Source: Entophlyctis helioformis (Eukaryota > Chytridiomycota > Chytridiomycetes > Chytridiales > Chytriomycetaceae). Taken from it: a stretch of DNA of 64,000 nt. How positions within the stretch are numbered: position 1 is the first letter of the stretch; the number at the start of each line of letters is the position of its first letter. The stretch is from the NCBI GenBank assembly GCA_025526915.1, contig JAHLKH010000013.1, positions 175,224 through 239,223 of the forward strand. Reading direction: 5' to 3'. This document shows, piece by piece, positions 1 to 64,000 of the stretch. Position numbers and translations under genes: made by a program. The notes under the pieces were generated by a model that ran no database searches, was not told where the DNA came from, and was given only the letters and a program-made list of their open reading frames with translations.

Positions 1-2
1 AC

Positions 3-503
3 AGCTCGGGCAAATCAAAGAACCATGGCTCGCATGGAAAGTCTGACGGCTCGGATGCAAACATCCTTGCATCTCTCGATTCGTCCGGCGCCAGTGCCAG
101 CGCCAGTGCCAGTGCCAGTGCCAGTGCTGGCGACATTACCGGTGCCGTCGACGATGAGATTGGCAGCGCAGCAAATGGGTCGGCATACGATCTGCTGGAT
201 GCCAGCATGTCCGCGTCCATGAGCCAATCCCGCCAAACCCGCCGTCGGCAGACAAAAGATGCCAGTGACAGTCTGAATGCCAGCGACGGTGGCGGCCTGC
301 AAGGCGGTGATCTCCGACTCAATCGATCCTCGTCGCCGCTGTCCAATTCCTCGTCTTCGCTGACCAATTCAACTCGCCCGTGGACTGGTGCGTCGTCTGG
401 AATCGCGCGCACAGAGTCCCGGCCAACGACTGGCCGAGGCGAGAACAACTGGGAGGAAGAGGCAGACGACCTAGTTGAGTGGTCAAAAGACTTGCCAGAA
501 TGA
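3..503 (+). CDS. 3' end of an unrecognised Ser/Ala-rich protein (5' part outside the window)
   Basis: The reading frame is open from the left edge to a TGA stop, giving about 166 residues. The sequence is low-complexity and rich in Ser, Asp, Gly and Asn. It includes a Ser-Ala dipeptide run encoded by a GCCAGT hexamer repeat near positions 91-125, and an acidic, Trp-containing tail (EEEADDLVEW). I see no domain I can name. Splice sites could lie inside, so only the terminal frame is certain. It is followed, tail to tail, by the SNRNP40 homologue. Composition and the absence of stops support coding, but the function is unknown. Confidence 0.55.
   Translation, partial: SSGKSKNHGSHGKSDGSDANILASLDSSGASASASASASASAGDITGAVDDEIGSAANGSAYDLLDASMSASMSQSRQTRRRQTKDASDSLNASDGGGLQGGDLRLNRSSSPLSNSSSSLTNSTRPWTGASSGIARTESRPTTGRGENNWEEEADDLVEWSKDLPE
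91..125 (+). repeat. GCCAGT hexamer microsatellite inside a coding region
   Basis: About five to six near-perfect GCCAGT/GCCAGC units are read in frame as Ser-Ala repeats of the leftmost gene. Length variation in whole units would preserve the frame. Confidence 0.75.
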
Positions 504-662
504 AGATCACACGCAGACATGGTGACCGCCATGGCAAACGAAATGGGTGAGCTTGTATGGGACTGGCAAATTCCAAACCGTCGTCTTTAGAATGTCTCGA
601 CAGCAGATGGAGACATGGATGCAATGGCAAGCAGTCGTTCTGAACCCGGAAAGGCAGATGCT

Positions 663-2159
663 TCATTTGACCTCGCTGGTGTTGAGCTCGCCGAGGAAGA
701 CAGTCTTGTCGTTGCTCGCCGACGCCAGTAGGGTTGATGCCCAGTCCACGTCGTTGACACAGCCCTTGTGCCCTGGAAGTTTATACACAATCTTTTGCGT
801 AGCAACGTCCCAAACGACGACCGATCGATCGCCGCTTCCAGCAGCCACAAACTGCGAGTCGGGGGACCAGCACGCGCGAATGAGGTTCTTCTCAAAGCCG
901 TGCGGTGCTCCTACAAGCCATCCAGACAAAGGCATGAGATATAAAGAAGCATCCGCCAAGGCAACAGCTGACGCAAGGATGACGGGTGCATCATGGCTTC
1001 CAAACAGAGAGACGCCGAGAACAACAGTCAAACGTTTTGCGATGCTTACCCTCAAACGTTTTCAGAAAGCGCGACGGCGTGATGGTGAACGGCTTGACGT
1101 CCCAAATGCGAACTGTGTTGTCCATGGCATTCGACAACAGCTTGTCGCCTTCAGGGCTAATGCGCAAGCTCGTGATGGTGTCTTCATGACCCTGCAGTGT
1201 GTAAGAGACGCGATCCTGGCGCAGATCCCACGCACTGATGTCGTTCTCGATGCCTCCCGTGAACACAATGCCGCCATCCAGTGAAAACGCTGTTGCAGTC
1301 AGCGGAAACTTGCCGCCAAGCTCCTTGACAGCCAGCTTCTGACGCTGATCCCAAAGCATCAGGAAGCCATCGTCGTCCACGCTTGCCACGAGCTCTGGTC
1401 CGCGCTTGCTCATCGAGCATGCATTGACAAACGATGCGTGTCCCTTGAACCTTTTGATCCTCTCTCCTGTCTCTGCATCCCAGATACCCACAGTCATGTC
1501 TGTGGATGAGGAGCACAGCCGCCTGGATAGGGTTGGTAGGTGCATGCCAAGGTATGGATGCCAGCCAGTCAATCGTGCAGCCAGACAGCCGGCTGAGCAT
1601 GGCGGCATGACGACAGTGCAACACAACTTACGTCCCGTCACGAGACCACTGCACTTGAGTGACAGGCCCCGCATGCCCTTGCAGAGCGAGAAAGTTCTGC
1701 GTTGCACCATGGGCATGCCACAGCAGGATGGATCTGTCAAACGACGATGTGGCCAAGATGCGGCCGCTTGGGCTGAACGCACACGACAGAACCTCGCCTT
1801 CGTGGCCGCTCAAAGCATGATGGGTGCAGCCAGGTCTGATACACGCTTGACCTGCGATGCCCAGCCATTCGAAGGCAGATGCCGATGCAGATGCAGATGC
1901 AGATGGGTGTTAGCGCCAAAGGCCAGCCAAAGGTCTCGGTGGTCATGTCTCAGCATGGTCGCTTGACCAGGCAGGACGCTGCAGTGACGACTGATGCGTG
2001 CGGCCTCACCGTGCGCACGACTGCACCAGTGGTCTCCTTCTGGTCTCGCAGCATGAGCGACTTGCCGCCGCTGCCGTCCGCCTTGGCCCGCTTGGCCGGC
2101 TGAGCAGCAACCACGACGGTCGTGCCCTCGTTGTCCGCAATGTCGCTGCGTTTCGCCAT
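663..2159 (-). CDS. SNRNP40: U5 snRNP 40 kDa WD40-repeat protein (SNRNP40/Prp8-binding protein)
   Basis: A WD40 propeller protein of the U5 small nuclear ribonucleoprotein, which contacts Prp8 in the spliceosome. The N-terminus starts MAKRSDIADNEG and has a short basic stretch. Seven WD repeats follow, in four or so exons. Diagnostic stretches include SGHEGEVLSCAF, TVGIWDAETGERIKRFKGH, GGIENDISAWDLRQ, LLSNAMDNTVRIWDVKPF and YKLPGHKGCVNDV, which follow the human protein block by block. Introns lie near 905-1050, 1500-1620 and 1830-2040. The stop is TGA. The length is normal for the family and no lesion is apparent. The next gene, on the opposite strand, starts 24 bp away from this ATG, so the two share a very short divergent promoter. 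Confidence 0.95.
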
Positions 2160-2182
2160 CCGTTACCACGATCTGAGCCAAG

Positions 2183-4322
2183 ATGCAAGTCACTGCTGCC
2201 CTTCTGTCTGTGGCTGTTGCTGCGTGTGTGGGCGGCTGCGGTGCGGCTGCTGCTGCTGCTGCTGCCGCTGCCAAAGACAGCTCGTCCGCCGCGTTCGTGT
2301 CGCTCTCGCTCGGCGACGGCCTCCCCCCTGCCAACGAGCCCCTGGCCTGGGCCGACGTCCGCGGCTTCCTCCTGCCAGACGAGCGACATGTGCCTCGCTT
2401 CGCCCTCGCGCTTCAGCAACGCAACATGGACCGCTTCAAGCTTGACCAGTCGCAGCAGTCGCAGCCCAGCACCGACGACGAGCAGCACGACCAGCATGTG
2501 CTGATGCTGCAGAACGCTCCGCTTGCAGACCGCAACGCGGCCCTGCAGTCGCTTCCTGTAAGCCTGTCTCTGCCCCATCTCGCCTGTCTGTTGCCGTTTA
2601 GTCTCGGCACCATCCCCCGCTCGCCACCGTCCGCTCGCACTCTTTGCCCCTCTTGCCGGCTGCCTTGGTGCTGAATATAGCGCATCCGCACCAATGCATC
2701 TGGCCCGCACTCCACACCGCAGGTCTCGCCAAGCCCATTCAAGTATCTGCCGGCAGTCATCGTTCTTGACCATCGCGTCGGCCTTGGTAAGCACGCATTC
2801 ACGTCCAGCCATTCCAATCCGCGTTTGAGCGGCGTTTGCGCCAATGCGAGACAGATGGGAGATGCGTTCCTTCTGACCCTTCCATCCCGCTGTTCTCTGC
2901 CAAAGACTTGAGCCCCGCCTTCCACATCCCTGCACAGGAGGTCGATATGACATCGCTTATTGCCGATCTTCGTGGCACTGAATCTGCGGAGCACCGTGTT
3001 TGGGACTCTACCACGCTCGTGCTGGTCAACGGCAACAAGGTTTGGAGCCGCATCTACCACGCCATGCCCAAATGCCGACTGACAAATGCTTTATCGTGCA
3101 TTTCCTTCGTTCATTTTCGTGCGTGCTCATGCTTTACTCAACAAGGCCGAGTTGGAGACGGACCGTCTTGAAAGCCTTCGCGAAACGATTTGCGGCTCCA
3201 CTTGCGGGCTTGACGTAAGAGCAACTCGCTGCTTTGCTATCGTACTTGCAATCGTATACCCGACGCAGTCTGACATTGCTTGATGCCGGTGAACTGCCTG
3301 GCAAACCGTTAGAACGATCTTGCGTTTTTGGTGAGCTGCATGCTGGACTTGGGGAATGCATTCTAGGCGGTATGTGCATGTATTGACAGGCTGTTGTCAG
3401 CGCGAGATGGAGATCCTTGAACAGACGGCAGTCATCCTGCACGACGGATCCCCGTCAGTCGAGCGTCTTGTTGTTGTGCTCCGCGCGCTTGCGTCCGAGA
3501 CGCCTGGCTCCGCCCTCGACCGCGCGTCAGACCTTCAGACTGCAGCTGTGGAAAAGGTGGGCAGCGCTTGCCTTGCATCTGAACATGGCTCGCAACTAAG
3601 CAGCCACTTTTCCAGATCGCCAGCGCCTTCAAGGCGGCCAAGGGGCCAAATGCCGTTGTGGCGCACCTGGCTCTGCCTGCTGTGATTGCACCGGTCCGCA
3701 TCTCTGCCATTCCAGCCAGGAGACAGCGCCGTGCCATTGACCCCAGCTGCCCCGCGACGGTTGCCGAGTGCCAGCAGTACGTGGCTTTGACTTTTGCCTA
3801 GGGATCATGCCTGATATGGCTAGCCATCCACTAACAACCCCGACTGCAACCATCGGCTGGACAGGCGCTTTGCAAACTGCTCGTCGCACGGAGCCTGTGT
3901 CAGCCAGCCCAACCGCAAGGTGCCCGGAACATCCTGCTTCCGCTGCTCGTGCACTCTCAAGAAGTGGACCGATGATGCCGGCAAGCCTGTCAAGGGCTAC
4001 GACGGACCCGTCACATGGGTTGGGGATGCATGCCAGTTCCAGGATGTCAGCGCGTCCTTTCAGATCCTCTTTTGGTTTGCTGTCGGCTCGGTTGTGCTCC
4101 TCTTGTAAGTCGCGCGCGTGCTGCTTTGGTGCCCGCCTTGTGCGACACTCCTTGGGTCTGGCCGCGATCGCCGGCTGACCAGCCTCCACACTGTGCGTGT
4201 CCGTGTGCATCCTGGCCTTGGACTGGCCTCGCAGCTACACCATCAGCATGCTGAACGGCATTGGCGAGCAGTCCACGTCGGGCAGCGGCTCTGTCCAAGG
4301 CGGCCGCTCCAAAACCGACTGA
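2183..4322 (+). CDS. Vps3844-like type I membrane protein with EGF-like cysteine cluster
   Basis: The protein begins with a hydrophobic Ala-rich signal peptide (residues 1-30, containing a run of ten alanines). A long lumenal region follows, with the motif TSLIADLRGTESAEH. Near the C-terminus is a cysteine cluster, C..HGACVSQPNRK...CFRCSC..., ending GDACQFQDVSASF. This is followed at once by a transmembrane helix (ILFWFAVGSVVLLL) and a short Ser/Gly tail. The EGF-like cluster plus one TM helix matches the fungal Vps3844 (DUF3844) C-terminal domain, so an ER or endosomal role is inferred. Several introns are present; the last (about 4106-4231) falls right after the TM helix, and splicing restores YTISMLNG...KTD-stop. 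Some internal exon edges are uncertain. Confidence 0.7.
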
Positions 4323-4370
4323 TGCGATCTGTGGCCGATTGCCGTTGTTTCCACCCAACCGTCCAGCTCG

Positions 4371-7300
4371 ATGAGTCGAGAGTTCTATCTGTCGCATGCC
4401 AGGGTGGCTCTGGACATCGACTTTGGCAATAAATCCCTCCAGGTACCACCCGCCGGCCCACTGCACGCCATGCGCCGTCCGGCAACTGTGCCAGTCCTGT
4501 GTCTCGGCTGTCATGCCTGGCCACCATGGAGCCGTTGGCTGATGCTTGCTTGCACCTCTCCAAACCGCAGGGTATCGTCGAGTTCACCATCACGCCGCTG
4601 GCTGCAGCGCTCGCTGAGCTCAAGTTCCACAGTCGCCAATGCGGTATGCTCTGTGTGCCGCAGGCTGCACTCACTGCCTGCAGCTGTGGGCTTGCTCCTG
4701 CCCGTCAGCCGTGAGCACTCACACGGCCGTGCATGCATAGATATCCTCAAGGTCTCGGTCAACGGCGTCGAGGCCAAGTTCACGCTAGCAGACCCCATGG
4801 ACCAGCAAGCCAAGCTGGCTCAGCAGGGCATCTTCTACGACTTGCCTGAGCGGACCATTGACGCCTCTCGGCGGGCCGACGACGATGCCGGCGAGCTGAC
4901 GGTGTTTGTGCCACAAGGCGTCGAGTGCGAGCCGATCAGCGGCGCATCGCTGTTCACGTCATCGGCAGATGAGCAGGCTGCTGGCGTAGGCATGGCAGGC
5001 ATGGCTCCTGCGGAGAATGCTGCCAATGCTGCCACCGCTGCAACAACCGCAACAACTGCGGCCGCTCCAGCCAAGCCGCAGCCTGATCAGCCGCCGCAGG
5101 ACGCTACAGGCGAGATTGCCTATCGCAACTGGACGGTCGCCATCGAGTACGCGGTCATCAAGCCCGACATCGCCATCACATTCGCTGGCCTTGAAGGAAC
5201 ATCTTCGCTCTCGCACAAGGTCAGTTGCCTGCTGGCGTGCACTCTGCAGCAACTGAAATGGTTGCTCCACATGCGTGTTGTGTGGTGTTGTGGTAACACG
5301 CCTCGCATGATAGTTGCCGCACGTGTTCCTGCACAATCCCCTCAATCAAGCGCGCTGGTGGATGCCCTGCATCGACAAGTCTCACGATCGGATGACGTTT
5401 GACTTTGAAATAACGATCCCACGGACACTGGGGCATGTCCGTCGCACGCTTGCTCATCCAGCCGGAACACGCGTGCCCGACTCGGACGACGACCTGCGTA
5501 TGGTTGCCGTGTGCAGCGGCGAGCTGGTCGAGTATTTCGTGCATCCTGAGGATCCGAGCAAGACGGTGTGGGTCTATGCCGTGCAAACACCCCTAAACGC
5601 GTCCAGCGTTCTCCTGGCCGCAGGCCCCTTCGAGGTTCTCTCAATCCAGGGCTGGGGCCGTTCTGTTGCGGCATCAATGAGGAATGCAGAGCCAATGCTT
5701 CCAGACGAAGAGCCGTTTGAGACTGGCGTCCAGCGCTCAGGTGGAAAGGGCCTCGTGTTTGTCCTGCCTGGATACAAACGCGACGTACGCATTACCACAT
5801 TTTTCCTTCCTCAGGTAACTGCCCCGCGTCTCCAACAATATCCTTGATCTTGACCGGTATCGTCTTTGGCCGCTCACCCTCGCACGTTGGCTGGCCGGTT
5901 GATCAGGCTCTGGAGTTTTTCGAGCAGTGGGTCGGCGCTTCCTTCCCGTTCTCGTCGTTCAAGCTTGTCTTTGTTGAAGAATGCATAGCACCAGTTGTCA
6001 CCGGCGCAACTGTTGTCCTGACAAGGTATGCGGCCATCGCCACGCGCATCCGCTCATGCTTTTTGTCGCTCGTATCCAGGCGCTGACTCGCCAAATGCAC
6101 GCTGTCGTGTTGCAATTGCCTGGCGTCTTGGCCAATTGCTTCGCTTGATCCAACACCAGCGTGGACTTGCTGGTTGACGAAACACTCATTGATCATGTCT
6201 TTGAGTCGCGGCTCTGTCTGGCGCGTGGTCTGGCCTCGCAATGGTTTGGGCATTACATTCTGCCTAGTCGCTGGTATGTCAGAGTATTGCATGAAAAAGC
6301 CGGGCTTTAGCTTTGATCAGCCGGCTTGCGATAGTGGCAACGATGGTCAACATATAGTAACGCAATCTTGCTGTATTGGCCTGCTTGCTCGGCATTAGGA
6401 CGGATGTCTGGGTCATTGTCGGCTTTGTGAATTGGATGGCCGCGCTGCTCATGCGCAAGATGTTTGGCGTTAACGAGTTCAAGTATCGTCTTCGCAAGGT
6501 AAGCGTCGCACGTGACAGCTCTGCCAGATACATCTGCTTGCTCGATTGCGTTATTCTTATTGCCTTCCAATGCTGCAGGACACCGAGCGTGTTTGCATTC
6601 TTGACGTCAATCAACCCCCGCTTTGTCCCGACGTGGAAACACTGGGCAGCATTGGAGATGACGGAGCGCCATACGCGGCGTCGATCAGCTCGATGATGAT
6701 CCAGAGCTACAGCCCCAATGACGATCCTGCGTCAGCGCGTGCAGAGCTTGTGATGCTGAAATCGCCGCTTGTGCTGAACATGCTGGAGAAGCGCATGGGA
6801 AAGGGCTTGCTTCAGAAGCTTGCAAACAAGCTGATGATCAGTGCCATGTCTGGCGAACTGCCGACTGGCCTGTCCACCACGTCGTTTCTCAAGATGGTTC
6901 GCAAGACAAGTGGACGGCTCGAGATCAAAGAGTTTGCCGAGCAGTGGATCTACCGCAGTGGCTGTCCCATCTTCACCATCCGCTACCACTTCAACCGTAA
7001 GAAGATGGTGATTGAGCTCAAGATTAAGCAGGACTGCACAAACGAAGGAATGGTCGGCGGAACCTCAATCTTTTCGGTTCGTTTGCGGAACCGGCACTTG
7101 TTGTTGATGTTGGCTTGTGTACAAAGCAGAGTTAACCTGGCATGCATTTGTATAGGGGCCATTTACAGTCCGTGTCCAAGAGCCTGGTGGTACCTTTGAC
7201 ACCGAGGTTCGCATTGAGGATCGAATCAAGCAGTACGACATTGTCTATCACACAAAGTACAAGCGTATCCGGCGTCGTGCCAACAAGAAGGGCAAGAAAA

Positions 7301-10300
7301 ACGCAGACAACATGGACGATGACGACGATGACGACGACGGTTTTGACATGGACGACGACGAGCGCGGTGGCGAACTCGCGTTGGATACTGATGCACTTAC
7401 ACCCGAGCAGCTGCAGCAGTTACAGCAGCAGCAGCAGCTTTCAGCAGAGCTCCAAATTGCCGAGCCGGACAGGTGAGGACAATGATGTGGCGCGCTGTAA
7501 CCTTGCTGGATGGATCTATTGACTCGCATTCCCGCATTTGCGTCACTCTGGCTATGGGCCGACACAGAATCACGTTTGAATGGATTCGCCTTGATCCAGA
7601 TGCCATTTGGGTGTGCACCAAAACGTTTGAGCAGGAAGACTTTATGTGGCACGCTCTGTTGCGCAAGGAAAAGGATATCAATGCCCAGTGCGAGGTTTGT
7701 GCGCACCCTCTGTACATGTCTATCATCAAGATTGTTTGATTGCCATAGACAGTGGAAGCTCATAGGACATCATTGTCGCTTGGCAGGCTATAGAGGCTAT
7801 TTCCAAGATCCAAACACTTGCCTCGCTCAACACGCTGACGGCATTTGCTCGCGATCCGTTGCAGTTTTACCGACTGCGCATCCTTTGCGTCCTCAGCATT
7901 GCCAATGTATGTTTGGCAGTGTGCACTTGTTGAGCTGCCCGTGCAAGTTCATCTGTTGCACAGAGTCGCTAACACAGTGTCTCATTTGAACCTAGTTTGA
8001 CTCGGAAGAGCTCGAGGCAGCTGCACTGTCAAACTTGGTGAAAATGTACCAAGATCTGTTCTGCATGCCGGACGAGCCATCAATCGTGCCCAAGCGAAAC
8101 AACTTTGCCGTGCTTCAGGAATACCATCTGCAACGGGCCATTATCCAGTCATTGAGTCGGTTTGTGGACTATCGCGGCAACGCCCAACGTCTGTGCGCAG
8201 TTTGTTTGTTGATCTGCTGCGGCTCAATGACAACTCTGGCAACGATGTAAGACTTCGCGCCGCCACCCATCTCTCAAATGGCATCAACGGCAGGCACGTG
8301 CATCTGTTGTCTGTGGCAGCTGAACTCACTCTGATTGGACAGTATGCCGATGGCGAATGGGTCGCGACGCTTGTCAAGTATGTGGGCGAGTCTTTTATTG
8401 TGCGCAAGAAGGACAAGACGTCCGGTGCTGGTCGCTCGGCGTCGCGCTCTGTGTTTCTCGCCTCTGCCGATGTGGAAGAGTTTGAGATTGCGTCTCGAGG
8501 AAAATCACACGGCGGTGCGATGTTTGCGGGCTGTCCTACGCCGCACTCTCTGCTGAAGAGCATCGGCTGCTGGAGGAAGCTCATTTGCAGGTTATGCGAC
8601 AGCTTGCACGCGACAGAGTGCTCCCCTCGCACATGAACGCGGTGACCGTCAGCTGTCTCGAGGTGCGTTGTGCACTGAACGCTGTTGAATGTCATGGCTT
8701 GGTTTGGTGGAGTCGGCACTCCTCACGCCCCAATAGATAGGATGCACTGACCTGGGATGTGTACGTGGCGCTGGCTTTTTCGAACCCAACAGACGCAGCT
8801 CAAATGGCAGCTTGCTGGTCTTTTGCCTATCAACTCGGCTCTCTTTCTTGGATACTCGCGGTATGCCCAACCTGTTGGATTCTGTGATGTGCATGCCATG
8901 ACTCGCTGGTTACCTCGTTTGCTTTATGGAAGCTGACTCATTCAATCAGTGCCGGAAACGCGCGTCAAGTGAGACGAGCGGCTGTGGACGCCATCATTAT
9001 CCTTACTGGCATGACAAACAGAAGCATCTCTGCCTACCTGGTGCACCTTGTGCTTGCCGATGCCGATCATCTGTTCCGCTTCCACACCCTTCGCAGCATT
9101 GTCAACTTCTTCAACATCTCGCTTTACGGCCACAAGCAAGCCTTGGTACTCGAGCAGGCCATGTCCTCTCTTGCCAAAGAAGCATCGTTCATTGCAACGT
9201 GCATTGCAAGTGGTCAAAGGTAATTGCTGCCATGCACTCTTGAGTATCTGTTTACTGGCACTCAACGTGTTTCCTTGACCAAACAGCAACAATCCGGTGG
9301 ACGCATGTGGCAGCTTGCCCTGCAGCTGTTTGAAATGGCCATGTCGCTTAATCCGGAGTTGGAGGCTCGCAAGCCCATCTACCAAGTGCCAGAGCCGCCC
9401 ACGGCGAACCCTCAGCCTTCTATCATTGCTCCTGCAGAGACCCCCGATGTGCCCTCCTCCCATCCGCCTGCAGCCCCAGTGGCTGACTCGGTGGTCGATG
9501 CCAGCACCGCAATCGTAGCAGACGCAGGACCACGCCCAATGGATGTGGACGCACCAGCAGCCGGCGCGCCACAGCCTCGCATTGTCATCTCGATCCAGCC
9601 GCCTCCGTCAACAGCATCGCCATCTCTCGCCATTCAACCCGCATCTGCAGCATCCATCCCACCTGCACCTGCACCTGCAGCATCGACTGCAGCCGCACCG
9701 TTGAGTGCACCGGCACCTGCACCCATTTCTGCAACTGTCCCAGATGTCCCTGCTCCCAAGAGAATCCTTCTCAGCTTCAAGCCCATCGACAAGTCTGCGC
9801 CGGCACCCTCTCCAGCACCGACAGCGACTGTAACACCGTCCGTCGTTGCGTCTGGTCCGCCGCCACCTTCCCAGCCGTCTGTCCCGCTTGAGGATGGCAA
9901 GGCGGCATCGGAAAAGCCAAAGCAAAGACCAAAGATCCGGCTGAGCGCGTCTGGGCCGCTGCTCGAATCGGGTGCGATTACAACACAGGATGCGATTGCC
10001 ACCCGTGTTATTGATCACGACCGTGAGGCACAGGCCTTGCAGCCACAGCCTCAAGCCGCGTTGCCGTCCCAGAGCTCAGTCCAGCATGATCGCCATGAGC
10101 AGATGGAGCCCAAGGACAAGCTGCCGCCAAAGAAGCGTATCCCAGCAGCCCCTTCAGCAGCATCGGTACCTTTGCCGGATGCTACTACCCAGCAAGCAAC
10201 AGAGGCTCCGGCATCGCAGGCTCCATGCCCAACGGCCATGGCAACACTAACAGAAGCAGCTACAACAGTTGCTGCCGTTGCGCAATCAAGCGCAGCTCTA

Positions 10301-11205
10301 AACTCTGCTCCGCGGCCAACACCAAAACAACACACTACGTCGACGAGCGTAAAGGAAAAGCCCCCCGCACAACAGCAACAGCAAATTCAGCCGAGAGACG
10401 AGGCACGACGTTTGACGGATCGACAGACTGCTGCTTGCAGAGTGGCTCTGCGTCAGTTGTCACTGCACGAGGCAGGCATATGGTTCCGTGAGCCAGTACG
10501 TGTCTTGGTTTGATGTTGTCCACCCCGTGCTGGCTCGCGGCCAACTGACCCGATCCCTATGATACCGCTTGCCCTCACTTCAAGGTTGACCCAGTGGCTT
10601 TGAATATCCCAACGTACTTTGATGTCATCAAGCGGCCGATGGATTTTGCGACAATTGGCAGTCGCCTGACCGAGAATACGTATCCCTCCTTGACCGCGTT
10701 TATTGACGACGTCCGGCTGGTGTTTTCCAACGCATGCACGTTCAACCCGCCAGACTCGCCAGTCTACACCCATGCACGAATGTTGCTTGCCAAGTTCGAG
10801 AAAGACCTCCTTCCACAGCTGCAGGCGGCAGCAAATATGCAGGCACGTGGAGGTGGCGGCAGCCACGGCCGGCTTTTGCTGGAGGCCGAGCCACCGGAGC
10901 GGATGATTCTAGACGAGCTCATGATCCACAAGAGCGCCCCGATCTTTCTGGACCCCGTCAGCCGCACCGACTACCCAGACTACTACCAGAAGATTGCCCA
11001 TCCGATTGCACTCAAGACGATTGACGCAAAGCTCCGCAGCAACCAGTATCCTACGTATGAGGCCTTTGAAAACGACATCAGGCTGCTGTTCCGCAACTGC
11101 TTCGAGTATAACCAGAAGGGAACCTATGGCTACGAAGCCGGGCTGCAGCTCAAGGAGTTTTTCAAGCAACGCAGCAGGGCGATTCTTAAATCGCACCGAA
11201 AATGA
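4371..11205 (+). CDS. TAF2: TFIID subunit TAF2 (M1-aminopeptidase-like) fused to two bromodomains
   Basis: TAF2 is the TFIID subunit built on an inactive M1-aminopeptidase fold and contacts core promoter DNA. In order the exons give VALDIDFGNKSLQ, GIVEFTITPLAAAL, VSVNGVEAKFTLADP, RWWMPCIDKSHDRMTF, QALEFFEQWVGASFPFSSFK, a degenerate active-site segment (VFVEECIAPVV, no HExxH), MRKMFGVNEFKYRLRK, FNRKKMVIELKIKQDCTNEG, and WIRLDPDAIWVCTKTFEQEDFMW, followed by ARM/HEAT-like repeats. A Pro/Ala-rich linker of about 370 residues (9350-10420) then leads into two bromodomains (about 10435-10830 and 10890-11190). The first has REP-VDPVALNIPTYFDVIKRPMD, and an intron at 10496-10584 is spliced in phase through it. 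The second has LDPVSRTDYPDYYQKIAHPI. The splice across the linker makes one continuous frame. The stop is TGA. Confidence 0.9.
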
Positions 11206-11243
11206 AATCTAGCGCATCTCACCCACCTACCACATTTCGCTCG

Positions 11244-14200
11244 ATGGATAACAAAAAACGGGACATTCCGCCAGTCAAGAGCGGTCCACGCACCATTGCA
11301 TCCCTCTTCACGACATGGGAGATTCCTCAGTATCCAAAGAGCCTGCCAGCGGCCATAAACCGTGCCGAGCGGCGCGAAACGGTCCGCAATCAGCTCCACA
11401 AGCTGCAGCAGAGCAAGCGAGGCAATGCATCTCTTCCAACGGGCAGTGCGCCTGGGAGTGCCGGAAACCGCCAAAAGTACAGCCGCGTGCTGGGTCAGAT
11501 CGGATACGAGCAACTGCCGTTGCTGCCATTGCGCGACATTCCAGAAGTCGAGGTACAGCGTCGGCTGCTTGGATAGCAGACAGCCATGCGTTGAACGAGT
11601 ATGGCCGCTGATGCGGTATGGTATGCCTACACCGATGCTAACACCTCCCAATGAACGGGGCGGCGTGTGTTTGGCGCGGATCCTCCTGTTTGCAGCTTCT
11701 CAAAGACCGCAAGTTGCCAAACATGAACTCGGCAAACTCTGGCAACTCTGAAGACGCGGGTGTGTGCTGGCCATGTGGGCAACGGCAATCGTATCTCACA
11801 TCAGTCCCATGCATGCTGCAGTCACACGGATTGATCAGTGCTGACCAAGACTGCTTCTGCATCCTCCTGTGTGGATCGTCGTTTTCTTTGATCCTGAAGG
11901 CAGAAGCAACACCACAAGCAACTTGAAAGACAGCATCCGATCCATTGTTGTCAGCATTGAAGGCCTGTCGTGGCTGTCGGTTGAGGAGCGGCTGCGCATG
12001 GGGAATACTTTCATTGCCGATATCGCAAGTCGGTACAACCACATGGACCAGCTTGTCTTACCCCGTCTACTGCCGAGTGAGAACCGTGATCTCATTGCCA
12101 AGATCTTCAACCGTATCAAGATTGTAACAGACGGTATTCTGGAACGGCTGCGCAAGAAGAAAGAAAGTGCGTTGCTAGCATCGAATCCACAACGAGCATG
12201 ATCGCATGCATATTCTACAGCGCAGCTTACTGTCGCATGGTATGATGTACGATATAGAAATGGAGAAACTGGGCATTTTCAGCCAGATTGCAAATGGAGA
12301 TCGGCTTCGCACCGTGTTTCTGACAGAGCTGCATCGCAAGTACGGCAAGATACTGCGTGTCATGCTGGTTTATTGTAACGCACAAGGGACTGTGTGCCGC
12401 ATGTGAATCGTTGTGCACTCACGAATGCTCTCGTAAACCACTTCAAGGATAAACTCCAAGGACATCATGAAGCGTGCCCTGCATGAGCTGCGCGGCGGAA
12501 CAACATACACGCGGATATCGGCTGTTATGAAGCAGGATGTTGCTCTTTCAGAGCTTCAAGAGGTGCTATATATTCATGAGATGAGCAGATGCATGACCTG
12601 GAGACACTGGCATGCTGACAAGCGCATCAATCATAGATGAAGCAAACGCTCGACAAAATCACGCATCCGACACCGGTACTGGAGATTCCTGTCATTACCA
12701 TGAAGGGCTACAACAGCAGGATGGGAAAGTCTGTCGAACACCATGCGCAAGTGACTTCGTCTCACGAGAAGAACATTGCGTCAAAGCAAGCCGAACGAGA
12801 ACGGCTGCTGACCGCCGTGCGAAGCCAGCATAAGCTCGTCTCCGAGGATCTCATTGCACTGCTAAGAAAACCGCAAGACCCGTCCGACCCCATCCGGCAT
12901 CAAGTGGCGGATGAAGGCGAGCTGTGGGAGGACGTTAGCGAAAACGAGTTTGAAGACGAAGCCTGTGCGGATTTGGAATACGACGATGCCGATGTTCAAG
13001 TGCTTGCCGTTCACGCCACGGATGACCCCATCTTGCAGGCGCACACAGAGATGTCGTTGTTTAAGCGACGTAGCAAACTGGCTCCTGTAAGTATGCGCAG
13101 TGGATTCAACGCGATTGGTCTAGCGTTGAAGAGGCTCTCGCATGCTGTGATGAACAGAACCCCATTGTGATCAGCGTCTCGTCTCTGACCAGTCTGACTG
13201 CACCACCCGACACAACTTACGCATGGATAGGAACCAAACGCTGCTCCCCAGCGATACCTTCGTGACAAATTCAGGCACATGCGATCGCCTCTCATGTCAA
13301 TGGGTTTTGACATGAATGCGCTGGAAGACATGCAGGTGACCACCTCGGCAATCCAGACGAAATGTTGTGCTGGGGATCAAAACAGCTCATCTGTATTGCG
13401 TCAATGGACAGGCATCGCTGCAGAAAGGCAAGGCGCCGCAGCCAGTCGTTCCATTCTTGTCGCCAAACAGCAACAGTGTCGATAAAAAGGTGCATTACGT
13501 TGGCTGCCTCTGTCACCGATTGCACACATGCACTGACCAGAGACAACGACGTGTCCGTGGGCTGAAATCCGGAGCAGACCAATGTGCGCTCGTTTGACTC
13601 GCGGGTCTCGACCCGCATGCCAAAGGACTTTATCTCTCTTGCTGCCGAGCCAACCTCTGGAGCCGGAGACTTTAACAGCGAAGTGGATAACAAAGTGCTG
13701 AATGTTCTTGGTAGGTGGGATCGCAGTCTCAACTGTCGAGGCTTACAAGCACTGAGATATTCGTCTGCTCCACTTGCCATGCACGCCTATGCCGACAGAC
13801 GAAAAGCTTGCCAGATACAAAGAGGTTGAAGAGCTGTACGATGAGATTATGAAGACCGTGCGTGGCAGCCATCTTGAGATGGACGAAGGTGGGGGGGACC
13901 CCTGTGCAATGCAATCTTGTTGTTTGAAGTAGCAGGCGAGGCAGGCTCTAAACTGCTCTGGCACTCCATGCTGCTGGCGCGTAAAAGACGAGGATTTGGT
14001 CTATGCGTGCCCAGCAGCGCCACACGACCCACAGATTCCCCTCACCGACAGCTACCTTGGGATCAAGTCCGCTTTCAAGGCACGAAAGAAGCGGACGCGA
14101 CAGCCGCAGCAGGCCATCGGATCCGAAAGGTTCAGTCCCACATCGCCGGCCATGTCACAAGGGCGGAAAACGCCAATCATTCTAATGACGACGCGGCATC

Positions 14201-15814
14201 GTGGAACAGCCCTTGTTCCAGCCGACGAGTTCATTCGCGATCGGGCTGCTGCGATGAAGAAGATTCAATCGTCAAAGTACAATACGCTGCGCTACAACTT
14301 TGGTGGCTATATTCCGCTGCAGACTGGCGAAGAGAACCGAAAGCCTCGCGAGGAGTTTGGCGCTGCTGACTATGCTGAGCATCTCAAGGAGCGCACATCG
14401 GACTTTCTGTCCAACATCATCTTTCTTGACCACGAGGACGAAGGATCATCGTCGGATCTGGAGGAGCAGGACAGCACCTTGTCTGCAGAGGAAAGACGCA
14501 AATCCAAAGAGGAGGCGGCCCAGAAGCGCAAGGAACGTCTGGAGCGCCTGTTTTCGTACAAGAGAGATATGTGGAACGCCGAGATCTTGGACTACATGAG
14601 CGAAATCAGCCAGGGGAGACAAAGCACCGATGACACAGCATCCGACACGGTGGACAACCCCACACCAGCCCCGCATGGCGTTCACGATGCCAAGGATGCA
14701 GCGCCAGCGACAGCCAAGACTGGCGAAGAGGGCAAGACGGGTATGCGCGGATCAAGTCCTTCCCGAAGGTCTCCTTCTCCAAAGTCACCTCATCGTGCTA
14801 CAAGAGCGGTTTCACCAGCAGGAAAAAGCGAAAGCCTGCGAAAGCATTCAGAAGCACTGCCCGCAACTGGACTTGCCGGGCGCGCAAAGGAAACAGTGGC
14901 ACCTGCACACAAGCCGACAAACGAGACTCCCTTGACATTCAAGGCATCGTCAATCGAGGTGATTGCGATTGGCTTTGGATGCTCTGTTTCCTCCTTGCTT
15001 GGCGTTGCGGTAAATGCTCATGCTGCTGCCACCCTGCGCAACTCGGACTGTGGTGCGATAGACCCATGACGTCAAATCCAAGGAGCACGACCCACAAGCT
15101 GAGTTGGAGGCGCTCTGGGTGACTCTGAAGATGCCGCTCGATCAAAAGCTTGATATGGCGATCAAGTACGGAAGCCACAAGTTTACAAAACTGACAACGG
15201 CAAGTTGGTCCATGTGGCAACACCTGAATGATGGTGTTCCTAACCAGCATTTCGACTCTGCTCAAACGGCACCAAACCTGCACCGTCCAGGCTATCAAGC
15301 TCTGGAAAACGGCGTCTGAGCACATCACTGTTCGCGAAAAGATTCTGGAAGAGCTGGAAGCATTTGAGATGACGGCCTCCAATCCATCGTATGTTCATGC
15401 ACGGCGTTGTCTGCTTGGCTGCGAATGCTGATGACTTGCCACGGCATGCTTGGTCGGTGCACAATCGAACAAACAGCCGGTTCTTTAGCAAGGGATATGT
15501 TGGCTCTTCTGCAGCGCGTCTCAAGGAAGCTGAGGAGCGAGAAGAGCTGATGCGTCGTTTGCATTCTGTTGAGGCCAGAATCAACAGCATTGCCAGTCAC
15601 ATAAAGTACGAGCTCCGCGAGACGGTTACATACGACGGTAAGATCCGCATTGCTAGTCCAACTCATTGGGCCCTTTGAAAATGCCAGTTCGTTTGGCTCG
15701 ACTGACATTGACACGTGCATGAATCTAGGCGCGCCATACATTGAAAAGATGAAGACGGACTACACGGACATTTTGCGCAAATGCTCAAAGGCACGCATGG
15801 ACACGCAGCTGTAG
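11244..15814 (+). CDS. CCDC87: CCDC87-like flagellar/sperm protein
   Basis: A multi-exon protein whose C-terminal half follows human CCDC87: LEALWVTLKMPLDQKLDMAIKYGS, then EKILEELEAFEM..NPSRFFSKGY, EEREELMRRLHSVEARI, VTYDGAPYIEKMKTDYTDIL. The N-terminal exons (DIPPVKSGPRTIASLF, IEGLSWLSVEERLRMGN, LSHGMMYDIEMEKLGIFSQI) match the family less strongly. A Ser/Lys/Glu-rich charged segment at 14150-14900 is probably disordered. The human protein is needed for sperm function. Here the gene sits beside dynein and kinesin-like genes, which fits a flagellar role. I chose the ATG at 11244; an earlier in-frame ATG at 11202 overlaps the TAF2 stop. Exon edges in 11550-14000 are only partly resolved. Confidence 0.78.
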
Positions 15815-16023
15815 GGAGTGATGCTCGTCATTCATGCAACTGCTCTCTTTCTATCGCGCGTGCTGGGTCTGTTCAGCAAGACTCGAGACTGCGTGCCATG
15901 AAAATGAAGCCTGCTTGTTGGTTTGGCCAGCCCGACCACTTTGCAGAGCTCCAACCAGTACAGCGCAACCTAGTCGTTTGTCCATATACAAGACATAAAA
16001 TGGCGGCGTCGTTGATCTCCTCA

Positions 16024-16990
16024 TCATGGGCCTGGCGCGGATGTTGACGGTGTCTGCCTTTGCAGCAACACCTTGAACTGGTCAATCTTTTTGTCGAGCA
16101 TCTGTAAATGCGTCGCAAAAAGAATCGTGTCAGCAATAGGTTGGCGTAACTTGTGAACTGTGGATGCAAGTGGTGCAGCATCAAGGTCCAATGTAGCAGA
16201 AACATGCACAGTGTACACGCGTGTGCTTACTTTAACAGTCTGATACTCTGTATGTTCGCTCAAGGCTGGAGCTGTTGAGTTGTCTACCTTTGGCGCAATC
16301 CCGCCAGACCGAGGTGGCATCATTGAAAAGAGCCGTTCGGTCAGCTCTTTTGACGGCTGCTTGGCATACGTTTCTGGCTGGCTAAACTCGAAAGCTGCAA
16401 AAGTCGGCATATCGTCCTCGATCTGCACAATTCTGTCCTCCAGTTGCTTGACGCGCTGATATAGATCGCCAGCTGTGCCTGCATCAATGTGTGTCAGCAA
16501 AGTTGCCGATCCCTGCGCAGATCGCAGCACGGCCACGCAAAACGGCCGAGCAACACCGCCGCTCTCACTTGTAGGAATGCCCAAATGGTGCTCAAGGTGC
16601 CGGACGCGTTCGTAAAGACCGCTTCCTGGCATGGACAGTGCTTGACCTGACACAGTTGGATCGTCTGATGCAGAATGTCCAAACGTTGATCGCTCAAGCG
16701 GCCCTGATGTGTTGTGGACAACATTAAGCCGCATCTGTCTCTTGCGATCAAGTGCTGTGGCATCAACGCGCGCAGAGCCAGCTGAATGTGTCGTTTGTCT
16801 GGAGAGGTTAGCATGATCTCCATTGGTGCATCCTCTGCATCCGTTGGGTTCTCAAAGCACAGCTGCACAAGTCACCTCGCTTTGTTCCGATTGTTGTAAA
16901 CTCGTCAATGTTGCTCTCATCGATCCCCTTGCGATGCTTGTGTAAAAACTGGCTCATGGCATCGTCCATCTGAGCAGGGGCTGTCAGCAT
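16024..16990 (-). CDS. MBIP: MBIP-like protein (MAP3K12-binding inhibitory protein 1 family)
   Basis: MBIP is a subunit of the animal ATAC histone acetyltransferase complex. The first exon has MSQFLHKHRKGIDESNIDEF, matching the family motif in which a basic 'AFIxRKQxEIxENNxxEF' segment occurs. Next come LNVVHNTSGPLERS and two coiled-coil units, GLYERVRHLEHHLGI and DLYQRVKQLEDRIVQIED, the second being the hallmark of MBIP. A family-like C-terminal coil follows (LDKKIDQFKVLL). An intron of about 80 bp separates the first exon from the rest; its exact edges are uncertain because the two best candidate joins differ in phase. The protein is shorter than human MBIP. Confidence 0.75.
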
Positions 16991-17379
16991 GTCAGACAGC
17001 GGGCATCCGTGTCGCTAGTCGCGGAGGCATGTGCATACAATGGCTGGTGACGTTTCCACACTTGTGTCTGCCACGACGGCCAAGCTGGCAATCAAGGGCT
17101 GCGTCGCAAGGCATGCTGCACGTCAGCAAGACGGTCTGGCGGTCCCCAGAAAACATTCGCAGAATGGCACTCTTGTGCAGCTGCGACAGGGCAACACTAA
17201 CCGCTGCTGCTCGACTGAAACGCCGAAGCTCTTGAACGACCAACTGTGGCCTTGATGCGAACGCAGCTGTCAAGGACTCGTCCGCCTCAACGCCAACCTG
17301 GCCACATCAGAGAATCAGAAAGCGCCTGGACGTCGAGCCACTGGCTGGCCGCCTGCCCGCCATCAAGGCAGTGGCTGTC
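16991..17379. other. Intergenic stretch without a recognisable gene
   Basis: Between the MBIP start and the Fanzor relic. A plus-strand frame of 74 codons (17031-17255, beginning MHTMAGDVSTLVSATTAKL) has protein-like composition, but I recognise no family and see no convincing continuation. It could be a small gene or chance. Confidence 0.3.
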
Positions 17380-17860
17380 TGATGGCATGCGCCTTGCCCA
17401 CATTTCTCAGAAAGATGCTCAAGTGCCCCACAAGGTCTCGCTCGTGGTCTCGGTCGGACGTTTGTGGGTTCATCGCGCTAGTCACGTCCTTATGGCCAAT
17501 GTGTCATGCCAGTACCATTGAGAGTCAGCAGCCAGCAAGGATGGCCAGTGGACAACGCACATCTGCACGTGTGCCACCTACTGTCTTGGATCATCGGGAG
17601 AGTTTGTGGTTCAACATGTTGATTGTGGAAATCATAGCGTAGAATCCGGATCACGTGAAGCGACACGTGACCCGAGGCACCATTCGCGATGTTGCCATGA
17701 GGGGCAGCACGCATAGCAGCGCAGATCCCAAAAGGCTCTCTCTCGCCTGCTGAAACGTTTGGATCGGCATGCTTCTGCATCTTGAATGCAATGGCCGCCT
17801 GGATGTTGGCTGCCTTGACACAAGTGAGGAATGCACTGTGCGCGTGCACCAATGTTCGAG
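17380..17860 (-). pseudogene. Fanzor (TnpB-like) gene relic
   Basis: The minus strand reads AANIQAAIAFKMQKHADPNV, then in a shifted frame RERAFWDLRCYACCP, then AMNPQTSDR. The full Fanzor copy at 42.9-43.3 kb reads ATDIQAAIAFKTAKHADPNV, GERAFWDLRCHAYC and AMRSSRTSDR in the same order. The nucleotide sequences are also clearly alike over the first 120 bp. A two-base insertion (GAGAGAGAG against GAGAGAG) breaks the frame, and no zinc-finger region remains. It lies in the gap between the dynein 3' end and MBIP. I read it as a decayed copy of the same family. Confidence 0.75.
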
Positions 17861-17963
17861 TTCATCACTCTCATTGGCAACGGTTTGGCACGAAAAGGCA
17901 AGACATTTGCTTCATTGGGCAAGCAGATCTGCACGTTCCCATGCGACTCTCAGTCACTCAAGC

Positions 17964-20900
17964 TCAAAAGACAGCAACGCCTCGCAAGATCCACGTCTCC
18001 TCGGGGACGTTGGTTGGGATTCTCATTGACATGACGTAGTTGGTACTATGGCTGTTGTTGGAGAATGGTGGTAGAGGCGTGGAAAGAACCAAACGCAGGA
18101 ATTGGCGTTAACGGCAGATCCACAGATGGCAGGCCATTTGTCCAGTTGACTTACCCTGTTGTCGACAGCGTGCCTCGGCGCGCTCCAGTCTTGTACACGG
18201 GACATTCGTATGTCTGGATGTTTGCAAACTTGGACCGCTCGCCCGGCTTGAGCCAAATGATGGGCATCGAGTCGTAGAGAACACGTGGATGTGACTCTGC
18301 GATGGATCCCTCCTTAATGTCCCATCGCGCACCTTCAAGGAACAGCCCATTGACGTGCTGGCCCTCTTCTGGTCGAACTCCTGCTGTCCGGGTTGCCTGA
18401 ATGTGGTACTCGAAGCCAAGCAAGTCGATTGGGATCGTGTACTTGCGTGCAAAGTTTTGGAGACAGCCAGTCAGGAAGCTCTGCGTGAAAAAGAATCCAC
18501 TGAGCCAGAACACTATCGGCTGGCCTTCGTCGGTCCATTTGCGGAAGAACGTGAGTCGCTGGAGCAGATCGCTGTAGTATCCTGCCAGGGGCTTCATCGA
18601 CGGATACGACTTTCCTGCCCAGAGCTTCGGGATGCCGCCCATCAGGATGCTGTTGCTGACGTCTTCGAGCTCTGAAGACATTACGACAAGACCCTTGACT
18701 GCCTTTTGGATATTCTTGAGACTCTCGCGGATCACCTCGGTCAGATTGCGGAATCGAATGACCTCTTGAAGCAGCACGGTATTCATGCTCTCGTTGTACG
18801 TCACCGGATACTTGGCAGACACCTTTGCAATGTCAACTGCGTCCGGCAGTCGCGTAAGCATGTCCGATGCCACCTCTGCCACAATCTGCTCATTGGATTT
18901 GGATCCGCCCGACTCCATCTTGCCCTGCGTCAGCAGAATGGCCTTGAAGAACGTGTCGGTTTCGAGCTGGTTCTTGGCAATGTCGGCGTTTTCGTGGAGA
19001 CTGAACACCTCGGGCTTGGCCTCCATTGGAAGCGTCTTGATGTAATCCAGGAAGCCGTTGTACGACGTGTTGCTTGGGATGCAATAGCTTCCACTGGCCG
19101 AGAGTTTGTAGTTCTGGCAACGCGAAAGTGGACAATCGCCAGGATCAGCGTGGGCCAACAATTCAGATGGGAGGCTGTGCAACTTACCGGCTGCAGATTG
19201 ATGTTGGGATTGTAGACAAGAGAGAGCATAGTCATAAGTGTGCGTCTATCCTTGTCGTCGGTCACACGGCCGCCGTAGTTGCATTGACCTATGTTTGGCA
19301 CAGTTTGGCACAGTTTGGCAGCGTTACAAGTGTCAATAATCTCGCAGGCCTTGCCAGCCAACATCGTTGCGCATGAGATACTTGCCTGTCAGATACGCAA
19401 GGGCCTCATAGGGAACTTCGTCATACTCGCCCAAAAAGTTGCGCAGCTGCCGTGCAGAGATGCGAAGATCCGTCTCGTTGAACTCGTATGGGATGTTCCA
19501 GCCAATGGGGCCAAATTGGCGCCGCTCCTGGATCACGCCGTGGAAGAAACACAGCCCAAAGAGCATCCGCTCAAACGTCTGCTGCTTTTTGCATCCCTCG
19601 TAAAACGACTTGTCGTTGATAGGGTCGCTGAGATACGACTTCAGGAGATTGGCGCGGAGGCCCTTGGGCGGCTCGTTGGTCATCTTGACACCATTCTGCA
19701 ACAGTGACACGGGGAACTTTTCCGATGGATACGATGTCAGCCACAAGCGGAAGTCGCGGTGCGTGTTTTCGGGCGACAGCTCCTCGCAGATTTTCTCCAG
19801 CTGGGGCATCCACGAGATGGCGAGATGGCAGTTTTGGAGCACAACCCAGGAGCCGTCGTTGAGCGCTGCGTTGATCATTTTGGCGGCAATGGGGCCCTGG
19901 CCTTGTCCGAGTGAGATCGAATTGAGCCGGCTGCCGCCCATCTTCATATCTTCGGCAAAGCGAAGCAGGCCCGTCATGGGATCGGCACCGGGCGACAGCA
20001 CAAAAATGAGAGGCGAGCACGCGTTCGAGTCCGAGTAGCTGCTTGCCAGATCAAACGGCGGTGGCTCGACAAACTTCTTGCCCATCTTTTCAATGATAAA
20101 CTCGGAAATCGCCGTCGTCATCTTGTCCGGGCGTAGACAGCGCAACACAAGCAGCTTTTCAAACGGCGTGAGTGCCTCGTGCCACTTGCCTAGAGTTTGG
20201 AGTGCACAAAAGAAAGCGTCGTGCACATGTTCTCGTGTCAGTGGCTTTGCGTCCATTGATACCATGCTCCACCAAGGTACGTACCTGGCAGGTTAAAGTC
20301 TTGCGGATCCGTGCTTTCAAAGAGCCGCTTCCACTCGGCAATGTTTTCGGCAAATCCAGAGTCAAAGTCCTTGAATGGCGGCAGATCGGACAGCCGGCAT
20401 ATCTCGCCCCAGCACTTTTCAGTGATCCAAGTCGGGTCTGGATTGGGCACGTGTCCTGTGCCGACCCCGACGCCGCCCGTTAGAAGGAACCTCCACTCGG
20501 ATCCGTCCAGCTCGTTGCTTGCACGCATGATCGCCGCCGTAAGCATAAACGAAAACACGAGCTTGTCCTTTTCAAAGAGCGACCGGCAAACGTTTCGGAA
20601 GAGCGACTCGGTAAAGTGTGCTCTCAACGTTGCTAGACGCACGGCGACGTCAGACGACTTTTCGCTGTTCTCGATCGACGAAATAAACAGCGTGATGTAC
20701 CAGTTGAGAGAATACTGGTACATGGGTTCGATGTTTCCGAGATCGGCGATGCAGAAGAACATGACGGATGAGTGCTCCGCAATGGGCGTGTAACCAACGC
20801 GGATCTCGTCAATCTTGACCTCGGTCTTTTCGGCCACAGCCTGCTTCTCGCTGATTGTCTTGGCAAGGACTTTGGACGACGACAGAACCTGGATGCCCGT

Positions 20901-23900
20901 TTCGTCTTCCAAGATATTGCCCTCGGAGCTTGACAAAACCTCTAGGATCTTGTCTTCAATCTCCTGGAGCTGCTTCTTGTTCTCGGCCGACTGGAGCAGC
21001 AGCTGCGTCTTCATCTCCTCGAGCTCGGGCCGTTCCTTGGCAATGACAATGCCGAGCAGCTGATCCTGAAGGCCTTCTGGCGTGATCATGAAGTTCAAGA
21101 GTGTCACTTTGGTTGACAGCTCCGGAAGGTAGTGTGGGTTGCGGAGCTTGGTCGTGATGTAGAACCGGAACTCGGGTGAATACTCGACTGTCGAGTCGCC
21201 AAGACGGATGCACGTGATGCCACCTTGCTTGAATGTTTGCTTCAGCAGCAGCGGCTCGAGAACGGGATCGACCTCCTCGCCAACGTTTTCGAGCAGAACA
21301 GGAGTACCAAACTGGACCGCGTTTTCAATGGTGCGGATGTAGTCCGAGTCGGTCAGCTTGATGACTTGCAGGGACTTTGCCTTTTCCATGTTTTTAACCC
21401 AGCGATTGGCCTGGCCTTGCGGGTCGATCATGAGCGGCCAGCGCGAGCATTGGAGATGACGATGCCATTGTCGATGGAGAACGAGTCATTGGGCAGGCCA
21501 GCGAGCGTCCATGCTCGGACTTTGACAGGCTCTCCGAGCACATTTGCAAGGCGGATTTCATCGGAGCACGGGATGCTGCGCTGCTTGCACATGCTCGCCC
21601 AGTCGGCAACACACTCGTCGCGGTAAAGCTTGGTGAACGCACCCAAGTACGCCACAATGCCGGACGAAACCAGAACATCGCCAGTCAGAGACGTGAACTT
21701 CTTTTCGAGATCTGCCGCGCACTGTGTCCATCGATCGCGCTCGTCCCCAAGACTGCCAATCAGCTTTTCTGCGCGCACAAGCTGCTTCGACACCGAGTCG
21801 ACCTGATACTCGAGCTGCTCCTTCTTTTGCACCATGGCGCGGAAGTTGGCCTCGAGCGCGGCCATGCGGTCCTCCACAGCCTTGAGTGTGGCGCGCTTCT
21901 CGTTCAGGCTAGCCATTGTCTCGGCCAAGTCAGCCTCGGCTCTGGCCAGAGCCTCCTTCTTTGGAGCGACGACCTTGGCAACGCGATCATAACACTCCAT
22001 GGCACGAACCCAGCGACACAGGCCCTCGGCAGCCGACGAGGCAGTCTTGATCTTCTCGGGATCAAACTCTGGGTTGTCCATGTACTTTGACCGAATGATC
22101 TTCATGATGTTGACGGGAATGTTGTCCTTGTCATACGTCCTGAGACTGTCCAGGAACTTCATGTCGGACATGAGTGTTTTGGACGGACCCCAATAGTCTT
22201 CAATTTTCTTGCCCGAGCCGGCTGGGTCGGGGATCTTGACGGGCTTGACGTCCTTCATGACACAGATCGTCTCCATCACAAGCTTGACACCAGCAGGTGG
22301 ACTCTTCATGGACTTGAGCACCGTAATGTCTTGTGGCTTGAGTGTATCCAGGGCCTGGAGCGCAGATTCGAGTGCAGGAATCGCCTCGGCGAGCTGGGCC
22401 TCGCAATCCTCCTTCATCGCCTTGGCTTCTGCGGCTTTTTTACTGGCGACCTCCTCGTCGGCCTGTACAACGACCTTGGTTGCTTGCACCTCCTTGGACT
22501 CCTTTTCGATCTGCACCATGATCTGGTCCGTCTCTTGCTTGGTCTTGATCAGCTGCGGCTGGAGCTCGCCCAAGTCAATCTGCATTTTAGAGACGGCGCC
22601 TTGCGCAAAGTTGAGTTTCTCCAGACCATTGACATATCTAAACTTGAGCTTGGATACGGCGGTGCGCTTCTGGCCAAGAAGAGTTTTGAAGGTACGGATA
22701 AGCTCCAGATACGATGTTGGCGTGACATAGTTATAACGCCGCAGCACTGCCATAAACTTGGCCGACTGGCGCTGGGTGCTTTCGTGCAGATGCTTGCACA
22801 TGTACACGACTTCTTTTCGGACGCTGTCCTCCATCTCCACATCGCGCAGGAACTTGGTGGCGACCATCTCGAGCGCGTCATTGGGCCAGTCCTTGAACCA
22901 ATCGATGGTGCAGCAGTTCACCAGCGAAGGGAACTTGCGCAACCGATTGCGGAACGCCTCGCCGACAGGTGACATACAAAGGCACACGTGCAGGTTCTCG
23001 CGACAACGATCCACAAAGACACCGAACATGTAAGTTGGAGTGCCGTCAAAAGACTTTCCAGAATTGCGTAGATCGACGCGGATGAGCTCAAACAGCTCTT
23101 GTTTCTCGTCTGGGGCGTACAAGTTGGGCACCTCGCCAGAGTTGAGGATATTGCTGATGTCCTCGAGAAAGGACTCTTGCTGAATCTGCGTGTCGCTGAA
23201 CAAAAAGACAGTCTGTTTGCCTTGTCCGCCCGCAATCTTGAACACCTTCTTCAGATCGTCGTGCCAGTTGGTGACGTTGTAGTTTTTCGCAATCTCGACC
23301 TGGATAACGTCATATTCGGCAACATAGGCCGCCATGCGTGAAAGCGACTGGCGACCACTGCCACCAACGCCGACAAGAAGAATGTTTCCGCGCGGCTGCT
23401 GCAGAACGCGCGAGATGCGCGACAGGTGCTCAATGGCAAAGCGGAACATGACCAGGTCCATTGGCTTCTTGCTGATCTGGTTGTACTCTGCCAGCGACCG
23501 ATCCATAAAGTTGCCCAGCTCGTGGAGATCGAGAATTTCGTCGTAGGCCTTGCCAGACGCATCCCGGGGCGACAGATACGTTGCAAAAATGAGACTTCGT
23601 AGGTCTTCCTCTGTGATCTTCCCGTCAGCATCCGAGTCGTACCCACGGAAAATGGCGTTGAATTCCGTCTCAAACACGTGTCCGACTGTTTTCTTGGCCT
23701 GCTCGAAAAGCCAGTTGCGGTCGTCGTCGTCAATGAGACGATCGTAAAACACCCTGAACGATTCGTGAAGCCATAGGCGGATCATTTTTGGCGGCTCGGC
23801 CACTGTGTCGGGCCGCGACAGCAGAACGCCCTGGATGATACGTGCAAAGTCGCGGAGGTTGAATGTGTAGTGCGACTTCTTGGGCGTGGGGAGCAGGTTG

Positions 23901-26900
23901 GCCATTGCTCCGCGGTAAAGCTCTTTTGTTGCGCCAATGACCTGCTTTGTCATGGCCTGGACGCCACGAGCAAAGTTGTTCGTCGACAGATGCCAGTCCA
24001 AAATAGTCTCGAATATCTTGTGCAGACTAAGATCGTCGAAGGGCGTCACAGACACCGTGTTGAAGTGTCTCAAAAACTGCAACAAGCACGGTTGGCTGTG
24101 TCAGGAAAATCAGGCACGCCCAATTGAAACAGAGGACACTTACCCGCGGCGTGACTGGATTACGGCCACCGCCTGGAGGACCCATTGCACCAATGAACTG
24201 AATGTCAATGATCTCCTGCATCGAGTTTTCGGCCAGATTGTACCAGCCGCTGTGATCCATCCATTGCCGCAGCAATTCGATTGGCGGCTGTGCTCCGTAC
24301 TGCTCACGGGCAGGCATGTTCAGGTCGTCAACGAAGATGAGACAGCGCTTTCCAAGCGGCGGCCCAAACACGCCTTTGCGACGCTTGTCGAGCTTGGATT
24401 CCAAGATCTCCTGTGTTTGGAGCGCCGACGTTTGCGCTGAAAAGTTGATAAAGACGGGAATGTAGACATCCTTGGACATGCCCGTCATGAGTGTGTCGCG
24501 CACGTACATGGACTTGCCCGTGCCAGTTGGGCCAACAAACAAGATCTGCTTGTTGTGGCGAGCGAGGAGTCTCAGCAAGTACGAGTAGCGGGCCGTGTCG
24601 ATCGTTGGGACCATGATGCTGTCATACTTGGTTTTGGGAGGAATGACATAGTTGGCCTGAAGAGTATCCAGCCACGATCGCCAGACTGACCCATTCATGA
24701 GGTCGTATACGTAGTCGTAGACCATTCCATCGGCAGGAAGCGCCACGTCGACATCGAACGTGTTTGGACGAGGTGTTTCTGGTGTGCCAGCGAGTATCGA
24801 GCGGAAGTAGGCACTGAATTTGGGTCGGCCAAGCTCGTTCACGCTGCCACCGACTGCCCAAATCATTGCAAAGGTGCAGCAACCTTGGATTGCCTTTGGT
24901 GTCAAGTCGATGCCCTTTGCACTTGCTGCATCCTTGAACAAGCTGTCCAAAATGTTGAGCGTGGACATGACCAGGTTGGTGTCCGTTGTGTCTGAGATTT
25001 CAACACAATCGCGACGGATGAACTTGAGGCATGGCGCCATGAGCCAGTCGAGCATGGCAAAGAGCAGCTTTTTCTGCTCATCGTCCAAGTTGTCCTGCTT
25101 GTTCATCCAAGACGCAATAATAGTGTCACGCCAGCCTAATCGCGACGGCTCCATGTAAATCATACCACAGCGACTGACGGTGGCTGGTGCACAGTTGGGG
25201 AAAAAGAATCAATCGGCCGCGACCGTAGCAGAGTATTGTCAGTGGTACGTGCGTGCATAAATGGCCATTGGCTGTCCTACAGGCTATACATACCAGGTGA
25301 GGCAACAGCGAGGTCGCGAACCTCGAAAATCAGACTCATTGTTCCCGAAAGCTGAATAATCTCACCACTGTTGAGGCAGAGCTTCTTGTTGTCGTCCAGG
25401 ACGGTATTCATATTCTCGATCCAGATAGCATCGACTGGGCCATCGAAAATGATCCATTTGCGGTCTGGGGTGGCCTGCGATGCAAAGTTGCGGAAACCGA
25501 GCGCGAGCACTCCGTCTGACCATTCGTGTGTGACGGGATCGAATTGGCCGTACAGCTGGCCCATGGTGATGGATTTCGGATTCAGCACTTGCGTGATCAC
25601 CTTGGCTTCTTGGGTCGGTGCCGTTTTGTTGATGTCGCTGAGGGCACCTTGCAGAACGCGGTAGGCTGCTGTTTTGCCAGAGAAAGGCTCGCCAACAACC
25701 ATGAATCCGTGGCGCACGAGCATCATTTCGTATATCTGAAGCACCTTTTCGAGGAACGGCGGCACGTTTTGGAGATTCATGCGGTCACAGTTGATTTGCA
25801 CGTTCTTGATCAGAACACCGTAGTCTGGCACAGGAAGTGTCACACCAGGGAACAGATCGGCTGTGATGCCCCTGAAGAGCGGAATGTCTTGAGACAGGAA
25901 CTTTGCAAGGTTGACGTCGATGATTGAGCGAAGAACAAGGATATTCTCGTTTTCGTTGGAGTACTTGAGCTTGAGATTGCCTGCTGCGTTGAGAACCGAC
26001 TTGACGGCACGCATGCCGTAGTCGTAATGATCCTGAGACGAAAGCTGCTCGGAGCAGAGACGATACGTCGCGGTGATTTTGACGGCAAGACTGCGTGCTT
26101 GGACAAACCCAAATGAATACAGCGAGATCTCGGCAATCAGCGTGTAGTCGGGCACCATCATTGCAACCTTGAATATCGCTGTCAGTGAGATGGACTCGGC
26201 TGCAGATTATGAAACGACCGCCATGTGCTTACAGGACGGAAGAGTGCCTTGAGATTGTCGGGCAGTTCTGAACGGCCAGCATAGCCGGGATTCATGGTGA
26301 TGAACACCGCGCAAACTGGATTGAGGTTGAGCTCGGTGCCCTCAAACACAAACGTGTCGACCTTTGCAAACTTGGCACGTTGGATGGTCAGGATCTGCTG
26401 TGCGACGACTGACAACACCTCGAGATCAATGCGGTTGAACTCGTCAAAGCACGCCCATGCGCCAGCAGCCGAGATTCCTTTGAAGAACTTGCCCATGGCA
26501 ATGTAGTCGAGACCATCAGAGCAGTTGTAGACAACACAAAACATTGCTAGCGCTTTGGCAAGGTCCTTTGTGGTTTCCGTCTTTCCCGTTCCTGCCAACG
26601 ATTGGTAAACGACTAGAAGGTATACAACACAAGCCGTGCTGATACAGCGTACCTGCTGGACCCTCTGGCGCACCGCCAAGGTTCAGTTGCAGTGCTCCAA
26701 AGAGTGTACGGTAACAACGATCTGTGAGCGGGGTGATGACCAGTCGACCACAGTTACCTAATGAGCAGTAGTAGTGCATAATGCTCCTTTAGTGATGATC
26801 ATGTGGATTAAGTGTGTGCTTGTGCAAGTGACGAGACAACTTACCCAGATACTCGTATCCGTACCTACGCAAGCAAAAAACACAAACGTCGGCCGTCAGT

Positions 26901-29900
26901 TAGCAGACGTTTTAGACAGACATTCTTGCAGAGACGCAACTGACTTTTGCACACTGTTGATCATTTTGACTAGAACGCCAGTCTCTTTGTCGGGAAAGTA
27001 GTATCGCAGCTGCGAAAGCCATCCAAAGTCCGTGACTGACGAAATGTGGTCGTCATCCAGCATACTGACGACATCGCGCGCGTGCACATCAATCTGAATC
27101 GCATGCAAGTTAATGGCAGTCAACATGGCATCAATGCATAAAGAAGTATCAAGCATACCACAACGAGTGCCTCTAGCGTTGTGCGTGCAAGCCGCGACAG
27201 GTTGCCGCGCACAAGCTCGACGATCTTTGACAAGCGCTCTGTGCTGAGCTCTACGTAGCGTTTGAGACCGTTGGAACGTCCTTCCAATATAGCAAATTCA
27301 ACCTCGCGTGTCCAGTAGATCTGACTGACTCCAAGAACGACTTGACCTGGCCATTCGAGTACCCATTTTTCTCTCGGCAAGTCCTTGTAGTTTTCGTACG
27401 CGATGGCAGTCACATGACGCATGCTTGCCAGCATGGCTTTTTCGACGTCGAGCAGCCATCGCTCGACAGCGCCAGCCGCTTCGGTCGTTGACACAATCGT
27501 CGTAAACTTGATAAACTCCTTCTGGGCACTGTACATCCCAGTGATGTCCTGGTTCGGCTCAAACTCGAGACTGTTGACACCCTCGAAACATTTCTTGAGA
27601 TGAGGCTGCACACGTGTTGGATCTCTGGTTTCAGACAGATCTCGAGCATCTCGTCGTTGGACAGAAAGAAGAAACGTGGGAAGAACAGCCGCTTGATCTC
27701 CAGGTATTGGTTGAGGCCCTTTTGGATCAGATCCAGCTCAAAGTTGCTGTCCTTGAGTCGTTGCAGCAGATCGGGCATGTCGCAGACCTTGAGGACATGC
27801 TTGTCCTGAGCACAATGGATCATGATATCCTTCCAAGTCTTGTTGACTGAGATGAAGCGCTTTCCTTCGGACGGCATTTGCCGCATAATATCCTCGCTCG
27901 AAAAGATTGGCTCGAGATACAGCCATGTCGCCTGAACCTTTAGCCACTCGTCGAGGATTTCCTGTCCAATGCGTCTTAATGTCAGACTCACAGCATGTTC
28001 TTTCCGCAATAACATTGCAGCATACCTGGATGAGCATGAGCTTCGCATCCCATCCACGCGTCTCCTCTTCGAATGCCTTGATAAACGGCGAGCCCCGCAT
28101 GGTTTGTGTTTTTACGATGTGATCGTCGAGAAGTGTCTGGATATCGTCGGTGCTTGCAAGAATCTGCGTGCCAGTGTCTCTGTAGTCCAGCGTCACAAGC
28201 TCAATGTCCTTCCATTCGCCGTACATCTTGTGCAGAGCTTTTTCAAACGAAAACTCCTTGGTTGCGACGGCAGAAATGGTTTCCATCGAGTCCATATACT
28301 GTCCGAGGTTCCGCTCAAGCACTGCCGAAAACTAGTCGTTTCGTCCGGCTGGAAGCGGAAGCCAACAACCTGCGATATGTCCTTCCAATGGCGATCTCGC
28401 AGTCCTGGATTACACAAGGTGCTGATAAGCGGGATGTGTACCTTGAACCGTTCAATCTGCTCCTTTGTGATTTGCGCGAACTCGTACGGCGCAGACTCTG
28501 GAGCAAACGTGAGAGTCAACTTGTAAATGTTTCGCCACATGGTTGTAACCTCGTTTTCCACACTCTCTGGCTCCAGCTTCAAAAACGAGCCGGTCATCCA
28601 AGTATGGTACGAGCGCTGGAAGTCCACTGATGTCTGGTACAACGTCAGGAACGGCGACAGCCCTTCCATAGCCGTGCCAAGACCAGTAAAGCGAGTGACC
28701 TCCCAGCCAAACAGCTCCTCCTCATGGTTGAATGCACCGATGCGCTCTGCAACAGAGTCGAGGCGAGATTGGAGCTTCTGTGCCGCCTTGAGATACTTGT
28801 TGATTTCCGAGTAGTCGCCATAGCTGAAGTACTCCTCAATTTGCTTTCCGTATCCCTCGAGCTCTGCCATCAGCTTGTCCTTTCGTGATTTGAGGTCGTC
28901 CTGGTTGGCAGCTCGCGACTTGAGGAGGTTGCTTTCACCCTCTGTGAAGATGGGTCCAATCTTTTGGGGCCATGTGAACAGCACGGTATTCATCTCAAAG
29001 TCTTCTCGCTTGAGCTCCGAGTAGGTGATCATAAAGTTGAGTCTGTACAGGACACACCACATAGCCCCACAACCAGTTAGCCAACCGGACGAGACGCTTG
29101 AAACGCAATGTTTGTAACATACTTTTTCTTGGCCTCTTCAACGGCATCCTCGAGTGTTTTCATGGAGACACTGCGTGTCTGATCAATGTACTTTTGCAGG
29201 CTGACCATATCCTCGACGTTGGCTGGCATGGTGGTGATTTTCTTGGCCATCTCCTCAAAGGCCATGATCAACCTTTGACCAGGGATAAATCATGTGTGTC
29301 TGATCAGCAAACGGTGAGTGAATGTGATGCTTTGCAAGCCAGCTTACGTGTTGTTGGCAGCATGGTAATCCATGGCCATCTTCTCCAAAATGCGATTGGC
29401 CAAAGACATGGCCCGATCTGCCAGATCACGGATGAAGTCGCTGCAATGCAGCTCGACCAGCGGAAAGTACACAAAGAAGGGGTATGCGCTCTGGATCATG
29501 TTGGTTGCTTGGTGCCTGTATTTCTTGACCTCCTATATAATCACGCGCCGTTAGCGACGCCTCATGATGGGTTCCAAGTCCATGCACTAGTGATTGGATG
29601 CTCACTCACCTCCATCATCTTCTCCTGTGTGTTTTCAACGCTGAGGAACTCGGTCACATCAACTTCCGAGGCCTTGCCGATCAGAGCCTTGTGCTTGTCA
29701 AACTCTGTCATGTACACGTACGGTGCATTGAGGAGCTTGGCAAGATTTGCGCGTAGTGTCTTGCGCGACGACTCGACAAGCTGGGGGAAAGTGGCTTCGA
29801 AAGCGACACGTACGCACTGCTCCGGCTTGACTGGATTCATGCCGACACGGCTGTTGGATGTGGCCGCCTGTCCACTTGCAAACAGTTGCGTCTCTACTTT

Positions 29901-31941
29901 TGGGATGCGGTCAGCCGCCACCAGCAGACTGTCCATCAACGCCTCGATGACCGTCTGGATTTCCTGCGTTGGCGGATCGAACTTGATCTTTGTGTCTTCC
30001 AAGATCATACGGATCGAGAACGTCACTGAGCGTGCATTCGACGGAAGGTTTGGGTTGTTTGCGGCCACCATGGGGTCAAACAGAGAGATAAAGTCCTTGA
30101 GTGAGTCGCGTACAATCTGCCGCAACTGGTCGCCCAGGACAAGCGCGATTGTTCTGAAAAAGGCCTCCATGCGGTCGTTTGGGATGGACGACCACTCGTT
30201 CCGCTTGCTTCCTTGGTAAAAGACATTGAGGATGGCCGGGTACCATCTGGAAAGAGGGGTAGCGATCATTTACAAACATGCCTTTAGGTCAGTGCATTCC
30301 AAACCACGATGCACTGCACTCGCCATGCCATACGTTGTCAGCAGCTTTTCGTGAGCCTTTTCCAGTTTTTGCGATATCAGCGACTTGAACGATCGAAGAT
30401 CAAAGGAGCCTCCTTTCGTTAGGATTGGCTGAATCTCAATCAGTCTGGTGTCCTTGTATCGATTCCAGACTTCCAGTATCTCCATGATGGATGGGTTTGT
30501 AATGAACAGCGTCGAGCGGATAATGTCTGTAGAATCGCGAAAAGCCATCTGCCAGCTTGGCGTTGATACTCGGATACTTGGTAGCCGCGCAGAGTATGAG
30601 CCCGCGTCCATACAATCCACATCCAAGGTGCAAGCATCAGTCACGATTGGGCTTGCTCTTACTTTAGAAAGTCTTCGGGCCGGTCACTTTGCTGGCTGCC
30701 GTACTCGTTCTTTTGGCGAGGGTCCTTGAGAACGAAATCAACTGGCATTAGCAGCGCGGCTCGTAGGATTAGCTGGGCTGTTACATGATAACTTTCATGG
30801 AAATGCCTTGTCTGCATCATTGAACCCACCGATCGCCTTCTTGACGCTCATGTGGTAGTCTTCACGCATTTCAGCCGACAGCTGGTACACGCTCGACTGC
30901 AACGCCTTGAGCCTTGACGGAATCAGCCTCAAAACATTCGAGAGCCACTCCTCTTCCATGTCTGCAACGTGCTGCGTGTCAACGCCGTTTGTGATATAGT
31001 AGTAGTAGCGTTGCTGATGGCGCCAAGGGCAAGTGTTAGGGTCGCTGGATTACAGTTTGACGCGCATGTTCCATGTGACGGCATTGCCAGCTCGACGTGC
31101 CATTTTATCCTTATCCTGAATATTGCCCCCAGCCTTTGCATAGTCGGACATGATCTCCTGAAGGGTTTGGTCCGCAATATCATCCATATGAACGTCGTCA
31201 TCTGTCTTTTGCCTTGAGAGATGGCCGGCACGCTTTAGTCTCATCATACGCATGCAAATGACGGAATTGCTGCTTCAAGATAACAAACATGCACTCGTTG
31301 TTGGCAAAGCTCATCTTGGCAGTCTGTTCACTTACATGACAATGTTGACGAGCGTTGTCCGGAACGACTCCTTGTCGCGCTTGATTCCCTTTTCTGTGCG
31401 GACAAGAGCATTCTCGGCCTTGCTGGTTTGGTCAATCGGCGCTATTGGCTTGATGCGCTTTGTGTCCCTCTTCATGCCTGCGTCCTCAAAGTCTGGGGGT
31501 TCTCAACAATGCTACGCGTCAGCCACGTTTTGGACTAAACTGCCAATTGCTGGGCCAAGTCTTCTTTGTTTGATGCGCTTGCCGACTCACCAAAGTCTCG
31601 GACGTTTTTGAGGAACCTGGCATGTATCTGGTCAAACTTGGCCAGGGTCGAGTTGCTGTCCAGCTCGTCCCGAGGAACAAACGAATAGTCTCCTTTCCAC
31701 GACCTTCCACGTGTCCCTGTGGGCAAAAGATTCTTTTGCTGGACAGCCAACCAGCCAGTCGACGTGACAATGTTAGTTGTTTGGCTCCTGCCCGACTCAC
31801 AGCAAGCGTCTTTCTGTCTGTGCTTCTGTGTACGCCCTCTGCTGCTGATTCAAGGAGGTGGCAGGAGTCGGCCCTGGTCACCTTGGAGTTTGCCTCGAGG
31901 GGCTTGATTTGCGTCTTACGCCCAACTGGCGACGGGAACAT
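17964..31941 (-). CDS. DNAH7: Axonemal dynein heavy chain, inner-arm DNAH7-like
   Basis: A single-headed inner-arm dynein motor that slides axonemal microtubules using ATP. The start is taken as [11 protein letters not shown]. The N-terminal tail and linker run to about 26.9 kb in many exons. AAA1 carries [15 protein letters not shown], with an intron inside the P-loop at about 26.59-26.65 kb, and [23 protein letters not shown]2 has GEPFSGKT (about 25.68 kb), AAA3 GPTGTGKS (24.52 kb) and AAA4 GVGGSGRQS (23.37 kb). An EF-hand-like loop, [13 protein letters not shown], precedes AAA4, as in DNAH7-type chains. The stalk coils flank the microtubule-binding tip at about 22.65-21.74 kb, followed by AAA5 and AAA6. 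The C-terminal domain ends [16 protein letters not shown]...GVAVF-TGA after an 18.04-18.15 kb intron. All main motor motifs look intact. Confidence 0.95.
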
Positions 31942-31996
31942 CACCGCAGGGGCTTGCTTGACAAGCGATTGGTGAAACGCGTCATAAATGTGACTT

Positions 31997-34900
31997 TTAT
32001 TTGAACAGCTGCTGCTGCAGCGCAACGCATTTCGAAAGCAACATTGCCCTCTCCTTCTCGAGATCCGCCTGCGTGTTGAGCACAAACTCCTTGACCTGAA
32101 TGGGCATCTTTGTCAGTTATTGTGGCAGCTGATTTGATAGCTGGACAGGCTATTACTTTCCTCTTTTCGCAAGCCCTGTATCGTATCGTCGTGCTGCACT
32201 GGCCCCTGCGAGCGCCAAGCCAATTGATGCATGGTCACCTACATGGCCTCATCTTACATCCATTAACACCCTGCCTACCTGCGTGGCTGCCTCTGATCGA
32301 ATCTGCCGAGCCAAGCCGCTGCCATTAGAAGTGCAAAGATCGACTATGCCCTGATCGTGAACAACGAACAGTAGCCAAACTTACCCGATAGTACTCGACT
32401 TGCTTCTTGAGGACACGCTCATATCTCTCATTGGCGTCCATGAGATCGGACATGAGAGTATCAATGTATTCTTTCAACTGCCCGGACTTGTCTGCCGCCT
32501 GTGATTTATCCACAAGGCCGTGCATCTTTGCTTTGAGGTCATCGGCCATCTTCAGCATCTGAAAAGTGCGTCACGCGGATTAATGCAATCAAGAAGAGGT
32601 GCATTTCGTCGGTACTTCACACTTGACTGAAGTGGCAAATACCTCTTTGAATAGTCGCTCGCAGGACTTGGAGAAGTCTTCACTAACGGTAGATGACGAA
32701 TTCATGGGGTCTTGCTTGATCCCTGGAATGACCGACGACGTTTGGTGCGCTACAGCATGTGTCAACGATCTTAGTCTTGCTTCGAGATGCTGGTTGCTAT
32801 TGAATGCCATGCAGAATATCAGTCCCGCGTTGAGCCCATTGCCAGATCCTGCACGACTATGTATCCATGCTGCATCGATCCATACTCATACATACTGTTT
32901 CTGTAGGCGTTCGTGGTCGCGGATGGCTTCTTGTCGCTCACGAACCATTGCCGCCTGCATTGCATCGCATTGAACTCCTGTTAGAACAGAGCATTTCACG
33001 TATGGCTCGCTGTCACATGGCATTGATGAACTGCACCGGCAGGTACACTAGCCTTTTGGTTCACCATCGATATGAGCTCCAGGCCCAGCTCCTCGTTTTT
33101 GAGAAGCAGTGCCCGACGCTCTTTGGTTGCTTGCTGTAGATTGGCTTGCAACGTCGACAGCTCCACATTCAACTGGTGAACCATCTGCGTTAGAGCATAA
33201 ACATGGCTAGCCACATGCTGATATTCCATTTTCAGGACAACGTGCTTCAGTGACCCTTAAACGCAGTTGATCGGCATGATATGGACTGTCTTGACGATGC
33301 CTGCTGTGCGGGTCAAGAATCCCCATCTGATCTTGTAGCTTTGATATGTGATGTGAGTTTAGAGTATCGCAGGCTGGTGCCCACAACACATCCCAGGCCT
33401 TGATATCTTGGAGGCTCACTCACCTCCGTAATCTTTCTTGAATACTCTTCCGACCGCGCTTTGCTTTGAACTTCTGCATCGAGCAGCATCTTCCTGGCGT
33501 CGAACAGCTCCTGCTCCTTGTCATGAAGATCTTGCTCTGTCGCAGCCTTTCTCGAGATGACTGCATTAAGCCTGTTTGGTATCCATCAAGGTCAGTCAGT
33601 CAGTCGGCAGTTACTGCAACCAAACAAGCCGCTCATACCTTTCAGTCAAGTCAGCAACTTGCTGCAAGAGTCCGTTGTCTGCCGATGCCTTTCTAGCACG
33701 CCCTACGGTTGCATGAAGCGCACATTGACATTTTGAGTTGGACACCTGTATGCGTAGCCGATCCTGTATGGAAGGGCGGAGAAGGGAGGCATGGAAAACA
33801 CACGAGGAATGCCTTGGTCTGGTCTTAATGTCTGTGGATCAATGGATGTTCCTGCTGTTGGCTCCTTGATCAACAGTGTCTGTTGCAGCAACGTTTGCCG
33901 AACCTGTCCATATACAATCGTCAGGACATGTGGTTTGCATGCATTGTGATTCCTTTCTCACCCTGTGTTGAGCCATAAGCTTCAAAAAGTTTTCATCGTT
34001 CTTGACTGGATACGACACCATCTGCCTGAGAATTTCAGTCGTATTCAGGGCATTTATATGCGATCCGTTTGCATCGTATGGATCCAGCATCCACAGAATG
34101 GACGTGATGCAGTTGCCCCCGAATTCGTTCAGCAGCAAGCACGATGCTGGTGAGGCAAAACACTCTGCTGGTAACGTCTGTCATGCATGCGGTTGATGAG
34201 CACCAATGCGAGTTGGCCTGTCTGGATGGTGCACAGAACACAATACGCAACAAGAGATACAGCCAATCGAAACGGAACTGACTTTATCCTGCGCAGCATG
34301 CTTCAGGCCATTGTATGCTGCCAGGATCGCGCCACCAACATGCGCCCCCTCCTTCATCACAAGCCGCGACGGGTCTGCAAAAAAGAGGTCCGCAGAGCAA
34401 AAGTCGACCACTGTCAACCGCGATTTGGTCAAAGCCTTGCCATTCTCTTAGTCCATCGTTTTGATCATCACAGAGTTGTATGGCATGGCTCGCATCAAGA
34501 GCTGCCACGATAGCTTTTCGACTTACAGAGTCAGAGGCTGCAAAGATCACGTCAAAAACATAGAACACAAATGAGCGGGCAGCTGCATCGGTGTTGTCTC
34601 CAAGACGGTTCCTTCGCGCCTGAATGCAAAGGTGTCGTCAGTTACCATATACCGAGTCTGGCATTTTCACATGCAACGTGCAGTTCAGCCAAATCCATCC
34701 TACCGTTTGCAAGGCTCCATCGCAAGCCTGCAGATCACTCAAATGCACACTTGATTGACCCGTTATAGTTGGTCCTTCGGGGGTGTCCATGTTGACTGCG
34801 AGCCCTTCATTGGCCGGGTTCAGCAGATCACGCATCCAGTCGCCATACACTTCGCAAATTGTGAGCAAACCCCAGCAGACGATTGTCACGGAGTTCAGCA

Positions 34901-35647
34901 CCTCCTCTTTGGTCGCACAGGTGAATACAGGCAATGCCCTCATAGCCACCAACAGCAGCAGGTTGCACACAAGTCTTGAACAGAACAGCACAGTGATGCA
35001 GAGCGAAAAGGATATCTTAATGAGACACTCAGCCGATCCAGTTGCTCTTGGCTGTCCAACAGGTGCCTGGCAACAAGTCGAAGCAAACCTAGATTGCATG
35101 AATATGCGCCGATGATGTTAGTATGAGAGATGCTTGTATCGGCACTCTGCTGGAGGTTGAGCAGCTGGAGGTTGAGCATGTCATTATTCTACCTGGTGGG
35201 CTGTTGATGGCGGAAGCTCCTTCCAATGCAAACGTCTTGCCGCTTCCACTGCGACCCATGGTTAGAATCGAGATGTTGAAGCCATCAATGCAGGAGTCGA
35301 CCAGCGGCTTGATTGAGGCGTTGAAAAGTGTGTCGATGTTCTCGGTTGCGTCGAGTACGTGGTCAAAGTGAAACGCGCGTTTTCTGGTTGACAGCCGCGT
35401 CAAACACACAGGGTCAGGTGCTGTCTTTGCTGGGTCGAGCCGCAGAGTGCGAAACCAACGACAGAGACCTTCCGCCTTTTGCCTCTTCGGCGATGGTGCA
35501 TGTTTTGGCAAGCACGTCCACCGATACGGTCGGCTTGCTTTTCCCAGTTGACACGGATGGCTTGATGCGCAGAAACACTTTTGCTTTGGAGAGCATGATT
35601 GCGGCCACGCGGAGAGACAGAGAGCGAATCTTCGGCCCGGTTCTCAT
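31997..35647 (-). CDS. Divergent kinesin-like protein with C-terminal coiled coil (CCDC78-like candidate)
   Basis: The 5' exons encode a kinesin motor fold: KVFLRIKPS (beta1), FHFDHVLDATENIDTLF, then a P-loop GRSGSGKT in place of GQTGSGKT, ICEVYGDWMRDLLNP, a switch II-like RLTVVDFCSADLFFADP in place of LVDLAGSE, and LLNEFGGNCITSILWMLDP. From about 33.9 kb down to the TAA stop it is coiled coil (DANERYERVLKKQVEYYR; LNTQADLEKERAMLLS). A degenerate motor plus coiled coil recalls the CCDC78 family, but I am not sure of orthology. AATAAA overlaps the stop. An alternative start is at 35596. The dynein start lies 55 bp beyond this stop on the same strand. Confidence 0.7.
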
Positions 35648-35656
35648 ACCATTACC

Positions 35657-35712
35657 CCTGGTGGAATCGCTGTGATTGGTCAATCCTGGTGGAATCGCTG
35701 TGATTGGTCGAT
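35657..35712 (-). promoter_or_regulatory. Two tandem 28-bp units, each with an inverted CCAAT box
   Basis: Two copies of CCTGGTGGAATCGCTGTGAT continuing into TGGTC(A/G)AT lie back to back, directly upstream of the kinesin-like start. Each holds ATTGG, the inverse of CCAAT, 28 bp apart. This is a plausible promoter element for the minus-strand gene. Confidence 0.45.
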
Positions 35713-36024
35713 CTAGAGAGCCCTTGCGCAGTGCTGTCACTGCGCGATGCGAGCACAGCAACGGCAGTGGTGCAGGTAGCAGCGCCTGCTGTCTCGCTGG
35801 GCGGTGCGTGTGTGTCCTCCATGAATAAAGACGGGCGAATGCATAGTCATGTGCAACGCTCTCTCTCTCTCTGAGGAGCATGCCATTCCACACACACACA
35901 GACCAGTGCTCCATGCATTGCCGCCAAACAATCAGAGAATGTCAATGCAAACAAACACCAGATCGCGACTTGCCACAACACACAACAACATGCAACAACA
36001 AACACACAAGCACGCCCAACACAC
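35713..36024. promoter_or_regulatory. Divergent intergenic region with CT and CA tracts
   Basis: Between the kinesin-like gene (-) and the XPG/Fanzor gene (+). It holds a CT run near 35863-35875, a (CA)n run at 35889-35901, and then about 90 bp of CA- and CAA-rich sequence running up to the ATG at 36025. No coding frame is convincing here. Confidence 0.4.
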
Positions 36025-37921
36025 ATGGGAGTCGTTGGCGCGACTGTACCCATCGACAAAGCAGGTGGTAGCAAAACCCTTGATCCCACAACCCTTCTCT
36101 CGGGTGCAATTCAGGTCGTGGTACAGCCCCCTCAAACACTGCAGCAGCACAACACAGAGCGTCCGCCCATCCAGTGTGTTGTGCATGTGGACATTCTCAG
36201 TCTTTTTGCCGGCGATATCTACAAAGCAGCACCAATACTGCTGGCACAGCCAGAGGAAAACTGGACGCCGACACTCGAGCCGCTCATTGCCAGCCTCGCA
36301 GCATCGATTGGAAAGCTCCACACAGTCCGGCTCCATGTCGATGGCTCGCTTCTCAACACCAATATCAAGGCTGTCCGCACTGAGCAGGCACGGGTAAATT
36401 TGGAAGCAGCATTGTCGATCCAGACAATGGTGGCCAAGCGAAAAGCAGACCAGAAAGGCAACAGGCTCACAAAGTATGCCACTTGCTGCTGTTGATTTGC
36501 ATGCCGTGCTGACTGAGTGCCTTTCCAGGGACGAGATCCAGTCACTCCAGTGGGCGTTTCCATTGACATGCGCACGCAAGGCGGCAATCTGTGGGGCCAT
36601 TGGGGGTCTTCTTGGATACTTTGGGGAAGGGTCATCTGTGTGCCTTTGCAAGAATGAGGCGGATGTTTGCATTGCATGCCGCGTGTGTGAAGCAAGGTTG
36701 GTTTGTCTTCTGCATGCTTCTCCAATCCATGGCTCACGCGCCTTTCTTGACAGCAATGTGCTGGTTGTCGTCATCAGTGGTGATACTGACCTCATCTTTC
36801 ATTGTGCCGGCTATTGCCCTGTCCTGCTGCTGCAAATGCGCGGCAGACAGATTGCACAGATGAGATCGTACAACCACCCAGGTGTAGCATCTATTGCAGC
36901 CACCTTTGACTTGCCAGAGATTCTTGACATCTGCCGGTTGGCGGCAGCAGCAGCAAGAAATGACTATTTTCATTGTGATGAGATTGGTATGTTGGCTTGC
37001 CTGCTTTGCAATTTTGGATGCCATGCGCTGCGACCTTGACTTACTCGTGATGCTGCAATGTTGACTTGCAAGGGATCGTCACGGCTGCAAAGTGCATTAT
37101 GGCATGCATTCGTTTTGAGGCAACATGGGCAGGGATCACTGTCGCAGAGTTCCGTCAATGCCTGCAAGACCCAGACCTTGCCAGGATGTTTGTGGACGTC
37201 TTCAAGGCCTCATTTATGTTGCAGATGTACAAGATCGGCGGCAAGCCTCTTGCTCAATCGTTCAGCAATGCCTTCGCGGTGTTTCTCAACCGTGACGAAA
37301 CTGGAGCGGATATTGGAGAGTTCACAGACCAAAGCCATGGTTGTTATGGGGATGTTTTTGCTCAAATGATACCGCTGTAAGTCTTGCTTTGGATGCACTT
37401 GGACAGCATGGCATTGACATGAATGCATGCACCATCCAATGGCAACAGCAGGACTACCAACAGGGCCGCCTCGGCTCGAAAAAAGTAGGTGTGCTTGTGA
37501 TCTCTGGAGGATTCTCATGGCACTGACTCTGAGGGATGCCACTGGCAGATCTGCCTCTGCATGCACAGCCTACAGCAACTGCTGCTTGAGCCACACGGCA
37601 CAGCAGCTGAAGGGTAATGCCAGTGGTGCGGTTTGGCACCTTACACGGGATGAAGTCATGGTGCTCGCCAAGCACATTGTCAACACAAGGCAACTGGACG
37701 ACGTTTTTGTCATGCTCAATGGCTGCTGTGTCGTGTTTAGCTGTGTTCTCCGATGCACGGCAGATCAGCTTGCCGATGACATTCTCAACGGCCGCGACAT
37801 CCTTGCTGATATCTGCGAGAATGCAAGCAAGCAGCTGCTGCAGGCTGTGCATGACTGGCGTATTGCTAAAGAAGCATATGCAAGGCTCAGTGCGGCTGGC
37901 AAGATTCTTTATCATGCATTG
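36025..37921 (+). other. XPG/FEN1-like nuclease domain region of the composite gene (intact exons)
   Basis: Six exons splice without stop or frameshift. The first is 149 codons and ends RLTK, with a donor at about 36472. The second begins DEIQSLQWAF and ends in the KNEADVCIAC segment. The third carries ISGDTDLIFH and ends FHCDEIG. The fourth resumes GIVTAAKCIMACIRFE, completing the helix-two-turn-helix. A short exon and a 124-codon exon (LTRDEVMVLAKHI...AAGKILYHAL) follow. XPG-family enzymes cut 5' flaps and branched DNA; activity here is inferred only from the conserved acidic residues. Confidence 0.75.
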
Positions 37922-37973
37922 GTGGGTTTTGCGAGGCTTGGATGCATGTCTTGGCTGTCCACTGCATGCTGTT

Positions 37974-38157
37974 TGTAGTACTGGGCCGCCAGACGGGCTT
38001 GCCGGCTGGTCTCGGGGCAGTGAGTATGCACGCAGGGGAACGGCGGGCAGACGACTGCAAGAACGGGGGAAACCAGAGCGGCCGGTGCGGCCCGACAATG
38101 TCTGTCCGGTCACGTGGATCACGTGGATCACGTGACCGCGACCGAGCATCCGTTACA
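37974..38157 (+). repeat. Terminal repeat copy A (LTR-like)
   Basis: 184 bp with ends TGTAG...TTACA. It holds three CACGTG hexamers spaced 9 bp apart in the CACGTGGAT run near its right end. Confidence 0.85.
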
Positions 38158-39534
38158 CTCCCCCCAGTGTAGACAGCCACTCATAAGAAAGAAGAGTGGA
38201 TGAACAGCGACTAAGAGGATGCATGGGCGTTGCACACACAAGAAGCAGAGGTGTGGGCAACAATGGACGCGAAGGACACAGGACGGGGAACCGTGCGCAC
38301 AGAGCAACAAGGAGAGAGAGAGATGGAGTGGATGGAAGGGGAAGAGATGGAGAGGTGGCTTGGATGGAAGAGGGAAAGGTGGAGAGGTGGACAGATCAGG
38401 GCCGAGAGGGTGAACATGGTCAACAGACACATGAACAGGTGGACAAGCCGGATGGTGCGGCGATCAGGATGGAAAGGCAACAGCAGCTGCGAGATCGTGC
38501 CGGTGGTGACCGAGCTGACGTGCATGGCTGTGTTGGTGTAAGCTGATCCGAATGTGGTCAGAGCTGTACGGTGTAGGGTGGCGGCTGATGGCTGGTCAGG
38601 GACGCAGTGTGGGTTCAAGTGGCGATCCAAAAGGGATCCCACCCCAGACTCCTCTCGCAAGAGGCACCGAGCATGGCCTGGATACCCGGTCCAGGAGCTG
38701 ATGCTGAGCTACAGATGTGCAACGTGCTGGGGCCGGTGTCTGCAGGCTGTGGCCGATGGATGCTGATGCTGAGACCAATGGCGGCTGGGTGGCTGAGGCG
38801 GCTGATGCTGCCAAGGCCGGGGTGATGAACGCGCCCGTCGACGAGAACATCGTGCTGCAGAAGCAGCGAGGCACAAGCCGATCCAGTGGTGGTTGATATG
38901 GCGGACAATGCAGCTGCGGCAGATGCAGGCTGTGCCGTGCTGACGCGAATGCCGATACTGACGTGCTGATCCAGATGTGGTCAGGACTGATCGGCGTGGT
39001 TGTGGCGGCTGACGAAAGTTGCAGCAGTGCAGTTGAGGGTGTAAGTGGTGATCGGCTGTGGATCCCGCCCCAACTCCTCTCACAGGAGGCACAGAGCATG
39101 CCTGGAGACAATGTCCAGAAGCAGATGCGGCGACAAGCAGGTGGAGCTGATGCTGGCGAGCGAGCTGATGCTGGCAGATATCAAACCATGCGACGGAAGG
39201 CGAGTGTGAGGCGGCTGTAAAGAGGCATAGGATGCCAGAGCCGGTGGGTGGATGACGACACTGCCCACTGCCAGCTGCTGACCAAGACGCATGAAAAAAA
39301 AAGTGCGCTGGTGCACAGCGGCCAGTGTCGACAAGCGGATGCCGCGAGAGCACAGGAGCGTTGAGACGAGGACGTCCAGTGTGCGAGACTCGAGGCGCAA
39401 CTCCGCAGGGCCTGGGTGGCAAGACTGCCGACCGCCAGCAGGCCCTGGTTCCAGCCGAGGCAGCAGAGGCGGCGAGGATGTCCAGCCAAGCTCACCAATG
39501 CTGCCCCGACCGAAAAAAAAAGTTGGGTTCTTGC
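38158..39534 (+). other. Non-coding interior of the LTR-like element
   Basis: It contains a purine-rich minisatellite (about 38305-38420, GGATGGA/GGAGAGG motifs) and two diverged tandem copies of a block of about 430 bp. Both start near GCTGATCC(G/A)(A/G)ATGTGGTCA (about 38542 and 38968) and both carry GGATCCC(A/G)CCCC..CTCCTCTC. CTGATG-rich low-complexity sequence fills the rest. There is no gag, pol or other recognisable frame. Confidence 0.55.
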
Positions 39535-39727
39535 TGTAGTACTGGGCCTCCAGGCGGACTTGCCGGCTGGTCTCGGGGCAGTGAGTATGCACGCAGGGGA
39601 ACGGCGGGCAGACGACTGCAAGAACGGGGGAAACCAGAGCGGCCGGTGCGGCCCGACAATGTCTGTCCGGTCACGTGGGTCACGTGGATCACGTGGATCA
39701 CGTGACCGCGACCGAGCATCCGTTACA
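39535..39727 (+). repeat. Terminal repeat copy B (LTR-like)
   Basis: 193 bp, a near-identical partner of copy A, with four CACGTG hexamers instead of three; the single 9-bp unit accounts for the whole length difference. Confidence 0.85.
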
Positions 39728-40288
39728 ATCCATACCTGGTCACACCAGCCATGCAGGCTGAGCGTGATAAGGAGCAAGCTGAGCAAGCTGAGAAGGCCAA
39801 GACCAAGAAGTTCATCCAGGAGCACAAGAAGGATGCGAGCAGGCAAGCCCGCCAGGCTCCATCTGAGGACGAGACACGGGCGTAAGTGGCATATGGCATG
39901 GCATGTGCCTTGAGTGTGTGTGCTGACCGGTGCGTTCTTTGACAGATACGAGCGTGGTGAAAGATCAGCGATAGAGCAGATGCTTGAAAAGATCCACCGC
40001 ATGATGGCATTGCCAGTCATGACAGCTGCTGCTGCCATCCATGGCAATGAGGCAAGGCTGGTGGAGAGCACATACGATCGCCCTGAGCAGATCGTCAAAA
40101 TGGAGGTATGAGTTTGGATTGCCATGTCGCTCTGCATGTCTGGCTTTGTGTATGCTGACTTGTGCTACACACAGGAAATGCTCTCTGGAGATCCAATGCT
40201 TGCAAAGTATTTTGGACGCCAGGCCAAGACGGCACCGGCAACACAGACCTGCGGTTCACTTTCAGAAAGCATCTTCAATGGCGTGTAC

Positions 40289-40291
40289 TGA
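40289..40291 (+). other. In-frame TGA in the composite gene
   Basis: The frame reads SESIFNGVY-TGA-YTADVRRACITMIGAIV and continues open on both sides. One substitution (TGG to TGA) would explain it. It is alternatively the true end of an XPG-like gene. Confidence 0.6.
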
Positions 40292-40364
40292 TACACGGCC
40301 GACGTGCGGCGTGCATGCATCACTATGATTGGCGCCATTGTTAAAGAGCTCGTCGCGCTCAACC

Positions 40365-40633
40365 CATATTGTAACGGATGCTCAGTCGCGGTCACGTGAT
40401 CCACGTGATCCACGTGACCAGACAGACATTGTCGGGCCGCACTGGCCGCTCTGGTTTTCCCCGTTCTTGCAGTCGTCTGCCCGCTGTTCCCCTGCGTGCA
40501 TACTCACTGCCCCGAGACCAGGTCTGTGCTGCCTCCCAATGAAGTAGTCGTCTGCCCACCGTTCCCCTGCGTGCATACTCACTGCCCCGAGACCAGCCGG
40601 CAAGTCCGCCTGGAGGCCCAGTGCTACACATAT
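40365..40633 (-). mobile_element. Solo LTR-like insertion with 5-bp target duplication, inside an exon
   Basis: A third copy of the repeat (259 bp, 40370-40628) lies in reverse orientation, flanked by CATAT on both sides. It carries an internal duplication of about 51 bp (from CAGTCGTCTGCCC to CCCGAGACCA) separated by about 24 bp of unique sequence, which explains the 75 extra bases over copy A. Removing the element and one CATAT joins ALNPY to APLPLKFCVMEA in the same frame. The element has in-frame stops, so it disrupts the host frame. Confidence 0.85.
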
Positions 40634-42607
40634 GCACCGCTGCCACTCAAGTTCTGTGTCATGGAGGCCAGGAGGAATGGTGAGATGGAATATGTGTATA
40701 TTGATCCTGATCACTTCAAAGACGAGAGCGCGTGGCTCTACGCCACTGGATGCATCCTCAGATGGCCCGTTAATGCCCGGCGCATGTATGGCGAGGCCCG
40801 CTCTGCAGCAACACCGACATTGCTCACTATGGCGACTTGGTGAGACTTGAGGCAGGCACAATGGTCAAGATCTGCACCTTCACCAACGACACAGCACCAG
40901 CAGTAGCAACAGCAGCACCAGCAGCAGTAGCCGCCGCATCCAGCAGCACCATGCCCAACCACCAGCCATCGAGCCACCACTACAACGGGCAGTACCATTG
41001 GCAAATGATCTGCTCAAGGTGCTCACAAACAGCACCTCTAGTGGCGAGGGAGCCGTCACGATGCTTCTGCGATACCTGGGCTACATTCTCACTGGTCAGG
41101 AGTCAGTCATGCTGCAGGCAACAAAGCATGTGGCCCACTCGTGGATCGTGACCATCATGCAGATGATCATCAACCGCGAATGGACACAGCAGATGATTTG
41201 GGACAGCATGACCAAGATGCAGGCTGGTGTGGCGTGGGCAGCCAAGATGGACGCGACGCAGGCCGGCTCATTGCTGTCAGCCATTGTGCACATGGACGCA
41301 AGCACGATGCATGCCGTTTTGCCTGGCAGGCTTGACACAGTTTGTGTGTAGCTGCTCGGAAGACATCTATGGCAACTTGCACGGGGCATCTGTGGCATGC
41401 TTGCTGTGCACTTCATGACCCACCAGTTGATGCTCATTGACTGGGCAATCCACCGACTGATTCCTGGTATATCTGCTGACAAGGCAGCGGAATTTGCCAA
41501 GGCAATGGATACAGCCACTGGGACGCCACGTCTGGCACGCCACTGTCAACCAGACAAGACGGACGCGTTGTCGAGATCCCACAAGCACTGCACAGGCTCA
41601 CGGCGGTCGTGCGCAACAAGTCGCTGTCAGAGGCGGCAAGTTCAAGCAGTTGTGTGATCTCGCAGGCTCATCCCTCAAGTTGTGTCCGCAGCCTGCAGGC
41701 CGCGATCCGTTTGTCCTCATCACTGAGACGACGCTCTTTCTGGCAGTGATGAGGACAAAGGATGAGCGCATCCGTGGCAATCAGGATCCTGCTTTGCAGG
41801 CATTGAGACTACAGCTTCTGGCTGCACTTGGTTGGTCGCACTGCCTGTATATGCCATGTGTACACAATTTGATGCTGACACTGCACTTTTCTCCAAGGCT
41901 ACAAAGATGCCGAGTCAGCTCTTGCGTCATCCAACAAGGATATCCAAGACGCATTCAGCGCAAGTCGCGAGGTTTGCATCTTTGACATCCTTCTCCCAGG
42001 TCTCCGCCCCAAGAACGGTCGCTTCCAGACACCTTCAGAAGCCAAAGATGAGATGGACACGGTTACCAAGGCCACAGCCAAGGCGACGTGAGAGGCCGAT
42101 GAGCAGGGTCTGGATGGCAAGGAGCGCAAGAAGCATATCAAGGCTGCGATTGATGCTGTGCGTCCAGCAAGACCAACCAAGCGGACACGGCTGGGCAGCA
42201 TCATGACGGATGGATACAGCATCTACCAGCTGGCACTGGACTGCCGCACAAACCGTCCAGAGTCACCTCGCAGTATGTGGCGTGCTTGAATGCGATGGTG
42301 CACACATTGGTTCTGACTGCCGCCTTGCTCTGCATATCCAATCTGGTGTCTTCAGGCGAGCAGCCGTGGCTTGTTGACAAGGCTGATGGCAAGCCCGATT
42401 ACATTAACGGCGAATGTGAGTTGCTGTGCCAATCCAGACGCACACTTGTTGTCCACACCAACTGACATGCCATCCACAGCCGCCGATCCAGCCAACCTAT
42501 CAGCCACCAAGCCATACACGCCCAATCCTGTAAGCCACTTGCATGCTAAACTCGCGCATTGGTGCACATGCATTGCACATTCCTCACTCATGCCATGGCA
42601 TGACAGG

Positions 42608-44081
42608 GCAAGCGCAACTTTTATGCCTCACAGCGACTGCGCAACATCATCAATGCCAACAATCTGTTCACTGACCAAGGCTACCAGACTGTTCGCGTTG
42701 TCAGCTTTGATTGGGGCCAGCGGTACCTGTATGGCGCGTCCAGTATCTTGGTTGATCTCAGAGACTTTTCGTATAAGCTCGAGTCCAACTACGTGCTCTC
42801 CTCTGGCATGTTTCAAGCTGAGCGTGACTTTCAGCGGTGGTATGCATGCAATGACTCTGCCATGCGCACTCTTGACCAGATCAACTCACAGTGCCTGCCT
42901 CCTGTGCCAGGCTCAACAATCGATATGCCAAGGCAACTGACATCCAAGCGGCCATCGCATTCAAGACAGCAAAGCATGCCGATCCAAACGTCAAGCCTGG
43001 CGAGAGAGCCTTTTGGGATCTGCGCTGTCATGCATACTGCACGCCATTCCTCAATGCACGGGTACGTTTTCTCTGTTTCTGGATGCCCATTGGCATGGCC
43101 GCCATGCTGCTTGATCGCCTGCTGATCACACTGGATGGCATGGCATGGCATGGCATTCCACAGAAGGTCAAGGCCAAGCGGTTTGCCATGCGCAGCAGCC
43201 GCACATCTGATCGCGGAAACGCTCTTGAGGGCATCATGAAGCTGGCAGGATCGACCACTAGATATCGCGCATCTCCTGCGTCTCAAGGCCTGCCCTTCGA
43301 CCAAACAAAGCCGGCAGAGGACAACATCCCAGTTGTCTGGGCATTGGGCATCGACTTTACTGGCAAGGGTGGCCGGCATGCTGTGTTTGAGAAGTTTCTC
43401 ATCAGGCATCTGCGGTCGTCTGGATATGCCTATGTGCGTCTGATGCCACACTGTCCATCCATCCATCTGTGCACCAACTGACCACACGATCCTGCACACA
43501 CACACACACACACACAGATCTACCGCTGCAACGAGAACCTGACCAGCCAGATGTGCCCGCAGTGCAAGCAGCGCATCCCATACAAGAACCGCACCAACCT
43601 GCGACGCTACGAGTGCATACCATGCACGACCGTCTACCACCGCGATGTGCTTGGAGCCACCAACATCGGGATGGTCGCACTGTGGCATCTACTCTTTGGA
43701 CACCGGCCGCTCTACTTGACGCACACCAAAGCCGACAGCAATCCAGCCACGACAGAGTACCTTGCAGACATCGCGGCAATGCATCTATTCATCCAGGATT
43801 GTGCACGAAATGCTCCGTCTGTTGTCCCACAGCCTCAAACGCGGAAACACTTCAAGTCGCATGTGGCCTCATGGGACCAGATCAGCCTGCCGTCCTGTGG
43901 CGTTCAAGACGTGCTGTACAGCAGCGTTCAAGACACGGACCATCCGTCGTCCAGCTGCGACCAGCACGCAGACAGCCTGCCCTCAAGTCACTTGACCTGC
44001 ATCCCACACAGTGACTTGTTTGACTACCAACTCTTTGAATCGGGGCACCTCCCGATCGACCTAACGGGTCACTTTTTCTAA
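42608..44081 (+). other. Fanzor catalytic region (RuvC-like with zinc finger)
   Basis: This region holds the RuvC-I-like Asp of SFDWGQRYLYGA, then ATDIQAAIAF, a basic exon (KVKAKRFAMRSS), the ALGIDFTGKGGRH strand, and the last exon. That exon starts YRCNENLTSQMC and has the CxxC...CxxC zinc ribbon and RDVLGATNI. In TnpB/Fanzor the Glu before the TS and the Asp of RD complete the RuvC triad, and both are present. The last exon adds an unusual C-terminal tail of about 145 residues. An intron before the zinc-finger exon ends in a (CA)n tract at 43495-43519. Confidence 0.85.
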
Positions 44082-44251
44082 CGATAAAGGTAAGACCCTC
44101 GTTGGATGTGCCTCGCCCGCCTGTCGTCGCATGCTCGTTGCTGACTCGAACCTTCCATCGTGTGATATGTGGCTTGCATTCGACGCCTCTTGCGACGAAT
44201 TTAACTCCAAAATCCTTGGTGATTGTATCTTTATCGGGCCGAATCTTCATT
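44082..44251. other. Region 3' of the Fanzor stop; candidate guide-RNA or element-end region
   Basis: 170 bp between the Fanzor stop and the convergent eIF2B alpha stop. It has inverted 8-bp arms, CGATAAAG just after the stop and CTTTATCG about 140 bp later. Fanzor and TnpB guide RNAs are normally encoded at and beyond the 3' end of the ORF, so this is where one would be expected. Nothing in the sequence proves it. Confidence 0.25.
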
Positions 44252-45860
44252 TCACATAGATTGGACTGAGAGCAACATAGTCAGCTGACTTGCATCAAGG
44301 GGGCAGCAGCACGACAACGAGCAACATACTAAGCTGTTCTGCAACACCAGATGGAGTTAAAACACCAACGTTTGTGAAAATGAGGCTGATATAGGCAGGC
44401 GGTGTGAAGTCGATCGTTGTGTTGCTCATCTGCCGTGCAAAAGTCAGTCATGCATGCGTACTGAATCCATGCAGCAAGATGCCATGCATCGCAACCTTCG
44501 CAAGCCATACCTTGATCTCTCCATTGTCATCTTCATCCTTGAAGTACATGCTCGAGGTGATGGGCAGGTCGTCCTGGTTGAGCGGGAACAGCTGCACAAA
44601 CTTGTAGCTATCGAAGAGGCAAGGGATGAGCGCCGAGCCGATTCCGCATGCACATACAAACGCCACATGCATGTGCGGGACACGGCGCGTTTACCTTTCC
44701 GTCACACAATAGACCGGCTTGTTGACGGCCTTGGCCACGACTGCAACTTGATATGTGCCGACCTGGTTGATGATGCCGCCGTTCTGGACAACACCCTCAG
44801 CGCCAACCAGCACCATGTCGACCTTGCCAATCACGGTTCCAACAGCAGCGTCGTTGATGAGTGCAGCAGGGATGCCTTCTCCGCGCAACTCTGCGACGGC
44901 TCTTCTGCCCGAGTCTGAGGGCTTGGCATCCGTGACAATGACCTTGAAGCGGCACTGCGCAAAGGCCAACTTTAGAAGCATCATAACGACGCGCGAGTAC
45001 GAGTGAACAAGGATAACCTGCCATTCCCGGTGCATGCCAGGAGGATGCCGGGCATTTTTACAAGTCAATCTGACTGGCATGCTTCGCTCTCGATCCCCCA
45101 CGCCACTCACCGAGTCCTCCTTGATAAACTTGACACCGCTCATTGCAGCCGATGTTCGGTGAGACTGACAGTTTTGCACCATGCTCTCTCCAAGCTGAAC
45201 GATCTTGGCTTTCCACGGCTCAAAGTCCTGTACTTGGGTTAGAACAACGAGGCCGTTGCGAGGGTCGACGCCATTCTGGCACAGGGTCGACTCACAGACT
45301 CGGCAGGGTGGCGGGTGACAAAGCGGAAGAAGAGATCGCATCCCGCAATCATCGAGATTCTGTTTTCCGGCAGTTCCTTGAGCGCATTGGCTTGCACGTC
45401 CAAGTGTTTCATAAACTCTGTCTGCGTCGATGCTGCAGCAGATCAGTCCCGTTGAGCAAAAGTGCTGGTCAGATTCGGCCGTGCCATCTCGTGCCAAGCG
45501 TGTGTCTGCAAGGCTCACCTCTGCTCTGCTTGACAAACTCGATAAGCGTCTGCCTTGCACGGCATGGTGCAGCAAGGGCAGCACACCATTGCATTGCGCA
45601 TGCAGCCGCAGAGACAACGCCAGCACCCGGTGTGTTAGCCACGGCATCCATGCTTCTGGCAGCACTCGGTTCGCTGTGCATCGTCGAACCTGGACTGCAG
45701 CAACTGGCAGCGACATGTCTGGTTTGCAGTCGATGATGCTGCGGAGAGTGTACTGGCCGTCAAATGTATCCTCTGCGGCATCGATGGCAGTTATGGGCGA
45801 AGAGAAAGCAGCGGCCTTGGAAGCCGCCGCCGCAGCAAGACGAGCACGGGCACCGGGCAT
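44252..45860 (-). CDS. EIF2B1: Translation initiation factor eIF2B subunit alpha
   Basis: A regulatory subunit of the eIF2B guanine-nucleotide exchange factor, which senses phosphorylated eIF2. The exons give SIIDCKPDMSLPVAAVQ, RQTLIEFVKQS, FMKHLDVQANALKELPENRI, LFFRFVTRHP, VILVHSYSRVVMMLL, FKVIVTDAKPSDSGRRAVAE, LINDAAVGTVIGKVDMVLVG, AEGVVQNGGIINQVGTYQ, KPVYCVTER, then KFVQLFPLNQDDLP and FTPPAYISLIFTNVGVLTPS. These follow human eIF2B alpha in order. The last short exon ends ...QSM-TGA. An Ala-rich N-terminal extension (MPGARARLAAAAASKAAAF) is not typical of the family. About six short introns interrupt it. Confidence 0.93.
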
Positions 45861-46011
45861 TGATGGTCAGGTCGTCGACAACCGCCAGAGTGTTGAGCAA
45901 GGGGGTGCCATCCGTGTCACGTGACCCTGTTCACATTTCAGTCGGCTGTTTTCAAATGGCATGCCAAATCGCGCCACGGCGAGTGGTTTCCACACACTCC
46001 ACACGAACTCA
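45861..46011. promoter_or_regulatory. Divergent promoter between eIF2B alpha and eL30
   Basis: About 150 bp separate the two translation starts, both of them translation genes. No motif can be assigned with confidence. Confidence 0.35.
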
Positions 46012-47137
46012 ATGGCCCCCATCACCAAGTCGAAGAAGTCCCTTGGTATGCACCATCCCATCCATACGAGCATCCATCCCATCCCATAGACCCACATGCT
46101 GTCGCAGACAGCACCAGAGCAAGCATCCAGCAAACAGCCGCCGTAAGAGCCCTCCAACGTCTCTCTCAGCCGCCATCAGCCGCCACCAGCCGCCAGCCGT
46201 TACTTGGCAGCGACTTCAGGACCAGTAATCGAGTCGATTCTGCCACTCGATTCATGAGGAGCACATGGCAACCAGCAGACGCAAAGTGGCCGCCTACCAA
46301 GGCTGTGACAGACGCTGCTATTCCGACTTGCCGTCGCTCTTGTCGGGACGGCCGCCACCTCACTGAGCACACGTCACCTTGAACAGCCGCTGGCTCAACT
46401 GCTCAACAACTGCGCTGGCGGCAGCTTTCATATGGACAAGAGAGGGGACGAGATGAGACTGCTGCGGTTTCGACTCTGGTGCTGCGCTGCGACTGTTGCC
46501 GATTGCCTGTGGACAAGCGATGCATCCCTTGCCTCTACCACTTGTCTGCAGCCATTGTATGCTAATATTGTGACTGCGCGCTCTCTTGACCGTTGTGTTT
46601 GACAGAGTCGATCAACACCAAGCTCGCTCTTGGTAAGACTGCCATGGATGCCGCTTGCAGCGACTCTGTGTGGTGTCGTCGCACCGAGCTAACGCCTCTT
46701 TTTGGTTGACAGTCATGAAGAGTGGCAAGGCCAGCCTCGGCTACAAGTCGACCCTCAAGACTGTCAGAAACGGCAAATGTACGTGATGGACGCGCGACGC
46801 TTGAGGAGGAGAAGCAGCGGCTGTGTTGCTGGCCAGTGCAGCATGAGTGGAATGCAGACTGACGCAACAGGACTTTTGCTGTACTCTACTGTACGCACAC
46901 GCACACGCACACGCTGCTGTGGAATCTGCAGCCAAGCTTGTCATCATCTCCGGCAACTGCCCCGCTCTCCGCAAGTCTGAGATCGAGTACTACGCCATGC
47001 TCTCCAAGACCAACGTCCACCACTACTCTGGCAACAACATCGAGCTCGGCACTGCCTGCGGCAAGTACTTCCGCGTTGGCACCCTCTCGATCGTCAACCC
47101 TGGTGACTCGGACATCATCTCGGCTCAGACTGAGTAA
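46012..47137 (+). CDS. RPL30: 60S ribosomal protein eL30
   Basis: A large-subunit ribosomal protein of the L7Ae/L30e kink-turn RNA-binding fold. The tiny first exon reads [11 protein letters not shown] (46012-46045). It is followed by a first intron of about 560 bp (GTATGCACC to TTTGACAG), then [30 protein letters not shown], and the last exon [20 protein letters not shown]...[20 protein letters not shown]...[12 protein letters not shown] with TAA. It matches eL30 nearly end to end. The long first intron stands out, since most introns in the window are 50-130 bp, and may hold regulatory sequence. Confidence 0.96.
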
Positions 47138-47363
47138 GCGCTGATGGAATGAAAGCAGACGTTTGTGCATCGGTTTCCCGTTTTGCAGAGTTTCCCGTGT
47201 TTGGAATCGATGGTGAGATCCTCGCTGCGGTGGTTCAGTCTGCTCGACAGACACACACACGCAGACAAGAGACAAGCGGCAGAGACAAGCGGTAGACGTG
47301 CTGACCCGACTGCGGCGTGCTCTGTCGTTACACTCCCAGGCAGCACCTCAGACAGACTCTGCG

Positions 47364-49926
47364 ATGCTGCAGCTCGGTCGTTCAAGCGGTGTTGGCGGAA
47401 CCGGTGGCAGTGGCCGGCAGGCTGCTGGTAGCGGCGGCGGCGGCGGCAGCGGCGGCAGTGCTGGCCAAGACGCTGCCGACCTCTCCCCTCGCCAAGTCAC
47501 AGGCAGTGCCGCCGACGACTTGCAGCTGCCCAGCGACGGGCTTGACGGCTCAGACGACATCGACTCGTCGTCTCACCGTGAGCAGGACCCCGAGGACTTT
47601 GTCAAGGCAAAGGCAATGTTTGCGCTGTTCCTCCGCCCAGAGACTGTCTTTTGGGGTCGCATCAAAGGCTATCCGTGGTGGCCCTGCAAGGTTCGTCAAT
47701 CCTCTGTCCGTCCTGTCAGCCTGTCCGTCAATCCTCTGTCCGGCCTGTCCGTCCTGTCCAGCCTCAACCCAATCCACCAAGACCGACCCGCACAGTTGTC
47801 GAGCAGCGCATGTGTGGGCCGGATCTGGCTCTGATCTGGTCCATCGCTGCGAACGACTGGTATTCATAGCCATCGCTGACACGCACATGCCCCTTGGTCA
47901 ATAGCCCATCCTTAACGAGGCAGCGCTGGCACCGGATGTCCTCAAGGCCAGACCGTCCCGGTCCAACCACCACCTGCCCATCTACTTTTTTGGTTCTAGG
48001 GACTTGTAAGCCAAACCTGTTGCCAAGCTGGTACTGCCATGCGACATTCGCGCATGCTCATCCCTGCTCGACGGAAACAGTGCTTGGCTGCCACCAAGCG
48101 TCCTCAAGCCATTCGAGCCAAACAAGGAAAAGTACGCCGACAAGTCCAAGATGAAGCAGTTTCTGCTTGGCGTAAAAGAAGCACAGGACCCCAGCCTATG
48201 GCCCAAGTTCATGATCATTGCAACATCAGTGCCCAAATCTGGATTCCACCCAACGCGCTCTCTGAGCAACATACAGTCCAGAGACATGTCCAGCGATCGC
48301 GACACCGACCAAGACAAGGACGCGTCGACCGATGAGGACGAGGATGAGGATCGCGACCAGCGGAACAGTCGCCAACCTGCACGCGATCGCCGGCAGGATC
48401 GCGGCCGTGAACAGACAGACGAATACCATGTAAGCAACGGCAAGTCGACTGCGAGAAACGGTCAGCATCGCTCATCTCAGGCAGGCGATCTCTCGAATGA
48501 CCAGCAGCAACCACAACGCCAAAGCTTCGAGCGTCACCAAAAACGACTCGGCAGCTCTGAAGAGAGCGAGATGGAGGCCCGCGATTCTGATAAACTTCCC
48601 AAGGACCACCAGCGAGTTGCCGCGACGGATAATGCGTCTGCGCTTCATCGCCAGTCGCTGCCTGCCAACGCCCGTTCTGAGCAGCCGGGCGCATTATTGC
48701 CGACACACGACAAAAAGAAACGGCGCACCAGCGAGCCAACCCAGCCTGAAAATGCGTCCAAAAAACGCCGCAAGCCAGAGGTACACTTGTTCGTCTCGCT
48801 GTTGTCCCGTCGACTGCCCCCGCCATTCTTCAACTCATGGCATTTTTCATGTGCTTATGCGTGCTTTTTGTCTCGTTCAATGGACAGATGCTAGTTGGCG
48901 GAACCGACGCAAAGTCGCTGGCAGGAGACAGCATTGCGCCAAAGACACTTGCCAAAGGTATGTCCGGTCCCCATAATCGACCGGCATCATTACAACACCG
49001 CTGACTTTCTCGTGTTCAGACTCTCATACAATCAAGTCAAAGAGACCAGCAAAAGACGATAAAGCAGATTCCAGACAGGCTGTTCAAGGTGGGCGATTGC
49101 CGCTGCTTGTCTGCCTACCGGGCATTTTTGCGTTACACACACACTGATCCTTGCCGATACGGTGCAATGATCTGGGCATCATCACGCAAAACATCTCGTC
49201 TGACTGTTCAGAGCCAGGACCCTCACAGCAAGACCATCTCATGTATCTCCGTGTCAAGCTGCAGCGGTTTATGCAAAACAGCGAAGCGCGCAAAGTACGT
49301 ACCGTATCCGCCCAGATGCCACTGGGGTTTCTGGCGCTCTGACCACGCCCCAACGACTCTCTGTCTCTCTGCACATGACATTTCATTCAGGTGTCTGACC
49401 TCGAGACGGCCGACCGATGCCTGAAACTGGTCGAGGCATTTGACGTGACCTTTGAGCTGTTCAAGGCGACCAAGATCGGCAAGCTGATTAAGCACATGTC
49501 CAGGATGCAGCTGAATCCCGACACATTCCACATTGTTCCACGGTGCCACGCACTCCTTGTGCTATGGAAAGCCAAGCTCGCGACGCCGCCCATCGCATCC
49601 CAGACCAGCATTCCACAAGACAGGCACGGTGCAAGCATTGAGCCACCGCAAGTGCTGGTTGGCAGTGCCGCGACAGGCGCCGAGACTGGCCGCCCCTCGT
49701 CCGAGTCGGTATCGCCAATGCGCGAAGCCACAATGTTGACCAATCGCATGGGCAGCGTGGCCGATTCGCCAAGCAAGCCCGGCCAAGCCCGCGGCTCGAT
49801 TGCCGTGTTTCCGGCAGAAGAGAACGCTGTGTTGCATGCCATGACTGGTCATGGCCCAGTGCCCGCAGCAGCAGAGACTGGATCTCGTTCTCGGGACATG
49901 CCCATGGCCGACGGCATGGCGTGCTG
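47364..49926 (+). CDS. PWWP-domain protein with C-terminal IBD/TFIIS-N-like domain (HDGF/LEDGF type)
   Basis: The Gly/Ser-rich N-terminus leads into a PWWP domain, VFWGRIKGYPWWPCK, continued in the next exons by HLPIYFFGSRDL and SAWLPPSVLKPF. A long charged, probably disordered region with Asp/Glu/Arg runs and Lys-rich segments (KKKRRTSEPT, SKKRRKPE) comes next. Near 49.2-49.6 kb a helical domain reads YLRVKLQRFMQ, TADRCLKLVEAFDVTFELFK, ATKIGKLIKHMSRM and CHALLVLWKAKL, in the manner of the LEDGF integrase-binding/TFIIS N-terminal fold. PWWP domains read H3K36 methylation, so a chromatin and transcription-elongation role is inferred. An upstream in-frame start at 47298 is possible. Confidence 0.8.
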
Positions 49927-50073
49927 ATGTGCCTGTATCTTGGAGGTGGCGCGGATGAGCGATGGCTGATGCATGGCTGAAGTCATGGTGCACGCTGGCG
50001 GCCGGCGGGCTGTCTGTTGGTGGTGGCGTTGGTGCAATGAACGCAGTGGCGTTTTTCGCTGCGTTTTCCTCAA
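49927..50073. other. Short intergenic region
   Basis: 147 bp between the PWWP gene stop and the CAP-Gly gene start, both on the plus strand. No distinct motif was identified. Confidence 0.4.
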
Positions 50074-53000
50074 ATGACCGTTCACGAGTTGCTCGCTGCA
50101 GCCGCTGAGGCTGTTGGCATGACTGCAAACGGCACACCAACCAGCGCCGCTGATGCTGCCGCTGCAGCCACGCCGGCTCCTGCCCAAGGCGTCTCTGATG
50201 CGTCTGCGCTTGCCCTTGGCGATCATGTCTACGGCCGCAGCTCGGATGTACGTTGTCGCTGCATGGGATGGCTTGTCTCTTGAACGTCGCTGCGACGCCA
50301 TGCCGCTGTCGGTCAGCTGGCCTTGACGACCGCAGCTGGCAGCAAGCTTTTGGGGAGCAGCCGGCCGCAGGCAGCGGGCCTGTGCGGCTGTCTCCCCTGT
50401 CTGCCGCTCTGGTGCACACGCCATGCTCACACAGCGCTCTCTCGTCCACTGTCCGTCGGCCGTGCCGTTGCTCACTCGACGATGGGCGTTGTCTGTGCCG
50501 CCCTGTGACCGCCGGCCACCAAACTGTGCACCGCTCTGCAACTCTCGCTGCCGCTTGCATCGGCTGCACCGCTTGCATCGGCTGCGTCGTCCCCACCGAC
50601 TGCACCGGCTGGCTCTCTAGTCGCTGTACACTGGCAAGCTCGTCTTTCTCGGCGCCACCCAGTTCTCAGAGGGCATCTGGGCAGGTGTGTGCTCCATCGC
50701 CAGAGTCTGCGTCTGTGTTCGGCGTAGTGCGGTCACTCACACCGCTTCATCTCCCTCGCTTGCACCACGCAGGCATCGAGCTCTTCAAGCAAGGCGCTGG
50801 CAAGCACAACGGCACCTTCCAGGGCGTCTCGTACTTTGTCTGCCCAGACAACACTGGTGAGCTCTCTGCCGGCAGCTCGCTGTTTGAAAGCCCGCCACTG
50901 TCTGTCGATGCCCATCCATCACACTGACCCGGTCCATGTCTCCATCGGCGCTTCCCAGGCGTCCTGGTTCCTCTGTCCAAGGTGCACAAGCTCACGTACG
51001 CCGCTGACGGCTCTATGCTCATCCCTGAAGACCACATGAGCCCCGCTACGCCTGCAAAGGACAGCAGCCCTCCCGCAGCCAGTAAGAAGCCTGCTGCCGC
51101 AGACGCCAAAAAGGTGGCCGCTGCGACCACCAGCAAATCTGCCGCTGCAAAGCCGGCTGTGGGTGCCAAGACGCCCTCAACGCCACCTTCTGCAGCTGCT
51201 CAGAAGACCGCCGCTGCAAAGCCTGCCGTCGGCGCCAAGGCGTCTCCCCCTGCTGGCTCGACCAAGCCTTTGACGGCCGGCACCAAAACGTCTGCGGTCG
51301 CGTCCAAATCTGCAGGCGCGTCTGAAACCAAGGCCGAGTCTGCCACGGCTGCAAAGTCGCCTGCATCGTCGTCTCCTTTGTCTGCCGTCAAGAAGGCCGC
51401 CGTGGCTGTCAAGGCAATCGCCGTGGAAAGAAAGGCCGCCACTGCCCCTCCTGCTGCAAAGCCCGCCGCATCCAAGCCGGCAGTGGCTTCCGCTTCTGCC
51501 TCTGTTGGCACTGCAAAGAAGGCTTCGGCATCGACCGCCTCTGCCGACAAAAAGACTGCGCCTGCACCTACACCAGCAGTTGTCGCCAAGTCCGCTTCGG
51601 CCACCACGTTCACCGCTGCAAAGAAGCTGTCATCGTCCGCCCCTTCTGCTGCTGCCAAGCCCGTCAAGCCTGCACCAACTGCGACCGCAACTGCCGTCAA
51701 GGCCAAGGCTGTCTCGGCTGCACCCGTCGCTGGTACCAAGCCCAAGAGTGCACCTTCATCGGCCGTGGCTTCTGCTGCGGCTTCCGCTGCTGTTGACATT
51801 CTGGCACTCAAGGCTCGTCTGCAGTCTCTCGAGGCTGAAAACCTTGCTCTGGTTCAAAAGGTACGCGTTTCTGTGCACAGATGCGCAGCATCCTCCCCAC
51901 GATCTGTTTCTTACTTTTTGGCATGTATGGCACTGCTGAATGGACGTCGCCTTTACAGCTTGGCCACATTCAAGAGGCAAACGAAAGCGCAAGCGCTTCG
52001 CAGGACAATGCACAGGCCCTCAAGGATGAGCTTGGCCGCATGCTCGAGCTGAACGGCACTCTGCAGCAGCGCTCCGCCGAACTTGCCGCCGAGGTGGACG
52101 CGCTCAAGGGATCCGCTGCCTCTGCTGCCGACCAGGACCTTGAGGAGCGCCTCATGGCCGCAACTGCCAAGGCAGATGCTGCTACCTCTGTGCTGACGGA
52201 TCTTCAGGAAAAGTACTCGTTTGCCGAGCGAGAGGCCGCCACAATCAAGGAGCAGCTGGCTGTGATTGCCGCTGAGAAGCAGGCGCTGACGGAGGAGCTT
52301 AATAAGCTTGTCTCGCAGCGCGATCAGGACGCGGCCAACAACGCCAAGTTCCAGGCGCTCAAGTCCGAGCTTGCACGCGAGCGCGAGGCAAACGCAGCGC
52401 TTACGGCCGACTGGGCTGCCCGTCTCGATCGCTCGCAGCGTCGCCACGAGGCCCTTGTTGACCAGCATGAGGCGGACCGTGCCGCAGCCGACGAGACCAA
52501 GGCCCAGCTCACACGCGACATCCATGCTCTCAAGGACGAGGTTGCCGGCCAGCTCGCCACCATCTCTGGTCTGAAAGTGCAGCTCGACCAGACGGCCGAG
52601 CAAGTGGCCACCCTCCTTGCAAGCAACCAGGCTCTCGCCACGGAGCTTCGCCCAAGGACGAGCAGCTCGTGAGCCATGCCGGTGTCGTTGCCCGTCTCGA
52701 GTCGGACATTGTGCTGCCAACGCCCTTGTCGCGCAAATGTCGGCACAGGCGGAACTCGCCAGCAGCCAAAAGGCCGCAGATGTTGCCAGCAAGGAGCTTC
52801 TCGATGCCCGGTCCCAGATTCTCCAGCTGGAAAGCACCATCGCGGAGCTCACGACGGCATCCGACTTTTTGATGCAGACTCTCAACGAAAAGGACGCCGC
52901 CCTCAAGATTGCCCAGGAGCAGCACGCTGCCCAGACTCCGAGCGCCGACCTGACCGAGCTGCACGAAAAGCTTGCAGCTGCCCAGGCGGCTCTGCTTGCC

Positions 53001-54469
53001 AAAGAGGAGCTCGTGGCAACTCTTACTACCAAGGCCGACCAGCTTGCCGCAGAGGCTGTCAAGTCTGAAGCTCGCGTTGCCGAGCTGGACCACGCGCTCT
53101 CTTCTGTCGCCCTCAAGGACCAGGCCATTGCCGATCTCTCTCTCAAAGTCGAGTCTGTCACGGCCGCCCTTGCGACTGCAGAGGCATCCCTCGCCACCCA
53201 GCGTTCAAGTGACGACCAGTCTGCGGTCAGCGCTGCAGAAGCACACGCGTCAGAGGTGCACACATTGCGCCAGGCTCTCGCTGCCCGCGAGCACGAAAAG
53301 TCCACCATCTTTTCCCGTCTGGCGACCTCCGAGTCGCGTCTGGCCGAGGCCCTTCAAGGCATCCAGGAGCTGGAAGCCGCTCTGCACGAAGCCAGTGCAA
53401 CCAAGGCGATGCAGCCGCACACTGTCTCTCAGGAGGACATCCAGCAGCTCGAGGAAGAAAGCGCACACAAGGACATGCTCATCGAGTCGATGCGCAACCA
53501 GCTGCAGGAGATGGTCAACGACATGGATGCCCAGATCGTGGCGTACAACCAGCTGGCCGAGCGTCTTGCCCAGGCCGAGTCTGCCTTTAACGACAAGTCT
53601 GTCCTGGTCGATGTGCTCTACAGCCAGATGCGCGAGCAAGGCGAGCTCACCAGGCCCGCATTGAAGAGCTCCAGCGCACGTGCGACTCGCAAAAGATTCG
53701 CATCCAGCGCCTCGAGCAGCAGGGTCTGGCCAACGGCCTGGTCTTGTCGCTGCCGTCGCCCATCACCAAGGATGGCCTTGACTCGATTGAGGAGGAGCCT
53801 GAAGAGGAGGACGCCGCCTCGCCGCTTGTAACTGCCAATCGCTCGGTTGACATGGACCTCATTTCGTTTGGTGCTTCGGTCTCTGCCGCAGTTGCTCCTG
53901 CAGCCGAGGCCTCTGCTACGAGCCAGACGGCCCACGAGGTGCCTGCCAGCCCTGTTGCCGCTGTGCCAAACGTTGTCGAGATGGCCACTGCCCAGATCTC
54001 CAACAAGACGATTGCCACGACGGCCGGACGTCGCTCTTCGGCATCCACCGTCGCCTTTTCTGCTGCAGACGTTGAGCTCGACAACAGCTCCATGATCGGC
54101 CATGCGGAGGAAGAGTCTGCTGTTGGTGTGACGGTCGCCAAGGAGGTCACGGTGGTGGTGGCCACGTCCGTGTCCGTTGTCCAAGATGCCGCTCTGTCTT
54201 TGGACCACTCGGACTCGGCCTCGGGTGTTGCCAACGCGATTGACGATGCTATTTCAGAGTACCACCAGGCGACGGCCGAGCACAAGGACAGCACGGCTGC
54301 AGGCATCCTTGGCGAGATGCTGGAGATGCACGAGACACCCGCTGTGCCACCCCCGGTTTTCCCCAAAGACGACATGGTGTACATGGAGCACAACGCAAGC
54401 GCGATCGCCGTCGATGCCACTGCTGCCCAGTCGGCGGATGCGCAAAACAGCAACTGCAAGACCCAGTAG
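50074..54469 (+). CDS. CAP-Gly microtubule plus-end protein with long coiled coil (CLIP-170-like)
   Basis: The CAP-Gly domain is spread over several short exons: LGDHVYGRSSD, YTGKLVFLGATQFSEGIWAG, IELFKQGAGKHNGTFQGVSYFVC, PDNTG-VLVPLSKVHKLTYA. It is followed by a basic Ala/Lys/Ser/Thr/Pro-rich linker of about 270 residues (51.04-51.78 kb), then a coiled coil of roughly 600 residues from LALKARLQSLEAENLALVQK. The C-terminus (from 53.75 kb) is acidic and Ala/Val-rich. CAP-Gly plus basic linker plus coiled coil is the CLIP or p150Glued layout, and no zinc knuckle is seen. Three apparent one-base losses (near 52648, 52706 and 53652) break the coil frame. Homology of the frame on either side makes sequencing error likely. 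Confidence 0.8.
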
Positions 54470-54601
54470 ACCCAGACAGGGTTCGCCCACGCCCACGCCC
54501 CAAGCACCTCCCATGAATATCGGGCCTAGTAGAGAGAAATGAACCAAAAATCTTGTGTGATGGATGCCGTTTTATAGAAGCATGTGCGTTGCAGCAGAGG
54601 T

Positions 54602-58897
<4,296 letters not shown>

Positions 58898-58912
58898 AAA
58901 GAAGCTGCTGCC
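58898..58912. promoter_or_regulatory. Head-to-head start region of alanyl-tRNA synthetase and the RS-rich gene
   Basis: Only 15 bp separate the upstream AlaRS ATG (-) from the ATG of the RS-rich gene (+). If AlaRS starts at the inner ATG the gap is about 168 bp. Transcripts of the two genes probably overlap at their 5' ends. Confidence 0.6.
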
Positions 58913-60378
58913 ATGGACGCTTCTGGGTCAAGGGGCGGGGGCAGCGACGTCTCCGAGAGGGACAGGCACAGGGACAGGGACGTCTCCGGCCGGTCCCGCA
59001 AGCGTGCGCACGACGAGGCGGCAGACTCGGGCCGCGCCGTGCAGCTGAGCGACAGCGCACGGGACAGCAAGCGGGACAGCAGGCGGGACAGCAAGCGTCG
59101 CAGAGACTCGAGTCGCAGTCGCAGTCGCAGTCGCAGTCGCAGTCGCAGTCGCAGCCCTGACTCGTCCGGCTCGTCTGCGTCATTCTCGTCTGCCTCGTCT
59201 GCGTCGTCTGCGTCGTCTTATTCCAGCAGTGGCTCGGACTCGGACGTGTCTCGGCGCGCTGGCAGCTCGGGCCACAAGGTCGGGTGCTCGTGCTCGTGCT
59301 CGTGCTCTTGCTGCCATGCCCATCGCAGCTCATTGTGGCCTGGCCTGGCCGCGCAGCCTTGGACTGACCCTTGACCATGGCCCGTCTCGACAGCATGGTG
59401 ATCGCAAACGAGACAAACGGGACAAGAAGCGGTCACGGTCAAGCAAAAGCCGCAGATCAGACAGGGACAAACGGTCCAGAAGAGACAACAAGGACAGGAA
59501 GGACAGGAAGGACAGGAAGGAGAAGAAGGACAGGAAAGACAAGAAGGACAAGCGGAGCAAAAAGGACAGGAAAGAAAAGAAGAGCAAACACGACAGACAG
59601 CCGTCGGCTCTCTCCCTCTCTGGGCAGTATGGATCGCGCGGCATCATCAACCAGAGCGACGTGAGTGGATGGGCCACGCCCTGTTGCAGAGAGCACTCTT
59701 GTTTGGCCGCGTCCACTGTTCTCCGTCTGACGCGTGCGTGATGCCCTGCAGATGTACACCAAGGAGGCAGAGTTCCGTGCGTGGTTGGTCGACGTCAAGA
59801 ACATTGCCATTGATGTTCTCGACGCTCGCGCAACCAAAGAGTACTTTTCCATGTGTAGGCGACATGCTCGCTGCTTTTCCCCGTCGACTGGATCCATCCA
59901 CTCACTCTGCCGGTGCACAGACATGGAGGACTACAACACTGCAACGCTTCCGCATGACAAGTACTACAATTTGTCGGCATGGTGGGTGGCCAACTGGCTG
60001 GCTGGCTGGCTGGCTCTGCTCGTGGATACATTGCCACAGGCACTGAAATGCATGGCTTGCACAGGGAGAGGATGGACGAGAAAACACGGCCCGTCCCCAC
60101 TGGCGATGGCGAGATTGACCTGCTTCGAGGTAAGGCACGGCCCTGCGAACCCACAAGGTCGTGCGTCTTGCTGACGTGTGGCATGCGTGCGTGCATGTGC
60201 AGATGAGGATCGCGTGCGCCAATACACGCGGAGTGCCCGTGGCCCAGGCCTCGAGCTGTCATTCTCAAAGGAAGAGCTGGCCAACCTCAAGCGCATCCAG
60301 GGAGAGCGCATTGCTGCAGACAAGCTGCGCAAAATGGGATTCCAGCCCAAAGACACCATGGGTGTTCGGTACGAGTGA
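58913..60378 (+). CDS. RS/K-rich nuclear protein, SCI1-like C-terminal domain
   Basis: The N-terminal half is Arg/Ser dipeptide-rich (an RS run encoded by a CAGTCG-type repeat at about 59110-59155), then, after an intron at about 59279-59388, a highly basic Lys/Asp/Arg stretch ([20 protein letters not shown]). The conserved part begins [17 protein letters not shown] and continues [20 protein letters not shown], then [18 protein letters not shown] and [18 protein letters not shown]. The AEFRxWL plus YYNL block resembles the plant SCI1-type family. RS-rich nuclear proteins usually act in splicing or transcription, and that is all I would infer. Confidence 0.65.
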
Positions 60379-60662
60379 CGCGGCCTGATATTCTCGCTCT
60401 CGCTCTCATCTGTTTCCAGGCAACATAAACGCATCCTTCTTGCTTTGCGGCCACTTTCCCTCTTCTCACATTGAACAGCCGCCAGTCACAGCGTAGGTGC
60501 AGTTGCCAGAGCGCCGTGCAGCCGTGTGTACAGCCGTGTGTGCAGCCCCACCCACCCACTCAACGGCCCTGTTGCACAAACACCTCGCATACCCTGGCCC
60601 CCAAACCCGCATTCAACTGTGCCACCGACCCGCCACCGACCCATCAGATTCAGCCAGCCGCC

Positions 60663-61787
60663 ATGGACAGTATCAAGGCAAGCATCGAGTCGCATCTGGA
60701 GCACCGCCCCAACAAGGACGAGGTATGGAACAGCCCTGGCTCGGTGCAAGCTGGACGTTGGCTGACGCTCTATTCTGCTCTGTGCTGTTCTCCTGTGTGC
60801 TGCTCTGTGCTGTACAGCTTGTGTCTGCCAACATTCTGAAAGGTGCTTACTGGCACTCGCCAACATGACTGTCTGCAAGCCCGTCTCTGCTCACATTCAC
60901 CGGACAGACACCATCCTTGCTCCCTCGCTGCAGCGGGCCGCCAGTGATCTTGAGCACCACCTTGTCGCAGATGCCCTTGCACGCAAGACCAGCGGCAGAC
61001 CGTCGGTCGAAGACCTTGTCCATCAAAACGTCCTTCGCGGTGAGTGGACGCCACTCCGACTTGCCATCGATCAACGACTTGCAGCTCATCAGCACGACTT
61101 GGGATTGACCCGGTATGGCTGTCAATGCCTTCTCTCAGCCGACGTGGTGGGCATATCTCCTGCCCTGCAAGCAACGGCAGTTGAGCTCGAGCGCGCCATG
61201 ACCAAGGATGCAGTGGGCAAGCTGTCGACCAACCGCCCATCGCGCGACGAGCTGGTCAACCATAACATTCTCAAAGGTGTGCAAGATCCCCCAAAACACA
61301 CCTGGACGGATCTGGCTCGCTGCTCACTTCCAACTTGTCCCGCTTGCCCTTTTTCAGACTACCAGGTGGCCCCTGCCCTCCAAGCCGCGTTTGCTGAGCT
61401 CGAAAAGGCCAACGTGACGGATGCTCTGCACAAGGCTCTCGCTCAGCGTCCGGACAAGGAAGAGCTTGTCGAGAGCAACGTGCTGAAAGGCAAGCGTCCA
61501 TCACCCATGCCCTCCAGAGCATGGCCTCTCTCGGTTGGCGATCTAATCTTCCACACCCGTTGCACTTGCAAGCAGACACAAGCCTTGCACCGTCGCTCCA
61601 GGCCGTCGCTGCCGAACTGGAGAAGGCCCAGCTTGCCGACCACATCCGCCAGAGCCTCGACCGCCGTCCCCCGGCCAGCGATGTGCTTGGATCGGCGCAA
61701 GGTACGTCTGCCGAGTCATGATCTATGCCACCTCTTTGCTGTCGTTGGCTGATCTTGCATCTCTCAGCGCGAGGGGGGAGTAATTGA
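60663..61787 (+). CDS. RPEL-repeat protein (putative G-actin binding)
   Basis: Five RPEL-like repeats lie in a row: HLEHRPNKDELVSANILK, KTSGRPSVEDLVHQNVLR, LSTNRPSRDELVNHNILK, LAQRPDKEELVESNVLK and a shorter last one, SLDRRPPASDVLG. RPEL motifs in MRTF and Phactr proteins bind monomeric actin. The repeats are linked by LAPSLQAVAAELEKA-type helices. An intron falls after the (N/V)ILK-G codon of each unit, so each exon is one repeat. The donor after the fourth repeat is GC (AAAG-GCAAGC), the others GT. The protein is small, about 200 residues, and ends ...RGGSN-TGA. No lesion is seen. Confidence 0.85.
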
Positions 61788-62430
61788 TTTCGTTCCCATA
61801 GAAAACCTTGCGCCGGCACCTGATTGGCCGGCTGGTTTGCCTCGAATTTTGTTCAATTTGGCATCCAATTTTCAGACTTTTTGATTCCAATTTCATATTC
61901 TTGTCCGAATTCCCCAGTCACTCTGAGCAGCCTGCAGCCGATGCCTTCTCAAGTCGTGGTCGCTTTGACGCTGGCTTGTGGTCTGCTGAGCCCGTCCCAG
62001 GGGCAGCAGTTGTCTGCGTGTTGGTAGTGTCACGAAGAACTGTCGTGCCATTTCCTGTTGCAGTTGTCGGCCCTCTGCGTCCAGTCGGCGCACTTGTGCG
62101 TGCTGCTGGGGCTGCCTGCTGCAATGTCCGAACGGTCAACATCACAGCCGACACAGACGCACTGGCATCTGCTGCTGCTCTCTTCCGCTTGCTTGTCGCT
62201 CCACGGCGGCTGGCTGTTGGCGTGGCAGCTACAGCAACGGCTGGCTGTCCAGGCTCGTCCGCAAGGTCCTAGCCGTCGTCGAGATTGTCAAGGCACACAG
62301 TGTCAACAGAGTCGCAACTGTTGACAGCCATCGCACAAGAGGCAGACGAGCTCACCAACGAGGTCATGGATGGATCACTCGGTGGATCGTTGAGCTGCCG
62401 CGTATCATCGAGCTGCTGTAAGGCATCGCG
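61788..62430 (+). other. Intergenic, no recognisable gene
   Basis: It starts with a T-rich stretch (about 61850-61910) that stands out from the GC-rich surroundings. Frames such as the 28-codon one at 61940 (MPSQVVVALTLACG) are too short to call. The right part may be the left end of the transposase relic that follows. Confidence 0.35.
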
Positions 62431-63210
62431 CTTGGCTTGGTCTGACTTTGAGAACTGTCGAGGCGATACACACAGAATGCCTGCTCACTCATGTCAACCT
62501 CTGTCCTGGCTGCCTTTGTGTACACAGCAAGGTCACAGCAACGAGTGTCTTTGCAACAGCCAGCAGCGCAGATGACCAGCAAGTCTTGCATTCAAGGCAC
62601 GATGTCGTCGCACCCCGTCATCCACAGCCAACAGCCATGCCCACCTGGCTTGTCAGCATGCCCGCGAATGCAATGACGAGCAGCATGCACAGTCTCGGTC
62701 AACAACAAAGGGCTGATCGACTGCAGGCTGCAAAGAACAAGTCGTCCCAGACCTGCTGGCGACTGAAGTCAACAGCATCCAAAGTCGGCAATGAAGACAC
62801 CGTGCCCAAGGAGAAACTCGCCTTGCACCATCATCACAAGAAAGTGCGACACATTTGTGAGATCTGGGATGACTACTCGGTCAAAGATTGGAGGATTGTC
62901 ATGGTGTTGGTTGGCAATCTCTGTTCCAAGGAGCCAGATAGCGATATGGCGCATCTCAGTACTGCTCAGAGCACAAAGGAGGGCTGGGCATCAGGCTGGA
63001 GGTATTCACACGGACGAGATCTAGCAATTCCATGCGCACTTGGTGATTCCAACTGCGGCATGGACCCTATGAACAAGGCTGGATGGGCAACCAGTGCTGT
63101 GGCTACCATGCCAACACCTGAACCCCGTTGAGCATCAAGCAAGCCTTTGGTTGCTCATTCAACCAAGGCGTCAAGGTCTGCTGTGGCGCGGTTGTCTCTG
63201 CAGCACGCAA
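62431..63210 (+). pseudogene. Tc1/mariner-like transposase relic
   Basis: One frame reads HHKKVRHICEIWDDYSVKDW followed by RIVM, in the manner of the Tc1 block 'hRkaRlewAkeh.dWt.edWkkVi' that precedes the first catalytic Asp. Further on it reads SHGRDLAIPC...GMDPMNKAGW, similar to the '...G.mnke.Y' block. In the next frame, VLWLPCQHLNPVEHQASLW resembles the 'lP.ySPdLNPIE..W' block. The segment with the second catalytic Asp is missing, and frame changes occur, so it is inactive. The similarity is partial and the ends were not found. Confidence 0.4.
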
Positions 63211-63644
63211 AAGAGTGCCGGCTGGATGCAAAGAGGCGCCAGTTGAGACTGCCACAGGCAGGAGAGCCCTTGGTGTGCCGCCCAGTGGCCATCAAGCCAT
63301 ACCCTCCAAGATGGGCTGTAAGCCAGCCTCAAAGCAGAGACGATCCGCATCAATGCCATCTGTTCGCTGCTCAGAGTGACTGGCCAAGAACAATGAAAAT
63401 GATATTAAATTTGGCGACCAGTGGCGTCCAATCATTGTGCTCGGCCAAAGGGAACAAATGCCTTGTGCCGAGCCCAGCTTGCCATCCACGGCCATGCTCA
63501 TGGAGGACGAGGCGTGGAGCCCTTTGTCCATTGTTCCATCGGGCTGCTCGCCTCAAGGAATGGAGAAGCGATTTCGAGCTTTCCGCGACACTCTGCAACT
63601 GTCTGATTGAGCTTTCAGCAGCCGCGCACGCACGATCAGCAACT

Positions 63645-63647
<3 letters not shown>
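63211..63647 (+). other. No recognisable gene
   Basis: No frame here shows a family I can name. It lies between the transposase relic and the CA microsatellite. Confidence 0.3.
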
Positions 63648-63675
<28 letters not shown>

Positions 63676-63705
63676 TCCGTCAATCCACTGCGACATCCAG
63701 CAACT

Positions 63706-63757
<52 letters not shown>
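63648..63757 (+). repeat. Two (CA)n microsatellites in a duplicated unit
   Basis: CA tracts at 63648-63675 and 63709-63757, each preceded by CAGCAACTGCGCACACA, so the unit has been duplicated. They end 7 bp before the ATG of the XPG-like copy. Confidence 0.9.
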
Positions 63758-63762
<5 letters not shown>

Positions 63763-63764
63763 AC

Positions 63765-64000
63765 ATGGGCATCATCGGCCAGTCTGCACATTCCAGGAAG
63801 GCAAAGGCCGTCGTCGTACACAAGGACGTGCCTTGGTCCTCGGCGTTGACATTTGTGTTGGACAATGCACAACCGCCACGAGATCCGAGCGACACCAACA
63901 CGGCCACACCCAGCACTTGCGGCATCGTCCACGTCGATGTGATGAGCGTCTTCTTTGCGTACTTTATCGGGCAAGGAAGGCCTGATCTACAACCATCCAT
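63765..64000 (+). CDS. N-terminus of a second XPG/FEN1-like (composite family) gene, cut by the window end
   Basis: The 79 readable codons begin MGIIGQSAHSRKAKAVVV and contain STCGIVHVDVMSVFFAYFIG. The 36-kb gene begins MGVVGATVPIDKAGGSK and has PIQCVVHVDILSLFAGDIYK at a similar distance. The start (MG followed by hydrophobic residues) and the VHVD metal-ligand Asp fit XPG/FEN1 N-termini. Both genes are preceded by CA-rich sequence. The two copies are diverged, so this is an old paralogue, and there is no stop in the visible part. Whether a Fanzor half follows cannot be seen. Confidence 0.65.
   Translation, partial: MGIIGQSAHSRKAKAVVVHKDVPWSSALTFVLDNAQPPRDPSDTNTATPSTCGIVHVDVMSVFFAYFIGQGRPDLQPS

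Follow-up and report, generated by a model that had tools for sequence, protein, structure and literature searches.

Does the locus at 36025-44081 of the window (the whole stretch of 64,000 nucleotides that was analysed) encode a single protein in which an XPG/FEN-type flap nuclease is joined to a Fanzor nuclease, as an earlier note had proposed? We found that this locus sits inside a DNA transposon of the chytrid Entophlyctis helioformis and that the copy is dead. The whole transposon copy occupies 35634..44240 on the + strand, with a terminal inverted repeat (GGCCCG...CGGGCC) and ends common to its relatives. It is flanked by an 8-bp target-site duplication, GAATCTTC (left, 35626..35633; right, 44241..44248), and comparison of the ends gave 8-bp duplications for the element family as well. 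These ends and the duplication were absent from the earlier note. On balance, we lean towards reading the locus as a dead member of a high-copy transposon family; its working ancestor would have encoded an XPG-Fanzor protein from one 19-exon gene and used it in the manner described below.

In the window copy, all exons lie on the + strand. The first three, placed by splicing and alignment, carry the XPG-like motifs, i.e., the MGVVG start, VHVD and LHVD in E1 (36025..36473), NEAD in E2 (36529..36696), and SGDTD and RNDYF in E3 (36754..36986). They are followed by E4 (37073..37376); the 33-nt E5 (37452..37484); and E6 (37549..37921), whose donor GT is present in 9/9 relatives. Joined via GT-AG introns, E1-E6 form an open frame of 520 residues in which VHVD, LHVD, NEAD, SGDTD, and RNDYF come in that order, as the earlier note had read them. 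At the other end, E16 (42607..42839, with RuvC-I, FDWG), E17 (42911..43061), E18 (43164..43433), and E19 (43518..44081, with a shifted RuvC glutamate, a C4 zinc ribbon, the RuvC-III RD, and the stop) splice from 42607 to 44081 into a single open frame containing the RuvC-I aspartate. Between the two lie E10 (39728..39881, without its acceptor and first base); E11 (39946..40105); the long Fanzor-side exon E12 (40175..41830), interrupted in this copy and containing a solo LTR (40370..40628, + strand, TSD CATAT); E13 (41898..42272); E14 (42356..42415); and E15 (42480..42529).

A continuous frame between the two halves was not confirmed in the window copy. A non-autonomous LTR element on the - strand (37974..39727, LTRs at 37974-38157 and 39535-39727), for which no matching flanking duplication was found when read by eye, stands in place of about 0.68 kb present in L042, a 94-97% identical copy; this segment holds E7-E9 and the E10 acceptor. 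Downstream of the LTR insertions, in-frame stops (e.g., the TGA of E13 at 42089-42091) and frameshifts break the frame as well. Because the linking exons are lost, the window copy cannot prove the fusion; the splice junction by which a single frame was earlier read across its halves was produced by the LTR insertion. Indeed, splicing of E6 straight to E10 was ruled out, since relatives carry three intervening exons. Gene-model joins, free to skip whatever separates a GT from an AG, prove little, and a substitution-phase scan was too noisy to add anything.

The frame does run through in the relatives. We compared nine copies fetched from the same genome, and a 19-exon plan is common to all of them. 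With reading phases reset at every exon, 9/9 relatives have an open, in-frame E7, E9, and E11, 8/9 an E8 and E10 of this kind, and 6/9 such an E6; intact copies with both domains were looked for as well, and 0/9 is open from E1 through E19. The five introns between the halves have both splice sites in 9/9 relatives, with matching phase and a length of 64-97 nt, and what might have been a frameshift shared by the copies between E7 and E8 proved to be an intron. Across the E6-E11 junction, the other eight copies retained 5/5 donors and 5/5 acceptors, against a background of 5/49 other GT and 17/77 other AG, a comparison that is optimistic because introns 6-9 were chosen by eye on the same alignment. 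The E5 acceptor was aligned in only 1/9 relatives.

These data also bear on a rival that we consider unlikely, namely that the locus gave two products, one of about 397 residues with the XPG part alone (intron 5 kept) and a separate or full-length Fanzor, the halves being partners rather than parts of a single chain. The database model P0001, of 397 residues, is indeed XPG-only and ends in ...ARKK immediately 5' of intron 5, and in the window the next codon after E5, when the following intron is retained, is a TAG. Moreover, 2/5 references of a comparative gene finder split the gene, at differing places, and a fused-model search of the protein database returned no protein of the matching size class. 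Against two products, E6-E11 run on in phase with conserved splice sites, a second database model, P0002, extends into E6-type sequence, and the introns are too short for an intergenic region.

The same order recurs throughout the genome. E3, the XPG catalytic exon, lies upstream of E12 on the same strand in 109/149 E12 loci (2-6 kb window), at a distance of 2.8-5.6 kb (2.8-3.4 kb in 101 of the 109), and the control orientations gave 0, 0, and 0. Recurring at about a hundred loci and never in the control orientations, the order is more than chance, and an unrelated distribution of the two halves, which the earlier note had set against a fusion, was looked for and not seen. No XPG exon lies within 10 kb of 33/149 E12. 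In a second pairing, E4 was found 3.5-8.5 kb upstream of the zinc ribbon at 61/150 ribbons (the genome holds at least 150), against a mean of 1.7 and a maximum of 6 by random placement (200 runs). The idea that most Fanzors here lack an XPG part, right ends being more numerous than left ends, was ruled out by the 149 matches of the E3 search. Thus, the exon chain and phases of nine relatives and the 109/149 co-linear loci support, at the level of sequence, the fusion as the ancestral structure of the transposon family. The observation behind the earlier note is partly confirmed, the frame running through in the relatives but not being confirmed in the window copy.

The C-terminal half is filed as Fanzor-type and not as a typical Fanzor. 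Its zinc ribbon (43518-44081) matched PF07282 (E 7.7e-9, 36 bits, cut-off 26.3), i.e., a C4 ribbon of the TnpB/Cas12f family. Read by eye, the spliced window tail fits the motif D-X(125,275)-[TS][TS]XX-C4-X(5,50)-RD as it appears in the available text of Bao and Jurka, and the RuvC-II glutamate stands six residues before the ribbon in 33/38 loci and in the window copy, a position given as a Fanzor criterion in the available text of Yoon et al. 2023. What sets this half apart is RuvC-I, where DPG, described as near exclusive to Fanzors in the part of the literature available, occurs in 0/35 E16 matches and DWG in 33/35. A PDB search with the Fanzor tail gave no useful match. The right end (44082..44240, + strand) is conserved, with an alignment-fold z of -4.1 versus column shuffles, and probably gives a guide RNA; Rfam at gathering thresholds and a tRNA scan each returned 0 matches.

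Several known elements resemble this one in part. SPu-1 (Fanzor1) of Spizellomyces punctatus (Bao and Jurka 2013, PMC3627910; Saito et al. 2023, PMC10432273) is, in the available text of these sources, likewise a chytrid DNA transposon with inverted ends, a Fanzor motif, a conserved right end, and no recognisable transposase. However, SPu-1 measures about 2.1 kb, has a single ORF of 633 residues, and is flanked by putative duplications of TA, whereas the gene of the Entophlyctis element spreads over about 6.6 kb in many exons and starts with an XPG-like part, and the duplications are of 8 bp. In MCi-2 of Mucor, differing 5' parts are fused to near-identical Fanzor 3' parts, but the duplications are of 11-12 bp, inverted ends are lacking, and the available text of PMC3627910 mentions no XPG part. 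KolobokP, as far as the available text of PMC9587614 describes it, also pairs a DNA transposon with a break-making nuclease; this is, however, a homing nuclease of the His-Me finger type that accompanies a DDE transposase, and the element has long terminal direct repeats. Searches of open-access papers turned up no XPG-Fanzor fusion, and the earlier note, too, was aware of no described Fanzor with a flap-nuclease domain.

The nuclease of AcademX transposons is of the XPG type. It is conceivable, though we doubt it, that the XPG-like domain is the element's own transposition nuclease, acting on ends or strand-transfer intermediates as has been proposed for the AcademX nuclease, with the Fanzor serving separately in homing or retention and the fusion being mere packaging. 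Indeed, Pfam recognised no transposase domain in E6-E12 nor in the other pieces scanned (in the middle exons, YL1 and Zip matches were weak, below cut-offs, and in an acidic repeat of L040), and the available text of PMC10045372 describes AcademX as a DNA transposon encoding an extra nuclease, linked to TSD length. However, the element's TSD is of 8 bp, and the lengths given there are 3-4 bp for AcademX and 9-10 bp for AcademH; AcademX also belongs to a known transposase superfamily, and the same text mentions no Fanzor. The likeness to Academ is one of description and not of sequence, our literature searches returned nothing linking Academ with XPG nor XPG with DNA transposons, and such clean duplications of 8 bp point to a DDE-type transposase that has not been seen.

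The seven acids named by the earlier note are kept (7/7) in two divergent subfamilies, against 4/30 other acids (p 3.2e-5), with one copy, L022, having N at the second acid site. They are ordered like the metal-binding acids of XPG/FEN nucleases, and an MG-x-x-G start with this motif order is typical of XPG/FEN proteins. The Pfam family XPG_I_2 matched the same region in 5/5 A2 members and 4/4 database models, the best match (E 4.5e-4, 20.2 bits) lying below the curated cut-off of 24.2. The seven kept acids and this sub-threshold match partly support the XPG identity. Another acidic-site or PIN-like fold is, in our estimate, quite improbable, the motif order, the start, and the recurrent XPG_I_2 match speaking against it; in its favour are the weak profile scores (two unrelated families outscore XPG_I_2 in the window protein, and other PIN-like families score similarly weakly in P0002), the lack of any match in PDB searches with the XPG part, and an uninformative AlphaFold2 model (pLDDT 37.9, pTM 0.25). 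NCBIfam and PHROGs searches gave no support for the XPG identity; when the whole genome was searched with XPG_I_2, the 3 matches fell on C1 and C38 and outside the element copies listed. Of the XPG fold claimed earlier, the ordered acids thus held and structural searches added nothing; that interpretation as a whole is partly supported.

In the XPG exons, dN/dS is 0.26-0.49 in 7/8 comparisons and 0.83 in one. That an ancestral fusion merely spread with the element, its XPG part being useless to it, seems very unlikely: although all relatives detected come from a single genome (at the sensitivity used, the protein database gave none from species other than Entophlyctis helioformis, and viral contigs gave only pattern stretches), XPG halves at dS 1.1-1.8 from L077 retain the seven acids with dN/dS mostly < 0.5.

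Under the preferred reading, the ancestral XPG-Fanzor protein would have had about 1,750-1,900 residues, with an XPG/FEN-like domain at the N-terminus and a Fanzor-type RuvC and zinc ribbon at the C-terminus, separated by a variable middle. An RNA from the right end, extending into the flank, would guide the Fanzor half to an unoccupied or emptied site, and repair of the break would then copy the element. Flaps or branched DNA, whether at the cut itself or arising in the course of repair, may be trimmed by the XPG half. What we observed are the element with its ends, the exon chain, the co-linearity, and the conserved active-site residues; both nuclease activities, the guide RNA, the targets, and this division of labour are what we infer. 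More tentatively, two nuclease sites on one polypeptide could mean that XPG acts in cis on Fanzor-cut DNA, turning breaks into element copies, and that the RuvC/right-end module has been exchanged as a common cutter for divergent XPG halves. As to what Fanzors do for their transposons, the retention of a second nuclease-like domain, in the same frame, by divergent subfamilies points to one definite step, the processing of the cut or of the repair intermediate. Such a fusion would also be a natural way to link a programmable cut with the processing of its ends. Finally, the shifted glutamate and the DWG of the Fanzor half bear on the origin of the Fanzor active site.

The window (G000:C13:175224-239223 of a 29.6-Mb genome) contains a transposon copy at 35634-44240, with ends GGCCCG/CGGGCC and GAATCTTC at either border. 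Nine copies allowed a reading of both ends, and their duplications were compared by eye: those in contigs C13, C294 and C176 carry a perfect 8-bp duplication, those in C30 and C139 match at 7 of 8 positions and that in C69 at 6 of 8, and no duplication was seen in the flanks of the copies in C67 and C10. The C356 copy (loci L022 and L050) is the same element; since its flanks are identical to those of the window copy, we take it for an allelic contig or a (segmental) duplication and not for an independent insertion. No transposase was recognized in the element pieces scanned. Directly to the left, a minus-strand reading frame (35089-35643) carries the P-loop GRSGSGKTF and is presumably kinesin-like; thus, the element landed next to a gene.

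The earlier note had proposed that one spliced frame runs here from an XPG/FEN1 fold into a Fanzor. In the window copy, the XPG-side exons E1-E6 join in an open frame of 520 residues, and E16-E19, i.e., from RuvC-I (E16) to the zinc ribbon (E19), join in an open tail ending at 44081. Between them lies a non-autonomous LTR element (37974-39727, minus strand), whose outer flanks do not match each other and which replaces 0.68 kb of the host transposon. In its place, the related copy L042, whose aligned parts are 94-97% identical to the window copy, has about 0.68 kb containing E7-E9 and the acceptor of E10. A related solo LTR (40370-40628, target-site duplication CATAT), with an internal repeat of 75-nt spacing, interrupts E12 on the Fanzor side and is followed by stops and frameshifts. 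Recombination between insertions is likely. The continuous splice of the window copy is therefore not real, but the family-level reading of one frame stands.

The pairing of the two halves recurs throughout the genome, which holds at least 149 matches to the XPG catalytic exon E3, at least 150 to E12 and at least 150 to the zinc ribbon, for which 150 out of 205 candidates were scored. Among the matches listed, 109 of 149 E12 have E3 located 2-6 kb upstream on the same strand (controls 0, 0 and 0), 101 of these pairs being spaced by 2.8-3.4 kb, and 116 of 147 E3 have an E12 within 10 kb downstream. The next XPG-side exon, E4, is found 3.5-8.5 kb upstream of 61 of the 150 zinc ribbons scored (200 random runs average 1.7 and never exceed 6; downstream control 0, other strand 1 and 0). 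With E3 instead, the count is 60/150, or 71/150 within 13 kb, and 26 of 40 right ends are paired with E3. For 33 of the 149 E12 listed (e.g., C237:32920 and C262:24147), no XPG exon was detected within 10 kb. Some of these loci sit close to the end of a contig; among the others there may be elements that lack XPG, and 5' truncations are possible too. The 33 loci would be useful natural controls.

Nine relatives (L039-L046 and L077, the last 34% identical to the window copy in its XPG part) were used to score a 19-exon model that takes the modal phases. From E1 to E6, 5, 7, 7, 6, 8 and 6 of the nine are open and in frame; from E7 to E11, 9, 8, 9, 8 and 9; from E12 to E15, 4, 6, 9 and 7; and from E16 to E18, 3, 7 and 7. 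E19 lacks internal stops in 9/9, yet only 2/9 have an aligned length that preserves the frame. None of the nine is open over E1-E19, but L040 is open from E2 through E15. Across the E6-E11 junction, the other eight copies keep 5/5 donors and 5/5 acceptors, against 5/49 other GT and 17/77 other AG, a comparison that is optimistic because introns 6-9 were picked by eye on the same alignment. At 64-97 nt, these introns are too short to contain a gene boundary. Against a single frame, the E5 acceptor aligns in 1/9 relatives; against a single gene, a comparative gene finder splits it with two of five references, at differing points, and predicts one gene with the other three. No database protein matched the fused 1,802-residue model (8,000 candidates scored).

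XPG proteins start with MG-x-x-G, and AcademX encodes an XPG nuclease. We call the N-terminal half XPG-like. The acids of the motifs first pointed out are kept 7/7 in both divergent subfamilies, against 4/30 for other acids (p 3.2e-5), and XPG_I_2 matches 5/5 members and 4/4 database models, but under the Pfam cut-off (best E 4.5e-4) and without support from PDB, NCBIfam, PHROGs or genome-wide XPG_I_2 searches. With the window protein, XPG_I_2 is slightly outscored by DUF7742 and FAD_binding_4, and AlphaFold2 on five sequences was uninformative. Seven of eight comparisons of XPG exons give a dN/dS of 0.26-0.49 and the eighth gives 0.83, among copies that are related and sometimes broken. All six database matches to the XPG-like protein are recorded as the chytrid Entophlyctis helioformis.

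We class the C-terminal half as Fanzor-type, although one of its motifs is untypical. The zinc ribbon of the window copy exceeds the Pfam cut-off and the shifted-glutamate plus zinc-ribbon pattern occurs in 33/38 loci, whereas RuvC-I reads DWG in 33/35 and DPG in 0/35, DPG being described as near exclusive in Fanzors by Yoon et al. 2023. A single-sequence search matched no PDB chain to the Fanzor tail.

By analogy, an RNA from the right end would direct cleavage of sites that are empty or have been emptied, and flaps or branches arising in their repair would be processed by the XPG-like half. In an alignment of 27 sequences, the right end has a better fold than column shuffles of it (z -4.1); this is no more than suggestive, as such shuffles ignore dinucleotides. 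No Fanzor-XPG link was found in open-licence papers; in a passage of one paper mentioning both Fanzor and flap endonuclease, the latter term applies to viral genes, with no fusion.

The elements have a mosaic history. Against L077, dS is 1.1-1.8 in XPG exons and 0.13-0.27 in E16-E19, and L042-L077 identity climbs from 0.45-0.70 in E1-E14 to 0.79-0.94 in E15-E19. Between L046 and L040, it is 0.91-1.00 in E1-E10, 0.48-0.71 in E11-E14 and 0.88-0.99 in E15-E19. The RuvC and right-end module is thus exchanged or homogenized against a background of diverging XPG halves, and the cassette in the middle is swapped. Bao and Jurka 2013 describe elements that have differing 5' but near-identical Fanzor 3' parts. 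In one subfamily, E12 (as in L040) carries acidic His/Asp-rich repeats mid-protein, whose length differs between copies.
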